64,000 nucleotides of DNA from Raoultibacter phocaeensis (GTDB lineage Bacteria > Actinomycetota > Coriobacteriia > Coriobacteriales > Eggerthellaceae): NCBI RefSeq assembly GCF_901411515.1, contig NZ_CABDUX010000001.1:434001-498000 (forward strand), in the 5' to 3' direction. The notes under the pieces were generated by a model. The model was not told the origin of the DNA and ran no database searches. It saw only the letters and a list, made by a program, of their open reading frames with translations. A program made the translations under genes and the position numbers. Shown in pieces: positions 1-64,000 of this stretch (positions within the stretch are counted from its first letter, which is position 1; each line of letters starts with the position of its first letter).

Positions 1-1213
1 TGCCCGCGCTCGCGAGGGCAAGCGGGTACTCTTTCGCGCCGATGGCCTTAGCTTCGGGCTTCGGTGGATCGTCGAAACGAGCGTCGTCGAGTTTGCCCGC
101 TTTCGGCGACGAGGTCAGAAGCGCCCCGCCCTTCGCGCCCCAGCTGCCCAGAAGAGCGTTGACCGCAGTGGCGGCGCGGGCGGTATCGAACGAGTTCTTG
201 TACGAGCAGCCGATGACGGCACGCCATCCCGCCTCGATCGACGCAGCGGGTGCCGCAGCCGCCATGGCGCGGGCGAGCTCTTCGATCGTTTCGGCTGGCA
301 CGTCGGTGATCTCTTCAGCCCATGCGGGCGTATACTCTTTCGCCTGGGCGGCGAACTCCTCGAACCCGACGGTGTTCTGTTCGACGAATTCATGATCGTA
401 GAGGTCCTCTTCGATGAGAACGTTGCAGAGCGCCATCAAAAACGCAAGGTCGGTACCCGGGTTGATCGGCACCCAGTCATCGGCGAAGATGGCGGAGTTG
501 TTGAGGCGCGGATCGACCGTCACGATACGCGTGCCGGCCTCAGCCGCAGCTGCAAGGCTCGCAACCGACGAGGGGCGGATGCCGTCGCCGTAGCTGCGGC
601 CGATGAACACGACCATCTTCGCGTTGCCGAAATCGGTCGAATAGTTCGACGCGCCGATGGTCTGCGTGTACGCGCTTTCCTTCGACAGGTTGCACGACGA
701 GGAGTGCGCGTACACATTGGCCGATCCGAGCGCGTTCATGAACCGCTTGGCATAGTACTTGCCCGAGGGGCGCGGATCCTGGATGATGGCGAGCGATTCC
801 GCGCCGTTGGCCGCGATGATGTCTTTTACTTTCTGGCCGATTTCGGCAAACGCATCATCCCAGCTGATCGGTTCGAACTCGCCCGATTCGGTGCGACGCA
901 TCGGTTGGGTAAGCCGCTCGTCGGAATACGCCATCTGAGCGAGGCCATGGCCGCGCCCGCAAATGTGCCCCTTCGCGTAGGGATGCACATCGCTCCCTTT
1001 GAGGGTCCAGAGCTGGCCGTCGACCGTGGTGGCAACAAGCCCGCACTTGCTCGAGCAGCCGTTGCACAGCGACGGCGCCTCCGCTACCACGCCGTCGGCT
1101 GCATGTGCCCGCTCGGCCTGCCATGCGCCCAGCGACACCGAGCCGGCTGCTGCAGCTAACGCCGCCGTCGCCGCCGTGCCCTTCAAGAATGTCCGCCTTG
1201 AAACGTCTCGCAT
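1..1213 (-). CDS. Tat-exported molybdopterin oxidoreductase, catalytic subunit (5' part, runs off window)
   Basis: The N-terminal 404 codons of a DMSO-reductase-superfamily enzyme; the rest lies beyond base 1. The start ATG at 1213-1211 has a GGAGAG ribosome site. Residues 5-11 (SRRTFLK) are a Tat motif followed by an alanine-rich stretch and a likely AHA/AD cleavage near residue 39, so it acts outside the membrane. C50, C53, C57 and C85 fit the C-x2-C-x3-C-x27-C ligand set of the proximal 4Fe-4S cluster. C174, in the context HSSSCNLS, is a good candidate molybdenum ligand, as in the PsrA/PhsA branch. This class reduces S-, N- or catechol-type acceptors with electrons from a quinol partner. 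The substrate cannot be told from this fragment. The TorD-type chaperone upstream and the divergent LuxR regulator fit a regulated respiratory module. Confidence 0.93.
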   Translation of the reverse strand, partial: MRDVSRRTFLKGTAATAALAAAAGSVSLGAWQAERAHAADGVVAEAPSLCNGCSSKCGLVATTVDGQLWTLKGSDVHPYAKGHICGRGHGLAQMAYSDERLTQPMRRTESGEFEPISWDDAFAEIGQKVKDIIAANGAESLAIIQDPRPSGKYYAKRFMNALGSANVYAHSSSCNLSKESAYTQTIGASNYSTDFGNAKMVVFIGRSYGDGIRPSSVASLAAAAEAGTRIVTVDPRLNNSAIFADDWVPINPGTDLAFLMALCNVLIEEDLYDHEFVEQNTVGFEEFAAQAKEYTPAWAEEITDVPAETIEELARAMAAAAPAASIEAGWRAVIGCSYKNSFDTARAATAVNALLGSWGAKGGALLTSSPKAGKLDDARFDDPPKPEAKAIGAKEYPLALASAG

Positions 1214-1307
1214 GAACATCTCTCCTTCCTTGTTTGATCTTCCCGTCTGAGACGATTGGATACATCTATCGAACCATCGCCGGATAAGGCGAAGTGTCCT
1301 TGGGGTT

Positions 1308-2201
1308 TCATGCGCTCGCACCCGCACATGCAGGGGTGAGCGCGCGCACGCCCTCATCTGCACATGCAGCCGATTCTGCATCGCATGCACTCGCGTGTGC
1401 ACCTTCGCATGCGTCCTCGGCAATCCCGTTTTGCGCAACATCTGCCGCAAGCAGATCGACCAACGCGACGAGCGCACGCAGATGTGCGATCCCGACGCGC
1501 AAGGAGTCTTTCTTCTCATCGTCGAGCATTCGGGCCCGCTCGACTTCTTCGCTGCGCGCAGCAAGCGCGTTGTCGTATTCGCCGAGCCAATCGAAATGGT
1601 CGGACGCAAACGAGCGCGCCGCCTCTTCGTTGCCGCTTTCAAGAAACAGCTCAAGCAGATCGAGCTCGAGGGCCAGATGGTCGGGCATCGCCGCAAATGC
1701 TTCGGGCACCGTAACGCCGAGTGCATCGTATATCGCAAGCACATGCTGCGCCGCGTCGCCGAGGTACAGCCCGCGTTGCGCACCGTAATTGTTGCCTTTG
1801 GCTTGAGACCACGGTCGGTACAGCGATTCGACCGGAAGAGCCGCAAGCGGCATACCGGCGACGAGCACTTCGTTTTGGAGCATGCGGCGGATCGGCCATG
1901 TAGGCGGCTTGAGCGTACCTGCCGCAAGACCCGAGCATCTATCGATCAAAGCGTGCTGCGCAAGTTCGATCGTGCCGTCGGAAAAGACGCCGTCGGCCGA
2001 CGCGTATCGCGCACTTGCTGCGCAGCCGCTTTCCGACCGATAGCGCTCGACCGCCTGCCGCACCGGCTCCCACGCATCAGGAGCGCTCGTTTCGCGGTAC
2101 TCTTCTTCATCCAGACGGGTAAACATGACTCCGATGGACTCAATTGCGTTTACAATATACGATGCACGTTGCACGGCCACATCCTTTCCCGATGCCCCCA
2201 T
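1308..2201 (-). CDS. TorD/DmsD-family molybdoenzyme chaperone
   Basis: A 297-residue cytoplasmic protein of the TorD (LeuD/NarJ-like) family, which binds the Tat signal of a molybdoenzyme and holds it until the cofactor is loaded. Family hallmarks are the VESLYRPWS segment (about residues 124-132) and the helix MPDHLALELDLLELFL (from about 172). It lies 95 bp upstream of the molybdopterin oxidoreductase on the same strand, so that enzyme is the probable client. The ATG at 2201 lacks a clear Shine-Dalgarno; an in-frame TTG at 2291 would overlap the divergent regulator gene and looks less likely. The last 35 residues are a Cys/Ala-rich low-complexity tail not typical of the family. Confidence 0.85.
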   Translation of the reverse strand: MGASGKDVAVQRASYIVNAIESIGVMFTRLDEEEYRETSAPDAWEPVRQAVERYRSESGCAASARYASADGVFSDGTIELAQHALIDRCSGLAAGTLKPPTWPIRRMLQNEVLVAGMPLAALPVESLYRPWSQAKGNNYGAQRGLYLGDAAQHVLAIYDALGVTVPEAFAAMPDHLALELDLLELFLESGNEEAARSFASDHFDWLGEYDNALAARSEEVERARMLDDEKKDSLRVGIAHLRALVALVDLLAADVAQNGIAEDACEGAHASACDAESAACADEGVRALTPACAGASA

Positions 2202-2317
2202 CGTAGGCTCGGGTGCGGTCGGACGGGTAATCAGTTTCTGATGATTTGCTTGTTTCTCCTGTTCAAAAGCTTGATTTTGAACAGGTGCCAAACCAAGGGG
2301 CTAACAAGGAGGTGAGC

Positions 2318-3949
2318 GTGGACGATCAGGTTGCGGAATTGCGCGATCGGCGCAGCATGCGCATGGTATGGAAAACGCTACGGCTGCGTCATATCGGACT
2401 CGCGTTTTTCTGGGCATGCAGCATGCTCACGTTTCGCAGCTCCATCTTGCTCGTCGGATCCGCAAATACCCCCGAAATCGAAACGCTCGTCGTCATCGCA
2501 TCGTTCGTGGTGAACATGACTGTGCTGTTCGCCATCGCAGCACGCATCGAAGGTAATCCGCACGCGTTCGAGCGTCTTCCAGCCGGGCTGTTTTGCGCGA
2601 GCATCATCGTCGGCATCTCCCTTCTGCATGGGGCAGGCTACTTCGAAACCGATGTGGTTCGCCTGGTGATGCTGTTCGCCGGCGCGGCGTTCTCCGGCAT
2701 CGGATACGGTTACTTTTGGGGCGGTTGGGCAGAATACCTCGGGCGCATGCATCCCTCGCGTACCTCGTTTTACATCCCGGTTGCTTTCCTGCTCACCGCT
2801 GCGCTGTTCATCGCCATCTCGTTTGCAACCGAGATGGCAGGCATCCCCGCGCTTCTGCTCATGATCCCGCTGCCGCTGCTCTCGCTTGTATGCCTGCTCC
2901 GCTGCCGACGTGAGGTCCCCGATGGCCACTATGCGCGCTCGACCGGATCGAAGCGATACCTCTCGGCGATCACTTCGCTCATCACGCTCATCGTGGCAAG
3001 CCTCGTACTCTCGTGCTTGTTCGGATTCGTTTGGGAATACGCCGTCCTTTCGGTGGGATCGGTCAACGAAGCCCATCAAACCCCGCTTGTCGCCAACCTC
3101 GTCGTGGCTGTCGGTTTGGTGGGGCTCGTACTGTACGCGCACAAGCGCATCGATCTTGCACTCGCGTTTCGCGTCATCGTTCCCGTAATCGTGCTTCTGT
3201 TCGTCATTCTGCCGTTTTTCTGGGACACGAACCCGATCATGCTCAACGCCGTCATGAGCGCATGCTACGGCGCGTTCGATGTGATCATCTGGTATATGGT
3301 TGCCTCGACCGCCTACGACTTCGCCGTTTCGGGTTTCGTTATCGGCGCCATCGTGCGGGCGCTCTCCATTCTAGCGCGGCTCGTGGGCATCGGCATCGGC
3401 TATGTGGTCATGCTCATCCCCGACCATCCTCCCGTGCTCATCATCGGCGTGTCCATCGGCGCCGTATACGCCCTCGCCATGATTGCCCTGTTCAACCGCG
3501 GCAGACGCGCACGGGCAGGACACAAGGTCGACGAGGTGCAGCCGGATGCGCAGGGCGTCGTGCATCCGGATTCCTCACTGTCCAGTGCAGTGGGCGCCGC
3601 ATCCGACCTCCCGGCTGCTTCAGCCGACGCACCCGGTACGACCATGGCGGTTGCACCAGGCCCTCCTTCCGACACACCCGGCTTGTCTGCAGCAGATGCA
3701 TCCGTGCCGCATACCGATGCCCCCCTGTCGCCTGAAGCCGTGTTCGAGATGATCGCCGAGGATTACAGCCTGACCCGCCGCGAAGCCGAGGTGCTCCCCT
3801 ACCTCGCCCGCGGACGTTCTGCGAAAGTGATCGCCGATGCGCTGTACGTGTCAGAAAACACGATCCGCACCCACACGCGCCGCATCCTCGAAAAGACCGA
3901 CCTCCACTCCAAACAGCAGCTCATCGACCTCATCGACCAGTACCAGTAA
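2318..3949 (+). CDS. Membrane-anchored LuxR-family transcriptional regulator (12-TM sensor type)
   Basis: The protein is 543 residues. Residues about 20-400 form roughly 12 hydrophobic segments like an MFS fold, followed by an Ala/Pro-rich linker (about 405-480) and a C-terminal LuxR/FixJ helix-turn-helix (SLTRREAEVLPYLARGRSAK, then YVSENTIRTHTRRI). The start is GTG 2318, because AAGGAGG lies 5 nt upstream; an in-frame ATG at 2246 has no such site. It is divergent from the TorD/molybdo-oxidoreductase pair, so it probably senses a ligand at the membrane and switches that enzyme on. The inferred architecture is a one-component receptor without phosphorylation. Two similar proteins occur at 8514 and 27911. 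Confidence 0.88.
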   Translation: MDDQVAELRDRRSMRMVWKTLRLRHIGLAFFWACSMLTFRSSILLVGSANTPEIETLVVIASFVVNMTVLFAIAARIEGNPHAFERLPAGLFCASIIVGISLLHGAGYFETDVVRLVMLFAGAAFSGIGYGYFWGGWAEYLGRMHPSRTSFYIPVAFLLTAALFIAISFATEMAGIPALLLMIPLPLLSLVCLLRCRREVPDGHYARSTGSKRYLSAITSLITLIVASLVLSCLFGFVWEYAVLSVGSVNEAHQTPLVANLVVAVGLVGLVLYAHKRIDLALAFRVIVPVIVLLFVILPFFWDTNPIMLNAVMSACYGAFDVIIWYMVASTAYDFAVSGFVIGAIVRALSILARLVGIGIGYVVMLIPDHPPVLIIGVSIGAVYALAMIALFNRGRRARAGHKVDEVQPDAQGVVHPDSSLSSAVGAASDLPAASADAPGTTMAVAPGPPSDTPGLSAADASVPHTDAPLSPEAVFEMIAEDYSLTRREAEVLPYLARGRSAKVIADALYVSENTIRTHTRRILEKTDLHSKQQLIDLIDQYQ

Positions 3950-3958
3950 GGGGACACA

Positions 3959-4024
3959 GGAACACAGGGGGACGGTCCTTTTGTGCTATCTTGATAGCAC
4001 AAAAGGACCGTCCCCCTGTGTTCC
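3959..4024. repeat. Perfect 32-bp inverted repeat with 2-nt loop (REP-like palindrome / bidirectional terminator)
   Basis: Left arm 3959-3990 and right arm 3993-4024 are exact reverse complements with only TT between them. The arm contains the block GGGGGACGGTCCTTTTGTGC. Partial extra copies of CCCTGTGTTCC extend the symmetry imperfectly from about 3950 to 4036. It lies between two convergent genes (LuxR ends at 3949, YdcF protein ends at 4044), where it would form a very strong hairpin on both transcripts. The block resembles palindromes associated with RAYT (REP-associated tyrosine transposase) in many bacteria; that link is from memory. Confidence 0.9.
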
Positions 4025-4043
4025 CCCTGTGTTCCTAGAGCGG

Positions 4044-4802
4044 CTACTCGATGTCGTCGCCCGAGCCCTCGAGGCTGATGGGGTCGCCGACGAACTTCGA
4101 CGGATTGCCGATGAGCGTTTGGAAGAAATCCTTCGTGCGTGCAGGTATTTCGCGCAGATCGAACCAAGCCTGGTTACCATACGTATGCAGGTCGCTCGGA
4201 ACGCCGACAACCTCGATGCCAAGGCCATTTGCGGCATAGAGGGCGCGGTAAAGATGGTAGGTCTGTGTGACTACCACCATATGCTCGACGCCGAATACGT
4301 GCTTGGCGCGGTACATGCTCTCGTAGGTAGAGAAACCCGCATGGTCACAGAAAATATCCTCGCTCGGAACGCCTTTCGAGATGGCGTAGTTCTTCATGGC
4401 GAGAACTTCGTTGTACGATTCGGTGCCGTTGTCACCGCTCATGATGATTTTAGGGGCCGCACCGGCGAAATAGAGCTCTATGCCGCGGTCGATACGATCC
4501 TGAAGGATGCCCGAGGGTGTACCATCGGGCAGCACCGATGCACCGAGCACGAGAATGCACTGAGCGTTTTCACGAGCAGCCTCATCAACCGAAACGAGTC
4601 GATCGTCACCCGTCTTGATCACGACGGCGTTCGTAATGCCCACGACAGCAACAACGACAACGACCGCGGCAACGACGATCAGCGCAAAGGTTCCCACCAC
4701 TCCATGTTTCCTATCTTTCGGCATGCGCCCGATGATACCAAACGCCCCGCCCCGCGCGGCCGCCTTCATCCTCACCCTATCGAAAAGGGACAGGTCTTTC
4801 AC
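4044..4802 (-). CDS. YdcF/SanA family membrane protein (DUF218)
   Basis: Up to 252 residues. One N-terminal transmembrane segment (about 37-60, valine-rich) is followed by an extracytoplasmic DUF218 domain with the family signatures CILVLGASVLPDGTPS and LQDRIDRGIELY, then SGDNGTESYNEVLAMKNYA and a YHLYRA motif. Members are implicated in envelope barrier function (SanA, vancomycin sensitivity), but the biochemical activity is unsettled. The start is uncertain: GTG 4802 is the outer limit, ATG 4769 and ATG 4724 are alternatives, and none has an ideal ribosome site. The ATG at 4724 would place the membrane helix near the N-terminus, as in SanA. It converges on the LuxR gene across the 32-bp palindrome. 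Confidence 0.82.
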   Translation of the reverse strand: MKDLSLFDRVRMKAAARGGAFGIIGRMPKDRKHGVVGTFALIVVAAVVVVVAVVGITNAVVIKTGDDRLVSVDEAARENAQCILVLGASVLPDGTPSGILQDRIDRGIELYFAGAAPKIIMSGDNGTESYNEVLAMKNYAISKGVPSEDIFCDHAGFSTYESMYRAKHVFGVEHMVVVTQTYHLYRALYAANGLGIEVVGVPSDLHTYGNQAWFDLREIPARTKDFFQTLIGNPSKFVGDPISLEGSGDDIE

Positions 4803-4898
4803 AAGATGCCCGCCGCATCCGACACACCCATCGGCGCACAGAGACCCGTTAGCGGTTCGTGATCCAATAACCGCAGTTGCTGAAACCTTTGAACGGAA

Positions 4899-4926
4899 AG
4901 AAGCGCCGGACGATGCCGGCGCTTCT
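4899..4926 (-). terminator. Hairpin downstream of flavoprotein 1
   Basis: Arms AGAAGCGCCGG (4899-4909) and its complement (4916-4926) enclose a 6-nt loop. On the minus strand it is followed by a short pyrimidine run. It lies 56 bp past the stop of the flavoprotein gene. Confidence 0.6.
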
Positions 4927-4981
4927 TCCTAGAGGGAGAATGGTGCGATTCAACGTTCGAAATCGCAAGAATCAACCAGTT

Positions 4982-6685
4982 TTACGAGAGGTCGCCCGCC
5001 AGTAGACGTGCAACGTGGCGGCCCTGCGTGGAGGTGCGACCCGAGGCGCAGCCCACGATGTACTCGGGATAGTTGCCCGAGAAGAAGCTTCCCGACACGT
5101 CACCCGCAGCATAGAGGCCCTCGATGACCCCGCCGTCCTTGTCGAGTACCTGGCAATCCTTGTTGATGCGCAGACCGTCGAGCGTAGTCAGAAGCGATCC
5201 GCCGAACCAGCAGCCGTAGAACGGAGGCGTGCGCAGCTCGGAAAGACGGTATGCCTCCTTGCCGAATTGCGTATCCACTTGGTTGTCGAACATTTCGTTA
5301 TACTCGTCGACCTGGGCGAGGAACTCCTCTTTCGGAAGCTGCATCTTCTCGGCAAGCTCTTCGAGCGTATCGGCCTTCACCATCACGCCCGCTTCAAGCG
5401 CAACTTTGCAGAACTCGTCGATAGGCATGCCGGCAGCCATCATTTGGTTGGCGAACGCCGAGCAGCCGACGGTAGAGAAGCGCAGGATGTCTTCGGACGC
5501 GTTACCGTCGAACACCTGGCACCACACGCCGCCCGGCTGATAGCTCGCCGCAAAGCACATGAAGTCGTAGGGCATCGATTCGTTTACGAAACGCTTGCCG
5601 TTACGGTTCACCTTCATGAACGGCTGGCTGCCGACGTTCTCCTGGAAGATGGTTCCGGGAAGCATGGCCTTTTCACCTTCGCCGACGTAGCCGCAATCGA
5701 CGCCCGGCTCGACGGCGCCGCGGTCGAAGATCATCGGAGCGGGATCGGTGTCTTTCACGCCGCCCGCCCACAGCCCCGCCTTGAGACCGTAGCCATCAGT
5801 GTTCGGCGCGTAACTTGAAGCGGTGCAGCACTCGAGGGCAGCAGGTTGCAACGCACTCATCATAACGGGGTTCGCCGCATAGCCGCCAGTGGCAAGAAGG
5901 GTATTCTTCGCATTGATCTGCACGTTGCCGTCGGGCGTGTTGAAGATGGCTCCGGTGACCTTCGACCCTTCGCCCTCGTGGACGAGCTTCACCAGTTCAT
6001 GCTTGTAGCGGATTTCGTTGCCCAAGCTTTTGATATGCTCGGCGAGAATATCGTTTCGCATAGGAGGCGTATAGGGCGTGAGGTACACGTGCTGGAGATA
6101 CGGCAGATAGTAATCGGTTCCGCCGGTGGGATGCTCGGGCGGCATGTCGAATACAGTAGGCTTGCCCGCAGCCTCCATCATCGGAGCGAACCATTCGATC
6201 ATCTCGGCGCTCTCGTCGATCCACACCTTGATGACGTCCTGATCGCACTTGCCCGAAGCGTAGCGCGTAAGCTCGTTTAAGAGCTTGGCCTTATCGACTT
6301 CGTAGCCCGCCTGCTCGGCGTACATGCTGTTGACCGCGCCGAGGTACTCGCGCGTTTCCTGCACGCTATCGTTCTTTTCGCACAGAATGAAATCAAGACC
6401 GAGATCGGCCGCCGAACCGGCAGCGCACATGCCCGCCGTACCCGCACCGATGATGAGGAAATCGGTTTCTTCGGTACTCGCGATATCGGTCACCTCGGGC
6501 TCGGCACCGAGCCAATCGGTTGCCGGCTGAGCGCCGTTGCTCGGAGCGGCATCGGCCTTTCCAGCGCTATCGTCCTGCGGCGAGCAGCCAGCAAGTCCGA
6601 CTACCGATCCGGCTGCGGCGAGCGCCCCGAGTCCGATGAATCCGCGACGGGTGAGCCCGCTTTTCGTTGTGTCCATGCTATCCAT
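4982..6685 (-). CDS. Tat-exported FAD-dependent reductase, fumarate-reductase/urocanate-reductase superfamily (flavoprotein 1)
   Basis: 567 residues; ATG 6685 has GGAGG 6 nt upstream. The N-terminus carries TRRGFIGLG (Tat) and LAGC near residue 34, so it is an exported protein and possibly a lipoprotein. The FAD Rossmann motif is FLIIGAGTAGMCAAGSAADL (about 75-95). The conserved NRNGKRFVNE segment of the superfamily is present. The C-terminal flavin motif reads GLYAAGDVSGSFFSGNYPEY, so the HGxNRxGGN signature that carries the substrate-binding arginine of true fumarate reductases is absent. It probably reduces another organic acceptor with electrons from a quinol or cytochrome partner not seen here. 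The natural neighbour is the divergent LuxR regulator at 8514, now separated by an IS110 element. Confidence 0.9.
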   Translation of the reverse strand: MDSMDTTKSGLTRRGFIGLGALAAAGSVVGLAGCSPQDDSAGKADAAPSNGAQPATDWLGAEPEVTDIASTEETDFLIIGAGTAGMCAAGSAADLGLDFILCEKNDSVQETREYLGAVNSMYAEQAGYEVDKAKLLNELTRYASGKCDQDVIKVWIDESAEMIEWFAPMMEAAGKPTVFDMPPEHPTGGTDYYLPYLQHVYLTPYTPPMRNDILAEHIKSLGNEIRYKHELVKLVHEGEGSKVTGAIFNTPDGNVQINAKNTLLATGGYAANPVMMSALQPAALECCTASSYAPNTDGYGLKAGLWAGGVKDTDPAPMIFDRGAVEPGVDCGYVGEGEKAMLPGTIFQENVGSQPFMKVNRNGKRFVNESMPYDFMCFAASYQPGGVWCQVFDGNASEDILRFSTVGCSAFANQMMAAGMPIDEFCKVALEAGVMVKADTLEELAEKMQLPKEEFLAQVDEYNEMFDNQVDTQFGKEAYRLSELRTPPFYGCWFGGSLLTTLDGLRINKDCQVLDKDGGVIEGLYAAGDVSGSFFSGNYPEYIVGCASGRTSTQGRHVARLLAGDLS

Positions 6686-6723
6686 GAATCCCTCCTATAG
6701 TCTTCTTATCGCTTTTTGACTGT

Positions 6724-6951
6724 TCCAATCGAATCATTCAGAATGCGATGCAGTTACTGGCTGGGCAGGCATGTCGGCATGTGTCCTGGGGCGTTTCCGA
6801 CCCTGCGAAGGAGACTGACAGCCTGCCCCATTCGGGGCGGATCGCGGATTAGCTGGATGGCGGAGCCTCATCGAGGCTACCCCGTATCTCCTTCAGGAGG
6901 TTGCGAGCCCGTTTGGTGAGCAGGGGCCTGCCGCGTACGGAAGGCGGGACC
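6724..6951 (+). ncRNA. Candidate IS110 bridge RNA region
   Basis: This is the non-coding left end of the IS110 element, just upstream of the transposase start. In IS621 and relatives this position encodes a structured bridge RNA with two loops that pair with target and donor DNA. Several local hairpins can be seen here: GCCCC-ATTC-GGGGC near 6827-6840, AGCCTC-ATC-GAGGCT near 6864-6878, and CTCC-TTCA-GGAG near 6888-6899. I could not identify convincing guide sequences matching the flanks by eye, so the exact RNA ends and loops are not assigned. Confidence 0.4.
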
Positions 6952-8160
6952 ATGATCTATGCCGGGATAGACATAGCGAAAAACGAGCACGTTGTCGGTG
7001 CGACCGACGAGCGCGGCCGCGACGCGGCGAAGCCGATGCCGTTCGCGAACTCCACCGAAGGGTTCGGCAGGTGCGTCGCCTACCTCGAGGGGCTGGCGGA
7101 GTCGAAGGGCGATTTGCTGGTGGGCATGGAGGCGACCGGCCACTACTGGCTGCCGCTGTTCTGCCGCCTGCAGGACGAGGGGTACGCCGTCGCTGTCGTA
7201 AACCCCATCCGCACCGACGCGATGCGCCGGTTCAAGGGCAGCTCGCGCGTGAAGACCGACATGATCGACTGCGTGCTCGTGGCCGAGACGCTGCGCTGCG
7301 GCGACTTCGAGCCGAGCAAGCTGGGCGACGAGGCCATGATCGAGCTGCGCCAGCTCACGCGTCTCCACCAAGAGCTCAAGGAGAGCGTCGCCGACCTAAA
7401 GCGTCAGGTCGTAGTCGCTCTCGACCAGGTCTTCCCCGAGTACGGCTCCATCTTCTCCGACACCTTCGGCGAGAGCTCGAAAGCGTTTTTGAAGAGGTGC
7501 CCGACACCTGAAGAGTGCCTCGGGGTGAGAGCCGACTCCCTGGCGAAGACGCTCGAGAGGGCCAGCCGCGGCAATCTCGGGCGCGATAAGGCCGACGAGA
7601 TCAAGGGCATCGCCAGGACGTCGTGCGGCATCAGCGTGGCGGCCTCCGTCTTCTCCTTCCAGATCAAGCTGCTCATCGAGCAGATCGACTCCATAGAGGG
7701 GCAGATCGCCGAGGTCGGGGCCAGGGTCCGCAGCGGCATCGAGGCCGTCGAGCCGCTGATTCTCACGATCCCCGGCATCGGGCACGTGCTCGGTGCCCGG
7801 ATCGTATCCGAGATCGGCGACATTCGCCGGTTCCGCAGCGCGCCCGCCGTCGTGAAGTACGCCGGCATCAACCCTTCCGTGAGCCAGTCCGGCAAGTTCT
7901 CCTCCAACGAAAATCACATCACCAAGCAGGGATCGCCCTACCTGCGCCGCGCGCTCTACCTGGCGGCGATGGCCCAACTCAAACTGAAGACGCCGTTCTA
8001 CGACTACTATGCCGAGAAGCGCTCCGAGGGGAAGGCTCACCGCGAGGCGCTGATTGCCGTCTCGAGAAAGCTCGTCCACGTGATTTACGCCGTGCTCTCG
8101 AGGCAAGAACCCTACGACCCGGAGGTCGCGAGGAACCCCCTCGCATCGCGTTCCGAGTGA
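6952..8160 (+). CDS. IS110-family transposase (DEDD recombinase)
   Basis: 402 residues from ATG 6952. The N-terminal RuvC-like DEDD domain shows AGIDIAKNEHV (first Asp), GMEATGHYW (Glu) and KTDMIDCVLVAETL (Asp pair). A coiled-coil spacer follows (about 130-160 and 240-270). The C-terminal Transposase_20 domain has IPGIGHVLGARIVSEIGDI and SGKFSSNENHITKQGSPYLR, containing the candidate catalytic serine. The reading frame is intact and the length is normal, so the element may be active. In-frame codons upstream to 6901 belong to the non-coding left end. Confidence 0.95.
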   Translation: MIYAGIDIAKNEHVVGATDERGRDAAKPMPFANSTEGFGRCVAYLEGLAESKGDLLVGMEATGHYWLPLFCRLQDEGYAVAVVNPIRTDAMRRFKGSSRVKTDMIDCVLVAETLRCGDFEPSKLGDEAMIELRQLTRLHQELKESVADLKRQVVVALDQVFPEYGSIFSDTFGESSKAFLKRCPTPEECLGVRADSLAKTLERASRGNLGRDKADEIKGIARTSCGISVAASVFSFQIKLLIEQIDSIEGQIAEVGARVRSGIEAVEPLILTIPGIGHVLGARIVSEIGDIRRFRSAPAVVKYAGINPSVSQSGKFSSNENHITKQGSPYLRRALYLAAMAQLKLKTPFYDYYAEKRSEGKAHREALIAVSRKLVHVIYAVLSRQEPYDPEVARNPLASRSE

Positions 8161-8513
8161 TTCGATATGGGACTGTCAAAGTGCAAAAATCTACAAAGTG
8201 AAATTCCTCGCAAAACTGCTTTACGGGTCTTGACTACTCATAGCTGGTCTCCTTCATAGAGATTTCGGTTCCGATCGAGCGGGCTTTTCCGTATCCCCGC
8301 TCGCATCGTGTGCCGCCACTCTATCGCGCCCTCCGCATTCTGCCGTCACCCTGAGAACGCGAACTTTCCCTTCTTTCGGAGGAAACCGTTGGGATGCAAA
8401 TCGCAGCGCCGATCGCCCCGAGAGGGTGAACCTCGCTACAATGGCATTTCACCTCTACAGTTTCGCCGAATGGTCGGCTACACTAAACCCACGGGGATTT
8501 GGGAGGAACTTGA
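8161..8513. other. IS110 right end and regulator 2 leader region
   Basis: Bases 8161-8176 close the IS110 element. The remaining 337 bp are what is left of the intergenic region between flavoprotein 1 and its probable regulator. I see no gene, no clear sigma70 promoter and no strong hairpin, apart from the ribosome site GGGAGGA before 8514. Confidence 0.5.
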
Positions 8514-9980
8514 ATGAGCGACGTGACGGCGTCAAAAACGATGGCGATACGAACGAGCGCAGGCCTTGCGCTGCTGCTTGTGAACGGCTTTCTGCTCAAT
8601 AACTTCCTGTTCCCCCAATTCATCGGAATCAACGACGGCGCTCGTGAGATATCGACATATTGCGGTGTCGTGTTCTTTGTTCTTCTCGGCATTGCAGCCT
8701 ATCGGAAACCGAGCGTCTTCGTCGAAAAGGTGTGGTCGGCGCTTTCGTTCGCCGCGATCGCCATCGGTATCGTGTGCCTCTATTTCGGTATTACAACACG
8801 CTCCTCCCCCCTGCTTGCCATCGGCAGTCCGTTTGGCGGCATCGGAACGGTTTGGACCACTATTCTCGCGTTCATCGCCCTCATGAAGCTCGGACCCGCC
8901 CGATGCACGTTCTGCATTCCCGCCGCCTTCGTGCTGAGCTACGTCATCAATATGCTGCTTTCTCTGATGGCCATTCCCTTCGCAGTTGGGCTCGTGCTGT
9001 ACGCTGTTTCAATGCTCGCTGCGTTCGCCCTCGTGCGTACCTATGCGCTCGACACGGTCAGGACCATCCGATCAGTCGATTCCCCCATCGTGCTCGACGT
9101 GACGAACCCGTCGTCCTACCTGCCGTTTTCCCACCCGGTATTCGTTTCGATCATGCTGTTCAATGCCGCGTACGGCTACGCTTTGAACCTCCAAACCGCC
9201 GTCGAAACACCCGTTCAAATGCTACTGTCGTACGTGCCGGTCACAATCGTGTTTTTTGCTGTGGCGATAGGGCGCGCAAAACTCAACGCCGATATCCTCT
9301 TTCAGACCTCGACGCTGCTCGTGTTCGCAGGCTTCCTCATTGCGCCGCTCGTTCTCATCGGCTCGGGAATTTCGGGAGGCTTGCAGCTTTCGGGTGCCTT
9401 CCTCCATGCAGGAGCAAGCACGTTCACCCTGCTCATGTACTTCCTCGTCGCTGTGGTCGGCTCGCGCAATCCCCTCGGCGGCATTACAACCGTCGCCTTC
9501 GCCATGGGCGCTTCCTGGTGCGGCATAGGAATCGGGGCCCTGGCAAGCCAGGCGATCGGCACGCTTACGGCTGGCAATACCGAAGGCATCCTGTGGGCGT
9601 CGGCGTTCATCACCTTCGGATTCATGTTCTACAATTTCGTTGTGCTGAAACGCTTCAGCTTCGAATCGACCATCCAGGGCATCGTACCCGTTGCTCCTGC
9701 AGCAATCGAATCCGTCTCCGAAAGCGCCGCCGAGGACACGCCGAGCCTCGAAGACAACTGCCGAACCGTCGCCGAAAGGTTCGGCTTGACGAAGCGCGAG
9801 TCGGAAGTGCTCGAGTTGCTCGCACGCGGCCGCACGAGCCCCGTCATCCAAGAAAAGCTGTTCCTCTCGCACAACACGGTGAAAACCCACGTGCGCCACA
9901 TCTACACGAAGATGGGAATCCATTCGCAGCAAGAGCTCATCGACATCGTTGAGCATGCAGAAGAAGCGGAAGCGGTATAG
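8514..9980 (+). CDS. Membrane-anchored LuxR-family transcriptional regulator (second copy)
   Basis: 488 residues, ATG 8514 with GGGAGG upstream. About 12 hydrophobic helices (residues 15-395) precede a LuxR helix-turn-helix at about 425-485 (GLTKRESEVLELLARGRTSP, then FLSHNTVKTHVRHI). It has the same architecture as the proteins at 2318 and 27911, with a shorter linker. Removing the IS110 element would place it head-to-head with flavoprotein 1, about 370 bp apart, the arrangement seen for regulator 3 and flavoprotein 3. That makes flavoprotein 1 its likely target (inference). No separate signal-transduction domain is visible, so the membrane part is presumably the sensor. Confidence 0.87.
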   Translation: MSDVTASKTMAIRTSAGLALLLVNGFLLNNFLFPQFIGINDGAREISTYCGVVFFVLLGIAAYRKPSVFVEKVWSALSFAAIAIGIVCLYFGITTRSSPLLAIGSPFGGIGTVWTTILAFIALMKLGPARCTFCIPAAFVLSYVINMLLSLMAIPFAVGLVLYAVSMLAAFALVRTYALDTVRTIRSVDSPIVLDVTNPSSYLPFSHPVFVSIMLFNAAYGYALNLQTAVETPVQMLLSYVPVTIVFFAVAIGRAKLNADILFQTSTLLVFAGFLIAPLVLIGSGISGGLQLSGAFLHAGASTFTLLMYFLVAVVGSRNPLGGITTVAFAMGASWCGIGIGALASQAIGTLTAGNTEGILWASAFITFGFMFYNFVVLKRFSFESTIQGIVPVAPAAIESVSESAAEDTPSLEDNCRTVAERFGLTKRESEVLELLARGRTSPVIQEKLFLSHNTVKTHVRHIYTKMGIHSQQELIDIVEHAEEAEAV

Positions 9981-10125
9981 CAACACGCAGCGAAGCGGGC
10001 GTAAGCCTCAACTGCAATGTACACAAACAAGGTACCGACGTGAAACGAACCGTGGATGCGAATTCGCTACCCGACTCGAGCAGCGCTACGCCATCGCCGC
10101 CCCGCTTCTGCCTACCGAGAGTCGA

Positions 10126-11097
10126 CTATTCCGCCTCGTGCAGCGTCTCGAGCAATTCATCGCGAAGAGCGAGGTGCTTGCGTGTGAAGCCGGGATCCCT
10201 ATAGCGCAGACGCTTGCCGGTCTGTATGGCTATCTGCTTCGCCAAACGGTTGAAAGCGCCGCCATCTGCTATCTGACCTCGAGAGACGACCATCATCGTA
10301 AAGCCGAGAACAACAAGCGTATTGCGCCGCCTGGAATCGCTTTCCTGACGCTCTGGATCAAGGTGGTACTTCTTGCTGTCGTACTCGACGCACAGTTTGG
10401 CCTCCGGCCAGCACAAATCTGCCTTGCAGTACGCACGATCGGTAACGCTTCTCATGCTGGACGGCACGTCGACCTGGTAATTGAGCTGCGGCCTTTCGAT
10501 CCCGTAACCCCCTAAACCGTACGGCAGACAGAGCAGCATAGTAAGCACCGTTTCCATAGGCGAAGCCGAACCGTCCATGCAGTAGTAGAGCGCTCGCAGG
10601 GCTTTCGTGCGTCCCGGCGCATTCGAACTTGCTTGCACGAACGCCCTCAACTTGGTAACCGAAGTGAGCGGCGCACTTCGCTCTCGGGAAGAGCCGTCGT
10701 CAACCACGGCATAGGTGCCGCACAATTCGAAGCAAAGCTGGATGAGTTTAGCGAGCGATAGGCGCGTCGCCATCTGCAAGAAGCAGAATTCGGGCGAACT
10801 CATGAGAAACCCCATGCCGGCATCGATGATCGATCGTTCGGGCAAGGTGGCCCAGACGCTGCTCGTTACGCTTTTGGTGCGCGTGCGCAATACGTCTTTG
10901 CCGACGAGCGTATGTACGGGAAGGCCACAGCCCGCTGGACGAAAGTTGCCGCCCTCAAGCTGCGGCTTCTCTTCGACAGCAAGCGCCTTTTGGGCACGCA
11001 ACGTCGCTCTCCGACGAGCTTTGCTATCGTGCAGGAAGCCAAGACCCACCGATCGCCAGTACGCCAGAGCCGATTCGTATCCGATAACGATATCCAT
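10126..11097 (-). CDS. Hypothetical protein with Vsr/DUF559-like endonuclease C-terminus
   Basis: 323 residues from ATG 11097. The function of the N-terminal 200 residues is not recognised. The C-terminal third (about 220-300) has the pattern KADLCWPEAKLCVEYDSKKY followed by H, then D-x2-R-R and a hydrophobic strand ending in VVSRGQI. This fits the DUF559/Vsr restriction-endonuclease-like fold (D, E-x-D, H). Proteins with this layout in actinobacteria are often single genes of unknown role. The in-frame extension to 11142 is coded by the end of the IS3 element and is unlikely to be native. The IS end lies 19 bp upstream of this start, so the original promoter has been displaced. Confidence 0.7.
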   Translation of the reverse strand: MDIVIGYESALAYWRSVGLGFLHDSKARRRATLRAQKALAVEEKPQLEGGNFRPAGCGLPVHTLVGKDVLRTRTKSVTSSVWATLPERSIIDAGMGFLMSSPEFCFLQMATRLSLAKLIQLCFELCGTYAVVDDGSSRERSAPLTSVTKLRAFVQASSNAPGRTKALRALYYCMDGSASPMETVLTMLLCLPYGLGGYGIERPQLNYQVDVPSSMRSVTDRAYCKADLCWPEAKLCVEYDSKKYHLDPERQESDSRRRNTLVVLGFTMMVVSRGQIADGGAFNRLAKQIAIQTGKRLRYRDPGFTRKHLALRDELLETLHEAE

Positions 11098-11132
11098 GTT
11101 CCCATGATACCAGATTCTGGCACAAAATTGGA

Positions 11133-11253
11133 GGTTTGACAATTATATAATTATTTACATTATATAATTTGATAATAGAGCAAAAGAAACGCCTGGTCGC
11201 AAAATTTCAAACGGGCGATTTTAAAATATAAGATGTTCTACAATTGTCAAACC
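11133..11253 (+). repeat. 121-bp AT-rich MITE-like insert inside the IS3 left end
   Basis: Exact 12-bp terminal inverted repeats GGTTTGACAATT (11133-11144) and AATTGTCAAACC (11242-11253) are flanked by a 3-bp GGA on both sides (11130-11132, 11254-11256), as if it were a target duplication. The block is about three-quarters A+T while the surrounding IS is very GC-rich. Without it the left end of the IS would line up with the right end. It holds TTGACA (11136-11141) and TTATAT/TATAAT-like sequence (11160-11168), which could act as a promoter toward the transposase. There is no coding capacity. Confidence 0.6.
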
Positions 11254-11338
11254 GGAGGTGCGGCAGGAAGCTGGACCGCCGGCAGGCGGTCCACGACCGA
11301 TCGAGCGGCCCCCGCGGGGGCCGCGAGGAGGGAGCCGC

Positions 11339-12784
11339 ATGTACACGGAAAGGGAGAAGGTCCGCTACGTCGAGACGATGTGGGCCGAGGGGCTCACGCC
11401 CCGCGCCGCCGAGCGGAAATGGGGGACCCCGTCCAGGGAGTCGCTGAGGCGGTGGCTGGAGCAGGCCGAGGAGGGCTCCCTGCCGGCGGAGATGCCCAGG
11501 GTGAAGGGGCGCGCCGAGCACGCGCCCCACTCCCGCTACCCCGAGGCCACCAAGGCGGAGGCCGTCCGCCTCTACGGCCTCGGGGAGAAGCCCGCGCACA
11601 TCGCCCGCCGCCTCGGCATCGCCGAAGCGAGCATAATATCGGTCTGGAGCAGGAAGGCCCGCAAAAGCGCTATCATGTCCGAGACCGGCGCGGAGGGCGC
11701 GCCGCGCGAGGACGAGGGGGCGAAGCCGGGCATGGGGCAGGCGGCGGGATCGGACGACAGGCGGATCGAGGCCCTCCGGGCCGAGCTCGAGGAGGCGCTC
11801 TTCGAGGTGAGCGTCTACAAGGAGCTGATGCGCGACCCAAAAGCCGCAAGCCCGGCGAGCCTGTCGAAGAGGCGGCTCGTCGGGTTAGGCGAGAGGCTGA
11901 GGCGGGACTGCGGGTGCTCCCTGGCCCGGATCTCGACGTTCTTGGGAATCTCGAAGAGCACCTACCTCTACCACCGGGCGAGGCTCGATAGCCCGTCCGG
12001 CATGACGGACGGGGGCTTCGACGGGGCCGTGGCCGCGGCCTTCGCGGAGAACGGCGGGATCTACGGCTACCGCCGCCTCAGAGCGGCGCTGGAGGCCGGC
12101 GGCGTCCGCGCGCCCGAGCGCAGGGTGCGCGAGTCGATGGCGCGCCAGGGGCTCGTCGCCCGGTGCTCCAGGTCGGAGAAGAGATGGAGCTCGTACGCGG
12201 GCGAGGTGTCGGACGCGCCCGGGAACCTGCTGCTCGGCGAGCACGGGAGGCACGACTTCTCGGCGGCCGCGCCCAACGAGCTGTGGCTCACCGACATCAC
12301 CGAGATGCGGGGGCGCGACGGCAAGTGCTACCTGTCCGCCGTCGTCGACTGCTTCGACGGCAAGGTCGTCGCCTGGCGCGCCTCGGAGAGCCCCAACGCC
12401 GAGCTCGCGAACTCCACGCTCGCCGACGCGATAGCGACGCTTCGGGAGGGCCAGCGTCCCGTCATCCACTCCGACCGCGGCGGGCACTACCGCTGGAAGG
12501 GGTGGATCGCGCTGTGCGAGGGGGCCGGCCTCGTGCGCTCGATGTCGCGCAAGGGGCACAGCCCCGACAACGCGGCGTGCGAGGGCTTCTTCGGCCGGGC
12601 GAAGGTCGAGGCGTTCCATTCGCTCGTGCGCGCGGGGGCGCCCGTCGCCGAGATATTCGAGGCCGTCGCGCGCTACATCACGTGGTACAATGACGGCCGC
12701 CTCAAGACGTTCAGGGAGAACGGGAAGAAGGCCACCTGCGAGACCATCGAGGGCCGCCGCAGGAGGCTCGGGCTGGCGGCCTGA
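11339..12784 (+). CDS. IS3-family transposase (single-ORF, DDE)
   Basis: 481 residues, ATG 11339 with GAGGAGGGAG upstream. The N-terminus has two helix-turn-helix-like segments (about 1-100), then a coiled coil near 150-180 (the usual OrfA/OrfB junction), an HTH_21 region, and an rve integrase core with the DDE triad in LWLTDITEM, IHSDRGGHY and CEGFFGRAKVE. OrfA and OrfB are fused in one frame, so no programmed frameshift is needed. Base composition is much more GC-rich than the neighbouring genes, which suggests recent arrival from a higher-GC source. Confidence 0.95.
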   Translation: MYTEREKVRYVETMWAEGLTPRAAERKWGTPSRESLRRWLEQAEEGSLPAEMPRVKGRAEHAPHSRYPEATKAEAVRLYGLGEKPAHIARRLGIAEASIISVWSRKARKSAIMSETGAEGAPREDEGAKPGMGQAAGSDDRRIEALRAELEEALFEVSVYKELMRDPKAASPASLSKRRLVGLGERLRRDCGCSLARISTFLGISKSTYLYHRARLDSPSGMTDGGFDGAVAAAFAENGGIYGYRRLRAALEAGGVRAPERRVRESMARQGLVARCSRSEKRWSSYAGEVSDAPGNLLLGEHGRHDFSAAAPNELWLTDITEMRGRDGKCYLSAVVDCFDGKVVAWRASESPNAELANSTLADAIATLREGQRPVIHSDRGGHYRWKGWIALCEGAGLVRSMSRKGHSPDNAACEGFFGRAKVEAFHSLVRAGAPVAEIFEAVARYITWYNDGRLKTFRENGKKATCETIEGRRRRLGLAA

Positions 12785-12832
12785 GCAGTCCAAGAATCCT
12801 GCCGCACCCCCAACCTCCAATTTTGTGCCAGA

Positions 12833-13028
12833 TTTTGCCGACTCGGGAACAGAAACGTACCGGTAGAGGGCTTTCGCGAGATCATTCCGCTCGCATAGTA
12901 AAGATCTCGACAAATGCGACGTACTCGCACTTGCAAAGATGCGGGCAGGCGCACTACGCGCGCAAACCTAACAAGCACAACTTGACTGCACCCTCAAGCA
13001 CTTGAGATACGGCATTCCGCATGCAAAA
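12833..13028. other. Gap between IS3 element and leuS terminator
   Basis: About 195 bp with no supported gene. Before IS insertion this was the upstream region of the Vsr-like gene (minus strand), so its original promoter should lie here. Confidence 0.45.
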
Positions 13029-13059
13029 ACGCCCGCTCGGGTTTCGACCGAGCGGGCGT
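13029..13059 (-). terminator. Rho-independent terminator of leuS
   Basis: Arms ACGCCCGCTCGG (13029-13040) and its complement (13048-13059) have a 7-nt loop. On the minus strand the hairpin is followed by TTTTTGC. Confidence 0.9.
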
Positions 13060-13137
13060 ATGCATCAAACTCTGATTGACGCGTCGGGGCAGGCTGACCG
13101 CAAACCCCGAGCAGCGTCCACGCGTAAGCGCGCGGTT

Positions 13138-15708
13138 CTACTTCACCACAATGTTCACCAAGCGACCGGGGATCACGATCACCTTGACAGCGCTCTTACC
13201 TTCCATGGCGTTCGACACAGCGGCAAGCGCGGTTTCCTTGATCACGCCCTCTTCGGCGTCAGCGGCAACCATGATGCGGCTTTTCACCTTGCCGTTGATC
13301 TGCACGGCAAGCTCTACCTCGTCGGCCTTCGCCTGTTCGGGATCGAAATCGGGCCACGGCTGCTCGTGCACGGAATCCTCGTGGCCAAGTACGGTACGCC
13401 ACAGCTCTTCAGCCCAGTGCGGAGCCATGGGTGCAAGCAGCACTACGATGGTCTCGGCCACATCGCGGTCGAGCTTAGGCAGGTGATCGCATCCGCCGCG
13501 CGTATCAGCAGAGACTTTGCGCAGGTAGTCGCCTGCGGCGTTGGAGAGCTCCATGATGGCGGCGAGCGCGGTATTGAAATTGTTGCGATCGATATCGTCG
13601 ATCACCTTGCCCACTACGCGATGGCGTTCGCGGTTGAGCAGCTCAGCGGCAGCGGCTCCTTCGTCCTGAGTTGCCTCGCCCTGGCAAAGCGTATCATCGC
13701 CCGCCTGGCCCATGAGGTCGTTCACCTGACGCCACACGCGGTTGAGAAAGCGGTAAATACCGGCAAGACCGTCTTCTTCCCACTCGAGATCTTTGTCGGG
13801 CGGTGCCATGAACAGGATGTACGTGCGCACTGCATCGGCACCGTACTCGACGATCATGTCCTCGGGGGCCACGGTGTTGCCCTTCGATTTGGACATCGTT
13901 TCACCGTTGAGCTTTACCATGCCCTGCGTAAGCAGGTTCTGGAACGGCTCGTCGAAATCGACGAGACCGATGTCGCGCAGCACCTTCACGAAGAAGCGCG
14001 AATAGAGCAAATGCAGGATCGCGTGCTCGATCCCGCCGATATACTGGTCGACAGGCAGCCAGCGGTTCGCCTTGGCCGAATCGAACGGCGCAGTATCGTT
14101 GTGGGGATCGGTGTAGCGAAGGAAGTACCACGACGAGCACGTGAACGTGTCCATCGTATCGGTCTCGCGATGGGCAGGGCCGCCGCATACCGGACAGGTG
14201 GTCTCGTAGAATGGCTGGTAATCCTTGAGCGTCTCGCCTTTGGTGATGTCCACCTCAAGCGGCAGCACCACGGGAAGATCCTTTTCGGGCACCGGCACTA
14301 CACCGCACGTTTCGCAATGGATCGCGGGAATGGGATTTCCCCAGTAGCGCTGGCGCGAGATGAGCCAATCGCGCAGGCGGAACTCGACCTTGCGGCGGCC
14401 GCGGCCCATGGCTTCGAGATCGGCTACGATGGCCGCTTCGCCTTCCGAATGCTTGCCGCCCACCATGCCGGTGTACGCTCCCGACTGAACGAGAATACCC
14501 TCGGCATCGAACGCGTGATCCCACGGCACTTCGGTACGCACGCGCTCGGCAACGCCCCCAATCTCAGGGTAGAGCGGATCGTCCTCGGAAAGGATAATCG
14601 GAATGATAGGCAGATCGTATTTGCGAGCGAACTCGAAGTCGCGCTGATCGCCGCAGGGCACGGCCATAACCGCGCCCGTACCGTAGTCGGCAACTACGTA
14701 GTCGGCAACCCATACGGGCACCTTTTCGTTGTTGATGGGGTTGAGCACGTAGCGGCCCGTGAAGGCGCCGTGCTTCTCGCGATCGCCCTGTGCGCGCTCG
14801 ACGGCGCTCACCTTGCTCGCAGCAGCCACGAGATCGGCCACTGGTTGCTCGTATTCGGAGCCGCTCACCAGATCGGCGAGACCCTTGTATTCGGGAGCAA
14901 GCACGAAGAAACTGCACCCGAACAACGTGTCGGCACGCGTAGTGAACACGGTGATGATATCGTCTTCGGTCGGCTTGGCGGGAGCGTTTCCTTCCGCATC
15001 GCACAGGATGAAATCGACCTCAGCGCCTTCGGAACGGCCGATCCAGTTCGCCTGCATCTGCTTCACGCGCTCAGGCCAGCCCCCGAGCTGGTCGAGGTCG
15101 TCAAGCAACTCCTGGGCGTAATCGGTGATCTTGAAGTACCACTGCGTAAGGTCGCGCTTCTCGACCGCTCCATGACATCTCCAGCACGTGCCGTCGATGA
15201 CCTGTTCGTTGGCAAGCACGGTAGCGCAATTCGGGCACCAGTTCACTGGCGAGTTCTTGCGCTCGACAAGATCCTTCTCCCACATTTTGAGGAATATCCA
15301 CTGCCCCCAGCGGTAGTACTCGGGATCGCACGCGACCACCGTACGGCTCCAGTCGTAGGAGAAGCCCATACGCTTGCAGGATTCCATCTGGGTGTCGATA
15401 TTGGCGTAGGTCCATTTCGCGGGATGGCTGTTATGCTGGATAGCTGCGTTTTCGGCGGGAAGACCGAACGCATCCCAACCCATCGGGTGCAGCACGTCGA
15501 ACCCTCGCATGCGGAAGTAGCGGGCGCGCACATCACCGATCGTGTAGTTGCGCACATGCCCCATATGGAGGTCACCCGAGGGATAGGGGAACATCTCCAG
15601 GATGTACTTCTTCGGTTTCGAGGGATCCTCTGTCACGCGGTTGAGGCCCTCGTCCTCCCACGCCTTCTGCCAGCGCGGTTCTATCTCGTGCGGATTGTAT
15701 TCTTTCAT
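13138..15708 (-). CDS. leuS: Leucyl-tRNA synthetase
   Basis: 856 residues, normal length. It charges tRNA-Leu with leucine in the cytoplasm. The class I HIGH motif is in [15 protein letters not shown] (about 41-55) and the KMSKS motif in [12 protein letters not shown] (about 590). Cys pairs in WCPNCA and CWRCHG, and in CETCG and CPVCGG, fit the zinc-binding insertions. The CP1 editing region and the C-terminal anticodon-binding and leucine-specific domains are present. ATG 15708 follows GAGGAAG by 8 nt. It stands alone, with its own terminator. A fully open antisense frame covers nearly the whole gene but is a codon-bias artefact. Confidence 0.98.
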
Positions 15709-15802
15709 GGCGTTTCTTCCTCGTCGGGGCTGCGGACATGATGCCCGTTCGATCGGTGCGGGCAGCGGAGCGGTGCAGCGGACATAATCACAAGTGGTGC
15801 TT

Positions 15803-15830
15803 ATTATAGTGATATCTCAGAATATGCGAA
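15803..15830 (-). promoter_or_regulatory. Candidate sigma70 promoter of leuS
   Basis: On the minus strand, a perfect -10 TATAAT (15808-15803) lies 16 bp from TTCGCA (15830-15825), a 4/6 match to the -35. It would give a leader of about 85-90 nt. I see no T-box-like structure in so short a leader. Confidence 0.45.
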
Positions 15831-15958
15831 GCAGACAGGGTGAAATCTCCGCATGCGGCGTCCAGAACGCAGAGCCGCATGGGCGAGCTCGGATCTGCTG
15901 TATCCCGATTCAGTTTGGAAACCTCCGCACGGCATGCGGTGCGCGAAAACATCGGTCG

Positions 15959-16972
15959 CTACAAGAACCGATACGCCACCTGTCGCACGCCCCATTCGTT
16001 GACGTTGTTCGCACCGAACGCTCTCCACACGCCAGGTGCGAGATCGAGCGCACGCCCATACGATTCGAAGCCGCCGACATCGGTAACCGTTGCCACGAGG
16101 CTCATGCCGTTGTAGCTGATCTCGACCGCACTGCCCAACAGGTACCGTTGGCTGATGGGTACGGCGACCGTATACGACGTCCAGTCGAGCGGAATGCCCG
16201 ACGCGGTAGCGTCCCATCCGTCGTTGTCGGCAAAGCTGTAGGCCGAAGCGAATCCTAGCTGCCAACTGCCATCGATCGCACCCCCTGTCGCGAACAGCGG
16301 CCCACTCGGCGCAGCAAGGGCGGCCATACGCTCGAGCCGCTCACGCTCCGCCTCGTCAACGCGTGCGGAAGCCTCGTCCACAAGCGCTTTAGCCTCGTCC
16401 TCCTTCGCGGCAAGTTCGTCCCTCAGAGCGTTCTGCTCAACCTTCTTCGCATCGAGCTCTTTGATGACGTCCTCTAAAGCCTGCTTTTCGTCAAGTTGGG
16501 CTTGCGCTTCTTTCCCCAACGACGCCTCGATTGCATCGAGGTAGTTCACCATATCGATGAGATCGGATACCGAATCGGTTGACAACACCATGTCATAAAG
16601 CGTCACGCCGCCGAGCTTGTAGTGGAACACCGCACTGTTCTGCAGGCGCTTGAGGCTCGTTTGGTAGAGCCTCTGCGCCTCTTTCACCTGCTCGATCGTT
16701 GCATCGATCTCTTCTTGCAGCAAAACGATCTCGCCTTCGAGCGCGGCTCGCTCGTCCTGCAACTCCGTCAAACGTGCTTCGGCTTCCTCCAAGGCTGCCT
16801 GAGCATCGGCCACTTCGTCCGCATGGGCCGAAACGGGCGCGCCGCACAGGATCGCAGCAAAAACGCACCAGAAAAGAACGCAGCAGAGCGCACCTCGTGC
16901 GCACATGCGGACAGTCGCATCGTGGTCGCGAGCGAATCTTCTCAGGGTTTCGAGCGAACCTCCCGCGCACAT
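15959..16972 (-). CDS. Secreted coiled-coil protein with C-terminal RlpA/3D-like double-psi beta-barrel domain
   Basis: About 337 residues. After an export segment (ALCCVLFWCVFAAILCGAPV to a cleavage near SAHA/DE) comes a long coiled coil (about 55-225) like the N-terminal part of PcsB/CwlO-type hydrolases. A Gly-rich linker leads to a C-terminal domain with VEISYNGMSLVATVTDVGGF and GRALDLAPGVWRAFG, matching the RlpA/3D double-psi barrel fold. It probably acts on the cell wall. I chose ATG 16972 because GGGAGG lies 11 nt upstream; ATG 16906 would give a shorter signal peptide and ATG 17044 a longer one. An 18-bp GCGCACATGCGGACAG-type sequence is repeated at 16900 and 16965, inside the signal region. 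Confidence 0.8.
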   Translation of the reverse strand: MCAGGSLETLRRFARDHDATVRMCARGALCCVLFWCVFAAILCGAPVSAHADEVADAQAALEEAEARLTELQDERAALEGEIVLLQEEIDATIEQVKEAQRLYQTSLKRLQNSAVFHYKLGGVTLYDMVLSTDSVSDLIDMVNYLDAIEASLGKEAQAQLDEKQALEDVIKELDAKKVEQNALRDELAAKEDEAKALVDEASARVDEAERERLERMAALAAPSGPLFATGGAIDGSWQLGFASAYSFADNDGWDATASGIPLDWTSYTVAVPISQRYLLGSAVEISYNGMSLVATVTDVGGFESYGRALDLAPGVWRAFGANNVNEWGVRQVAYRFL

Positions 16973-17357
16973 GCGGACAGCTGCCTCCCGGGCTGAACCC
17001 CGAAAAAGGCCGGTCGATTCGTCGTTGTAGTGTTTTCGTATCATGCCACCAGTATAGCGGTTTCTCCGTCGTATGCGGAAGAGACACCTGCTCAGGCACC
17101 GACTTGTTTCCGGCACCGAACCCGTTTTCCCGATCCGCCTCTCGCACGCGGAAGAGTTCCGCCCGAGCACGGCCGCATCCCTTATTCGAAAACCAACCCG
17201 TTTGCACGTATAGAGAAACGGACGGTTTGTTGATTGCTCATGTGCTTGAAGAGTACGCGGCGTTCTTTGATCTATACTCTTCTCGTTATCGAATCGAACT
17301 ACAGAAGGTCGCGAACATCGGCATGACAAGCACAACGCGCGAAAGTGAGCAGGCTCC
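16973..17357. other. Divergent intergenic region
   Basis: About 385 bp between two divergent envelope genes. It could hold both promoters. TATACT at 17274-17279 is a candidate -10 for the flippase, but no good -35 is spaced correctly. No gene or RNA is recognised. Confidence 0.4.
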
Positions 17358-19163
17358 GTGGTAAACCGACACCTGCCCGATCCGAACAACCCGAATATGC
17401 GCACGAGAAAGCTCGGCAAGGGTGCTTCCGCCGAGCGCGAGCATGCGTCTGCCGCACTGCGCGGCGAGCGCCCGCAGCGAACAACGGGCGACGGCGACGG
17501 GCGGACCGAACGCACGGCAGAAACCATCGGGCGCCACGAGCGGGCGACTCCGGCGCAGCAGGCAGGGCGCACCCACAGCGAGCCAACTGCGCAAGACTCT
17601 TCCGAAACAAAAACGTTCGGGCCTTCGGGCCGAGCCGTGCGCGGCAAGAAGCAGAAGAAACGCAAGCCGAATTTTGTTACTCGCTCCGTCAACAACTGGT
17701 GCAATCGCCTGCTTGGTGCGGTTTCCGACCGAACGCTTGCCGAACAGGAAGAGGAATACGCCGCCCACCGTACAACGCGCGACTTCGTATGGAACACCAT
17801 CGGCGTCGGTGCGTGGGGCATGGTATTTCCCGTGCTCACCATCGTGGTTACCCAGCTTGTCGGCGTGGAGCAGGCAGGTATGTTCTCGCTTGCGTTCGTT
17901 ACGGGCCTCATGCTCATGTTCGTGGCGAACTATGGCGTGAGAGCCTATCAAGTCTCTGACATCAACGAAGAGCACTCGTTCTCGGATTACCAGATCAATC
18001 GCATTCTCACCTGCATCATCATGGTTGTTGCAGGAGTTGCGTACTGCTCTTTGCGCGGCTACACCGATCAGATGCTGCTCATCAGCATGGGCGTGTATCT
18101 CTACAAGATGATCGACGGATTGGCTGATGTGTACGAAGGAAGGCTCCAGCAGGTGGATAAACTCTACCTCGCGGGCATTTCCCAAGGGTTTCGCTCCGTC
18201 GTGGTCGTCATCGTATTCAGCATTGTGCTGTTCGTCTCGCGCAACCTCGAAGCGGCGTGCATCTCGATGGCCATCGCCTCGGCAGCCACCTTCTTGTTTC
18301 TCACCTTCCCGCTCGCGCTCTTCGAAACCCCGAAATCCCGAAAGTGGAGCTTCGGCAGCGTGTTCGATCTGCTGAAGCAATGCTTCCCGCTGTTCGTCGC
18401 ACTGTTCATGTACAACCTCATCGACAATATGCCGAAGTTCGTCATGGAGGGCGTGCTCTCCTACGACAATCAGCTCTATTTCAATGCGCTGTACTTCCCC
18501 GCCCATGCGATCCTGCTGACATCGGGATTCATCTACAAGCCGCTTCTGCTGCGCATGGCAAACGTATGGGCCGACCCCGCTAAACGCAAACGGTTCGATC
18601 TCATCATCGTCGTGATCTTGGCCTCCATTGTGGTGATGACGCTTGCGATGGTGCTCATTATGGGATCGATCGGCCTGCCCATCATGAGCTTTCTGTACGG
18701 CATCGACTTCGCGCCATTCCGGGAGCTGTGTTTCATCATGCTCGCCGCAGGCGGCGTAACGGCCGCCATCGAATTCGTCTACCAGGTGATCACCGTGCTC
18801 CGCCGCCAAAAAGCGGTCATGAAACTTTATTTGATCACGTTCGGCTTCTCGCTGTTCATCCCGATCCTGCTCATCAACTTCACGGGACTGCCCGGTGCCG
18901 TCATCGGATACCTCATCGTGATGTGCATTCTGTTCGTGCTGCTCATTTGGGAATACTTCCGCATCCGCTACGAGATGTCGCGGCAGACGGCAGCCGAGAA
19001 AGCGGAGGCCGGCGCCCACAACGCCCGAGATGCGGCGCGTGAAAAGCGGCGCGCTCGCGAAGACGCTGAGTTCTCCTCGTACGGCAGCCACGCTGCGCGG
19101 GCGCGTTCGCGTACCAGCACCCGAGAAAGCAGTGAGCGCTCAGGCAATCATACGAAAGAATAG
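17358..19163 (+). CDS. Polysaccharide flippase-like membrane protein (MOP/MVF superfamily)
   Basis: 601 residues. A charged, disordered N-terminus (about 1-130, rich in Arg/Glu/Ala) precedes about 12-14 transmembrane helices (about 140-560) similar to Wzx/polysaccharide biosynthesis flippases, then a charged Arg/Glu-rich tail. It probably moves lipid-linked sugars across the membrane. No glycosyltransferases lie beside it, so the substrate is unknown. GTG 17358 has a weak GAGCAGG site; ATG 17397 is an alternative. The long basic extensions at both ends are unusual for Wzx proteins. Confidence 0.8.
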   Translation: MVNRHLPDPNNPNMRTRKLGKGASAEREHASAALRGERPQRTTGDGDGRTERTAETIGRHERATPAQQAGRTHSEPTAQDSSETKTFGPSGRAVRGKKQKKRKPNFVTRSVNNWCNRLLGAVSDRTLAEQEEEYAAHRTTRDFVWNTIGVGAWGMVFPVLTIVVTQLVGVEQAGMFSLAFVTGLMLMFVANYGVRAYQVSDINEEHSFSDYQINRILTCIIMVVAGVAYCSLRGYTDQMLLISMGVYLYKMIDGLADVYEGRLQQVDKLYLAGISQGFRSVVVVIVFSIVLFVSRNLEAACISMAIASAATFLFLTFPLALFETPKSRKWSFGSVFDLLKQCFPLFVALFMYNLIDNMPKFVMEGVLSYDNQLYFNALYFPAHAILLTSGFIYKPLLLRMANVWADPAKRKRFDLIIVVILASIVVMTLAMVLIMGSIGLPIMSFLYGIDFAPFRELCFIMLAAGGVTAAIEFVYQVITVLRRQKAVMKLYLITFGFSLFIPILLINFTGLPGAVIGYLIVMCILFVLLIWEYFRIRYEMSRQTAAEKAEAGAHNARDAAREKRRAREDAEFSSYGSHAARARSRTSTRESSERSGNHTKE

Positions 19164-19292
19164 ATCGTCGCCTGCCAAAAGAGACCGGGCAGAAGAAGCA
19201 GACTTCGCTCGTGCGCCTTGCCTTCAGCTACCCAGCGTGCCAAGGAACGCGCGCGACCTATCCGAAGGCCCCTTCCGCATGCTTCTGCAAAA

Positions 19293-19322
19293 AAGGATGC
19301 CCCGGCGATCCGAGGCATCCTT
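19293..19322 (-). terminator. Rho-independent terminator of guaB
   Basis: Arms AAGGATGCC (19293-19301) and GGCATCCTT (19314-19322). On the minus strand a run of six T follows the hairpin. Confidence 0.88.
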
Positions 19323-19346
19323 CGAACTTGACTTTGTCGTTGCGCC

Positions 19347-20867
19347 CTAGCGCATGGAGCCGGTGCCGTACGGCGCTTTGTCCTTGAGCACGACGTCGTG
19401 CGCGCCTCCCTCGACGATGGACGTGGAGCTGACCACCGTGAGCTTAGCCTTTTCCTGCAGCTCGGCGATGGTGAGCGCACCGCAGTTGCACATGGTAGAA
19501 CGCACCTTCGAAAGCGTGAGGTCCACGTTGTCCTTGAGCGTGCCGGCGTAGGGTACGTAGCTGTCGACGCCCTCTTCGAAGGAAAGCCCCTTCTTGTCGC
19601 CGCCGAGATCGTAGCGCTGCCAGTTGCGGGCGCGGGCCGAACCTTCGCCCCAGTACTCTTTCATATAGCTGCCGTTGACGTTGACCTTGTTCGTGGGGCT
19701 CTCGTCGAAACGGGCGAAGTAGCGGCCGAGCATGAGAAAATCGGCGCCCATGGCAAGTGCGAGCGTCATGTGGTGGTCGTAGACGATCCCGCCGTCGGAG
19801 CATACCGGAATGTAGACGCCCGTCTCTTCGAAGTACTCGTCGCGTGCCTTGGCGACTTCGATAAGCGCGGTCGCCTGACCGCGGCCGATGCCCTTCTGCT
19901 CGCGCGTGATGCAGATCGAACCGCCGCCGATGCCCACCTTCACGAAGTCAGCGCCGCATTCGGCGAGGAAACGGAAGCCCTCGGCGTCGACCACGTTGCC
20001 GGCACCCACCTTCACCGAATCGCCGTAGTGCTCGCGCACCCATTCGAGCGTGATGCGCTGCCAGTCAGAGAAGCCCTCGGAGCTGTCGATGCAGAGCACA
20101 TCTGCGCCGGCCTCGACGAGTGCCGGTACGCGCTCGGCGTAGTCGCGCGTGTTGATGCCCGCGCCCACCATGTAGCGCTTGTGGGAGTCGAGCATCTCGA
20201 GCGGATTCGACTTATGGGAATCGTAATCCTTGCGAAACACCATGTACATGAGGTGGTCTTCGCCGTCCACCAAAGGCAGCGAGTTGAGCTTGTTGTCCCA
20301 GAGGATGTCGTTCGCCGTCTTGAGGCTCGTATCCTCGGGGGCCACGATCATGCGCTCGCGCGGAGTCATGAAGTCGACGACCTTCTCGGAGGGATCCATG
20401 CGCGACACGCGGTAATCACGGCTGGTTACGATGCCGAGAAGCTTGCCGTGCGCCGATCCGTCATCGGTGACGGGCATGGTGGAGTGACCGTATTCCTCTT
20501 TGAGCGCGAGCACGTCGGCAAGCGTTGCCGTCGGCGCGAGGTTCGCGTCGCTTGTGACGAACCCGGCTTTGTAGTCTTTCACGCGCGCGACCATGGCCGC
20601 CTGGCTCTCGACCGATTGGGAACCGAAGATGAACGAAAGCCCGCCTTCGGTAGCAAGCGCGATGCCCATGCCGTCATCGGACACCGACTGCATGATGGCT
20701 GAAACCATGGGGATATTGAGCGAGATCGCAGGCTCTTCGCCCTTCTTGTACTTCACGAGAGGAGTTTTAAGGCTCACCTTCGCAGGTATGCACTCTGAAG
20801 AGGAAAATCCGGGAACCAGCAAGTACTCGTTAAAAGTACGGGACGGTTCGTCGAAATAGTAGGCCAT
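19347..20867 (-). CDS. guaB: Inosine-5'-monophosphate dehydrogenase
   Basis: 506 residues from ATG 20867 (AGGAG 9 nt upstream). It oxidises IMP to XMP with NAD, the committed step to GMP. A (beta/alpha)8 barrel is split by two CBS domains (about 100-220). The active-site loop reads [20 protein letters not shown], with the catalytic Cys, followed by VCSDGGI and [10 protein letters not shown]. The flap has [10 protein letters not shown]. From memory this loop and flap match the protist/anaerobe type (as in Tritrichomonas foetus) better than the GIGPGSICTTR type of most bacteria, so it belongs to a minority IMPDH clade. It has its own terminator. The next gene, 51 bp upstream, is an aminopeptidase on the same strand. 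Confidence 0.96.
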
Positions 20868-20921
20868 GGACAATGCTCCTTTGCGATCAGCAGATACGAT
20901 GCGACATGTGCACTTATTGTA

Positions 20922-22373
20922 CTACGCTTCCCTCAGAAAAGATTTGTATCCTTTGTAGGCTTCATACAAATCGGCCTTCGACGAAACCTCCCAGGGCGAA
21001 TGCATCGAGAGCACCGCGACGCCCGAGTCGATGACGTCCATGCCGTATTTTGCGGGTATGTAAGCGATCGTACCGCCGCCGCCCGCATCGACGCGCCCGA
21101 GCTCGGCGGTCTGAAACGCCACGTTCGCCTCGTCCATAATGGAGCGGATGCGGGCCATGTACTCGGCCGACGCATCGTTCGATCCGCTCTTGCCGCGGCT
21201 GCCCGTGTACTTGTTGAACACGAGGCCGCGTCCCAGAAACGCGGAGTTCTTCGCCTCGAACACGCTTGCGTACGCGGGATCGAATCCCGCGCTGACGTCG
21301 GAAGAAAGCATGCTCGACGCCGCAAGCGCACGCCGAAGCGGCAGATCGCCCGGACAACCTGCAAGCGCCATGATCTCGGCCATGGTGTTTTCGAAGAACT
21401 GCGAGGCCATACCCGTCGCGCCCACGCTGCCGATCTCCTCTTTGTCAACAAGCACGCACACGCAGGTTTTCGCAGGCTCTTCGACGGCGAGCTGAGCCAG
21501 AAGCGAGGTGTAGGCGCACACGCGGTCGTCTTGCCCGTAACCGAGCACCATCGAGCGGTCGAAACCGCAATCGCGCGCACGGCCAGCAGGCACGACCTCG
21601 AGTTCGGCGGAAAGAAAATCTTCCTCATCGATACCGTAGCGCTCGGCCAAAAGATCAAGCAGGTAGGCCTTCACGGGTTCTTTCTTCGCAAGTTCTGCGC
21701 GCTTCGCTTCGGGGCTGTTTTCGTCGTGCGCTTCGGTCCCGTTTTCGGAATCGCCGTTCTCGATCACAAGCGGGCGGTTGCCCACGAGGATATCGAGGTC
21801 CTCGCCCTCGACGACCTCGTTAGCCTTTTTTCCCATCTGCTTGGATGCCAGGTGGACGAGAAGGTCGGTCACGCAGAACACCGGATCGCTTTCATCTTCG
21901 CCGATGACGACGTCGACGACGCTGCCGTCTTTCTTCGCCACCACGCCGTGGATGGCAAGCGGCACGGTGACCCACTGATAGTTCTTGATTCCGCCGTAGT
22001 AGTGCGTATCCATGAGCGCGAACCCGTTCGACTCGAACAGCGGGTTCTGCTTCACGTCGAGCCGGGGCGAATCGATGTGCGCGCCTAAGATGTTGAACCC
22101 GTTCTCGAACGGCTCGCGGCCGAGCACTGCGAGGATGAGCGCCTTGCCGTGAGCATGGGCCCATACGCGCTCGCCGGGCGCAAGCGGCCGCTTCTCTTTG
22201 ATGGCCGCCTCAAGACTTACATAACCGTTCTCTTCAACCAGATCGATTGCGAACTTCGCGCACTCGCGCTCGGTCTTGCAAGTGGAGATGAAATCGATGT
22301 AGCCCTGCGCGAGCGTTTCAAGCGCGGCGAGGTCGTCGGCAGTGTAGGATTTCCACGCGTTCTCTCGTTCCAT
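20922..22373 (-). CDS. M18-family metallo-aminopeptidase
   Basis: 483 residues, the usual length of M18 (aspartyl aminopeptidase-like) enzymes. Zinc and catalytic signatures are in order: LGAHIDSPR (His, Asp), GYGQDDRVC (bridging Asp), VDKEEIGSVGATG (catalytic Glu pair), SSDVSAGFDP (Asp) and SMHSPWE (C-terminal His). It is cytoplasmic and removes N-terminal acidic or neutral residues from peptides. A short insertion near 205-225 is Glu/Asp/Asn-rich. ATG 22373 is preceded by a GGAGC site. It probably helps recycle peptides taken up as carbon and nitrogen sources. Confidence 0.93.
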   Translation of the reverse strand: MERENAWKSYTADDLAALETLAQGYIDFISTCKTERECAKFAIDLVEENGYVSLEAAIKEKRPLAPGERVWAHAHGKALILAVLGREPFENGFNILGAHIDSPRLDVKQNPLFESNGFALMDTHYYGGIKNYQWVTVPLAIHGVVAKKDGSVVDVVIGEDESDPVFCVTDLLVHLASKQMGKKANEVVEGEDLDILVGNRPLVIENGDSENGTEAHDENSPEAKRAELAKKEPVKAYLLDLLAERYGIDEEDFLSAELEVVPAGRARDCGFDRSMVLGYGQDDRVCAYTSLLAQLAVEEPAKTCVCVLVDKEEIGSVGATGMASQFFENTMAEIMALAGCPGDLPLRRALAASSMLSSDVSAGFDPAYASVFEAKNSAFLGRGLVFNKYTGSRGKSGSNDASAEYMARIRSIMDEANVAFQTAELGRVDAGGGGTIAYIPAKYGMDVIDSGVAVLSMHSPWEVSSKADLYEAYKGYKSFLREA

Positions 22374-22552
22374 AGATGCTCCTATCTTCTTCGTATGCGG
22401 CCGTCCACACGCTCCCCTGTGCCGCAGGCGAGCAGTCGGGATGGATTTCGCTTCTTCGTTCGTCTTCTATTATCCACGCGTTGCCCCGACAAAGGACCTG
22501 AGCACAGAACTTACAAAGACAGGGACATGCGCATGCTGAATTGCAGAGAAGT

Positions 22553-23170
22553 CTACTCTTCGGGTAGCCCGTATTGAACGGTCAACCCTGTGATGATAAT
22601 TTCAACATTGCGGTCGAACGTCTCTTCGGTAAAGAGATCGAACTGCTCCGTCGCTTCGAAATCCGCGTTTTCGCGCATTCGACTCCGTTCTTCGTTCGCA
22701 TACGCCTCCGCCAGTTGAAAACCAGGAAGAAAAGAATGCATGAGAGAAAGAAATACGGAAGGCATTTCGGGGGGCAAATTCTGATTTTCATGGGTTGAGA
22801 ACACGCGATCGGTAAACTCAAGGACGGGGGATTCGAAGATAGGCACAAGAACGAACATCATGAAAGCCTTTGGATGCCTAAGCGCCATAGCGCGATTCAT
22901 GCGAGCTACGCGTCGTAAGCTCTCCTGCCATGTTTCATTCGGCAGAGGTTCGACAACCGTCTCGTCGAGCATAACGCCAAGCGCCGCCTTCATGAGCTCG
23001 CGCTTTGACCCAAAGCGGTTCATGATCGTCATCGTCGGCACGCCTGTTCTCTCGCAAAGCTTACGAAAGGACAAGGCGTCGACACCTTCCTGATCGACAA
23101 GCTCAAGCGCAGCCTTTGCAAGCTCTTCGTTGGTCAACGATTTCGTTTTTTCCCGACCTGATTGCGTCAT
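22553..23170 (-). CDS. TetR-family transcriptional repressor
   Basis: 205 residues. The N-terminal helix-turn-helix (about 15-62) contains LAKAALELVDQEGVDALSFR, then ERTGVPTMTIMNRFGSKREL, the standard TetR pattern. The C-terminal half is an all-helical ligand-binding/dimer domain resembling TetR_C family members. It is divergent from flavoprotein 2, and the 160-bp gap between them has two palindromic boxes over a consensus promoter. It therefore probably represses flavoprotein 2, and perhaps itself, until an effector binds. Confidence 0.92.
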   Translation of the reverse strand: MTQSGREKTKSLTNEELAKAALELVDQEGVDALSFRKLCERTGVPTMTIMNRFGSKRELMKAALGVMLDETVVEPLPNETWQESLRRVARMNRAMALRHPKAFMMFVLVPIFESPVLEFTDRVFSTHENQNLPPEMPSVFLSLMHSFLPGFQLAEAYANEERSRMRENADFEATEQFDLFTEETFDRNVEIIITGLTVQYGLPEE

Positions 23171-23266
23171 GCGTTTGCCTTTCTGCTGTAGCCCCCATTA
23201 TAGCCGAGGGACAGTTGCGTCAGCACAGCGGTCTGACGGTTGTCGTGCATCCCTTTTACCCCCTTC

Positions 23267-23310
23267 TTGACTTTGGTACACTGTACCATTATAGTGTGGT
23301 ACAGTGTACC
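23267..23310 (+). promoter_or_regulatory. sigma70 promoter with paired TetR operators for flavoprotein 2
   Basis: A -35 TTGACT (23267-23272), a 17-bp spacer and a -10 TATAGT (23290-23295). GGTACACTGTACC (23275-23287) fills the spacer and GGTACAGTGTACC (23298-23310) covers the start point. Each box is palindromic and the two are arranged as one large inverted repeat, 23 bp centre to centre. Binding there would block RNA polymerase directly. Confidence 0.85.
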
Positions 23311-23330
23311 AAAAGGGTTAGGAGGAACCC

Positions 23331-24911
23331 ATGGATGTTTCAAGAAGGTCATTTCTTTCAGGATCTCTGTTGGCAGGCGCAGGTCTCGTTGTCGGGGGGC
23401 TTGTCGGCTGTTCTCCCGCAAGCGAAACGCCTGCTGAACCACCAGCAGGCTCAGCTTCATCAGATGAGACAGTAAGCCACAATCCCGCTTCTACGGAACA
23501 GTGCGATGTTGTGGTCGTAGGCTCGGGAACAGCAGGAACGTGCGCTGCGTTGCGTGCCGCCGAACTGGGTAAAAAGGTTATCTGTCTCGAGAAGAACTCC
23601 GCGCTCGGCGGCACCTCTGTTTTTGCCGAAGGTCTCTGCGGAATCGATTCGTCGTTTCAGGCAGAGCAGGGTATCGCCATCGATAAAGCAGCCGTCTTGG
23701 CCGATACGATGAAGTACCATCATTACGCATGCCTTGGGCCCGTAGTCCGCTCATTCATCGATAGCTGCGGTGATACGATTGATTGGCTCCAAGATCAAGG
23801 CGTCGTCTTTTCATCGGTTGTCGCTTTGGGCGATTCCTATCCGGTTTGGCATCTTCCCGCCGACGAGACGGGGGCACCGACCCATATGCAAGCGGTATTG
23901 GAAATACTGCAAGCGAACGCCAAAGAACTTGGTGCAGAATTTCGTACATCTGCACCCATGACCGACCTCGCCGTCGAGGACGGAGCGGTCATCGGCATTT
24001 ACACCGGGTCGGGAAACAGCGAGACGCTCATCGAGGCCCAAGCGGTAATTCTCGCAAGTGGCGGATACGCAAACAACGCAGAGCTGTATGAAAAATTCAC
24101 TGGCCGCCCCTACGAATCGGTGCATGTCTGGGGCATGACGGGTCGTGATGGCGACGGGATCACCGCAGCAATCTCAACGGCAAACGCCGACACCCACATA
24201 CCGAGCGCTGTCATGTATCACACGGGGCGCATTGAAGGAACCGATGCATTTTCCGACATACCTAATTTTGTTTTGACCATGCAGCCGACCATGAGGGTAC
24301 ATGCAGCGGCCGAGCGTTATTTCAACGAAGCCATCACAAGCGACTTTTCAGCCACAGGCAATGTGCTCACAACCAATGCAGCAAATTACGTCATTTTCGA
24401 CGACGCCTACATCGACCATATCGAGCAACAAGGACCGTTTTGCCCGATGCCGAATCTCGGTGCCTTCGTTGGACAACCGTTTGCATGTCGCGAGGGAATC
24501 GAACAATGCACAGGCGTCGTGAAAGCCGACACCATCGAGGAGCTTGCTGACAAACTTGGGCTCAATGCCGATACGCTCGCGGCAACCATCAAGCGCTACA
24601 ACGACTTTTGCTCTTCTGGCATCGACGAAGATTTTGGCAAACCTGCCGATCAGCTCCTTTCTATAGAAAAAGCTCCCTATTACGGAGCACATATCACTCC
24701 GACGCTGTTTACCACCGTTGGAGCATTGCGAGTAAACGGAGACATGCGCGTTATCGACATGCAGGGACAGCCCATCGAGGGCCTTTATGCCGCAGGAGGC
24801 GACGCGGCTGGCCTTTATGGATCCAATTATGATGTCGATGTATGTTCAGGATCTCAGCAGGGTTGGGCGGCTACCTCAGGCAAACGTGCTGCAGAACATC
24901 TATCGGCATAG
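23331..24911 (+). CDS. Tat-exported FAD-dependent reductase (flavoprotein 2)
   Basis: 526 residues, ATG 23331 with AGGAGG 6 nt upstream. The N-terminus SRRSFLSGS is a Tat motif and VGC near residue 27 a possible lipobox. The FAD fold is VVVVGSGTAGTCAALRAAEL (about 63-83); ASGGYANN is the second flavin motif. The arginine region reads AAERYFNEAITSDF. The C-terminal motif GLYAAGGDAAGLYGSNYDVD replaces the fumarate-type HGxNRxGGN. It has diverged clearly from the other two flavoproteins in the window, so a different acceptor is likely. Control is probably by the adjacent TetR protein through the double operator. Confidence 0.9.
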   Translation: MDVSRRSFLSGSLLAGAGLVVGGLVGCSPASETPAEPPAGSASSDETVSHNPASTEQCDVVVVGSGTAGTCAALRAAELGKKVICLEKNSALGGTSVFAEGLCGIDSSFQAEQGIAIDKAAVLADTMKYHHYACLGPVVRSFIDSCGDTIDWLQDQGVVFSSVVALGDSYPVWHLPADETGAPTHMQAVLEILQANAKELGAEFRTSAPMTDLAVEDGAVIGIYTGSGNSETLIEAQAVILASGGYANNAELYEKFTGRPYESVHVWGMTGRDGDGITAAISTANADTHIPSAVMYHTGRIEGTDAFSDIPNFVLTMQPTMRVHAAAERYFNEAITSDFSATGNVLTTNAANYVIFDDAYIDHIEQQGPFCPMPNLGAFVGQPFACREGIEQCTGVVKADTIEELADKLGLNADTLAATIKRYNDFCSSGIDEDFGKPADQLLSIEKAPYYGAHITPTLFTTVGALRVNGDMRVIDMQGQPIEGLYAAGGDAAGLYGSNYDVDVCSGSQQGWAATSGKRAAEHLSA

Positions 24912-24932
24912 CTAGAAGATGTGACCATCATG

Positions 24933-24969
24933 GCCAAAGACTAGTCCGCATTCCGGGCTGGTCTTTGGC
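24933..24969 (+). terminator. Terminator of flavoprotein 2
   Basis: Arms GCCAAAGAC (24933-24941) and GTCTTTGGC (24961-24969), followed by TTTCTC. Confidence 0.7.
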
Positions 24970-25035
24970 TTTCTCTCCTTCTCATCCCCGATTTGTGCAA
25001 ACTTTGGGAAAACGGGCCGAGTTTCAAACTCGGGC

Positions 25036-25080
25036 TTGAAATGCTCGGACGAGCGGTGTAGTATACCTTATCGAGATAAG
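25036..25080 (+). promoter_or_regulatory. Rubrerythrin promoter with operator-like inverted repeat
   Basis: TTGAAA (25036-25041), a 17-bp spacer and TAGTAT (25059-25064). An inverted repeat CTTATC-GA-GATAAG (25067-25080) lies over the expected start site, as a repressor operator would. Which regulator binds is unknown. Confidence 0.6.
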
Positions 25081-25126
25081 TTCTCAATAAGAGACGAGAC
25101 CCAATAGCGACAAAGAGGAGTACTCA

Positions 25127-25741
25127 ATGACCATGAAAGTGCGCGACGCCATCCCGACCCCCGACAACGCCACCAACTTCAACGTTGCAGGCGACAGCAA
25201 AACCGTCGTCGGCTCTACCCTTGACAACCTGAAGGCCGCCATCGCCGGCGAAACCGGCGCATCCGCCAAGTACACGGCGTTCGCACAAGCTGCGAAGGAG
25301 CAGGGCTACGACCAGATCGCACGCCTGTTCGAGGCCACCGCTGCTGCCGAGCAGATTCACATCGGTCTCGAGTACGGCCTCGTTTCTGAGATGGATCCCG
25401 ACTACGAGAAGCCCACGGCCGAAGCCCCTGCCGCCGAGGCAAGCGACCTCAACCTCATCGCAGGTGCTTGCGGTGAAATCTACGAGACTTCCGACATGTA
25501 CCCGGCCTTCATCAAGAAGGCTCAGGAAGAGGGCGAAACCAAGGCGGTTCAGGTATTCACCCGCGCCAAGCTCGCCGAGTCAGTGCACGCCGAGCGCTAC
25601 CTTGATGCGTACAACAACCTCGACGCAGCCGACGATGACACGTACTACCTCTGCCCCATCTGCGGCTACATCCACAAAGGCGAAGACTTCGAGAAGTGCC
25701 CCATCTGCTTCTGCCCGAAGAGCACCTTCACCGCATTCTAA
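25127..25741 (+). CDS. rbr: Rubrerythrin
   Basis: 204 residues. The N-terminal ferritin-like diiron domain (about 25-150) has ETGASAKYTAFA and AAAEQIHIG in one half and CGEIYE and LAESVHAERYL in the other (paired E-x2-H motifs). The C-terminal rubredoxin-like knuckle is LCPICGYIHKG with CPICFCPKS, giving the FeS4 site. It reduces hydrogen peroxide in the cytoplasm of anaerobes with electrons from rubredoxin or NADH oxidoreductases. AGAGGAG precedes ATG 25127. It forms a single-gene unit with its own promoter and terminator. Confidence 0.96.
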   Translation: MTMKVRDAIPTPDNATNFNVAGDSKTVVGSTLDNLKAAIAGETGASAKYTAFAQAAKEQGYDQIARLFEATAAAEQIHIGLEYGLVSEMDPDYEKPTAEAPAAEASDLNLIAGACGEIYETSDMYPAFIKKAQEEGETKAVQVFTRAKLAESVHAERYLDAYNNLDAADDDTYYLCPICGYIHKGEDFEKCPICFCPKSTFTAF

Positions 25742-25765
25742 GCCGCTTCGCATAAACCTCTCACG

Positions 25766-25786
25766 AGACCCCGCAATGCGGGGTCT
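25766..25786 (+). terminator. Terminator of rubrerythrin
   Basis: Arms AGACCCCGC and GCGGGGTCT with loop AAT, followed by TTT-C-G-TTTT. Confidence 0.92.
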
Positions 25787-25910
25787 TTTCGTTTTGCCAA
25801 GGCGAAAAGGCTTAAGCACAGTCTCAAGAACGCAATGCGCCCGCCGTCATGCCGACGATGGGCGCGTTTTGCGCTACACTAGAAGCTCGCTCAAGAAAGC
25901 CAGGTTATAC

Positions 25911-26483
25911 ATGCGAAACGAAAACAGCCTCTCGCAAACCATCGAAACCCTTCTGGAACACAATCGCACGTTCGTCGCCGAACGTGCCTATGAACGCTAC
26001 CGCACCGATAAGTACCCCGACAAAAAACTTTGCATCGTCACCTGTATGGATACGCGCCTCGTAGAACTTCTGCCTGCAGCGCTCGGCCTGAAAAACGGCG
26101 ATGCGAAGATCATCAAAGTCGCAGGAGCCGAAGTGTCGCATCCGTTCGGCAGCGTCATGCGCTCACTTTTGATCGCCGTATGCGAGCTCGGCGTCGAGGA
26201 CATCATGATCGTCGCGCACTCATCGTGCGGAGCGCAGCATATGGACGGGTCCTCGATGGTCAAGGCTATGGAGGATCTCGGGGTGGAAGAAGACCGCATC
26301 AAACTCGCACAACATTGCGGCGTCGATTTCGACCGTTGGCTTGCCGGCTTCGGCGACGCCGAAAAGGCGGTCCGCGAAAGCGTCTCCATGGTGCGCGAAC
26401 ACCCCGTCATGCCGCCGAACGTGCGCGTAACAGGCTGGATCATGGATTCGGAAACGGGCGAGATAACCCCCGTGCACTGCTAG
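25911..26483 (+). CDS. Beta-class carbonic anhydrase
   Basis: 190 residues from ATG 25911. It interconverts CO2 and bicarbonate in the cytoplasm. The zinc site is visible as CMDTRL (Cys, and the Asp-Arg dyad) and AHSSCGAQ (His, Cys), with VAGAEVSHPFGSVMRSL between them, typical of the short beta clade. An upstream extension in frame overlaps rubrerythrin and is rejected. No strong ribosome site is seen. It stands between rubrerythrin and a convergent phosphoesterase. A role in supplying bicarbonate for carboxylation is plausible but not shown. Confidence 0.93.
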   Translation: MRNENSLSQTIETLLEHNRTFVAERAYERYRTDKYPDKKLCIVTCMDTRLVELLPAALGLKNGDAKIIKVAGAEVSHPFGSVMRSLLIAVCELGVEDIMIVAHSSCGAQHMDGSSMVKAMEDLGVEEDRIKLAQHCGVDFDRWLAGFGDAEKAVRESVSMVREHPVMPPNVRVTGWIMDSETGEITPVHC

Positions 26484-26511
26484 ATGCGCGTTGCAGCCGC
26501 AGCCGCAACTC

Positions 26512-27069
26512 CTACGCCTCGAACACGACCCTCCCATCGAGCGATTCGATACGCACCGTATGAATACGGCCAGCCTCGATCGTCATACGCCCGATGCAAC
26601 GCGGAAAACCACCGCGCGGACGAAACGCTGCGCCCGGGCATATGAGGAACTCGGCCGGACGCGCCTCTTTGCCCATGACGAGCTCGGGCACATGCGTGTG
26701 CCCATGGACGCATACCTGCGGAATCGGATCGCCGGGTGCTAATGCCCCGCTTCCGTTGAAACCGATGCGCACATCGCGCGGATAGTGTGCCACCAAAAAG
26801 CGCACACCGCCGATGACCGGATGCGCGAACCGTCCGACCTCTGAGCCGTACTCGTCGTAGTCGTTGTTGCCGAGCACCGCCGTTACGGGCGCGAGCGTCT
26901 CGAGCTCGTGCAAAATCGCAGGACCTCCTATGTCGCCTGCATGGATGATGCGGTCGCATTCGGCGAGTGCCGCGTAGGCTTTCGGGTCGAGCTGCCCGTG
27001 AGTATCGGAGATGATTCCGACGGTTAAACGTGCGTCTTCGGATGGGACTATGTCGCGTGATGGTTTCAT
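26512..27069 (-). CDS. YfcE/MJ0936-type metallophosphoesterase
   Basis: 185 residues, the usual size of small calcineurin-like phosphodiesterases. Metal motifs are in order: GIISDTHGQLD (D-x-H), IIHAGDIGG (GD), VLGNNDYDEYG (GNND), VAHYPRD (H) and VCVHGHTHVPE (GH-x-H). It probably hydrolyses small phosphodiesters in the cytoplasm. It converges on the carbonic anhydrase gene with a 28-bp gap and is divergent from the Hsp20 gene. Confidence 0.92.
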   Translation of the reverse strand: MKPSRDIVPSEDARLTVGIISDTHGQLDPKAYAALAECDRIIHAGDIGGPAILHELETLAPVTAVLGNNDYDEYGSEVGRFAHPVIGGVRFLVAHYPRDVRIGFNGSGALAPGDPIPQVCVHGHTHVPELVMGKEARPAEFLICPGAAFRPRGGFPRCIGRMTIEAGRIHTVRIESLDGRVVFEA

Positions 27070-27131
27070 GAACTCATTGTACCATGTTCCCAGCTCAACG
27101 TAACAAAACGGTTACCCTTATCCGCAATTTG

Positions 27132-27160
27132 TTGACTGCTGAGCTCGCGCGCAGTATAGG
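27132..27160 (+). promoter_or_regulatory. Candidate sigma70 promoter of hsp20
   Basis: TTGACT (27132-27137), a 17-bp spacer and TATAGG (27155-27160), giving a leader of about 80 nt. I see neither a CIRCE nor a HAIR element. Confidence 0.55.
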
Positions 27161-27247
27161 TATATATGTAACCAGCAAAGCGGGCACCCCCATGACAAGC
27201 GATGCCATTTCGATGCAGCCCGCGTAAGAAGAATGGAGATGATCGCC

Positions 27248-27694
27248 ATGTTAGTACCAGCACGTCGTCCTAAAGATCTCATCAACGGCCTGATGCTCGA
27301 TCCCTTCGAAACGTTTCTCGACAACGCAACGGCAATGGCCAAGCCCTCGCCCACGCTCATGAAGACCGATATCAAGGAAACCGACGGAGGTTACGAGCTC
27401 ACCATCGATCTTCCGGGATTCAAGAAAGACGATGTAACCGCCGAATTGAAAAACGGCTACCTGAGCGTAAGCGCTTCGACCGAATCATCGAAAGAAGAGA
27501 AGAACGACGAAGGCACGTTCATCCGCAAGGAACGCTTCAGCGGCACGTGCAGCCGCAAGTTCTACGTCGGAGACGACATCTCGGAAGACGACATCAAAGC
27601 GAAGTTCGAAGACGGTCTGTTGAAGATCACGGTCCCGAAGAAAGAACAGCCCAAAGAAGAGGATACCAAAAAGGTCATCTCGATCGAGGGCTAG
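27248..27694 (+). CDS. Hsp20 / alpha-crystallin small heat shock protein
   Basis: 148 residues. The alpha-crystallin domain (about 40-130) contains DIKETDGGYELTIDLPGFKK, LKNGYLSVSA and FEDGLLKITVPKK (the GLL-I-V end strand). It is an ATP-independent holdase forming oligomers in the cytoplasm. I chose ATG 27248 since GGAG lies 9 nt upstream; ATG 27233 is also in frame. It is monocistronic, with a strong terminator. Confidence 0.94.
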   Translation: MLVPARRPKDLINGLMLDPFETFLDNATAMAKPSPTLMKTDIKETDGGYELTIDLPGFKKDDVTAELKNGYLSVSASTESSKEEKNDEGTFIRKERFSGTCSRKFYVGDDISEDDIKAKFEDGLLKITVPKKEQPKEEDTKKVISIEG

Positions 27695-27733
27695 CAGGTT
27701 CATGCCGCGCCTATTGGCTGCGGCTCTACCTCC

Positions 27734-27766
27734 CGGGGACAGCAGAGATGCTGTCCCCGTTTTTTT
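27734..27766 (+). terminator. Terminator of hsp20
   Basis: Arms CGGGGACAGCA (27734-27744) and its complement (27749-27759), followed by seven T. Confidence 0.95.
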
Positions 27767-27910
27767 GCGTGTAGGCCGATCGTCATTGCGGCAACACGTA
27801 TGTGATGTAGCCACGCCAACACCGGCTCGTTTTTTTAGCAAACAGCCATGCGTGCCAGGCTGAAGCCGCCCCCAGCCGACGCCCACGCTGCAGTCTTGAG
27901 GACGATCTGC

Positions 27911-29359
27911 TCACTCCATAGTATCGCGGACCTCGGTAATAAGCTCCTCTTTCGAGTGTATGCCCATCTTTTTGTAGATATGGCGCACGTGTGTATCGAT
28001 AGTGGATTGCGCGATGTACAGTTCGTTGCGAATATAGGGAAGCGAATAGCCTTGTGCAAGATAGGCGAGGATTTCCCGCTCGCGATTGGTCATGCGGTAG
28101 CGCATCCCAACCGTATCGCACGCAGCTTCGAGGGCATCGGTTCCGCTCGTCGATGGCGTATTTTCCCTATCTTCAAGCGTAAATGCAAGCCTGTCCTGAA
28201 TCGCAACCGAACTCATAACGAGCACGATGAGGATTGCGAGCGCAATCGCGAAAACACCGTGATAAGAACCGGTTGCGTCGACGAACAGCATTGCAGCCGG
28301 CGTGACCACGATACCTATGAGAAATCCCACCTCGAGAAAAAAGCGGCCGAGTCCGAACACCCGGTACGGAGGCGCATTCGTTCGCTTCGCAAGCTCTGCG
28401 AAGTACACAAATGTGAGCAGGTTCAAAAGTGCCTGAGCCGCGAACGCAAGCAGGCATGCCACAAGAACCGAAATGGTCCCCGGCATGAACAGCAAAGCAA
28501 ATGCAGCAGCCACAAGCGGCAGCACCCAACGGTACAACGTCCCTAAGTTGAGCGATCGGGAAAACCGGGTCATATACACCATGAGCAGCACCGCTACCGC
28601 CGTTCCCGAAAGCACGGAAGCCTCGAAAAGCGTATGGGGCAACGGAACGGTTCCGTTGTTGACCATGCTCCAAAACAGCGAGATAGTAGCCGTTGCGCCT
28701 ACTACGCCGAGGCCGATTCTCACAAAGCTTCGCACATTGAAATGCGAAGGGGACCGGGTGCCGTCCGTCTCGGCGCCTTGCCCTGACGAACCTTCGCCTC
28801 CCCGCAGGAAAAGCGTTGAGAAGAAGGGAAAGCACGCTATAAGCACAATGGCAAACGGTTCGGGCAAAACGAGTACGCACGCGTAGCACGCAAACGCGAG
28901 TATCAGCGAATAGGCTGCCGAACGTTCGATTCTCTGCATATCGAGCGACGTATAATACGTACCCCAGAGAATCGTATACACAGCCGTGCCGAGCGAAGAG
29001 ACGATCCCCCCAATGATTTGCAGCGCAACGGACAACGCCTCATCGGAGTACAGCGATAAAGCGAGCATTGCCGTTCCGACAACCATGCCTGCAAGCGCGA
29101 GAAGATGAAGCATATCCCGCATCTTTCGGTTGCTCAATGGATCTTTGAGAAAGAAGAATGCGAGCAATCCGACCGGAGCGCCGAGCATAGAGGTAAACCA
29201 GAATACCCCGAGGTTCGAGGCATCGTCATGCGTAAACGTACCGGTGAAAATGATGGATATCCCCCATGCGACGATGAAGCCCCACCCAAGGTCGGATATA
29301 TGCCGCGTCGGAAGCAACACGGCAGAAGTATTCCGCTGATTGTGGTTTAGTTTTTTCAT
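27911..29359 (-). CDS. Membrane-anchored LuxR-family transcriptional regulator (third copy)
   Basis: 482 residues, ATG 29359 with GGGAGG 7 nt upstream. About 12 hydrophobic helices (25-400) precede a LuxR helix-turn-helix at about 420-480 (RMTNREREILAYLAQGYSLP, then YIAQSTIDTHVRHI). It is head-to-head with flavoprotein 3 across 188 bp, the cleanest example in this window of the regulator-reductase pair. The predicted role is to sense the acceptor, or a signal tied to it, at the membrane and activate the reductase gene. Confidence 0.88.
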   Translation of the reverse strand: MKKLNHNQRNTSAVLLPTRHISDLGWGFIVAWGISIIFTGTFTHDDASNLGVFWFTSMLGAPVGLLAFFFLKDPLSNRKMRDMLHLLALAGMVVGTAMLALSLYSDEALSVALQIIGGIVSSLGTAVYTILWGTYYTSLDMQRIERSAAYSLILAFACYACVLVLPEPFAIVLIACFPFFSTLFLRGGEGSSGQGAETDGTRSPSHFNVRSFVRIGLGVVGATATISLFWSMVNNGTVPLPHTLFEASVLSGTAVAVLLMVYMTRFSRSLNLGTLYRWVLPLVAAAFALLFMPGTISVLVACLLAFAAQALLNLLTFVYFAELAKRTNAPPYRVFGLGRFFLEVGFLIGIVVTPAAMLFVDATGSYHGVFAIALAILIVLVMSSVAIQDRLAFTLEDRENTPSTSGTDALEAACDTVGMRYRMTNREREILAYLAQGYSLPYIRNELYIAQSTIDTHVRHIYKKMGIHSKEELITEVRDTME

Positions 29360-29547
29360 GGCATACCTCCCATGGCAATTGTATGCCATGAGGACGACGA
29401 TTCCTTATCACGTGAATCACATGATATTGCACGAATCGGGGTGTATCGACGATAGTCAAGAACCCGTTTCCTCGGTACGGTCTTTCGGAAAGCTCGCCGT
29501 TTTCGACGAGCCGCATATATCGGCCAAACTACTATTCGGAGGGAATC

Positions 29548-31218
29548 ATGGAAAAGAATCTAACTCGTCGCAGTTTTCTTGTCGGAAGCATGGCAGCAGG
29601 CACCCTAGCAGCGGCAGGGCTTGCCGGGTGCGCACAGCCAGCGCCCGCCTCGGACGCAACGAAGGGAGCCGCGTCGCAAGCAACTACAGCCGACGGCAAG
29701 CATCCCTGGGAAGTCTATCCCGGCGACATCGATGAAAACACCGTTTCCGAAACCATCGAACAAGATGTCGTCATCGTAGGGTTGGGCGCTTCGGGAACCT
29801 ATGCGGCCGCATCGGCTGTCGAAAACGGATTGTCGGTAGCAGTCCTCGAGCGCAACGAAACGTTCAACGCGAACGGCGGTTCTCACTTCGTATTCAACTC
29901 CGCCGCACAGCGAAAGCTGGGGCAAGAAGTCGATGTCGACAGAGCCGTTAAGGATTTCCTGAACATTGCAAACGACAAAGTAGATGGCACCGCAGTATGG
30001 ACCTGGGCGAACCGCTCAGGCGAAGCGGCAGACTGGTTCGCCGACATTGTCGAACCCTATGGACTCTATCCTGTCCTCCAACACTCCGACGACGAGCCGA
30101 TCACGAAAATCTATCCGGGAACCATTCTGTTCATCGGCGGCGAAAATGAGCCCGCGAACGGCATCGACAACGATCCCTATAACGGAGATTTGGGCCTTGG
30201 TTTCGTTCCCGAAATCGATCTGCTCAAAGCTTTGCTGGAGCACATCCAATCCAAAGGCGCATCCGTGCATTTCAAGCATACGTCTGAGCAACTGGTAAAA
30301 GACGATTCGGGTCGCGTCATCGGAGTGATCGCCTCCGATTCCGACGGTACGTACAAGAAGTTCGTCGGCACGAAAGGCGTCGTCATCGCCACAGGAACCT
30401 ACGACCAGGATCCCGATATGCACGCCCACTTCTGCCCGACTATTGCCAACAACCCGTGCGGAGCCGAAGTTCCCTTGTTCAACATGGGCGATGGATCGGG
30501 GATCAAACAAGCGCTCTGGGCTGGCGGTACCATGCAGGCCAACGGAGACCATCCCCCGATGATGTTCTGGGGCTCGACCAACTGTATCAAAAACGTACTG
30601 GTGAACAAGCTTGGCAACCGCTTTATCGATGAGACGGCAGGCCAATCCAATATGGCAGCCGCTCAGTTCAACCAGCCTGGTGCAACCATGTGCGCTATCT
30701 GGAACGCCGATTATGCAGAACAGCTGCCGGCCATCTCGTACCGAGCAGATGATCTTTCTTGGAAAGCGACACCCGAACAGCTCTTGGAAAAATGGGAAGG
30801 CCTCGTTGAACAAGGCATCTTCATGAAAGCCGATAGCCTCGATGAGATAGCCGAAGCGTACGACCTTCCCGCAGACGCACTCAAAGCAACGGTGGACGAG
30901 TACAACGGATTCTGCTCCCAAGGCCTCGATGAGGCGTTTCACAAGAAGCCTGAAGAGCTCCATGAACTTACCGGTCCGTATTTCGCTACCATCTACACAG
31001 CCCCGGCTTCGCTTGCCTCCATGGGCGGGCTTCATGTGAATGCAAAATCCGAGGTGCTAAGCGCCGAGGAAACTCCCGTCGAGGGCCTGTACGCCATCGG
31101 CCTTGCTGCTGGAGATTTTTACGCCAATCAGTACAGCACCCGTTACGCAGGCAACAGCCTCGGACGCTGTATGACGTTCGGCTACCTCGTCGGGCGACAG
31201 CTCGCTGGACTCGAATAA
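29548..31218 (+). CDS. Tat-exported FAD-dependent reductase (flavoprotein 3)
   Basis: 556 residues, ATG 29548 after GGAGGGAATC. The N-terminus has TRRSFLVGS (Tat) and LAGC near residue 28. The FAD motif is VVIVGLGASGTYAAASAVEN (about 75-95); VIATGTYDQDPDM is the second flavin segment. NKLGNRFIDETAGQSNM corresponds to the GKRFVNE region. The C-terminal motif AAGDFYANQYSTRYAGNSLG lacks the fumarate HGxN segment. A W-rich region (WTWANRSGEAADWF) near 150 lies where substrate-capping residues fall in the family. The substrate is unknown. It is probably under the divergent membrane LuxR protein and ends at its own hairpin. Confidence 0.9.
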   Translation: MEKNLTRRSFLVGSMAAGTLAAAGLAGCAQPAPASDATKGAASQATTADGKHPWEVYPGDIDENTVSETIEQDVVIVGLGASGTYAAASAVENGLSVAVLERNETFNANGGSHFVFNSAAQRKLGQEVDVDRAVKDFLNIANDKVDGTAVWTWANRSGEAADWFADIVEPYGLYPVLQHSDDEPITKIYPGTILFIGGENEPANGIDNDPYNGDLGLGFVPEIDLLKALLEHIQSKGASVHFKHTSEQLVKDDSGRVIGVIASDSDGTYKKFVGTKGVVIATGTYDQDPDMHAHFCPTIANNPCGAEVPLFNMGDGSGIKQALWAGGTMQANGDHPPMMFWGSTNCIKNVLVNKLGNRFIDETAGQSNMAAAQFNQPGATMCAIWNADYAEQLPAISYRADDLSWKATPEQLLEKWEGLVEQGIFMKADSLDEIAEAYDLPADALKATVDEYNGFCSQGLDEAFHKKPEELHELTGPYFATIYTAPASLASMGGLHVNAKSEVLSAEETPVEGLYAIGLAAGDFYANQYSTRYAGNSLGRCMTFGYLVGRQLAGLE

Positions 31219-31228
31219 CTCCGTAGCG

Positions 31229-31260
31229 CACCGCCTCGGCATAGACGCGCCGAGGCGGTG
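31229..31260 (+). terminator. Terminator of flavoprotein 3
   Basis: Exact 12-bp arms CACCGCCTCGGC (31229-31240) and complement (31249-31260), followed by TTAT only. Confidence 0.7.
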
Positions 31261-31323
31261 TTATCCGCTACCCATCTGTTTTTGCTATCATAGGCCCTGC
31301 GCGCATACGTACAGAAGTCCTCG

Positions 31324-32097
31324 ATGTCAGATGGGTGCATTGCCATGGCTCAGCCCGAAACGGATCGATCAATCGAAACCTTCCGAACCTGGATAGCCGA
31401 AGCTCCGCCCGAGAGCGTGGTGTTCTTCGGCGGCGCAGGGGTCTCAACCGAAAGCGGTATCCCTGATTTTCGCAGCCCCGACGGGCTGTTCACGAAGACG
31501 TACCCCTATCCCGCCGAAACCATGATCAGCCGAACGTTTTTCGACGAGCATCCTGCCGATTTCTTCGATTTCTATTGCGACCGCATGGTGTTTACCGATG
31601 CGAAACCGAACCAGGCCCACCGCAAGCTCGCCCAACTCGAACGCGCTGACATCGTTCGCGCCGTCATCACGCAGAACATAGACGGCCTCCATCAGGCTGC
31701 GGGAAGCGAAACGGTGTACGAACTCCACGGAAGCGTGCTGCGAAACTTCTGCATGCAGTGCGGCGATGCGTATTCGGCCGAAGACGTGCTTGGCCTACAC
31801 GAACAATCAGAAGACGGCATTCCCCGCTGCCCCACATGCGGTAGTATCGTCAAGCCCGACGTCGTTTTGTACGAAGAGGCGCTCGACCAGCAGGTGCTTC
31901 AGGCATCCGTGGAGGCCATCGCGAAGGCCGATATGCTCATCGTAGCAGGCACCTCGCTTGCCGTATACCCGGCCGCAGGTTTGATCGACTATTTCGCCGG
32001 CAGCCACCTCGTCATCATCAACCGCACGCCCACGCCGCGCGATCGTCAAGCCGATCTCTGCATCGCCGCCAACGTCGGCGACGTCTTCGATTTCTAG
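31324..32097 (+). CDS. SIR2-family NAD-dependent protein deacylase
   Basis: 257 residues, a bacterial class III sirtuin. Visible motifs are FFGGAGVSTESGIPDFRS (NAD loop), ITQNIDGLHQAAGS, YELHGS (catalytic His), the zinc pairs CMQC and CPTC, and VAGTSLAVYPAAGLI. It removes acyl groups from lysine, consuming NAD and releasing nicotinamide and O-acyl-ADP-ribose. ATG 31324 is taken; ATG 31345 is possible. It is followed 8 bp later by a NUDIX hydrolase whose ribosome site overlaps the stop, so the two are almost certainly co-transcribed. Confidence 0.95.
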   Translation: MSDGCIAMAQPETDRSIETFRTWIAEAPPESVVFFGGAGVSTESGIPDFRSPDGLFTKTYPYPAETMISRTFFDEHPADFFDFYCDRMVFTDAKPNQAHRKLAQLERADIVRAVITQNIDGLHQAAGSETVYELHGSVLRNFCMQCGDAYSAEDVLGLHEQSEDGIPRCPTCGSIVKPDVVLYEEALDQQVLQASVEAIAKADMLIVAGTSLAVYPAAGLIDYFAGSHLVIINRTPTPRDRQADLCIAANVGDVFDF

Positions 32098-32105
32098 GAG
32101 GAGCC

Positions 32106-32753
32106 ATGAGCACCGCACCCGCGCCAAAGCAAACCCCGACCCTGCACGACATCGAGCAGGTAAGCGACGGATGGATCAAAAAATACAACCTGACCTATAC
32201 GCTGCCCGACGGCAGTTTGTACTCGTACGAATCGGTCTCGCGAAAAGGAATGGAAGCGTACCGCCGCGAACTCGAACGCGCGGGAAGCGGCGCGCAGGCG
32301 CCCGACGCGATTTGCATCGTTCCGCGCACGGCCGAAGACGAGCTCGTGCTGATTCGCGAATTCCGCTATCCGCTCAACAGTTGGTGCATCGCGTTTCCTG
32401 CGGGCCTCATCGAGGAAGACGAGGATCTTGCAACCTGCCTCGAGCGCGAGCTCCGAGAGGAAACGGGGTACGGCCTGGCTCTTGTCGACGGTACGGTGAA
32501 ATACCATGCGCTGCCCCAGGCGGGCTATTCGTCAACGGGCCTTACGGAAGAAAGCGTGCAGGTGGTGTATGCGTTCGTGCAGAAAAAACGCGAGGCCGAA
32601 CCCGAACCGTCTGAGTTCATCGAGGTGTTCACGCTTCCCATCGCCGACGTCGCCGCATTTCTCGAAGGGAACACGACGCCCATCGGCACGCGTTGCCAGC
32701 TGATCCTGGAGTCGTTCGCCCGCGACGCGCGCAACGAACTCCAACGCTGCTAG
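32106..32753 (+). CDS. NUDIX hydrolase, ADP-ribose pyrophosphatase-like
   Basis: 215 residues, with AGGAGG 5 nt before ATG 32106. The Nudix box runs from GLIEEDEDL to LERELREETGYGL (G-x5-E-x7-REL-x-EETG). The C-terminal part resembles ADP-ribose hydrolases (RQLILESFARDAR-like tail). It probably cleaves ADP-ribose or O-acetyl-ADP-ribose, which is the by-product of the sirtuin encoded just upstream. Confidence 0.92.
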   Translation: MSTAPAPKQTPTLHDIEQVSDGWIKKYNLTYTLPDGSLYSYESVSRKGMEAYRRELERAGSGAQAPDAICIVPRTAEDELVLIREFRYPLNSWCIAFPAGLIEEDEDLATCLERELREETGYGLALVDGTVKYHALPQAGYSSTGLTEESVQVVYAFVQKKREAEPEPSEFIEVFTLPIADVAAFLEGNTTPIGTRCQLILESFARDARNELQRC

Positions 32754-32789
32754 CGAACCGCGTCGAGAGAACCCGCACGCCCGAGGCGC

Positions 32790-33347
32790 TTAGCGGTTGA
32801 TCACCTGAATCTGCAAGCCTTCCATCACATCGAACGCCTTGTCCTGCAGCGCTCTGTCGAACGAATCGGTGCATGAAGCGTCGACGATGATGGGGACTTC
32901 GGGACACGCCGTTTTAGCCAGCACGGCGTTTGCGATCACGCAGATATTCGACACAAGGCCCACGAGCTCGATGCTCGCGAACGGCTTCGTGCCTACTTCG
33001 TCGGCTGCTTTCTGAATGCCCGCTAGACGGTAAAACAGCTCTTTAGAACCGAACGTGGGCTTTTCGAATACGAGGTCGCACGCGCCCACACGCTCGGCGA
33101 TCGATCCGTACAGGTCGGATCCCGGCGTACCTTCGATGCAGTGCTCCACGGGAAGGTTCGTACCTTCGAGCGTGTCGAGGTAAGATTTGCCGTGCATGTC
33201 GAGCGTAAAGCAGATGTCGTTACCCGCTTCGCGGTACTCGTCGATTTTGGCCGCAATGCGTTCTTCCAAGAGCTCGGCTCCCGGAAAGCCGAGCGTTCCG
33301 TCTACGAAATCGTTCTGGTAATCCACAACGATGAGCAGTTTCTTCAT
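32790..33347 (-). CDS. Isochorismatase-fold cysteine hydrolase, nicotinamidase-like
   Basis: 185 residues from ATG 33347 (GAGGAGC upstream). Catalytic Asp is in VVDYQNDFVDG, and the nucleophile Cys in GLVSNICVIANA. FTLDMHGKSY and LPVEHCIEGTPGSDLY are close to the metal and nicotinamide-site segments of PncA (D-x-H and HC-x-GTPG). It likely converts nicotinamide to nicotinate for NAD recycling, although other isochorismatase-fold amidases cannot be excluded. It converges on the sirtuin-NUDIX pair, so three NAD-linked enzymes lie together. Confidence 0.85.
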   Translation of the reverse strand: MKKLLIVVDYQNDFVDGTLGFPGAELLEERIAAKIDEYREAGNDICFTLDMHGKSYLDTLEGTNLPVEHCIEGTPGSDLYGSIAERVGACDLVFEKPTFGSKELFYRLAGIQKAADEVGTKPFASIELVGLVSNICVIANAVLAKTACPEVPIIVDASCTDSFDRALQDKAFDVMEGLQIQVINR

Positions 33348-33428
33348 GATGCTCCTCGAATCAGTTGCGAACGGTGCGCGGTTGCGCACCTGGTTCGATG
33401 TAGCGAGTAGGGTAGCATACTCGGCACT

Positions 33429-33998
33429 CTACCGCCCGTTCAGTTTTGCGATGGTGTCGAGCGCCTTTTGCATCTGCGCCTCGACATCGAGCCCGACCAC
33501 ATCGAGACCCTCGGCTGCAACAAAGCGCGTTTCGGGAATGCCGAACATCTTCGCGATACCGCAGAGGTACTCGTAGCCGTAGTTCGCGCCCTCGACGAAT
33601 CCGCCGCACGAGGTGATGTAGGTGAGGCTGGTCGCTTTGCAGATGCCTTCTGCCTGGCCTTGCTCGGTATAGTGAAATGCGATGTCGCACACCGAGGCAT
33701 GCTCGATATAGACCTTAAGCGCCGCCGGAAACGAAAGGTCCCAATACGGTGCGCCAATCACGATTTCGTCGGCTGACGCAAACTGCTTGGCCAGATCGAA
33801 AATGGGATCGTCCCATGCGCCCGCCTTCTGGAGATCGGCCCTGCGCGCTGCCGTTTCGCCGTCGAGCGGCAGAAGGCCAAGCGTTGCAAGGTCGACTTCG
33901 AAAACGTTTTCTTTGTCGGCAAGGTATGCGCGGGCGAGCGTAAGCGTGCGCGACAGCTCTTTGCGCATGCAGGCGTTCACGAACAGGGTCTGTGGCAT
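33429..33998 (-). CDS. Flavodoxin-fold NAD(P)H oxidoreductase (AzoR-like)
   Basis: 189 residues from ATG 33998 (AAGGAGC upstream). The N-terminus VNACMRKELSRTLTLARAYL and the segment VIGAPYWDLSFPAALKVYIE match FMN-dependent NADH-azoreductases, as does YITSCGGFVEGANYGYEYL near the flavin site. It is a cytoplasmic two-electron reductase of quinones, azo or nitro compounds. Its own 81-bp upstream gap to the nicotinamidase gene suggests either a separate unit or a loose operon. Confidence 0.88.
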   Translation of the reverse strand: MPQTLFVNACMRKELSRTLTLARAYLADKENVFEVDLATLGLLPLDGETAARRADLQKAGAWDDPIFDLAKQFASADEIVIGAPYWDLSFPAALKVYIEHASVCDIAFHYTEQGQAEGICKATSLTYITSCGGFVEGANYGYEYLCGIAKMFGIPETRFVAAEGLDVVGLDVEAQMQKALDTIAKLNGR

Positions 33999-34123
33999 GA
34001 AGGGCTCCTTCGCTATCTGCGTCGATGGTAATCGGCGCCGTTCGTTTTCGCCTATCATAGCAGAAGCGAGAGACTGCCTTGCGAACAGCCCCTCGCTTCG
34101 ATGGTTTATCCTGCCGATCGGCT

Positions 34124-34267
34124 TTACGAAACCTTTTCGAACTCCTCATGATGGCAGTTCGGGCAAGGGGGAAGCTCGTCGTCGTCACTCTTGAGTTCAA
34201 CGATCTGCCCGCAGTTTAGGCAGCGGTACTTCCCTTGTCCGGGCTTTTCTCCTGTTTTGTACACCAT
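34124..34267 (-). CDS. Small zinc-ribbon protein
   Basis: 47 residues from ATG 34267 with AGGAGC upstream. YRCLNCGQIVEL and PPCPNCHHEEF give two C-x2-C knuckles of a rubredoxin-like or zinc-ribbon fold. Function unknown. It lies just downstream of the Asp23 terminator. Confidence 0.8.
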   Translation of the reverse strand: MVYKTGEKPGQGKYRCLNCGQIVELKSDDDELPPCPNCHHEEFEKVS

Positions 34268-34349
34268 ATTCGGCTCCTTTCTCAAACGCCCTTGCTCAAG
34301 CGCTGGACTTGTACGGGGGCCCCGCACATGCGGGACCCGGTATCGAGAA

Positions 34350-34372
34350 AGCGCCGGTTCGAACCCGGCGCT
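34350..34372 (-). terminator. Terminator of the asp23 cluster
   Basis: Arms AGCGCCGG (34350-34357) and CCGGCGCT (34365-34372), loop TTCGAAC, followed on the minus strand by TTTCTC. A second hairpin (34317-34338) that pairs fully only on the minus strand with one G-U follows. Confidence 0.7.
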
Positions 34373-34388
34373 GGATTTGCTTCGGAGC

Positions 34389-34859
34389 TTATGCAGCTTT
34401 CGTTTGCTGGGAGTTGTTGTTACCCTGCTTCTCTTTGTACTCTTCGCGCGTCATGACGTCCACTACATGCACGGTCATTTCATCGACGTCGAGTCCGGTC
34501 ATCTCTTTGATGCTCTTGCCGACAACCTTCTTGATGCGGTCGAATACCTCGACGGCGGACTTGCCGTATTCGAGGATGATGGACAGATCGACCGAAGCGC
34601 GCTTGTCGTCGTCTTCCACATCGGCGTTAACGCCCTTCGTGCGATCGTTGCCGCCGAGGCCTTCCTGGATAGTGGAGAGCAGGTTGCCCTTCATCTCGAC
34701 GATGCCGTCGATCTTCTGCGTCGCGTACGAGGCGATCTTCTCGACAACGACCTCGTCGATGACGAGCTTGTACTCGGGTTCACTCTGCTGGGAGGTCTGC
34801 ATGCGCTGACCGTCCTGCATTGATTGATTCATGGTGCTGCCGTTCATTTCCTGTGCCAT
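34389..34859 (-). CDS. Asp23/Gls24-family envelope stress protein
   Basis: 156 residues, AAGGAG before ATG 34859. A Met/Gln-rich disordered start (1-27) precedes the Asp23 domain (about 28-145) with LVIDEVVVEKIASYATQKID and VDLSIILEYGKS. Asp23 proteins form abundant peripheral membrane polymers anchored by AmaP and respond to envelope stress. It is last in the amaP-DUF2273-asp23 group and is followed by a terminator. Confidence 0.92.
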   Translation of the reverse strand: MAQEMNGSTMNQSMQDGQRMQTSQQSEPEYKLVIDEVVVEKIASYATQKIDGIVEMKGNLLSTIQEGLGGNDRTKGVNADVEDDDKRASVDLSIILEYGKSAVEVFDRIKKVVGKSIKEMTGLDVDEMTVHVVDVMTREEYKEKQGNNNSQQTKAA

Positions 34860-34896
34860 TTCTAGCTCCTTTCGTAGGGGTGCATTGATGCTGTAA

Positions 34897-35355
34897 CTAA
34901 TCCAACCTGCTGATGATGCCCTGTACGGTGGCTACCGTTTTACGGTCGCCGTCCTTGTAGCGTCCGTAGAGAACACCTGCGGTTATGAACACTGCCAAAA
35001 GCAGAGTTGGCCAAAAGCCTATGATGAGAAATCCTGCTGCGACGAGCAGTCCGACCGATGCGAAGATCACTTGGTTGCGGTGGTTGCGATAGTACGAGAA
35101 CCACGCTTTCTTCGCGTTCGGGAAGAGCTCTTCCTGTTTGGCACCGTCCTGCTGCGCGGTGCCGGATGCGGTGTTTGAACCCGGTGTTTGCCCAGCGCTT
35201 TGCTGAGACGATACCTGACTCTGGTTCGCCTGTGCCGCCTGTGCCGCCTGGTTCTGCGGCCCGGACAACGCCGACTGCTGCGCCGTCTGCGGATACGAGA
35301 ACTTCGTATCGGATGCACCTTGCGCAGGTGCTTGCATAGTTGCTGTTTGCGCCAT
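34897..35355 (-). CDS. DUF2273 membrane protein with Gln/Ser-rich N-terminus
   Basis: 152 residues. The C-terminal 65 residues form two membrane helices with the DUF2273 pattern (VGLLVAAGFLIIGFWPTLLL, GVLYGRYKDG). The first 85 residues are rich in Gln, Ala and Ser and appear disordered, which is not usual for these normally tiny proteins. It lies between amaP and asp23 with 12- and 37-bp gaps, as in other Gram-positive asp23 operons, and probably helps anchor Asp23. Confidence 0.87.
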   Translation of the reverse strand: MAQTATMQAPAQGASDTKFSYPQTAQQSALSGPQNQAAQAAQANQSQVSSQQSAGQTPGSNTASGTAQQDGAKQEELFPNAKKAWFSYYRNHRNQVIFASVGLLVAAGFLIIGFWPTLLLAVFITAGVLYGRYKDGDRKTVATVQGIISRLD

Positions 35356-35367
35356 TGCTTCGACCTC

Positions 35368-36087
35368 CTATCGTGCGAGCGCCGCGGCCGTGTTGAGGGA
35401 AGCTCCCTCGGAACCCGCAACGGCTTCGTCTGCCATTTCTTCAACCGTCATGTTCGATACCTGCGAAACGTTAGAAACCGGTACAGCGCTTTGAGGCGCA
35501 TAAGCCTGAGAAGCGGAGTTCGACGTGTACGCCGTCTGGCTCACCGACCCGTTTTTAGCGTGGGCGACATCCGGCTTCGCAAACGTGATGCGCAGCTTAT
35601 CGATCGGATGGCCGGTCAGCGCGTTCACCGATGCGGAAACCTCGTCGGTAAGCCTGCTGCCGAGCTGTTCGAGCATGCCGTTGCGGCCTGGATCGACCTT
35701 AATGCGCAGCCGCAGCTTCGGATCGCCCTTGCCGACGATCTTCATGCGGATGTCTTTTGCGGTGAGACCGCGATGCGCCTCGACGGTGTTGCGCGCCGTC
35801 GAAACGATGGCGTCTTTCGAGATGTCCACTTCGCCGTCGGCACGCTCGATGAGCAGACGCGACGAAGTGCCCGGTGCGGCGATTGCCCATACGAGCAACG
35901 CGATGGTGCCCACAAGCACGATGCCGAGCAGTACCGCCTCGACGATGAAGAACCATTGTTGATCGGCGAGCCACAGCGCAGCGGGCATAACCGGACCCCA
36001 TGCGAACCACAGGATCGCAAGATATCCGACGCCGAGCACAGTTGCCACCGCGAATACGAGCAGTGCAATGCGTTTGATCGCTCCCAT
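35368..36087 (-). CDS. amaP: AmaP-like alkaline shock membrane anchor protein
   Basis: 239 residues from ATG 36087 (AGAGGAC upstream). Two N-terminal membrane helices (about 5-25 and 45-70) are followed by a soluble Asp23-like domain (EVDISKDAIVSTARNTVEAH, RLRIKVDPGRNG) and a Ser/Ala/Gln-rich tail. In staphylococci AmaP tethers Asp23 to the membrane; the operon here implies the same. The tail is of the same low-complexity type as the DUF2273 protein N-terminus. Confidence 0.88.
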   Translation of the reverse strand: MGAIKRIALLVFAVATVLGVGYLAILWFAWGPVMPAALWLADQQWFFIVEAVLLGIVLVGTIALLVWAIAAPGTSSRLLIERADGEVDISKDAIVSTARNTVEAHRGLTAKDIRMKIVGKGDPKLRLRIKVDPGRNGMLEQLGSRLTDEVSASVNALTGHPIDKLRITFAKPDVAHAKNGSVSQTAYTSNSASQAYAPQSAVPVSNVSQVSNMTVEEMADEAVAGSEGASLNTAAALAR

Positions 36088-36321
36088 GCCGTCCTCTTTT
36101 CTCTTCGGTCCGCAAAGCCCTCGAGGACTCGCGGAAGCGGTTGATCGTTGTGTTAACGCCCACCCTATCTCACTTCTCTCCTCGTTCATAGACGCTAAGA
36201 TGACTCGAAAACATCCCATTGACCTGCTGTTATATTGGACACTTTACCGACAACAATTCGTGTGGGGGCCGTAGTGCGCACGTTGGAACCCTGTAACAAT
36301 GAAAGCAGGGCAATCATGGTT

Positions 36322-36543
36322 TCAGAGCGCAAAAAAACCGCCGCATACAGGGCGCGCGGCGGTTAGACGGACGGGTAACGCGACGGTGACACCGAGCCTT
36401 GCAGACGGGTAACGCTCATAGCGCAGCATGCTTTCGGCAGCTCTCATATCGACCGGAAGACGACGTGAGCCCTTCCTGCGTCTAATCGCATAAGCGGAGG
36501 CACCCATAAACCCAGCGGCCGCCAAACCCGCGAATACAAGCAT
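36322..36543 (-). CDS. Possible small membrane protein downstream of the PfoR-like gene (doubtful)
   Basis: An open frame in the same phase as the preceding gene, after its TAA. It encodes one hydrophobic helix (LVFAGLAAAGFMGASAYAI) followed by RRRKGSRR, like a sorting-signal tail or small membrane protein. It has no ribosome site and its 3' end runs through the terminator hairpin, so it may be non-coding or a remnant. Confidence 0.25.
   Translation of the reverse strand: MLVFAGLAAAGFMGASAYAIRRRKGSRRLPVDMRAAESMLRYERYPSARLGVTVALPVRLTAARPVCGGFFAL
36336..36364 (-). terminator. Terminator of the PfoR-like gene
   Basis: Arms AACCGCCGC (36336-36344) and GCGGCGGTT (36356-36364). Seven T follow on the minus strand. 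Confidence 0.9.
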
Positions 36544-36576
36544 GCCGAATGCGTTTTCTGTATGACGCTCATGCCT

Positions 36577-37788
36577 TTACAGATCGAGCGTGAGATCTCC
36601 CGGCTTGATCCATCCAAGCCGCCTGAGCAGCAGCCCGATCAACCAGGTGAGCACAGCAGGCAGCACGAAGCACACGAGCAGAAGCCCCGCCCAATCGAGA
36701 GCCGTTATCGCCGGCTTAAGGCCCGCCGTCACATCGTTCACCCAACCGGTGTATACGCCGATCTGCCCGACAAGGCCGCACGTTCCCATACCCGAAGCCA
36801 CGGCAGGACCGTTCATCTGCAGGCCGAAGACACATGTTGCAAGCGGGCCGGTGATGGCAGACGCGATGATGGGCGGAATCCAGATGCGCGGATTCTTCAC
36901 GATGTTGCCCATCTGGAGCATCGAGGTCCCGATACCTTGGGCGAACAAGCCCCCAATCCCGTTCTCGCGAAAACTCATGACCGCAAAACCGATCATCTGA
37001 GCGCAGCACCCCGCAACCGCCGCGCCCCCCGCCAACCCTGCGAGGCCGAGCGCTGCGCAGATGGCCGCCGAGCTGATGGGAAGCGTCAACGCGACGCCCA
37101 CAAGCACCGCCACGATCACGCCCATGAAAAATGGCTGCAAGTCGGTCGCCCACATGATGGCGCCACCGACCGCGCTCGCCGCCGCCCCGATGCCGGGAGC
37201 CCACCACAGCGACAAGCCCACGCCGACCAAAATGGTGACGATAGGGGTAACGAGAATGTCGATCTTCGTCTCCCCCGAAACGGCTTTTCCCGCCTCTGCC
37301 GCGAAGATGCACACGACGAGCACGGCAAGCGGACCGCCCGCGCCTCCAAGTTCGTTGGCTGCTCCTCCTACGGCGGCGAGCGAGAACAAAACAAGCGGCG
37401 GGCATTGGAGCGCAAATCCAATCGATACAGCCATGGCGAACCCGGTTGCCGCTTTCGCAAAGGAGCCGATGGCCACAAGCGCCTCTATGCCTGCCTGCTC
37501 GCCGATCGTGGAGAGGATGGTGCCGATGAGCAATGAGGCGAACAAGCCCTGCGCCATGGCAGACAGCGCATCGACCCCGTATCGTTTCGGGGATATCTCG
37601 ATGTTCTTACGCGCGAGAAATCGCCTGACCGAACCGCCGCGCTCTTTCTGCGCGCTCCCTTCGCATGCAGCATCCCCAGAGCCCCCATCATCTGCATCCT
37701 GCACGAACTTGATGCTGTGCGCAGACTCCTGTGTGCTTCCGCTCTCGCCTGTCGCCATAGCGGCCATACTCCCACGTTTTTGCCCCAT
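36577..37788 (-). CDS. PfoR-like / PTS_EIIC_2 membrane protein
   Basis: 403 residues from ATG 37788 (GGGAG upstream). An N-terminal 55-residue soluble part precedes about 10 membrane helices. LSAMAQGLFASLLIGTILST and repeated Gly/Ala-rich helices match the PTS_EIIC_2 (PF13303) family, which includes the clostridial PfoR. It probably transports or senses a small ligand; PTS partner subunits are not encoded nearby. The divergent neighbour is separated from the MarR gene by 185 bp and both face the same way, so it may be controlled by that MarR. Confidence 0.82.
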   Translation of the reverse strand: MGQKRGSMAAMATGESGSTQESAHSIKFVQDADDGGSGDAACEGSAQKERGGSVRRFLARKNIEISPKRYGVDALSAMAQGLFASLLIGTILSTIGEQAGIEALVAIGSFAKAATGFAMAVSIGFALQCPPLVLFSLAAVGGAANELGGAGGPLAVLVVCIFAAEAGKAVSGETKIDILVTPIVTILVGVGLSLWWAPGIGAAASAVGGAIMWATDLQPFFMGVIVAVLVGVALTLPISSAAICAALGLAGLAGGAAVAGCCAQMIGFAVMSFRENGIGGLFAQGIGTSMLQMGNIVKNPRIWIPPIIASAITGPLATCVFGLQMNGPAVASGMGTCGLVGQIGVYTGWVNDVTAGLKPAITALDWAGLLLVCFVLPAVLTWLIGLLLRRLGWIKPGDLTLDL

Positions 37789-37973
37789 CGAGTTCTCCCA
37801 CCCGGTATGCCGCACTCAGCGAAGAAGCCGCACCGTCGCAGAGATCCGACGGTGAAGCCCGCATATGCAGTCGGTTTTGCAGTGAAAAGACAAGTATAGC
37901 GCGGGAGGTGCGGTATCACTAAGCGGTCGCGCTCAGGGGTCGGTTTTTGCGGATCGAGACGAACGGATAGGCG

Positions 37974-38471
37974 CTATGCCCCTGTCGCCTGCTTTTCCTC
38001 TTGATCGGCAGAAGGATCCCCAAGCAAAGAGAACGAACCTCTGAATGCCGCCGAAAATTCGGCGATAACGCCGGTAAAGGCCTCGATATCCGCAGGCCCG
38101 ACTTTCTCACCGATGTCCTCGACAAGCTTTTCGAGTTCGCCGAGCGCGCGTTGGCCGACCGATGAACCCTTATCGGTAAGATGAACGCGCAGGATGCGTT
38201 GATCACGCGTATCGGGCTGGAACTCGAGAAAACCCTTCTCATGAAGCGCCGCGAGCACGGTTTTTGCATTCTGATGCGAGCAGCGCGCTTTGCGTGCCAT
38301 ATCCCCAAGCGAAGGATGGGCATCGAACGAGCAGATCATCGCTAAGAAGATGACCTGCCTGCCCGTCAGTTCGTCGAACCGCTTTCTTCCCATTTGCTCG
38401 ATCGATTCCGACAAGGCCAGAGCGTCGTCGAATACGCGATAATACCTGGATTCTTTACGCTTCCCCGACAC
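37974..38471 (-). CDS. MarR-family transcriptional regulator
   Basis: About 165 residues from GTG 38471, with AGGAG 8 nt upstream (GTG 38480 would sit on that site). The winged helix (about 45-115) has LTGRQVIFLAMICSFDAHPS, HQNAKTVLAALHEKGFLEFQ and DTRDQRILRVHLTDKG. It lies upstream of the PfoR-like gene on the same strand. A perfect AT-rich 16-bp palindrome 84 bp upstream is a plausible self-operator. Confidence 0.9.
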   Translation of the reverse strand: MSGKRKESRYYRVFDDALALSESIEQMGRKRFDELTGRQVIFLAMICSFDAHPSLGDMARKARCSHQNAKTVLAALHEKGFLEFQPDTRDQRILRVHLTDKGSSVGQRALGELEKLVEDIGEKVGPADIEAFTGVIAEFSAAFRGSFSLLGDPSADQEEKQATGA

Positions 38472-38554
38472 CCGACGCACTCCTTTTTCGGCCGCAGATC
38501 TTAATTGATACTTCCTGAATAGTAATATACCGTACCGAATACCTTGGTGTAGCG

Positions 38555-38570
38555 GTAATTATATAATTAC
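38555..38570. promoter_or_regulatory. Perfect 16-bp palindrome, candidate MarR operator
   Basis: GTAATTATATAATTAC is fully self-complementary and lies in an AT-rich stretch upstream of the MarR gene. The core TATATAATTACTTAC recurs with one or two changes at 11144 and 46307. Confidence 0.55.
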
Positions 38571-38706
38571 TTACCAGAATACAGGAATTCTGCAAATATG
38601 AAAGGAGTTATCAATAAATCGCGAAGCGGGCCTCGGAAGGCTGCTGGGCCAGAACCCGGTACGCGGAAAGCCGCCCAGCGGGAGTGGGCCCGGAAGGCGC
38701 GCCGTA

Positions 38707-39000
38707 TCAGGCGTCACGTTCGTCGAGCAGGGCAAGCGCTGCCGCATACCCTCCCGAGCCGTACGATAGACATTTCGACACACGCGCAATGGTAGTGGCG
38801 GAAGCGCCTGTGATCTGCTCGATCACCGAATAGGATTTTCCCCCGGCCAGAAGCCTTGCCACATCGAGGCGTTGGGAGGTCTCCTTGATTTCGCGGATCG
38901 TGCACATGTCCTCAAGCAGCGCGAACACGGTATCGGGATCGTCGATTTTGGCAAGCGCGTAGGCGAGGTTGTCCACTTCGGGTGTTCTGAGATCGCTCAT
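38707..39000 (-). CDS. TrpR-like protein, YerC/YecD family
   Basis: 97 residues. ALLEDMCTIREIKETSQRLDVARLLAGG and TGASATTIARVSKCL form the TrpR-type helix-turn-helix. The ATG directly follows the TAA of cimA, so it is translationally coupled to it. In other Gram-positives members are regulators of unknown ligand. Coupling suggests a role in amino-acid control. Confidence 0.93.
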   Translation of the reverse strand: MSDLRTPEVDNLAYALAKIDDPDTVFALLEDMCTIREIKETSQRLDVARLLAGGKSYSVIEQITGASATTIARVSKCLSYGSGGYAAALALLDERDA

Positions 39001-40587
39001 TTACCGTCCCATTCTCGCGAGTCCGTATTCGACCGAATCGACGAGCGCGTTCCACGATGCCTCGATGATGTTCTCGGATACCCCGATGGTGCCCCACACG
39101 CCGTGCGCATCGCGCGAGGTGATGACGACGCGCGTGATGGCATCGGTGCCTACGTTCTCGTCGAGGATACGCACCTTGAAGTCGACGAGCTCGATACCGG
39201 CGACTTCGGGGTAGAACTCGGTGATGGCCATGCGCAGCGCCGTGTCGAGTGCACCGACCGGGCCGGTTCCTTCGCCTGTAGCCACGAAGCGGTGATCGCC
39301 CACATGGATCTTGATGGTGGCCTCGCTCATGGCGTCTTTAGCGCGTGCGCCCGAATCCTCGTAATCATCGACGATCACGCGGAAGCTCTCGAGCCTGAAA
39401 TGCGGCTTGAAATTACCGAGCAGCGCCTGGAGTAGCATGTAGAGCGAGCCGTCGGCCACCTCGTAGGAATAGCCCTCGTGTTCGCGCTTTTTGATGGTGT
39501 CGAGAATCTGCTGGGTCTTTTCGGGGGTGTCGGAAAGATCGATCCCGAGGCTTTTCGCCTTGCTCACAAGCGACGCTTTTCCAGCAAGTTCGCTCACGAG
39601 CATGCGCGTCGTGTTGCCCACGCGTTCCGGATCGGTGTGCTCGTAGGCTTCGGGGAACCGCGCGATAGCGCTTGCGTGGAGCCCGCCCTTATGCGCGAAC
39701 GCCGAAGCCCCCGTATAGGGATGATGCGTCGGTACAGCCATGTTGCACGTTTCAGCGACGAACTGGGAAACGGCCGTAAGCTCGCGGAGGTTCTCGGGGC
39801 CCACCGTCGTTCTGCCCATCTTCAGCTCGAGATCGGCGATGGTCGTGAGGATGTCGCAGTTTCCCACGCGCTCGCCGAACCCGTTCACGGTACCTTGCAC
39901 CTGAGCGGCCCCCGCGCGCACCGCCGCAAGCGTGTTCGCAACCGCGCATCCCGAATCGTTGTGGCAGTGGATTCCGATCTGCTGCCCAGGCAGCGCCTTC
40001 ACCACGTCGGCGACGATCTCTTCGACCTCGAACGGCAGCGCTCCCCCGTTCGTTTCGCACAGATCGATCGAATCGGCACCGGCGTCGCTGGCCGCGCGTA
40101 CGCAGGCAAGCGCGTATTCGGCGTTAGCCTTGTACCCGTCGAAGAAGTGCTCGGCGTCGAACACGACGCGCACCCCTTGGGATTTCAGGTACGCAACCGA
40201 TTCGCCGATCATGCGCAGGTTCTCATCGAGCGAAGTCAGAAGAGCGCGGGTCACCTGCTCGTCCCACGTCTTGCCCACGATGGTCACGATAGGTGCCCCG
40301 CTTGAGAGCAGATCGGCAAGACCCTGATCGTCTTCGGGAGCCGTATCCTTCTTGCACGTCGAGCCGAAGGCGGCGATCTGCGCATGGGCAAGATCCATAT
40401 CCTGAACGCGCTTGAAGAACGCGATGTCCTTCGGGTTCGAAGCGGGATAACCTCCCTCGATGTAATCGATGCCGAACGCGTCGAGCCGCTCGACGATGCG
40501 CAGCTTGTCTTCGAGCGAAAGGGTAATGCCCTCGCTCTGCTCCCCGTCGCGTAGCGTGCTGTCGTATGTCAGTATGCGCTGTTCCAT
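39001..40587 (-). CDS. cimA: (R)-citramalate synthase
   Basis: 528 residues. It condenses pyruvate and acetyl-CoA to citramalate, the threonine-independent entry to isoleucine. The HMGL-like TIM barrel shows DSTLRDGEQSEGITLS (metal and pyruvate loop), GADSIDLCETNGG, GIHCHNDSGCAVAN and NGFGERVGNCD. The C-terminal LeuA dimer/regulatory domain (about 400-528) is complete, so feedback inhibition is expected. AAGGAG lies 11 nt before ATG 40587. The downstream yerC is coupled, and ilvE lies upstream on the same strand. The leader has short tandem repeats. Confidence 0.95.
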   Translation of the reverse strand: MEQRILTYDSTLRDGEQSEGITLSLEDKLRIVERLDAFGIDYIEGGYPASNPKDIAFFKRVQDMDLAHAQIAAFGSTCKKDTAPEDDQGLADLLSSGAPIVTIVGKTWDEQVTRALLTSLDENLRMIGESVAYLKSQGVRVVFDAEHFFDGYKANAEYALACVRAASDAGADSIDLCETNGGALPFEVEEIVADVVKALPGQQIGIHCHNDSGCAVANTLAAVRAGAAQVQGTVNGFGERVGNCDILTTIADLELKMGRTTVGPENLRELTAVSQFVAETCNMAVPTHHPYTGASAFAHKGGLHASAIARFPEAYEHTDPERVGNTTRMLVSELAGKASLVSKAKSLGIDLSDTPEKTQQILDTIKKREHEGYSYEVADGSLYMLLQALLGNFKPHFRLESFRVIVDDYEDSGARAKDAMSEATIKIHVGDHRFVATGEGTGPVGALDTALRMAITEFYPEVAGIELVDFKVRILDENVGTDAITRVVITSRDAHGVWGTIGVSENIIEASWNALVDSVEYGLARMGR

Positions 40588-40703
40588 GCGGCTTATCGCT
40601 CCTTGCTTGATCGGCGGGTTCGTGCTGCCACTTGCGGGTGGGTGCGGGCTTTACAGGTTCGTGCAGGCCTGTGCGGTCATAATCGTTTCCGCAGGTTCGC
40701 TCG

Positions 40704-40730
40704 GATTCGTACAGATTCGTGCAGATTCGG
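40704..40730. repeat. 10-bp tandem repeat in the cimA leader
   Basis: GATTCGTACA, GATTCGTGCA and GATTCGG in tandem; related GGTTCGTGCAGG and AGGTTCGCTCGG occur nearby at about 40651-40705. The repeats lie 117-143 bp upstream of the cimA start. Confidence 0.7.
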
Positions 40731-40763
40731 GGCGCATCGCATAGGCTCGGCTCGCCTCATGAA

Positions 40764-40815
40764 GAAGCGAAACCGCTTTGTACGGCGCAACGCGATGCAC
40801 AAGCGGTTTCGCTTC
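40764..40815 (-). terminator. Hairpin between ilvE and cimA
   Basis: Exact 15-bp arms GAAGCGAAACCGCTT (40764-40778) and complement (40801-40815) with a 22-nt loop. It lies 14 bp beyond the ilvE stop. There is only a short T run, so it may be leaky. Confidence 0.65.
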
Positions 40816-40828
40816 GAGAAAGCAGGTG

Positions 40829-41752
40829 TTAAATTTCAGTCAGCCAATCGGCGTACTCTTCAATGCGTCCGTATACGAGGTCGAAGAAGCGCTCCTGAAG
40901 CGCGCGGGTAACCTCGCCTGGCTTGCCGATCTCACGGCCGTCGACGCTGCCGATGGGCGTGAGTTCTGCGGCAGATCCGGTCATGAACACCTCGTCGGCG
41001 ATGTAGAGATCTGCACGGGTCAAGCTTTCCTCAACCGATGGAATCTCAAGATCATCAGCGAGGCAAAGCACCGTATCGCGCGTGATCCCCTCGAGCAGCC
41101 CGTCGGAAAGCGGGGGCGTGGAAAGGATGCCGTCGCGCACGACGAACAGGTTCTCGCCAGTGCCCTCGCACACAAGGCCTGCCTCGTTGAGCATGATCGC
41201 CTCGGCATAGCCGTGCTGCTTCGCTTCGAGCTTGGCGAGGATCGAGTTCATGTAGGATGCCGTGGCCTTGATCGCCGGTGGGATAGCGTTGTTCGAGCGC
41301 TGGCGCCACGACGACACGCCCACCGCAACGCCGCTTTCGAGCGCGTCTTCGCCAAGGTAGCTGTCCCACGGCCACACGGCAATGGCGACATCGACGGTGG
41401 CTCCCGTAGGATCGACGCCCATGACGCCGTAGCCGCGGTACACGACCGGGCGGATGTAGCAGGCCGGCAGGTTGTTCTTCGTGATGAGCTCGACTGTCGC
41501 ATCGCACAGCTCGTCTACCGTATAGGGAAGGTCGATGAGCACCATCTTGCAGCTTCGGTGGAGCCGTTCCATATGATCGCGCAGACGGAATACGTAGCTT
41601 TTCTTGCTGTCGGGATCCTGATAGCAGCGGATGCCCTCGAATACGCCCGAGCCGTAGTGGAGCGAGTGGGACAGAATGTGCGTAGTGGCCTCTGCCCACG
41701 GCACCATCTCGCCGTTTTTCCAGATGTAGTCGACCGGGGTTAGATCAGCCAT
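40829..41752 (-). CDS. ilvE: Branched-chain amino acid aminotransferase
   Basis: 307 residues from ATG 41752 (GTG 41758 also in frame). A class IV PLP enzyme that makes valine, leucine and isoleucine from their keto acids. SLHYGSGVFEGIRCY, the PLP lysine in AIKATASYMNSILAKLEAK, EAIMLNEAGLVCEGTGENLF and the EVFMTGSAAELTPI motif are present. Together with cimA and coupled yerC it forms a branched-chain amino-acid block, although a hairpin separates ilvE from cimA. Confidence 0.95.
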   Translation of the reverse strand: MADLTPVDYIWKNGEMVPWAEATTHILSHSLHYGSGVFEGIRCYQDPDSKKSYVFRLRDHMERLHRSCKMVLIDLPYTVDELCDATVELITKNNLPACYIRPVVYRGYGVMGVDPTGATVDVAIAVWPWDSYLGEDALESGVAVGVSSWRQRSNNAIPPAIKATASYMNSILAKLEAKQHGYAEAIMLNEAGLVCEGTGENLFVVRDGILSTPPLSDGLLEGITRDTVLCLADDLEIPSVEESLTRADLYIADEVFMTGSAAELTPIGSVDGREIGKPGEVTRALQERFFDLVYGRIEEYADWLTEI

Positions 41753-41903
41753 TGCCACGTCCCTTCTTCTCGCAGATCATGCTGAGCATTCACGCAGGTT
41801 GATAAGTCTGTCCATTGTACTCCAATCGGCTAAAGCGCGAGAAGGTTTTCGGCAGCGGGTATTTTTTTCAACGAAAGGCACAAAAGGGCGGGCGCATGCA
41901 GAG

Positions 41904-41927
41904 GCGCGCCGCCAAGGACGCGCCTAA
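41904..41927 (-). terminator. Weak hairpin downstream of the adhesin gene
   Basis: 7-bp arms AGGCGCG/CGCGCCT with a 10-nt loop. No adjacent T run. Confidence 0.35.
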
Positions 41928-41959
41928 TCTCGCAGAGCGTTATGCGGTACCTATGCCAC

Positions 41960-44900
41960 CTAACTCAAATCGATGCGGACCGAGTCGTCGGGCTTCCATG
42001 CATGCTCATCGCAAGGGATGGCCATTATGTAAGCCTTCACCACATCGATGGCAATAGCATATTCGTCGCCGAGGAAGCGTATCTCGGATATATCGTCGGA
42101 TGCTGCGGCTATCTTCGCAAGCACGTCTTGGTGTACGGTATGCGTCGGGGTGAGCAGGACGACGGAGGCGTGCAACCCTTGGAGTGCCCCGCCCGCAAGC
42201 GCATCGGCATGCTTATCGGCCCGCGTTACGGCAAGCTTATCGAACGACAGACGCTCGGCATTACCGCGCGCCGCATCGGTAGCCCATTCGGCCACGATAA
42301 GCGAGGTCTCGATGCGGTCGTCTCCGCCCAATCGGATTACATCCGTTTCGGCAAGCCCCATCGCAGCCCGCACTGACTCGACAGCCGACTCGGGAATGGA
42401 AAATGCATCACCGAGGACGATCACGCGATCGAATCCACCCGTCCGCAGTGCGTCGAGCGTCGACGGGAAGAAAGACTGCTCGTCAAACGAGCTCAAGAAT
42501 ATCGGGCTGTTCGTGGCCGCCGCCCAGGGAGAAATCGACAACGAATCGGGAAATTCCATCGATCGGGCAAGGATAGCCGTTTTCGATGCCGACGAGCCGA
42601 GTTCCTGGTATATAAGCTCTGCGGTCTGCTGACGACCTTCTCCACCGAGGCGGACTATTTCAGCCGCAGGATGCAGCGCTTCAAGCGCTTGTTCCACTTC
42701 GGCAGACACCGAGTACTCGCTTCCGATGATGTATATCTTCTCCACCGCCTGCGCAGCTTCCACTACCGAGCGCGCGGCATCGCCCAAGTAATCGGGCTGG
42801 GATAAAACGATCGGCGCATTATCGTGAGCACCTGAAAGCGAACTTGCTGCTAAAGCATCGGGGAAATGCTGGTCTGCCCCTGACGCAATGATGAGCGTCT
42901 TTTCGGTGGCGATGTCCCGCTCGTACGTTGCCACATTCTTGGACGTATCGAAGCGGTCTGCCCCGTACAGTCGCGCCACGTTCAGCACGTCAAGGCTTGT
43001 CGGAGCCTCCCATTTCGCATACAGGGTCATTCCCTCGGTAACCGGATCGGCAAAATCCCACTTCGTTGCATAGCCCGGATCGGTATGCCACCCCGCAAGC
43101 GTATGGTCTTCCTTGGAAAGACCGGACGGTTCCGCAAGCTGCGAGCCCACGGCAACCCGCTCGTCGGCGAGCGCCTGAGCGGTATTGGTGACGAAAGAAA
43201 CCGTCACATAGCGAGTCATGGGAGCTGGATGATAGGCATTCCAGCTCGACAGATCGTAGATGTTTCGGTCGACGGCGCTGTTGCGCACGTACTCGATGGC
43301 ATAGTCCTTGGAAGCGCCGGCATCGAGAGCCGTCAATTCCACGGAACCTTCCTCGCCATCGCCGGTCTCGGGAAGCCAGAGATACACCGTGCCGTCGGCA
43401 TCCGACACCACATCGTTGATGCCGTACACGCCGGCACCCGGAACCTCCGCACATGCCACGCCGTCAATGGAACCCGCCGTTACCGAAGCGGAGGCAGCGC
43501 CGAGCGAAAGGACGCTCGGGAAGATAAGGGCTCCTTGGCTATTCTTCCAGTTGCCATCCCCGTATCCGATGATGCCAATGTCCTTCTGCCCGCCGTACTC
43601 CGAAAACACCGATCCGCCGTCGATGACGACCGACTCGGCGCCAATGCCGTTTCGGCCGTTGCTCACCGTTGGATTGATTGGCTTCGACTTCGCCACCACC
43701 GTGCCGCCGTTGATGACCACGGTGCCTTTGCGCAGGTTGCTGCCATCCCCCGCACCGATGGCGTGCGAGTTCGACGTCCACCCGTTGGAGGTCGCTTCGA
43801 CAATGCCGCCGTTGATCGTAACGGTACCGAGAACACCTCCCTTGCCCGATGAGTGCCGTCCGCCGGCACCGATGCCAGGGCCGAAGGAGAACCCGCCGTT
43901 CGTCGCGGAACCCGCGAGATTTGCCGCTTTGATCGTTCCCGAGTTGATGACGATCGACGTCACATCGGCATCCTTGCCGCCGCCGATGCCGGCACCCGAC
44001 GTCGAGGCAGACGTGGGAATCGCAAGCCCGAGCCCCGTATCGAACAGCGTTGTCGCACTATCGCGCGGTACTTGCGAGGACGCGACAACGCTCGGGTTGC
44101 CGTCGATGAGGATCGAACCTACCGACACGCGGTTCGTAGTCGCATTCTTACCCTCGCCCGATCCGATGCCCGCCCCGTAGGTTCCGTCCGACGCTTCGAC
44201 GACCGCGAACACATCGCCTCCATCGATTTCAATGGCCGAAACGCTTCCGTAGCGGCCCGAGCCGATAGCGGCGCCGTACGCAGTGCCGCTTGAACCCGAT
44301 ACGGCCTTGACGGTGCTGTCGGAAAGCAGGATCGTGCCCCCCGCCGAACCGTAGGCACCCGACCCGATGACGGCACCCGAATTCGAACCTTGCGCCGCTT
44401 TTGCAATCGCAGTTACCTGGGAGCGCTCGATGGTTATATCGCCCGACGTAACCGCAATGGTGGAGTAGTTCATCGTATCGCCGCTGCCCGAACCGATGAG
44501 CGCACCGCTAACGCCGCCCGCAGCATTGCTGCCGGCGACGATCGGAGTCGCCGTGATATCGATGATCGCATCGTTCACTGAAATGCTGCCCGCAACGCCG
44601 ATATAGCCTGATCCGATGATCGCGCCTCTGACCCCTGCACCCGGATACATAGTCGTCGCGGTAGCGGTGTTCTCCGTCTGCGCGGCTACGAAAAGCGCTA
44701 CGTTTTTGATCGTTATCAGCCCCGAATCGGTGTTTGCCGCGCTGCCGATTACGGCACCCGAGGTCACTATGGCACTCGAGCTGTTCGCACGGGTATGGTT
44801 CGCCTCGATTGCCAGGGAATCAGTGCCCGAATCGGTTTCGCCGGATACGGTCAGTTCCGCACCGGCAGGTACCGAGATCACCGCATAGGAACGCGTTGCG

Positions 44901-45538
44901 GCTGTTGCCGAGTTTTTGATCGAGTTTCCCGCGCCCCGCACGTGCAGGTCCACCACCGCACCAGGCTGAAGGCTCATCGTGGACGCGTCGGTCTTTTCCA
45001 GGTTCACGCCGTCGAGGACGATGGTTCCCTGAAAGGAGGACGCAACCGTTACCGTAGCATCCGACGCCGCCGAAGACCCCTTGAGGACAACCGTGCCGTC
45101 GTGGGCAACGGACGAACCGCCCGCAACGACGCTGGTTTCGTCGATGGCGATCGTGCTGTTCGCAGCCAAGGCGGAAAGATCGATTTCCGCTTCCGCACGC
45201 AGCTCGACTTCCCCGTCCTGCGCCTCGGCGAGCGAGACGAGCGCCTCGGGAGTCGCAATCGGTTCATCGGGCTTCGCAGGCGCATCGTTTGCGGATACGT
45301 CTCCCTCCTCGACACCCGAAGAGCCGGTTCCGCCGGACTCGGGGGATTCGCTTTCGGGCAAACCCTCGTCGCTTGGGGCTTGAGGGGCGCCGCCCTGCTG
45401 CATGTTCGGTACGTCGCCCACATCTGCCGCAGCGTGCGGCGGCGATACCAAGCCGAGCCCGGGTACGAGCCCGAACGCGAGCACTACGGAGAGCAGAAAA
45501 CGCATCGCCCGCGATGGTTGCATTGCTTTTTTGTTCAT
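41960..45538 (-). CDS. Large secreted surface protein with beta-helix repeats, InlB B-repeat and CWBR2 cell-wall domains
   Basis: 1192 residues, GAAAGGAAAC before ATG 45538. A Sec signal (about 1-38, ends PPHAAA) is followed by a Ser/Glu/Pro-rich linker. A long series of degenerate Gly/Ser/Ala repeats (about 180-700, core GAxIGSG) fits a right-handed beta-helix. Next is an InlB/Listeria-Bacteroides repeat (TLAGWHTDPGYATKWDFADP, about 845). Three C-terminal CWBR2 (PF04122) repeats begin RLYGADRFDTS, RLGGEGRQQTA and RLGGDDRIETS. CWBR2 binds anionic wall polymer without a sortase motif, so it is non-covalently displayed, probably for adhesion. The MarR protein gene upstream is on the same strand and may regulate it. 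Confidence 0.93.
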   Translation of the reverse strand: MNKKAMQPSRAMRFLLSVVLAFGLVPGLGLVSPPHAAADVGDVPNMQQGGAPQAPSDEGLPESESPESGGTGSSGVEEGDVSANDAPAKPDEPIATPEALVSLAEAQDGEVELRAEAEIDLSALAANSTIAIDETSVVAGGSSVAHDGTVVLKGSSAASDATVTVASSFQGTIVLDGVNLEKTDASTMSLQPGAVVDLHVRGAGNSIKNSATAATRSYAVISVPAGAELTVSGETDSGTDSLAIEANHTRANSSSAIVTSGAVIGSAANTDSGLITIKNVALFVAAQTENTATATTMYPGAGVRGAIIGSGYIGVAGSISVNDAIIDITATPIVAGSNAAGGVSGALIGSGSGDTMNYSTIAVTSGDITIERSQVTAIAKAAQGSNSGAVIGSGAYGSAGGTILLSDSTVKAVSGSSGTAYGAAIGSGRYGSVSAIEIDGGDVFAVVEASDGTYGAGIGSGEGKNATTNRVSVGSILIDGNPSVVASSQVPRDSATTLFDTGLGLAIPTSASTSGAGIGGGKDADVTSIVINSGTIKAANLAGSATNGGFSFGPGIGAGGRHSSGKGGVLGTVTINGGIVEATSNGWTSNSHAIGAGDGSNLRKGTVVINGGTVVAKSKPINPTVSNGRNGIGAESVVIDGGSVFSEYGGQKDIGIIGYGDGNWKNSQGALIFPSVLSLGAASASVTAGSIDGVACAEVPGAGVYGINDVVSDADGTVYLWLPETGDGEEGSVELTALDAGASKDYAIEYVRNSAVDRNIYDLSSWNAYHPAPMTRYVTVSFVTNTAQALADERVAVGSQLAEPSGLSKEDHTLAGWHTDPGYATKWDFADPVTEGMTLYAKWEAPTSLDVLNVARLYGADRFDTSKNVATYERDIATEKTLIIASGADQHFPDALAASSLSGAHDNAPIVLSQPDYLGDAARSVVEAAQAVEKIYIIGSEYSVSAEVEQALEALHPAAEIVRLGGEGRQQTAELIYQELGSSASKTAILARSMEFPDSLSISPWAAATNSPIFLSSFDEQSFFPSTLDALRTGGFDRVIVLGDAFSIPESAVESVRAAMGLAETDVIRLGGDDRIETSLIVAEWATDAARGNAERLSFDKLAVTRADKHADALAGGALQGLHASVVLLTPTHTVHQDVLAKIAAASDDISEIRFLGDEYAIAIDVVKAYIMAIPCDEHAWKPDDSVRIDLS

Positions 45539-45610
45539 AGGTTTCCTTTCAACGTGAATTCATCTCGTTACCCTGTAGCCGACGGCAAGCAGCGCACGAT
45601 GGCGCATTCG

Positions 45611-46054
45611 TCATCGAAACGAACACGCCCATTCCTGGAAGAAACGGTCGGCGTCGAACATGATTTTCTTCAACCGCTCCTTGACGAGCTCGTGATCGAT
45701 TTCGGAATAGCTTTCGGGACATGCCCTCATGATTTCTTCTCCCGAATCGGTCAAGCGGATGGTGATCTTACGCTTGTCATCCGATTGGGATCCGACTACG
45801 TTGAGCAAGCCCTGCTGTTCGAGTTCGTTGACGAACATCCGAGCAGCCTGCGTGGAAAGGCGGTTCTCGCGAGCAACTTCAGTCAAACTGGCTGAAGCGC
45901 TGAATTCCGAAACCGCCGCAAGAATGAGATACTGTCGAGCCGTCAGGCTCCCGTAGGCTGACCTGAGAAGAGCGTCGGTGCTTTTCTTGACATCGAGGCA
46001 CACTTTCATGGTTTCACGCATGGCCGCCCCAATCATTCGGATGCGGGCAAACAT
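45611..46054 (-). CDS. MarR-family transcriptional regulator (second)
   Basis: About 147 residues; the start is uncertain (ATG 46054 taken, ATG 46021 possible; neither has a clear ribosome site). The winged helix shows LTARQYLILAAVSEFSASAS, TEVARENRLSTQAARMFVNE and SDDKRKITIRLTDSG. It lies 72 bp upstream of the adhesin gene in the same direction, a natural regulator for it. Confidence 0.85.
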   Translation of the reverse strand: MFARIRMIGAAMRETMKVCLDVKKSTDALLRSAYGSLTARQYLILAAVSEFSASASLTEVARENRLSTQAARMFVNELEQQGLLNVVGSQSDDKRKITIRLTDSGEEIMRACPESYSEIDHELVKERLKKIMFDADRFFQEWACSFR

Positions 46055-46452
46055 GCACGAAAAGCGCGGCCTTCGTCGTAAACGCGAACGGGTACGGCTT
46101 CCCGAACGAAGTTGTACCCGTTTCCTGCGGTGATCTAGGAGGTGCTGTAGCGGCTGCCCCGCCCGCATGCGCTGGCCGAGACAACGCAGCTAACCGCGAG
46201 ACGAATGCGCGGCTTTCTTCTCGCTGTCCGCGTCGATGCGCGCTGTCGCCGTTTTCGCTATCGCAGACACCATGCGAAAGCTCTGAAAATGCACCCCCCC
46301 CCGATATATATAACTACTTACAATATTTTGTGTCATCCTGAGCCCTTTCCTGCACATGTACTATATTCCCTAATAATTATGCAGGATACTACATTTTTTG
46401 TGTTTAGAAAATACCTTACATATTTACCTGATGAGATGCTGCCGAAAACGCA
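46055..46452. other. AT-rich intergenic region
   Basis: About 400 bp upstream of MarR 2. Bases 46290-46440 are strikingly AT-rich after a run of nine C. It contains TATATAACTACTTACA (46307-46322), like the palindrome core near MarR 1. Probably the promoter region of MarR 2; no gene seen. Confidence 0.5.
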
Positions 46453-46476
46453 CGTGCCCGCACGTATGCGGGCACG
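46453..46476 (-). terminator. Terminator of the VTC operon
   Basis: 10-bp arms CGTGCCCGCA and TGCGGGCACG with loop CGTA. On the minus strand GCGTTTTCGG follows. It lies 38 bp past the stop of the Cthe_2159-type gene. Confidence 0.65.
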
Positions 46477-46513
46477 AGATGAAATCGAAAACCGGGAACG
46501 CGGGAGCTCGACG

Positions 46514-48643
46514 TTACCCCCGCATACCGCGCTGCACATCGCCGGGGGTTCCCGCCGGCATGCCTCCGCCACCCATGCCGCCTGTCGGTGTGGTCGAAGC
46601 GGTTATCGAAGTCGACGTACCGCCCGACACCGTGCCCGATTCAGCGTATCCGTCGGCGTTCGCATCGGCAACCGTACCGCCGATGACGAGCTGATACGTG
46701 CCGCCTTCCTCGAAAAGAGGCGAACTTGCAAGCACCATGCCGAACTGCTTGGTCGAAGTATAGGATACGAGCACGGTACCCGCTTCGTCGGTCACGGCAA
46801 CCGACTCGCCAGCGCTGCCGCTGATCGTATTGAACGAGAAAGGCTGTTCGCCGCTGGTGAAGTTCTGGGCCATCCCGGTCGAGCCCACCATGAGCACGGT
46901 GCCCCCCGAAACGCTTGCCGAAAGATCATAGTCGAACGCGCCGTCACCGCTGCTCGTGGGACCGGTCACCAGAAGCACGCCGCCCGATATCTCGACGGTG
47001 CCGTTGGAATCGACCGCATCGCCGCCCGCTTCGAGCACCGTGTAGCCACCGGTTATCTCGATGAGGCAGTTTTCGTCGCCCATGGTCATGCCTCCCTCGG
47101 CAAACGCGTTGTCGGGCGCTCCGCCGTTCTGCATGCGCTCGCTGCCCTCTTCGCCCGACTGCTCGAACGATCCGCCGGGCACCATACCGCCTCCCGGACC
47201 TTGCGCGGCGCTCTCATCCGACGCGCCTGTGCCGCTCGCTTCGGCGGCGGCTTTATCGGCCGGCGTTTCGGCTGCCGCTGCGTTGATCGCATCGTCATCA
47301 GCAACGATGTGCGTATCACCGCCGTTGATGAAGAGTTTCTCCGCCTCGTAGCCTTCGAAACAGCTTCGGATGTCGATCGTACCGCCATCGATGGTAAGCG
47401 AAGTTTCGGCGTGCACTGCATCGTCGCCCGCGTCGATCGTAAGGTCACCGCCCGAAATCAGCGCATCGAGATCGCTGTGTATCGCATCGTCCGTCGCTTC
47501 GATCGAAAGCGTGCCGCCCGCGACGCGCAGATACGTGACGGCTTGGATGCCGTCGTCGCCTGCACTCAGGTCGAACGTACCGCCGTCGATGGTCACGAAT
47601 CCGCGTACTTCGTCGGTATCCTTGTTCGACTTGATGCAGTCTCCGCCCGCAACAACGCTGAACGTGCCGTCGAGGATCTTCACGCAGTCGCGACCGCGCA
47701 GGCCGTCTTCGACCGCCTGCACCGTGAAGGCGCCTCCCGTAATCACGAGATCGTCCTTCGAGCAGATAGCATGGCGATACGAGCTCGTCACCGCGAGCGC
47801 GCCCGTTCCGTTGATCGTCACGTCGCTTTTGCTGAACAAGGTCGCATACGGCTCGTCGGAACCGTCCTCAAGCACGTAGTTCGCGCCGTCGGAAAGCGTG
47901 TTCACCGAACCGTCTGCCAGCGTGATGAAGCATTTGTCAGTTTGCTTGACGTAAAGAGCCGGTCCCTCTTCGTTGTGGATGGTAACACCGTCAAGAACGA
48001 TCTGCACCTTCACGGTATCGGCCGTTTCAACGACAAGCTGCCCATCGGAAAGCTCCCCTGACACGATGTAGGTTCCCTCTTCGGCGATCGTAACCGTCGA
48101 TCCGTCCGCAACGGCTCCCGAACCGTCGACGGTCGAACCTTCTTGCGACAGCCCGATGCGCGTGGCCGTCGTTTCGTCAAAGCTTGCATCTTTGTCGCGA
48201 TCGGTGTACTCGAAATCCATGCCCGCGACGTTGGCGGACGATACGACGTCTGCGCCCGTCGTCGTGGCGGCCGTCGAAGTCGCCGAAGCGGTTGTAGACG
48301 AGGTGCCGGACGAGCCCGCCTCGCCGGTCGGCGATTCGGCGGACATCGAGCAGGCAGGCAAACACAGCGCAGCCGCAAGCCCGATCGAAAGGGCGAAGCT
48401 TCCGACCGATCTTCGCGTAGGCGCCGAGCGCACGCCGTGGGCGGTTTCCGCCGCACAGGCTGCCTCCGTCGTAGCGGCCATTTCCCCTGCTGAGATTGCC
48501 TCCCTTGCGGAGGTCATTTCGTCTGTAGAGGTTGTTGGCGCTACTGAGGTTGCCTTTTCCGCAGAGGTTGTTTCCATTGCAGAAGCTTTCGCCGATACCG
48601 GAGTGGTTTTCGCTTTGAAGGTGGTTTCGGAAGAATGGTTCAT
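46514..48643 (-). CDS. Cthe_2159-type carbohydrate-binding lipoprotein
   Basis: 709 residues from ATG 48643. A lipobox LCLPAC occurs near residue 94, after an unusually long Ser/Thr/Ala/Glu-rich leader made of degenerate repeats; the true start may be a later Met. The body (about 150-480) has the repeating IDGGTFDLSAGDDGIQA and ISGGDLTIDAGDDAVHAE pattern of the Cthe_2159 (PF14262) beta-helix, which binds polygalacturonate-like polymers in the founding member. A second beta region follows a Gly/Gln linker. It is last in the operon after the VTC and DUF4956 genes, with 2 bp between stop and start, and is anchored outside the membrane. Confidence 0.85.
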   Translation of the reverse strand: MNHSSETTFKAKTTPVSAKASAMETTSAEKATSVAPTTSTDEMTSAREAISAGEMAATTEAACAAETAHGVRSAPTRRSVGSFALSIGLAAALCLPACSMSAESPTGEAGSSGTSSTTASATSTAATTTGADVVSSANVAGMDFEYTDRDKDASFDETTATRIGLSQEGSTVDGSGAVADGSTVTIAEEGTYIVSGELSDGQLVVETADTVKVQIVLDGVTIHNEEGPALYVKQTDKCFITLADGSVNTLSDGANYVLEDGSDEPYATLFSKSDVTINGTGALAVTSSYRHAICSKDDLVITGGAFTVQAVEDGLRGRDCVKILDGTFSVVAGGDCIKSNKDTDEVRGFVTIDGGTFDLSAGDDGIQAVTYLRVAGGTLSIEATDDAIHSDLDALISGGDLTIDAGDDAVHAETSLTIDGGTIDIRSCFEGYEAEKLFINGGDTHIVADDDAINAAAAETPADKAAAEASGTGASDESAAQGPGGGMVPGGSFEQSGEEGSERMQNGGAPDNAFAEGGMTMGDENCLIEITGGYTVLEAGGDAVDSNGTVEISGGVLLVTGPTSSGDGAFDYDLSASVSGGTVLMVGSTGMAQNFTSGEQPFSFNTISGSAGESVAVTDEAGTVLVSYTSTKQFGMVLASSPLFEEGGTYQLVIGGTVADANADGYAESGTVSGGTSTSITASTTPTGGMGGGGMPAGTPGDVQRGMRG

Positions 48644-48645
48644 AG

Positions 48646-49341
48646 TTACAGCACGTCCCTTGCAACGGCCGGACGGCCGCACGATATCTTGAGGTTTCCA
48701 TTGCGGTAGCGCAGCTCGTCGATCATGCTCTTCTCGTATCCGGGGCGCTTGAGCTGGATTTCGTATTCAAGCAGAAAGAGGCTTCCCATGTTGGTAGTCT
48801 GCACCTCGATGAGCTCATGCGAATCGGTATAGCGATCGAACACATCGTCGAACAGTCCTGTGTAGTCGAGATCTTCGGGTATCGTGATTTTGAGCGCTTT
48901 GCCCGGCTCTTTCTTCTTGCCGAACGGCGAGACTACATAGATCACGTTTGCAAACCCCACGATCACGGTGAACGCAGCCGCAAGCCACAAGAAGCCCATC
49001 CCGGTGGCAAGCCCGATCGCCATTGCGAAGAACACGCTGCCGATGTCTTTTGCGCTGCCGGGGATGGAGCGGAACCGAACGAGGTTGAACACGCCCATCA
49101 CCGCGATGCCCGCCCCAAGGTTTCCGTTGACGAGTGTGATGACCATCTGCACGATAAGCGGCAAAAGCGCCAGCGTGACCACGAAGTTTTTCGAGTAGTT
49201 GTGCTTGAACATGTACACCATCGCAACCGCACAGCCGAGCACAAGCGAAGCGAGGCAGCACCAGAGAAAACTGGTCGAGGATATATTGGCAACAAGCGAA
49301 TCGCTCGTGCCGAACACCGAGGTAAACATAGAATCAAGCAT
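48646..49341 (-). CDS. DUF4956 membrane protein
   Basis: 231 residues from ATG 49341. Three or four N-terminal helices (about 20-140), with LVNGNLGAGIAVMGVFNLVR and FRSIPGSAKDIGSVFFAMAI, are the family core; a soluble C-terminal domain follows (about 150-231). The gene overlaps the end of the VTC gene by 8 bp. The family nearly always occurs next to VTC proteins; its function is unknown, and a membrane partner or channel is a common guess. Confidence 0.9.
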   Translation of the reverse strand: MLDSMFTSVFGTSDSLVANISSTSFLWCCLASLVLGCAVAMVYMFKHNYSKNFVVTLALLPLIVQMVITLVNGNLGAGIAVMGVFNLVRFRSIPGSAKDIGSVFFAMAIGLATGMGFLWLAAAFTVIVGFANVIYVVSPFGKKKEPGKALKITIPEDLDYTGLFDDVFDRYTDSHELIEVQTTNMGSLFLLEYEIQLKRPGYEKSMIDELRYRNGNLKISCGRPAVARDVL

Positions 49342-50389
49342 AGGTTTTCTTCCTCTCGTTTGTTGCACCGTGACGGCCGTGGTCAGCTTTCGCGCTCGCA
49401 GTGCGACGGGAAACCGTTATCGCATCGGCAGTGCGGCCGCGTGAAGCGGGAGCCGTTATCGCATCGGAGGTGCACCTGCACGACGGCGCCATCCCCGCGT
49501 GTCGCGGCGAGTCGGCTTTCACACCTTCAACGAAGCCGAATTTGGAGCGTTTTTTCGCATGGCGTCCCTGCGGCGTATCGGCAAGAAGAGCCGCTGAAGC
49601 AACCGGGACGAACGCTTCAGCCTCCGTGCGCAGCGACTGATTTCCTACCAGCGAGAGGTACGCCGCACCGTACTTCGAAAACGACTGCGGAAAGGCGCGC
49701 GCCGCGCTCAACGCATCGACGAGCCACGTTGGGAGCGGTCCTGCGTTCTTCACCTCCATGATGACCTCGCCGGGTTCGATAAGCGGCTCGGAATCCTCCG
49801 TGAGCCGGATGCTTTTCGCCGTGCTATCGGCCACGATGCCGGCGTCGAACGTGATGCGCAGCTCGCTTGCAAGCGGATCGGCATACGCCCCCCGATCGCA
49901 GATGACAAGCATCGAGGGCGCCAGCCGCTCGTAACGCTCCCGGAAAAAATCGATCTCTGCAGCAATCTGAAGGCTTCGCCGGGAAAGCGACTGCTCGGCG
50001 GCGAGGGGATCGTCAAGCGGAGCTGCCATGCAAGCGCGCTTGTACGATTCACCTCCCAGATACGCATTCGCCGCAGCGAGCGTCATCGAAACGCGCCGCT
50101 TGTACACGATGCCCTCGAACTTCTTCTTGATTTCCAAAAACGCCTGCGTGTTGTCGGTCGCCTCGCCGTATGTGCGCAGCCGAAGCTTTTCCTTATAGAG
50201 CGGTTTATCGAGCGAGCGTTCGATAATCGCGTATTCCGGCGTGTCGAAATAGAGGCTTCGCACCTGCGAAAAACCGTACTCCGAAAGCTCCATGTGCTCT
50301 TCGACTGCAGCAAGAAGGCAACGGTGCTGTTTGGCGCTTAAGCGGTATTTCATCTCTTTACGTGCGAAAACATCTGAATAGGTACTCAT
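49334..50389 (-). CDS. VTC-domain protein (polyphosphate polymerase-like)
   Basis: 351 residues from ATG 50389 (GAAAGGAAAC upstream). The CYTH/VTC tunnel fold is seen in RKEMKYRLS, RSLYFDTPEYAI, YKEKLRLRTYG, FLEIKKKFEGIVYKRRV and IMEVKNAGPLPTW, whose basic and acidic residues line the tunnel in yeast Vtc4. There it makes polyphosphate from ATP. The C-terminal 70 residues are a low-complexity Arg/Ala tail coded by repeated DNA (CCGTTATCGCATCGG at 49414 and 49453). It starts the VTC-DUF4956-Cthe_2159 operon. Confidence 0.88.
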   Translation of the reverse strand: MSTYSDVFARKEMKYRLSAKQHRCLLAAVEEHMELSEYGFSQVRSLYFDTPEYAIIERSLDKPLYKEKLRLRTYGEATDNTQAFLEIKKKFEGIVYKRRVSMTLAAANAYLGGESYKRACMAAPLDDPLAAEQSLSRRSLQIAAEIDFFRERYERLAPSMLVICDRGAYADPLASELRITFDAGIVADSTAKSIRLTEDSEPLIEPGEVIMEVKNAGPLPTWLVDALSAARAFPQSFSKYGAAYLSLVGNQSLRTEAEAFVPVASAALLADTPQGRHAKKRSKFGFVEGVKADSPRHAGMAPSCRCTSDAITAPASRGRTADAITVSRRTASAKADHGRHGATNERKKTYA

Positions 50390-50664
50390 ATCGTTTCCTT
50401 TCTGTTCTCGATGCCTCGGGCGCAAACACGTGCGCGCAGAGCTTCGATCGACCCTATGCTACGAGCCGTTGCTTAAATTTCCCTGAAAGGCATTTGTACG
50501 AGACGTAAAACAGCCTCGGATAGCGTGTTTTTAGCAGTGGCTTAGGAGGAGACTATTGATTTCCGCATATGATCTGATTAAAATCCGATAATACTCAGAT
50601 TTATCGAGCAAAAGCGTGAGCTTCGTAGCCCGCAATAAGACACCCAGCGAAAGGAGACCCGTGT

Positions 50665-50955
50665 ATGGAACCGATCTATCCCTTGACCGCTCTCTCGAAA
50701 GACGTTAAGGAAGTGAAGGACTGCGCGAAAGAGAACGTCGTCCGCATCACCGAGAACGGAAAAGCCGCATACATTTTTACGAGCGAGAAAGTATTCGAGG
50801 AGCGTATCCGCAGGGAGCGGGAAGATGCTGCATACGAAGCATATCTGTTGAAAGCCGTTGGTGAGGGCATCGAAGACGTTCAGGCAGGACGCTACGTCAC
50901 TACACGCGAAGAGGTATTCGCCGAAGCGTCGAAACGCAGGAAGCGCCATGCATAA
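50665..50955 (+). CDS. Phd/YefM-type antitoxin
   Basis: 96 residues, GAAAGGAG before ATG 50665. The N-terminus YPLTALSKDVKEVKDCAKEN and VRITENGKAAYIFTSEKVFE fit the Phd/YefM DNA-binding fold; the rest is a helical toxin-neutralising tail. It overlaps the start of a RelE/ParE-type toxin gene by 8 bp, the usual arrangement. The toxin is frameshifted here. Confidence 0.85.
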   Translation: MEPIYPLTALSKDVKEVKDCAKENVVRITENGKAAYIFTSEKVFEERIRREREDAAYEAYLLKAVGEGIEDVQAGRYVTTREEVFAEASKRRKRHA

Positions 50956-51218
50956 GATTGTCTACGCCGATCGGTTCATCGACGATGTTGCCCAGGTTTA
51001 CTCAGAAACCGTACTGGCTGAAATCGATAGGTGGTTGGAACTGCTCGAGACGTTACCCGAGATTGGCTCTTCGAACGTACGCGAAATCGCTCACACGCCG
51101 CTTTGGCAATAACCTCAGGAAAATCCCCGTGTCGTCATTCGTCATCGTGTACCGATACGATGACGAAGAAAATCTGCTCGAAGTGCTCGCCATGCCGTAT
51201 GCAGCAACCATTACCTAA
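50948..51218 (+). pseudogene. RelE/ParE-type toxin, frameshifted
   Basis: From ATG 50948 the first frame reads HKIVYADRFIDDVAQVYSET and continues to IGSSNVREI, then stops at 51112. The second half, LTRRFGNNLRKIPVSSFVIV then YRYDDEENLLEVLAM, is in another frame, ending at 51218. Together they make one RelE/ParE-like protein of about 90 residues. One base too many near 51080-51095, for example at GCGAAATCGC, explains it. Either the toxin is inactive or the read has an error. Confidence 0.75.
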
Positions 51219-51426
51219 GGGTTTCAGGGCAATTTCAGCTAAGCGGGTACAATAGGTTTATTGCATCGATGGCTCGCTGCCAAACGAGCAAGCGAACCTT
51301 CGGCAGAGAACCGCTCGCGCGAGCGGCCTGCTGCGGACTGCAGAAGCGAGTCTGCATGTTCGGTCTCGCCGCCACTGCACGTGAGGTCGAACGCACGACA
51401 TGAGCCTGAGAGAAAGGAGCCGCATC

Positions 51427-52242
51427 ATGCAGATACTCATCGTCGAAGACGATGCGCGCCTTGCGGCCGCCCTCGGACACATCCTCGAGGAAAACGGCTA
51501 CAAAGTCGATGTCGTGCACGATGGAAAAACGGGGCTCGAATACGGCGAAAGCGGCATGTACGATGTCATCATCCTCGATGTCATGCTGCCGAAGATGAAC
51601 GGCTTCGACGTGGTAGCCGAGCTGCGCCGACGCAAAGTGGATACCGCCGTGCTCATGCTCACCGCGCGCGACGCCGTGCCGGAAAAGATCACCGGACTCG
51701 ACAGCGGAGCAGACGATTACATGACTAAACCGTTTTCGCCCGCCGAGCTGCTCGCCCACCTTCGCGCCCTCACCCGCCGCCAAGGCGAGGTGGTTTTCGA
51801 AACCCTCGAGTACGCCGATCTGACTCTCAACCTCGAAAGTTTCGATCTTACCTACGCCGCAAAGTCCATCCATCTGGGCTTGAAGGAGTTTTCGATCTTG
51901 AAAATCCTCATGCTCAATCCGAACCAGGTCATTTCGAAAGAAACCCTCATCTCCAAAGTGTGGGGCATCGAGTCGAGTGCCGAAGACAACAACGTCGAAG
52001 CGTACATCTCGTTTCTGCGCAAGAAACTCAAGTTCCTCGGGTCGAAGGCGGCAATCGAAACGTTGCGCAAAGCGGGCTATCGTCTGACAGCCGAACGAGC
52101 CGCCGGAACGTCGGCGGATTCAGGGCTGACCGATACGGGCGAAGACGTCGCCGCAGCCGAGCCAGAGAAGACGGAGCGAGCCGCAGAATGCATCGTTGGT
52201 GCGCAATCCGATGCGAATCCCGAAGCGAGGGCCGTCTCGTAG
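51427..52242 (+). CDS. OmpR-family response regulator
   Basis: 271 residues from ATG 51427 (AAGGAG 8 nt upstream). The receiver has LIVEDDARL, the phospho-acceptor in VIILDVMLPKMNG (Asp about 51), MLTARD and KPFSPAEL. The winged helix (about 130-225) has LTLNLESFDLTYAAKSIHLG and NVEAYISFLRKKLKFLGSKA. A 40-residue acidic tail is unusual. The kinase gene overlaps its end, so the two form a pair. Confidence 0.95.
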   Translation: MQILIVEDDARLAAALGHILEENGYKVDVVHDGKTGLEYGESGMYDVIILDVMLPKMNGFDVVAELRRRKVDTAVLMLTARDAVPEKITGLDSGADDYMTKPFSPAELLAHLRALTRRQGEVVFETLEYADLTLNLESFDLTYAAKSIHLGLKEFSILKILMLNPNQVISKETLISKVWGIESSAEDNNVEAYISFLRKKLKFLGSKAAIETLRKAGYRLTAERAAGTSADSGLTDTGEDVAAAEPEKTERAAECIVGAQSDANPEARAVS

Positions 52243-53696
52243 ACGCTACACTGAAAAAGCTCCGCGTCAAATTCGTCGCCATCATCATGGCGATCGTATC
52301 GGTTGTGCTGCTCGCCGTGTTCTCGACCATCTGCGTCATCAACTACCAGCAGGCTGAAAGCAGCGTATACGAAGCGCTGAGTGCAGCGATCGATCACGAC
52401 GCTATGGCGAGGGAGCCTTTTTCTGCAGGCATTCCGCCAAACGGTACCCCGCAGGGGGACGAACCGGGCGCGGGAACCTCGGGGGGTGCCTTCGGGCAGG
52501 GCGAATCGGGGGCGGAAGCCGAGGATCCGTACGCTCAGGGCGAAGCCGACGCGGCGACGGGAAGCGTTCCCGAACAGGGCGGCAAGCCGTTCGAGATTGG
52601 CGGTAAGGAACGAGGCCGGCAATTCATCCCCGTAGCTGTGTACCGCATCAACGATGACGGTTCGCTTTCCGCTGTATCGGATACCGCAACGGCGGCCATC
52701 ACCGACGATGTGCTCGAGCAAGCAACCAACCAGGCAACGAGACTTGCCGACGGATCGGGCCTCATCGATTCGCTCGGTCTGTACTATGCGAAGCGGGCAA
52801 CCGAAAACGGCTCGTTCATCGCGTTTGCCGACCAGGCGTCGGCTGGAGGATGGCAAAGCCTCGCGCTCACGCTGGCCGCTGTGGGCGCAGGGGCGCTCGT
52901 CGTGTTCTTCGCCATCAGCCTCCTGTTTTCGAAATGGGCGCTGAAACCTGTCGAGGAATCGTGGCGCGCGCAGCAGCAGTTCGTGGCCGATGCGTCGCAC
53001 GAACTCAAAACACCGCTTACCGTTATGCTTGCAAACACGTCGATTTTGCTCAAACACCCTGAGAAGACCATCGCAAGCCAAAGCCAATGGGTCGAGAGCA
53101 TCGAAACCGAGGCGGAAAGCATGCAGCGCCTCGTCGGCGATATGCTCGTTTTGGCCACACCCGAACAGGGTCCGCAAACTGGCGAGTTCACCCCCGTCGA
53201 TATAAGCGACATCGTCGAGCGCAACCTTCTGCAGTTCGAATCGCTCGCATTCGAGCAGGATATCGAAGTCGCCTCCTCGATCGAGGAGGGCTTACTTCTG
53301 CCGGGAAACGCCCAACGCCTCGAGCGGCTCGTGAGCACGCTTTTGGACAACGCGTACAAGTATGCAGGCGAGCACGGATTCGTTCGCGTGAACCTTTCGC
53401 TCACCGAGAAGGCTCTCGTGCTTTCGGTTGCCAACTCGGGCGAGGTCATCCCCGCCGACGACCTTCCCCACATCTTCGACCGCTTCTACCGCGCCGACAA
53501 GGCGCGGGTACGCGGCGTCGGCGGCTACGGTCTCGGCCTCGCAATCGCCCGCGAAGTGGCCGAAGAGCACGGCGGCACGATACGCGCACAGAGCTCGGAG
53601 CAGACGGGTACCGTGTTCACTGTGAAGTGGGACGCGAAAACCACTACCCGATCCGACCGCTTTGCGAAAGCCGTCGAAGACACGAGTCCTGTCTGA
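52188..53696 (+). CDS. Sensor histidine kinase
   Basis: About 502 residues if it begins at ATG 52188, which overlaps the regulator by 55 bp; the native start may be nearer the first membrane helix (52250), and no good ribosome site is seen. Helix 1 (KFVAIIMAIVSVVLLAVFS) and helix 2 (LALTLAAVGAGALVVFFAIS) enclose a 190-residue exported domain with a Gly/Glu/Pro-rich low-complexity part. HisKA has ADASHELKTPLTVML (His); HATPase_c has STLLDNAYKYAGEHG (N box) and GVGGYGLGLAIAREV. It lies 3 kb from the VTC operon, which is on the other strand. Confidence 0.92.
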   Translation: MHRWCAIRCESRSEGRLVDATLKKLRVKFVAIIMAIVSVVLLAVFSTICVINYQQAESSVYEALSAAIDHDAMAREPFSAGIPPNGTPQGDEPGAGTSGGAFGQGESGAEAEDPYAQGEADAATGSVPEQGGKPFEIGGKERGRQFIPVAVYRINDDGSLSAVSDTATAAITDDVLEQATNQATRLADGSGLIDSLGLYYAKRATENGSFIAFADQASAGGWQSLALTLAAVGAGALVVFFAISLLFSKWALKPVEESWRAQQQFVADASHELKTPLTVMLANTSILLKHPEKTIASQSQWVESIETEAESMQRLVGDMLVLATPEQGPQTGEFTPVDISDIVERNLLQFESLAFEQDIEVASSIEEGLLLPGNAQRLERLVSTLLDNAYKYAGEHGFVRVNLSLTEKALVLSVANSGEVIPADDLPHIFDRFYRADKARVRGVGGYGLGLAIAREVAEEHGGTIRAQSSEQTGTVFTVKWDAKTTTRSDRFAKAVEDTSPV

Positions 53697-53698
53697 TC

Positions 53699-53753
53699 CC
53701 GCAAGGAACAGGGGTGTTTCGCGGTCAGTCTGCGAAACACCCCTGTTCTGCGG
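53699..53753. terminator. Bidirectional terminator between kinase and glnN
   Basis: Exact 17-bp arms (53706-53722 and 53732-53748, core GAACAGGGGTGTTTCGC) extended by CCGCA/TGCGG after a 2-nt bulge. It serves two convergent genes. Confidence 0.85.
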
Positions 53754-53766
53754 ACTTCGATCTCGA

Positions 53767-55857
<2,091 letters not shown>

Positions 55858-56213
55858 GTTCGTTACCACTCCTCACCTGTTGCCGCGGTTCGCAAACGAC
55901 GTGTTCGATGCCGAGCAACGGTCCTATCAGGTACAGACCGATACAATATCACGAGACCGCCTCGGTACGCATGATTACCTTGCCGTTATCAAACTATCGG
56001 CGCAATGTTTCCGGCAGTTTTCAGAGCGGGAAACACTTCATTACGGCAAAAGCGACGGCGTGCGGGCGAATCCCAAGTGCGCTGGGACTGAGCGCGGTAC
56101 GCGACGGACACCGACACGAGTTTGCCGAAACCGTTGCGGGCCTCGGCAAAACACTTCAGTTCGGGTATCATCGGTGATTACCCGAAGAAAAGGCTCCCGC
56201 CCGGAAGGATGCC
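55858..56213. other. Divergent intergenic region
   Basis: About 355 bp between glnN and ubiE. It should hold both promoters. An inverted pair TGCCGA/TCGGCA is near 56122-56147, but I see no convincing -35/-10 pair and no gene. Confidence 0.4.
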
Positions 56214-56981
56214 ATGACAGCCGAAAGCACAGCCCCATCTCATACGATCGACACCGCAACCGGCGAAGAGGCCCCTGCGGAGCTCTCGTCGCAGCGCGTC
56301 TACGAGATATTCTCGGCCATCGCGAAGAAGTACGAGCGGTTCAATGCGGTTTCAAGCTTCGGAGCGTACAAAGGCTGGCTCAAAGGCATGATCGAATGCG
56401 CGCCCATCACCGAAGAAAGCCGCATCCTCGATATCGCCGGAGGCACGGGCGATGTATCCTTCACGATCGCCCGCTCAGCGCGCCCGGCGCACATTCAGAT
56501 CACCGACCTCGTTCCTGAAATGCTCGAAGTGGCGAAAGCGCACTATGACGAAGGTGCCGGATGCGGCGTTCCCATCGACTTCGAAGTGGTCGACGCGCAA
56601 AACATCCCCTACGCCGACAACAGCTACGACATCGTGACGATGGCTTACGGCATCCGCAACATGCCCGATCGACAACGCGCGCTCAGTGAAATCAATCGCG
56701 TGCTCAAGCCGGGAGGCACGCTCGTATGTCTGGAATTCTCTACACCGCCGAATCCCGCGTGGCGTGCGCTGTACGGGTTCTATCTCAAGCACATGATCCC
56801 GTTTTGGGGAGGGCTCATCACAGGAGACAAAGAAGGCTTCGTCTACCTCAGCAAATCGATTAAGGCGTTTCCCGATCAAGCCACGTTCGCCTCGATGCTC
56901 GAAAACATGGGTTTCCACGACGTCCATTGGAAAAACTTCACCGGCGGCATCGCGGCAGTGCACACAGCGGTCAAAACGTAG
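56214..56981 (+). CDS. ubiE: Demethylmenaquinone methyltransferase
   Basis: 255 residues, the MenG/UbiE class I SAM methyltransferase that makes menaquinone, the electron carrier used by the reductases in this window. ILDIAGGTGDVSFTIA is the SAM motif I; MAYGIRNMPDRQRALSEINR, VLKPGGTLVCLEF and YLSKSIKAFPDQ are family motifs. A GGAAGGATG site precedes ATG 56214. No other men genes lie near it. Confidence 0.94.
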   Translation: MTAESTAPSHTIDTATGEEAPAELSSQRVYEIFSAIAKKYERFNAVSSFGAYKGWLKGMIECAPITEESRILDIAGGTGDVSFTIARSARPAHIQITDLVPEMLEVAKAHYDEGAGCGVPIDFEVVDAQNIPYADNSYDIVTMAYGIRNMPDRQRALSEINRVLKPGGTLVCLEFSTPPNPAWRALYGFYLKHMIPFWGGLITGDKEGFVYLSKSIKAFPDQATFASMLENMGFHDVHWKNFTGGIAAVHTAVKT

Positions 56982-57179
56982 CGGACCGACGGCGCGCCTT
57001 TGTCATCAGCTTGTCGCATTGCCCCGCCTTGCAGGCGCAAGCACGACGAAGCGGCATCGAGCGCGCAATTCCACGGCGGCACCAGCCACTGCACTGCGAA
57101 AGCCAGGCGATCAGGGCTCTTCGGCCGATTCATCCCCCCAGGATGATCCGTTCGCCCGCATAACGGGTATCATGGAAGC

Positions 57180-58436
57180 ATGCCTTCGCACACGAAACAT
57201 TCGAGCGGCTCCGGCAAACCGAAGCTTTGGACCCCTGCGTTCATCTTGATCGTAGGAGTTGCCTTCTGCTGCTTCATCGTGGGTCAGGGCCTGAACTCGG
57301 GTACGTCGGTCTACATCAACCGGCTCGGAGGTACTGCAACCTATGCGGGCCTGCTTGCTGCCGTGTTCTCGGTGGCCGCAGCCTTCGCACGCGTGCTCTG
57401 CGGTCCTATCATCGACCAAAAGGGGCGCGCCATCGTCATGGTGATCGGCAGCGGCCTTTTCGCTGGGGGAATCATCGTGCCCATCTTCACGAACGATACG
57501 GCTGCATTCGTAGCATGCCGGTTTTTCCAAGGCGTTGGATTCTCCGCCGTCACCACAGCTGCAGCCACCGCCGCAGCAGACGTGCTGCCTTTTTCTCGTC
57601 TCGGGGAAGGTATCGGGTATTACGGTCTCGGCCAGGCGCTCGCTATGTCGGTCGGACCGGCGCTCGCACTGCTTCTCGTTTCCACCGATCCCCCCGAAAA
57701 CCTCTTCATCGGACTGGCTGCGATGTCGATCGTCATGTTCGTGCTCGCGCTTTTGTGCCGCTACGAACGCAACCCCCAAAAGCTCCCTGATACGTCGGTG
57801 TACCGCATGCGCTGCGAAGCGCACGATCGAGGCGAAGATGCGGAAGCGGAGCCCGAACAGCGGGGGCTGCGCCGCGTGTTCGAGCCGAGCGCGCTGCCCG
57901 GAGCGCTTCCGATGATCGTGCTCTCCCCCGCGTTCGGCTTCGGCATCTTCTTCATCGGCCTGTACGGCACGACGCTCGGGATCGGCAATCCGGGACTGTT
58001 CTTCTCGGTGTCCGCCCTCAGCATGATCGCCGTGCGCCTGAAGTCCAACGCGTTCATGGATCGCGTCGCACCTTTTAAAGTGCTCGCCGCTGCGGTTGCA
58101 TGCGGCATCATCGCCTACCTGTTGCTGCTCGCCGCAGGTGACGTTGCCGCACTGTACTACCTAGCAGGCATCTTCTACGGCGCCTGCCTCGGAGCGAGCA
58201 TGCCGATATGCCAATCGGTCGCCGTCAAGAACACGCCTGCCGAACGATGGGGCGCCGCCAACGCGCTCTACCTGCTCGCCACCGATGTGGGGGTCGGCAT
58301 CGCATCGATAGCCTGGGGCGCGATAAACGATCTGTTCGGATTCACAACGACAATCTGCTGCGTGATCGCATGCATCGCCTTGTCGCTGGTTGTCGCCTGG
58401 TTTTCCTTCCCCCCGGATGCGAAACGGAAGCGCTAG
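57180..58436 (+). CDS. MFS transporter
   Basis: 418 residues with 12 predicted helices. The loop 2-3 motif GPIIDQKGRAIVMV (MFS motif A) and the N-terminal NRLGGTATYAGLLAAVFSVA are clear; a central loop (about 200-230) is charged. Similar proteins are annotated as putative drug or organic acid exporters. The substrate is unknown. It follows ubiE by 198 bp. Confidence 0.9.
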   Translation: MPSHTKHSSGSGKPKLWTPAFILIVGVAFCCFIVGQGLNSGTSVYINRLGGTATYAGLLAAVFSVAAAFARVLCGPIIDQKGRAIVMVIGSGLFAGGIIVPIFTNDTAAFVACRFFQGVGFSAVTTAAATAAADVLPFSRLGEGIGYYGLGQALAMSVGPALALLLVSTDPPENLFIGLAAMSIVMFVLALLCRYERNPQKLPDTSVYRMRCEAHDRGEDAEAEPEQRGLRRVFEPSALPGALPMIVLSPAFGFGIFFIGLYGTTLGIGNPGLFFSVSALSMIAVRLKSNAFMDRVAPFKVLAAAVACGIIAYLLLLAAGDVAALYYLAGIFYGACLGASMPICQSVAVKNTPAERWGAANALYLLATDVGVGIASIAWGAINDLFGFTTTICCVIACIALSLVVAWFSFPPDAKRKR

Positions 58437-58495
58437 CCTTTCCGCGCCGACAGGTGCGGGCGAGAGCATGGACAAACGCGCGCGCAAGGCGCGGC

Positions 58496-58542
58496 GCTTG
58501 ACAGCGGTGCGCACAGGGGCTTGACAGATGGTGCGCACAAGG
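58496..58542. repeat. Two near-identical 23-bp direct repeats
   Basis: GCTTGACAG-GGTGCGCACA units at 58496-58517 and 58519-58542, in the gap between the convergent MFS and kdpE genes. Each ends in the palindrome GTGCGCAC. Confidence 0.7.
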
Positions 58543-58612
58543 CGCGTGGGCCAAACGGACACGCAAGCGCAAATGCACAGGAGCCGCCCGCGCCGCACAA
58601 GAAAAGGAGCAC

Positions 58613-59320
58613 TCAATCTTCCACTCGCATCATGCGGTATCCGATGCCCACGTGCGTTTGGATGTAGACGGGGTGAGCTGGATCGGGTTCGATCTTCTTG
58701 CGCAGCGTCGCCATGAACACGCGAAGCGACGGGATGTCGGAAGAGAGCGCCGTGCCCCATACTTCCTTCAAGATGTAGGTATGGGTAAGCACCTTGCCGG
58801 TATTGCGGGCAAGCAGGCACAACAGTTTGTACTCGATCGGCGTGAGGTGGATGTCCTCGCCGTGGCAGGTCGCGCTTGCAGCGCGGTAATCGATACGCAA
58901 ATCGCCGTTCTCGTAGACCGCTTCCTCTTCTGCGGCTATACCCGCATCGAGCCTGCGCAACGCCACCCGCAGCCGCGCGAGCAGCTCTTCAACCGAGAAC
59001 GGCTTGACAAGGTAATCGTCGGCCCCCGCATCGAGCGCCTCCACCTTGTCGGCATCCTCGATACGCGCCGAAAGCACAATGATCGGCATACGCGACCAGC
59101 CGCGGACCGAACGGATGATATCGACGCCGTCTGCATCGGGCAGCCCGAGATCGAGGATCACGAGATCGATGTCGGTTGCCGAGGTGAGTTCGAGCAGCGC
59201 GCTGTTACCGGTGGACGCCTCGCGATGCCGGTAACCGTGCACCTGAAGCGTCGTCGCCACCAGGTTGCGAATCGCCGCATCGTCTTCGACGACCAGAATA
59301 GTCCGTGCGCTGTCGATCAT
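58613..59320 (-). CDS. kdpE: KDP operon response regulator
   Basis: 235 residues from ATG 59320 (GAGGAG upstream). Receiver motifs ILVVEDDAAIRNL, VILDLGLPDADG (Asp about 54), VLSARI and VKPFSVEELLARLR, then an OmpR winged helix (LRIDYRAASATCHGEDIHLT, LKEVWGTALSSDIPSLRVFM). Activates kdp for high-affinity potassium uptake. ATG lies 4 bp after the kdpD stop. Confidence 0.96.
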   Translation of the reverse strand: MIDSARTILVVEDDAAIRNLVATTLQVHGYRHREASTGNSALLELTSATDIDLVILDLGLPDADGVDIIRSVRGWSRMPIIVLSARIEDADKVEALDAGADDYLVKPFSVEELLARLRVALRRLDAGIAAEEEAVYENGDLRIDYRAASATCHGEDIHLTPIEYKLLCLLARNTGKVLTHTYILKEVWGTALSSDIPSLRVFMATLRKKIEPDPAHPVYIQTHVGIGYRMMRVED

Positions 59321-59324
59321 CTGC

Positions 59325-62234
59325 CTACTCCTCGATCGCGGTATCCGTACCCGAGCCGGCCGACTCGCGTTCCAATGCGCCGTCCTGCGCCCCGTCCTGC
59401 AAATCGGTCGGGAGCCGATCGGCCTTCGCATCGTCGTCCGGGTCGGTTTGGGATCGGCTGGTCCTGGCACCGACACCTTCGATGCCGCCGACTGTCGCCT
59501 CGGCTAGCTTAAACGAAAACACGCTGCCGTGCGGCGTTGCGTCCGAAATCGTCAACTCGCCTCCATGCACACGCACGATCGAGCGGCAGAGCGCGAGCCC
59601 AAGGCCCATGCTGCGATGGGCGTCGCCGCCCTCTTTGAGCGGCCCGCTCAAAGAGCCGGTGAAGAACATGCCGAAAATGCGCTCCTTATCGGCATCGGGC
59701 ACACCGAGGCCGTCGTCGGAAACCGCAACGAGCACCGCCGGCACACCATTCTCGCCACGGGTGCGGCGGGCGGATACTTCGATATGCGAGCCGGGCGGCG
59801 TATAGGATATGGCGTTGTTCACCAGGTTGATGATCACCTGCATGATCAGCCGCGCGTCGGCTTTCACCATCAAAAGTTCGTCGGGAACGTCGATGCGGAT
59901 CGCGTGCTCGGCCCCCCTGCGGTTCGTGTGCGAAACGGCTTCCCGCACGATGTCCCCGATCATCTCGGGCTGCATATCGAGTTCGACGCTGCCGTCGTCG
60001 ATGCGCGTCACCGACAGCAGGTTCTCTACCAGCGAGATGAGCCAGCTCGAATCCTCGTACATGTCCGAATACATCCGCCGCTTCTGTTCTTCGCTTAGCC
60101 TATCGCCTTCGGATAGCAACATGTCGGCATCGCCCGAGATGCTCGTGAGCGGCGTTCTCAGATCGTGCGATATCATTCGAAGCAGGTTCGATCGCAATTC
60201 TTCCTTCTCCGCTTTTACGCGCATCTCGTGCCGCTCGCGCGCAGAAACGATTTGGTCGCACGCTTGCCCGCACTCGTCGAGAAGGGCGATGAGCAGGTTC
60301 TTTTCAAATGATCCGAAATCCTCGCTGTCCTCTTCCATCACAAGACCTGCGACGCCGAACACCGCCCCCTTCGAGCGGATCGGAAGATACAAACAGCGCG
60401 CTTCGGCGAGCGTGCCCGTAGTGGCACCCGCCCGTTCGTTGTTCGAGGCGACCCAGGTGGCAACCGCAACCTCGTTGGGGGAGACAAGCTCGACGGCACT
60501 CGCATCGCCACCTCCGCTGCCAGCCAAGTCGTACACGTTCGGCTCCGAAAGCCTTCCCTCGGAATCCGCGCGGTACATGACTATAGGCCGATCGAGTATC
60601 TTCATGATCTGCTTGGCCGCCGTGGCAAAACAACTCTCGATTGTGGTGGTCGCCTGCAGCTCGCGGCTGCTTTCGAGCAGCACTTCGGTACGATAGGCGC
60701 GTCGCGCAGTCGCTTCGGTCTGCCGTTTCATGCGCACGGTCAACGACGAGGCGACAAGCGTGGATATCAATAAAAACGCGAAGATGAACGGGTAGTTGAT
60801 GCCGTATGCATCGAGCGTGAAGCGCGGCACGGTGAAGAAGAAGTTGTACGCGAGCACGCTGCCAAGTGCCGCGAACACCGAGTAGAAGAACCCGTCAGCG
60901 CGGGTGGCGAACAGAAGCACCACGAGCATATAGCCCATGAGGATGACCGATGAGGCGAGTCCGAGCCCATGCACTGCAAGGCCGATCACGGTCGCGAGCG
61001 CAACGGCCAGTACGGCCTTCGCCACATCGCCCGACGTGAACTTGAACCCGGTCGCCGGTCTGAAGCGACTCATCTGCTTCGGAAGATCTTTCACCGGCAC
61101 GACGTTGATGACCGCTCCGTACGATAGGTGCGTAAGCCGATTCACCAGGCTTTCCCTGGAACTGAAGAACCCTCTGCCCTTCTGCGTGCTGCCCAGCACG
61201 AGCTGGGTTATGCCCGCCGTTACGGAGTACTGCGCGATGAGCATGGCCACATCGTCGCCGTGCATCGTGACCACGTGCGCCCCGAGCTCTTCGGCGAGAT
61301 CGATGTTGGCGCGCAAACGGCCTCGCTCCTCGGCATCGAGCTTCTTCGATTCCGAGGACTCGATGACCAGTGCGGTGAGCACGCCGTGGAACGATTCGGC
61401 CATATTGGCAGCAGCTCGGATGACCTTCACGTTGCCGGCATCGGGCGTCACGTATACGAGCACATCCTCGCCCGCCTCGACGCGGCATGCAGCTCCGTCA
61501 ACGACGGGCGCGCGCGTCATGCGATCGGCCATACGGCGCAGGGCGATTTCGCGCAGCGCGGCAAGGTTCTTCTTCGTGAAGAAGTTCGAAAGCGCCACCC
61601 AGCTGCGATCGGGTACGTACACCTTGCCCGCATTCAGGCGCTCGATCAGATCGTCGGGTTCGATGTCGATGAGTTCCACCGAATCGGCGCGGTCGAAGAT
61701 GGAATCGGGGATGCGCTCGGCCACCCGCACCTGCGTGATGGCCGAAATCTTGTCGTTCAAACCTTCAAGGTGCTGCACGTTCACGGTGGTGAACACCGTG
61801 ATGCCCGCGCGCAGCAGCTCTTCAATATCCTGGTAGCGCTTGCGATGACGGCTCCCGGGGGCGTTGGTGTGGGCGAGCTCGTCTACAATGAGGATCTGCG
61901 GCTTGCGCGCAAGGGCGCCGTCGAGGTCGAATTCGCGCAGCGCGATGCCGCGGTGCTCGACCGTATGGCATTCCAACTGCTCGAGCCCCTCGAGCAGCGC
62001 CGTCGTTTCGGCACGCGTATGCGGCTCGACATAGCCCACGACGACGTCGAAGCCCTTCTCTTTGGCGATATGGGCCTCTTCGAGCATGGCGTAGGTTTTA
62101 CCGACGCCTGCCGCGTAGCCGAAGAATATCTTGAGCGTACCGCGTCCCGGCTCGTCGAGCGTTTCCGCCTCTTTGATCTGGCGCAGTATCTCATCGGGAT
62201 CTCGCCTGATCTCGAAGGTGCCTTCGTCAACCAT
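59325..62234 (-). CDS. kdpD: KDP operon sensor histidine kinase
   Basis: 969 residues. The N-terminal KdpD domain with Walker A (GYAAGVGKTYAML) is followed by a Usp-like domain (about 250-370), four membrane helices (about 410-510), a GAF-like region (about 530-670), HisKA (ISHDLRTPLTSISGDADMLL) and HATPase_c (NLVNNAISYTPPGS, DDGLGVPDADKERIF). Senses potassium and turgor. The order is kdpB-C-D-E in one direction. Confidence 0.97.
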   Translation of the reverse strand: MVDEGTFEIRRDPDEILRQIKEAETLDEPGRGTLKIFFGYAAGVGKTYAMLEEAHIAKEKGFDVVVGYVEPHTRAETTALLEGLEQLECHTVEHRGIALREFDLDGALARKPQILIVDELAHTNAPGSRHRKRYQDIEELLRAGITVFTTVNVQHLEGLNDKISAITQVRVAERIPDSIFDRADSVELIDIEPDDLIERLNAGKVYVPDRSWVALSNFFTKKNLAALREIALRRMADRMTRAPVVDGAACRVEAGEDVLVYVTPDAGNVKVIRAAANMAESFHGVLTALVIESSESKKLDAEERGRLRANIDLAEELGAHVVTMHGDDVAMLIAQYSVTAGITQLVLGSTQKGRGFFSSRESLVNRLTHLSYGAVINVVPVKDLPKQMSRFRPATGFKFTSGDVAKAVLAVALATVIGLAVHGLGLASSVILMGYMLVVLLFATRADGFFYSVFAALGSVLAYNFFFTVPRFTLDAYGINYPFIFAFLLISTLVASSLTVRMKRQTEATARRAYRTEVLLESSRELQATTTIESCFATAAKQIMKILDRPIVMYRADSEGRLSEPNVYDLAGSGGGDASAVELVSPNEVAVATWVASNNERAGATTGTLAEARCLYLPIRSKGAVFGVAGLVMEEDSEDFGSFEKNLLIALLDECGQACDQIVSARERHEMRVKAEKEELRSNLLRMISHDLRTPLTSISGDADMLLSEGDRLSEEQKRRMYSDMYEDSSWLISLVENLLSVTRIDDGSVELDMQPEMIGDIVREAVSHTNRRGAEHAIRIDVPDELLMVKADARLIMQVIINLVNNAISYTPPGSHIEVSARRTRGENGVPAVLVAVSDDGLGVPDADKERIFGMFFTGSLSGPLKEGGDAHRSMGLGLALCRSIVRVHGGELTISDATPHGSVFSFKLAEATVGGIEGVGARTSRSQTDPDDDAKADRLPTDLQDGAQDGALERESAGSGTDTAIEE

Positions 62235-62305
62235 GAACCATGTCCTCGCTTCGCTTCTTTACCCACAGGCACCCTGCCGAAGCAGAGCGCTCGTGCGCGT
62301 TTTTC

Positions 62306-62935
62306 CTATGATAGCACCCCGTCGAGCATCAGGTTTACCTTCAGCACATTCACCCGCGGCTCGCCGAGAATCCCGAGTTGCGGCTGTTCGGTACATGCTT
62401 CGATGATACTGCGGATTTCTGAAGCGCTCTTGCCCGTGTTCTTCGCCAGCCGTTCCACCTGGTACTCGGCCGCGGCGGGCGATATCTCGGGATCGAGGCC
62501 GCTGCCCGATACCGTCACCAGATCGCTCGGGATGGGCTTGTCGCCTTTCTCGGGATGAGCCGCGCGGATCGCTTCCACCCGCTTTGCCACAAGCTCTTCG
62601 AACTCCTCGTCCGCAGGCGTTTTGTTCGACGGACCCGCCCAGGCAATCGGGTTGCCCTCATCGTCGGTAAACGTCGAGAGGTTATAGTTCGTCGGGCGGC
62701 CCCACAGATGGTCCTGGTCTTCGAACTGCTGGCCGAGCAGCGTAGCGTAGCGCGCGTCGGCGGTGCCGTCGCCGTCTGCATCGACGTCGATGATGCTCCC
62801 GTTGGCTTGGAAGGGGAAGAACAGCTGCCCGACTCCCAAGCATACGCCGGTATAGATAACGCCAGTGATCAGGCTCATGATCACGAAGAACCCTGCGGCC
62901 CTTCCGAGCGTTTTGCCGATACTCTTGTTGTTCAT
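62306..62935 (-). CDS. kdpC: Potassium-transporting ATPase subunit C
   Basis: 209 residues from ATG 62935 (AAAGGAAAG upstream). One N-terminal helix (about 15-38) and a periplasmic-side domain with QQFEDQDHLWGRPTNYN, SGSGLDPEISPAAAEYQVER and EPRVNVLKVNLMLD. It stabilises the KdpFABC complex. It contains VDADGDGTADARYATLLGQQ, an acidic loop not typical of every KdpC. Confidence 0.95.
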   Translation of the reverse strand: MNNKSIGKTLGRAAGFFVIMSLITGVIYTGVCLGVGQLFFPFQANGSIIDVDADGDGTADARYATLLGQQFEDQDHLWGRPTNYNLSTFTDDEGNPIAWAGPSNKTPADEEFEELVAKRVEAIRAAHPEKGDKPIPSDLVTVSGSGLDPEISPAAAEYQVERLAKNTGKSASEIRSIIEACTEQPQLGILGEPRVNVLKVNLMLDGVLS

Positions 62936-63062
62936 GATCGCTTTCCTTTCACGTGATCGCACTCGGTACCGGTGCGGTTCGTTCCTGCGCGGGCGCGCTT
63001 TCGGCTTTGCGCCCTTTGTCTCGTGCGGCGCGCCCGCTCGCACGCCGCACGTTGCCACGGCC

Positions 63063-64000
63063 TTACGCCATGCCGAAGACCGTAAGCAGCATGTCGATCG
63101 CCTTGATGGCTACAAACGGCAAGACGATGCCGCCGAGCCCGTACACAAGCAGGTTGCGCGCAAGCAGGCTCTGCGACGACGCTTCGCGGTACTTCACGCC
63201 CTTGAGCGCAAGCGGTATAAGCGCGACGATGATGAGCGCGTTATAGATGATGGCCGAGAGGATCGCCGTCTCGGGGCTCGTGAGCCGCATGATGTTGAGC
63301 GCATCGAGCGCAGGATAGAGCGGCGCGAACAATGCGGGGATAATGGCGAAGTACTTAGCCACGTCGTTCGCAATCGAAAACGTCGTGAGCGAGCCGCGCG
63401 TCATCAAAAGCTGCTTGCCGATCATGACGATGTCGATGAGCTTCGTGGGGCTCGAATCGAGGTCGACCATGTTGCCCGCCTCTTTGGCCGCCTGCGTGCC
63501 GCTGTTCATCGCAACGGCCACATCGGCCTGGGCAAGCGCCGGAGCGTCGTTCGTGCCGTCGCCCGTCATCGCAACCATATGGCCTTCTGCCTGATACGTG
63601 CGGATGATCTCGAGCTTCGATTCGGGCGTCGCCTCGGCCAAGAAATCGTCAACCCCTGCCTCGGCAGCAATGGCTGCCGCAGTCATCGGATTGTCGCCGG
63701 TGATCATGATGGTCTTGATGCCCATCTTCCGCAAGCTCGCGAAATTCTCCTTGATGCCCTGCTTGATGATGTCCTTCAGATAGATGACGCCCATAATACG
63801 ATGATCACGAGCAACAAGCAGCGGAGTACCACCGGCCCGAGAGATCGCTTCGACCTGTTCTCTGCATTCATCGGAATACGAACCTCCCGCCTTCTCGACG
63901 TAGTCTTTGATCGCGTCAGCGGCACCCTTGCGGATCTCATGGCCTTCGAAGTCGACGCCGCTCATGCGCGTGGCCGCCGAAAAAGGAATCGACACCATGC
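63063..64000 (-). CDS. kdpB: Potassium-transporting ATPase subunit B (3' part)
   Basis: The C-terminal 311 residues of the P-type ATPase; the rest lies beyond 64000. It shows [57 protein letters not shown] and the last membrane helices ([20 protein letters not shown]-type). The phosphorylation Asp (DKTGT) lies outside. Stop at 63063, 125 bp before kdpC. kdpA should follow upstream. Confidence 0.96.

Follow-up and report, generated by a model that had tools for sequence, protein, structure and literature searches.

A VTC–DUF4956 gene unit of Raoultibacter phocaeensis, its surface heads exchangeable across bacteria, and its candidate role in delivering a polymer to the cell surface

In yeast, polyphosphate synthesis by the VTC complex is coupled to translocation, and R264, R266 and E426 have been changed to inactivate Vtc4 (PMC9911596). 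Recent papers treat VTC polymerases as eukaryotic and assign PPK1 and PPK2 to bacteria. The open-licence literature searched is also in line with the view of the first-pass annotation that no function is yet established in bacteria. Related gene sets have been described in bacteria, including CotH, polyphosphate polymerase (PPP) and DUF4956 genes beside pel genes in Gram-positives (PMC7112168), and a Clostridium perfringens cluster, NELoc-2, with VTC domain proteins and CotH (PMC2879425). The Cthe_2159 family is represented by a Clostridium thermocellum protein of solved structure (4peu, 4phb), and its members bind cellulose and polygalacturonic acid (PMC6712302). Here we compare with these systems a locus within a window of 64,000 nucleotides, the whole stretch of Raoultibacter phocaeensis DNA that was analysed.

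A conserved gene unit and its neighbours

Pfam matches and coordinates place a VTC-type protein, a DUF4956 membrane protein and a Cthe_2159 protein where the first-pass annotation had put them (Table 1). The VTC gene ends at 49334, within the start of the DUF4956 gene (49341), giving an overlap of 8 bp, and a gap of 2 bp separates the end of the DUF4956 gene (48646) from the start of the Cthe_2159 gene (48643). The proposed layout of a cytosolic polymerase-like protein, a membrane partner and an outer protein also proved right. The terminator-like hairpin 3′ of the third gene is weak evidence, since the count of such hairpins in the region was not above chance in the pattern scan.

Table 1. 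Features of the locus, in window positions
Feature	Position	Strand	Remarks
VTC-type (polyphosphate polymerase-like) tunnel protein	49334..50389	-	351 aa, cytosolic; Pfam VTC, VTC4 profile, AlphaFold2 model
DUF4956 membrane protein	48646..49341	-	231 aa; Pfam DUF4956, model, MgtC comparison
Cthe_2159 beta-helix surface lipoprotein (outer "head")	46514..48643	-	709 aa; Pfam Cthe_2159, 4peu match, lipobox
Terminator-like hairpin, 10-bp stem	46453..46476	-	3′ of third gene; pattern scan
OmpR-type response regulator	51430..52242	+	divergent; recurrent neighbour
Histidine kinase, same pair	52242..53696 (start approximate)	+	Pfam HisKA and HATPase_c; neighbour conservation
CWB2 adhesin	41960-45538		
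MarR-like gene	45611-46168		between adhesin and operon

VTC could be found in 36 of the 149 genomes of the host class and DUF4956 in every one of these 36, with the two genes adjacent at 37 of 38 loci (Fisher p = 2e-30 for co-occurrence, by a test that ignores shared ancestry). Across the host phylum, in a set of 296 genomes that partly overlaps the class set, all 32 genomes with VTC contained DUF4956, and the genes were adjacent at 34 of 35 loci. When loci were fetched by DUF4956 alone, VTC lay beside it in 79 of 80, the remaining locus being cut by a contig end. At one locus, next to DUF4956, VTC and CotH are fused in one open frame through a hydrophobic segment. Corynebacterium glutamicum, a control genome, carries VTC, DUF4956 and CotH, and the VTC gene of Clostridium thermocellum DSM 1313 is Clo1313_1989 (PMC10503014). 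Random pairing of VTC and DUF4956 is ruled out by this co-occurrence and adjacency, and the three families form one unit, which answers the question of co-occurrence that the first-pass annotation had raised.

The response regulator lies 1.04 kb from the VTC gene, close to the 1 kb first noted; the pair is no orphan, however, as such a pair recurs upstream of the operon, with regulators or kinases at positions -1/-2 in many VTC–DUF4956 loci and almost none downstream. The two-component pair is likely to regulate the operon. GMPQ-rich stretches in sensor kinases, at 6/42 versus 6/121 in the background, were not convincing. The adhesin, first placed 0.5 kb away, is about 1.0 kb distant, with the MarR-like gene in between, and no adhesin cluster appeared among the recurrent neighbours of the sampled loci.

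The VTC protein and its MgtC-like membrane partner

The VTC protein matched Pfam VTC (PF09359) at E 2.7e-36 and carries a disordered basic C-terminal tail at about residues 259-351. Its profile matched yeast VTC4 (3g3q) at E 1.9e-20, and its AlphaFold2 model superposed on VTC4 (3g3r) over 234 residues with Z 20.7 and rmsd 3.0, the next-nearest tunnel enzymes reaching Z 13.5. According to the profile alignment, K200, R264, R266, K281, K294, R361 and R373 of VTC4 correspond to K14, R70, R72, K88, K97, R166 and R178 of the window protein, and these seven basic tunnel residues are invariant wherever the site was covered in 109 labelled loci, among which both kinds of head are represented. E212, K214 and K239 are likewise invariant in these loci, and the sequence alignments to VTC4, with its metal glutamate E426 and lysine K458, end before them. 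Loss of tunnel residues, against which the first-pass annotation had wanted the protein checked, is ruled out by this invariance. Pfam gave the VTC domain only, with no SPX domain or Vtc1-like (DUF202) helices in the window VTC protein, which we class by its sequence with the VTC domain family rather than with the eukaryotic complex.

The membrane partner matched Pfam DUF4956 (PF16316) at E 7.4e-16, with 58.8 bits against a cut-off of 30.6, and its model (mean pLDDT 75) shows some five helices in the membrane and, at the C-terminus, a domain of beta-alpha-beta-beta-alpha-beta topology. A PDB search with this model gave no full-length match and, for the C-terminal domain, only weak ACT-like matches. 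Pfam MgtC was matched by 24 of 33 DUF4956 relatives (best E 5e-4), the window protein scoring 12.1 bits against the MgtC cut-off of 31.4, and hhalign of DUF4956 against MgtC returned 97.8% with E 1.1e-12 over 193 columns, compared with <1% for reversed or shuffled controls. By these profile comparisons, DUF4956 is a remote MgtC relative with a membrane core and an ACT-like C-terminal domain, and not a member of the MgtC family. MgtC proteins affect ATP and phosphate balance; their known roles lie in regulation and stress, and they are not known to act as channels for polymers. No paper covering both MgtC and DUF4956 was found in the open-licence literature.

Exchangeable heads on a shared anchor

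The third protein matched Pfam PF14262 at E 9e-84 (281 bits against a cut-off of 25.8) and the solved relative 4peu at E 5.7e-35, and contains Gly/Met/Pro/Gln-rich segments. Its N-terminus has an n-region and a hydrophobic stretch, together with a lipobox (LCLPAC) whose end lies at about residue 98, and so fits the exported lipoprotein first proposed. Over 138 loci, the third gene encoded CotH at 82, Cthe_2159 at 50 and both at 1, a head being assigned at 133 of 138. The co-occurrence check with CotH, also proposed at the outset, thus proved decisive: CotH occupies the same place as Cthe_2159. A strict rule of one head and never both is too strong, given a locus (L233) with CotH and two Cthe_2159 genes.

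The head label switches about 10 times on the VTC+DUF4956 tree, and at least 4-5 times counting the best-supported branches only. The outer domains of the two heads are unrelated, but in Clostridia and some Coriobacteriales both carry one specific N-terminal membrane anchor: a model built from clostridial CotH anchors found 23 Cthe_2159 proteins at E <= 1.5e-7, all others among the 7633 ORFs staying at 0.9 or above. The window's family has a lipoprotein signal in place of this anchor. Between sister loci that differ in their head, blastn matches stop at the DUF4956 end or just past the start of the third gene and so reveal no scar of recent recombination. No description of Cthe_2159 exchange was found in the open-licence literature.

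Candidate mechanism and comparison with known systems

On the most likely reading of our results, to which we give about an even chance, a VTC-type polymerase works with a membrane partner related to MgtC and with a surface head that can be exchanged, so that polyphosphate is made on the inner side of the membrane and delivered outward. A joint assembly of the three is well supported; their physical contact, the product and its export are inferred. The VTC protein would polymerise phosphate from ATP in its basic tunnel, as yeast VTC4 does, and DUF4956, a five-helix protein with a cytosolic ACT-like domain, could bind it and provide or gate the route across the membrane, the role of the unrelated Vtc1-type helices in yeast. 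The anchored head, here the Cthe_2159 beta-helix lipoprotein and elsewhere a CotH kinase-fold protein, may then receive, hold or use the product at the surface, while the neighbouring two-component system would turn the operon on. The missing SPX domain and Vtc1-like helix set, the lack of a known channel role for MgtC proteins, and a window head without the shared anchor speak against this reading. PPK1 was present in 31 of the 36 VTC genomes of the host class, the window genome included, so that polyphosphate need not be the product. An extended form, in which the unit is a widespread bacterial polyphosphate-export machine with synthesis by VTC and passage through DUF4956, CotH heads taking phosphate from the polymer where there is no ATP and a layer of calcium-polyphosphate or polyphosphate-glycan being tethered by Cthe_2159 heads, seems rather improbable; if true, it would imply a translocation role for MgtC-like folds.

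Alternatively, the unit could be an accessory of surface polysaccharide production, in which VTC and DUF4956 sense or spend phosphate or nucleotides to control or modify a glycan that the head binds or modifies. We judge this less likely; the Gram-positive pel neighbourhoods (PMC7112168) and the polysaccharide binding of Cthe_2159 proteins (PMC6712302) are consistent with it, as are a cellulose-binding CBM_2 domain on one CotH head, a glycosyltransferase in the clusters of C. perfringens NELoc-2 and of a Planococcus plasmid, and PelG, which exceeded the cut-off in six class genomes and lay directly beside CotH–VTC in 6/6. Nevertheless, PelG is absent from the window genome, so that the contiguous pel genes of the Gram-positive set are lacking, and the recurrent neighbours of the sampled loci are the two-component pair, with no recurrent glycan genes.

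It is unlikely that the unit is a regulatory module exporting no polymer, with VTC sensing nucleotides or phosphate or serving as a triphosphatase, the MgtC-like partner tuning ATP synthase or phosphate uptake, and the head sensing the outside. The relationship to MgtC, with its effect on ATP and phosphate balance, the triphosphatases among other tunnel enzymes and the signalling setting suggested by the adjacent two-component system agree with such a module, but the polymerase tunnel residues are all invariant, the VTC protein clearly resembles VTC4 more closely than it does the triphosphatases, and large surface heads with carbohydrate-binding domains would be odd for a pure sensor. That the families are mere operon neighbours in surface-associated clusters, without joint assembly, is very improbable: the genes are also found alongside other surface genes, yet the near-perfect phylum-wide co-occurrence, the almost strict either/or choice of head, the specific shared anchor, the overlapping genes and the joined VTC–CotH frame all argue against it.

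The preferred reading of a polymerase, membrane partner and surface head would put a machine open to experiment in the place of a vague annotation: a VTC unit conserved in Actinomycetota and Clostridia, whose membrane partner is defined and whose two heads can be swapped. It offers a candidate function at once for DUF4956, non-spore CotH proteins and Cthe_2159 proteins. Which parts touch can be clearly predicted from the shared anchor, and if gut bacteria do carry surface polyphosphate or a phosphorylated polymer, this would matter for adhesion, biofilms and metal binding.

Among known systems, the yeast VTC complex (Vtc4/Vtc3/Vtc1), a polyphosphate polymerase and translocase, shares the catalytic tunnel fold, the invariant basic tunnel residues, a membrane partner and, if the product is exported here, a product side topologically outside the cytosol; the window unit differs in lacking SPX and Vtc1-like helices, in its MgtC-like partner and added surface head, and in that its polymerase activity is predicted. 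DUF4956 resembles the MgtC family (PF02308) over its full profile length, including membrane core and C-terminal ACT-like domain, but scores below the family cut-off, occurs with VTC and has another conserved motif (V-R-[FY]-R). The Clostridium thermocellum Cthe_2159 protein has the same beta-helix domain, whereas its window homologue, a putative polymer binder, belongs to a VTC–DUF4956 operon. In NELoc-2, the nearby genes for membrane proteins of 222-226 aa, described as "tubulin/FtsZ" (PMC2879425), are probably DUF4956; that cluster differs in its GT2 "chitin synthase", HEAT protein and CotH head. The CotH-PPP-DUF4956(-DUF4832) accessory genes of Gram-positive pel clusters (PMC7112168) contain the same VTC (PPP) and DUF4956 families with CotH as the alternative head, whereas the window unit has a Cthe_2159 head and stands alone, in a genome without PelG, with its own two-component neighbour. 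CotH–VTC–DUF4956 was already known as a Pel accessory set, and the head exchange, the shared anchor and the MgtC link appear to be new.

The three-gene operon and its occurrence across genomes

The coordinates and Pfam matches agree with the first-pass annotation, which had placed here a unit of VTC, DUF4956 and Cthe_2159 genes overlapping or 2 bp apart: VTC and DUF4956 overlap by 8 bp, and the gap between DUF4956 and Cthe_2159 is 2 bp. The Cthe_2159 protein, read earlier as an exported lipoprotein, probably is one, since a hydrophobic segment late in its sequence ends in the lipobox LCLPAC. A downstream hairpin may represent the operon end, but the count of such sites here is not above chance.

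Features of the operon and its surroundings in the window
Feature	Coordinates	Strand	Remarks
VTC	50389-49334	minus	Pfam well above cut-off
DUF4956	49341-48646	minus	Pfam well above cut-off
Cthe_2159	48643-46514	minus	Pfam well above cut-off
Hairpin	46476-46453		3' of Cthe_2159 gene
Two-gene cassette	50665-51218	plus	Between two-component system and operon
Sensor kinase	52242-53696	plus
CWB2 adhesin	41960-45538	minus	Three CWB2 repeats and a Listeria-Bacteroides repeat

VTC was found in 36 of 149 Coriobacteriia genomes, all of which contained DUF4956, and the two genes adjoined at 37 of the 38 class VTC loci; in the sole class genome with DUF4956 above cut-off but without VTC, VTC is broken. 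In the phylum set, which overlaps partly with the class set, VTC occurred in 32 of 296 genomes, DUF4956 in all 32, and adjacency at 34 of 35 loci. Scanning species genomes with DUF4956 only yielded 80 loci, nearly all from Clostridia, of which 79 had VTC adjoining and the remaining one ended at a contig edge, while the same three of 14 control genomes had VTC and DUF4956. The pairing, whose distribution across genomes had been proposed as a check, is thus not random (class 36/36, phylum 32/32), and comparative evidence supports well that the three genes belong together. VTC and/or DUF4956 are broken by stops or truncation at L068, L088 and L095 (genomes G021, G060 and G106), suggesting that the unit could be dispensable in some strains.

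At 1.04 kb from VTC lies a divergent two-component system; the earlier distance of about 1 kb holds, but not its description as an orphan, since such pairs recur upstream of VTC. Window-like response regulators and histidine kinases occur at many loci in positions -1/-2 upstream of VTC, with 23 and 34 matches, respectively; the 331 genes in positions +3 to +8 gave one and two. Their orientation is divergent or co-directional depending on the locus, and the divergent regulator is 57-77% identical within the window's family. The intervening cassette encodes a 96-aa antitoxin-like protein, Phd/YefM-like by eye, and an overlapping, apparently frameshift-split RelE-like frame, with no Pfam match for the cassette; in several relatives the regulator adjoins the operon directly. 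The outer loop of the window's sensor kinase is Gly/Pro/Gln-rich, resembling head segments, and several kinases elsewhere have Met/Pro-rich loops, although enrichment versus background was not convincing. The adhesin, formerly put 0.5 kb from the operon, lies at a distance of 1.0 kb, separated from it by a MarR-like gene, and no adhesin cluster was found among the operon's recurrent neighbours.

Outer heads, their exchange and their shared anchor

CotH, whose co-occurrence the first-pass annotation had also raised, occupies the third place instead of Cthe_2159 at many loci. Within a 5 kb range of the 38 class VTC loci, there were 21 Cthe_2159 and 17 CotH heads, with no locus having both or neither. 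Heads assigned at 78 of the 80 DUF4956-scan loci comprised 51 CotH and 27 Cthe_2159 (both, 0), and those at 18 of 21 further actinobacterial loci 14 CotH, 3 Cthe_2159 and one locus with both. With a genome present in two sets entered once, 133 of 138 loci had an assigned head (CotH 82, Cthe_2159 50, both 1). The only both-head locus, L233:4210-10407 (+), has the order CotH, Cthe_2159, VTC, DUF4956, Cthe_2159. In a combined VTC and DUF4956 tree (111 loci, 109 labelled by head), the minimum number of head-label changes was 10, versus at least 29 in shuffles; collapsing weak branches and resolving them most favourably gave lower bounds of 10 (support 80), 5 (90) and 4 (95). These label changes indicate that the head has been swapped repeatedly on a constant VTC-DUF4956 core.

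The outer domains of CotH and Cthe_2159 heads come from unrelated families, yet in Clostridia and parts of Coriobacteriales both heads start with one common membrane anchor, whose consensus reads approximately MSTHKHIDKICIxxxxLALxLTVLFMNGEALGI. A profile from clostridial CotH anchors only retrieved 23 Cthe_2159 proteins (E <= 1.5e-7), nearly all the clostridial ones of the set plus both Atopobium-type ones, while none of the other ORFs among 7633 scored below E 0.9; the reverse profile behaved the same. Comparing the CotH with the Cthe_2159 anchor alignment gave a match of 99.7%, and outside the anchor only low-complexity matches were found between CotH and Cthe_2159 heads. Gly/Met/Pro/Gln-rich segments occur in 38/44 Cthe_2159 and 41/60 CotH proteins versus 16/580 other long ORFs. 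The window's family has lipoprotein signals in place of this anchor, so that the anchor argument would extend to the window by analogy. In a single actinobacterial case, L220:4510-6882 (-), one 790-aa frame beside DUF4956 runs from VTC through a hydrophobic segment that closes in a lipobox-like motif to CotH; it could be a genuine fusion or a pair of genes in the same frame.

The predicted VTC enzyme and its probable membrane partner

A profile of 33 VTC proteins retrieved yeast VTC4 (E 1.9e-20), and the profile alignment pairs VTC4 K200, R264, R266, K281, K294, R361 and R373 with window K14, R70, R72, K88, K97, R166 and R178, counted along the full-length chain. Yeast Vtc4 is inactivated by changing R264, R266 and E426 (PMC9911596). 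Loss of tunnel residues, which the earlier annotation held to speak against the system, was not seen: wherever the site was covered, these seven do not vary across the 109 labelled loci, whichever head is present, and neither do E212, K214 and K239. The AlphaFold2 model of the window VTC has a confident core, superposing on VTC4 with Z 20.7 (rmsd 3.0, 234 residues) versus at most 13.5 for other tunnel enzymes, and its C-terminal 93 residues are disordered with a net charge of +10. Given the intact tunnel, polymerisation by VTC is likely. VTC is not simply a PPK1 substitute, since PPK1, present in 83 of 149 class genomes, occurs in 31 of the 36 with VTC, the window genome among them.

The DUF4956 model combines roughly five membrane helices with a beta-alpha-beta-beta-alpha-beta domain. 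MgtC was the second family in 24 of 33 DUF4956 relatives (best E 5e-4), and profile-profile comparison gave 97.8% over 193 columns, C-terminal domain included (E 1.1e-12 for this one comparison), versus <1% for reversed or column-shuffled controls; the window's own family alone gave 94.6%. Since the window protein scores below the MgtC cut-off, DUF4956 is classed as a remote MgtC relative rather than a member.

Proposed working and known systems

Most likely, a VTC-type polymerase at the inner membrane face would be coupled to the MgtC-like membrane partner and the outer head, and its product, most likely polyphosphate, would move outward to be held or used by the head outside. Export is proposed from the yeast precedent and the position of the heads on the outside. 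The same architecture could instead serve a glycan-linked accessory or a module controlling phosphate/ATP, the two main rival readings.

No prior report of head exchange, the common anchor or the MgtC link was found in the open-licence literature. CotH, polyphosphate polymerase and DUF4956 have been described adjoining pel genes, with their role given as unknown (PMC7112168); PelG exceeded the cut-off in six class genomes, adjoining CotH-VTC in all six, and was not found in the window genome. The VTC gene Clo1313_1989 of C. thermocellum showed a weak convergent-mutation signal in ethanol-adapted strains (PMC10503014), cellulose and polygalacturonic acid are ligands of Cthe_2159 (PMC6712302), and VTC occurs together with CotH in C. 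perfringens NELoc-2 (PMC2879425).
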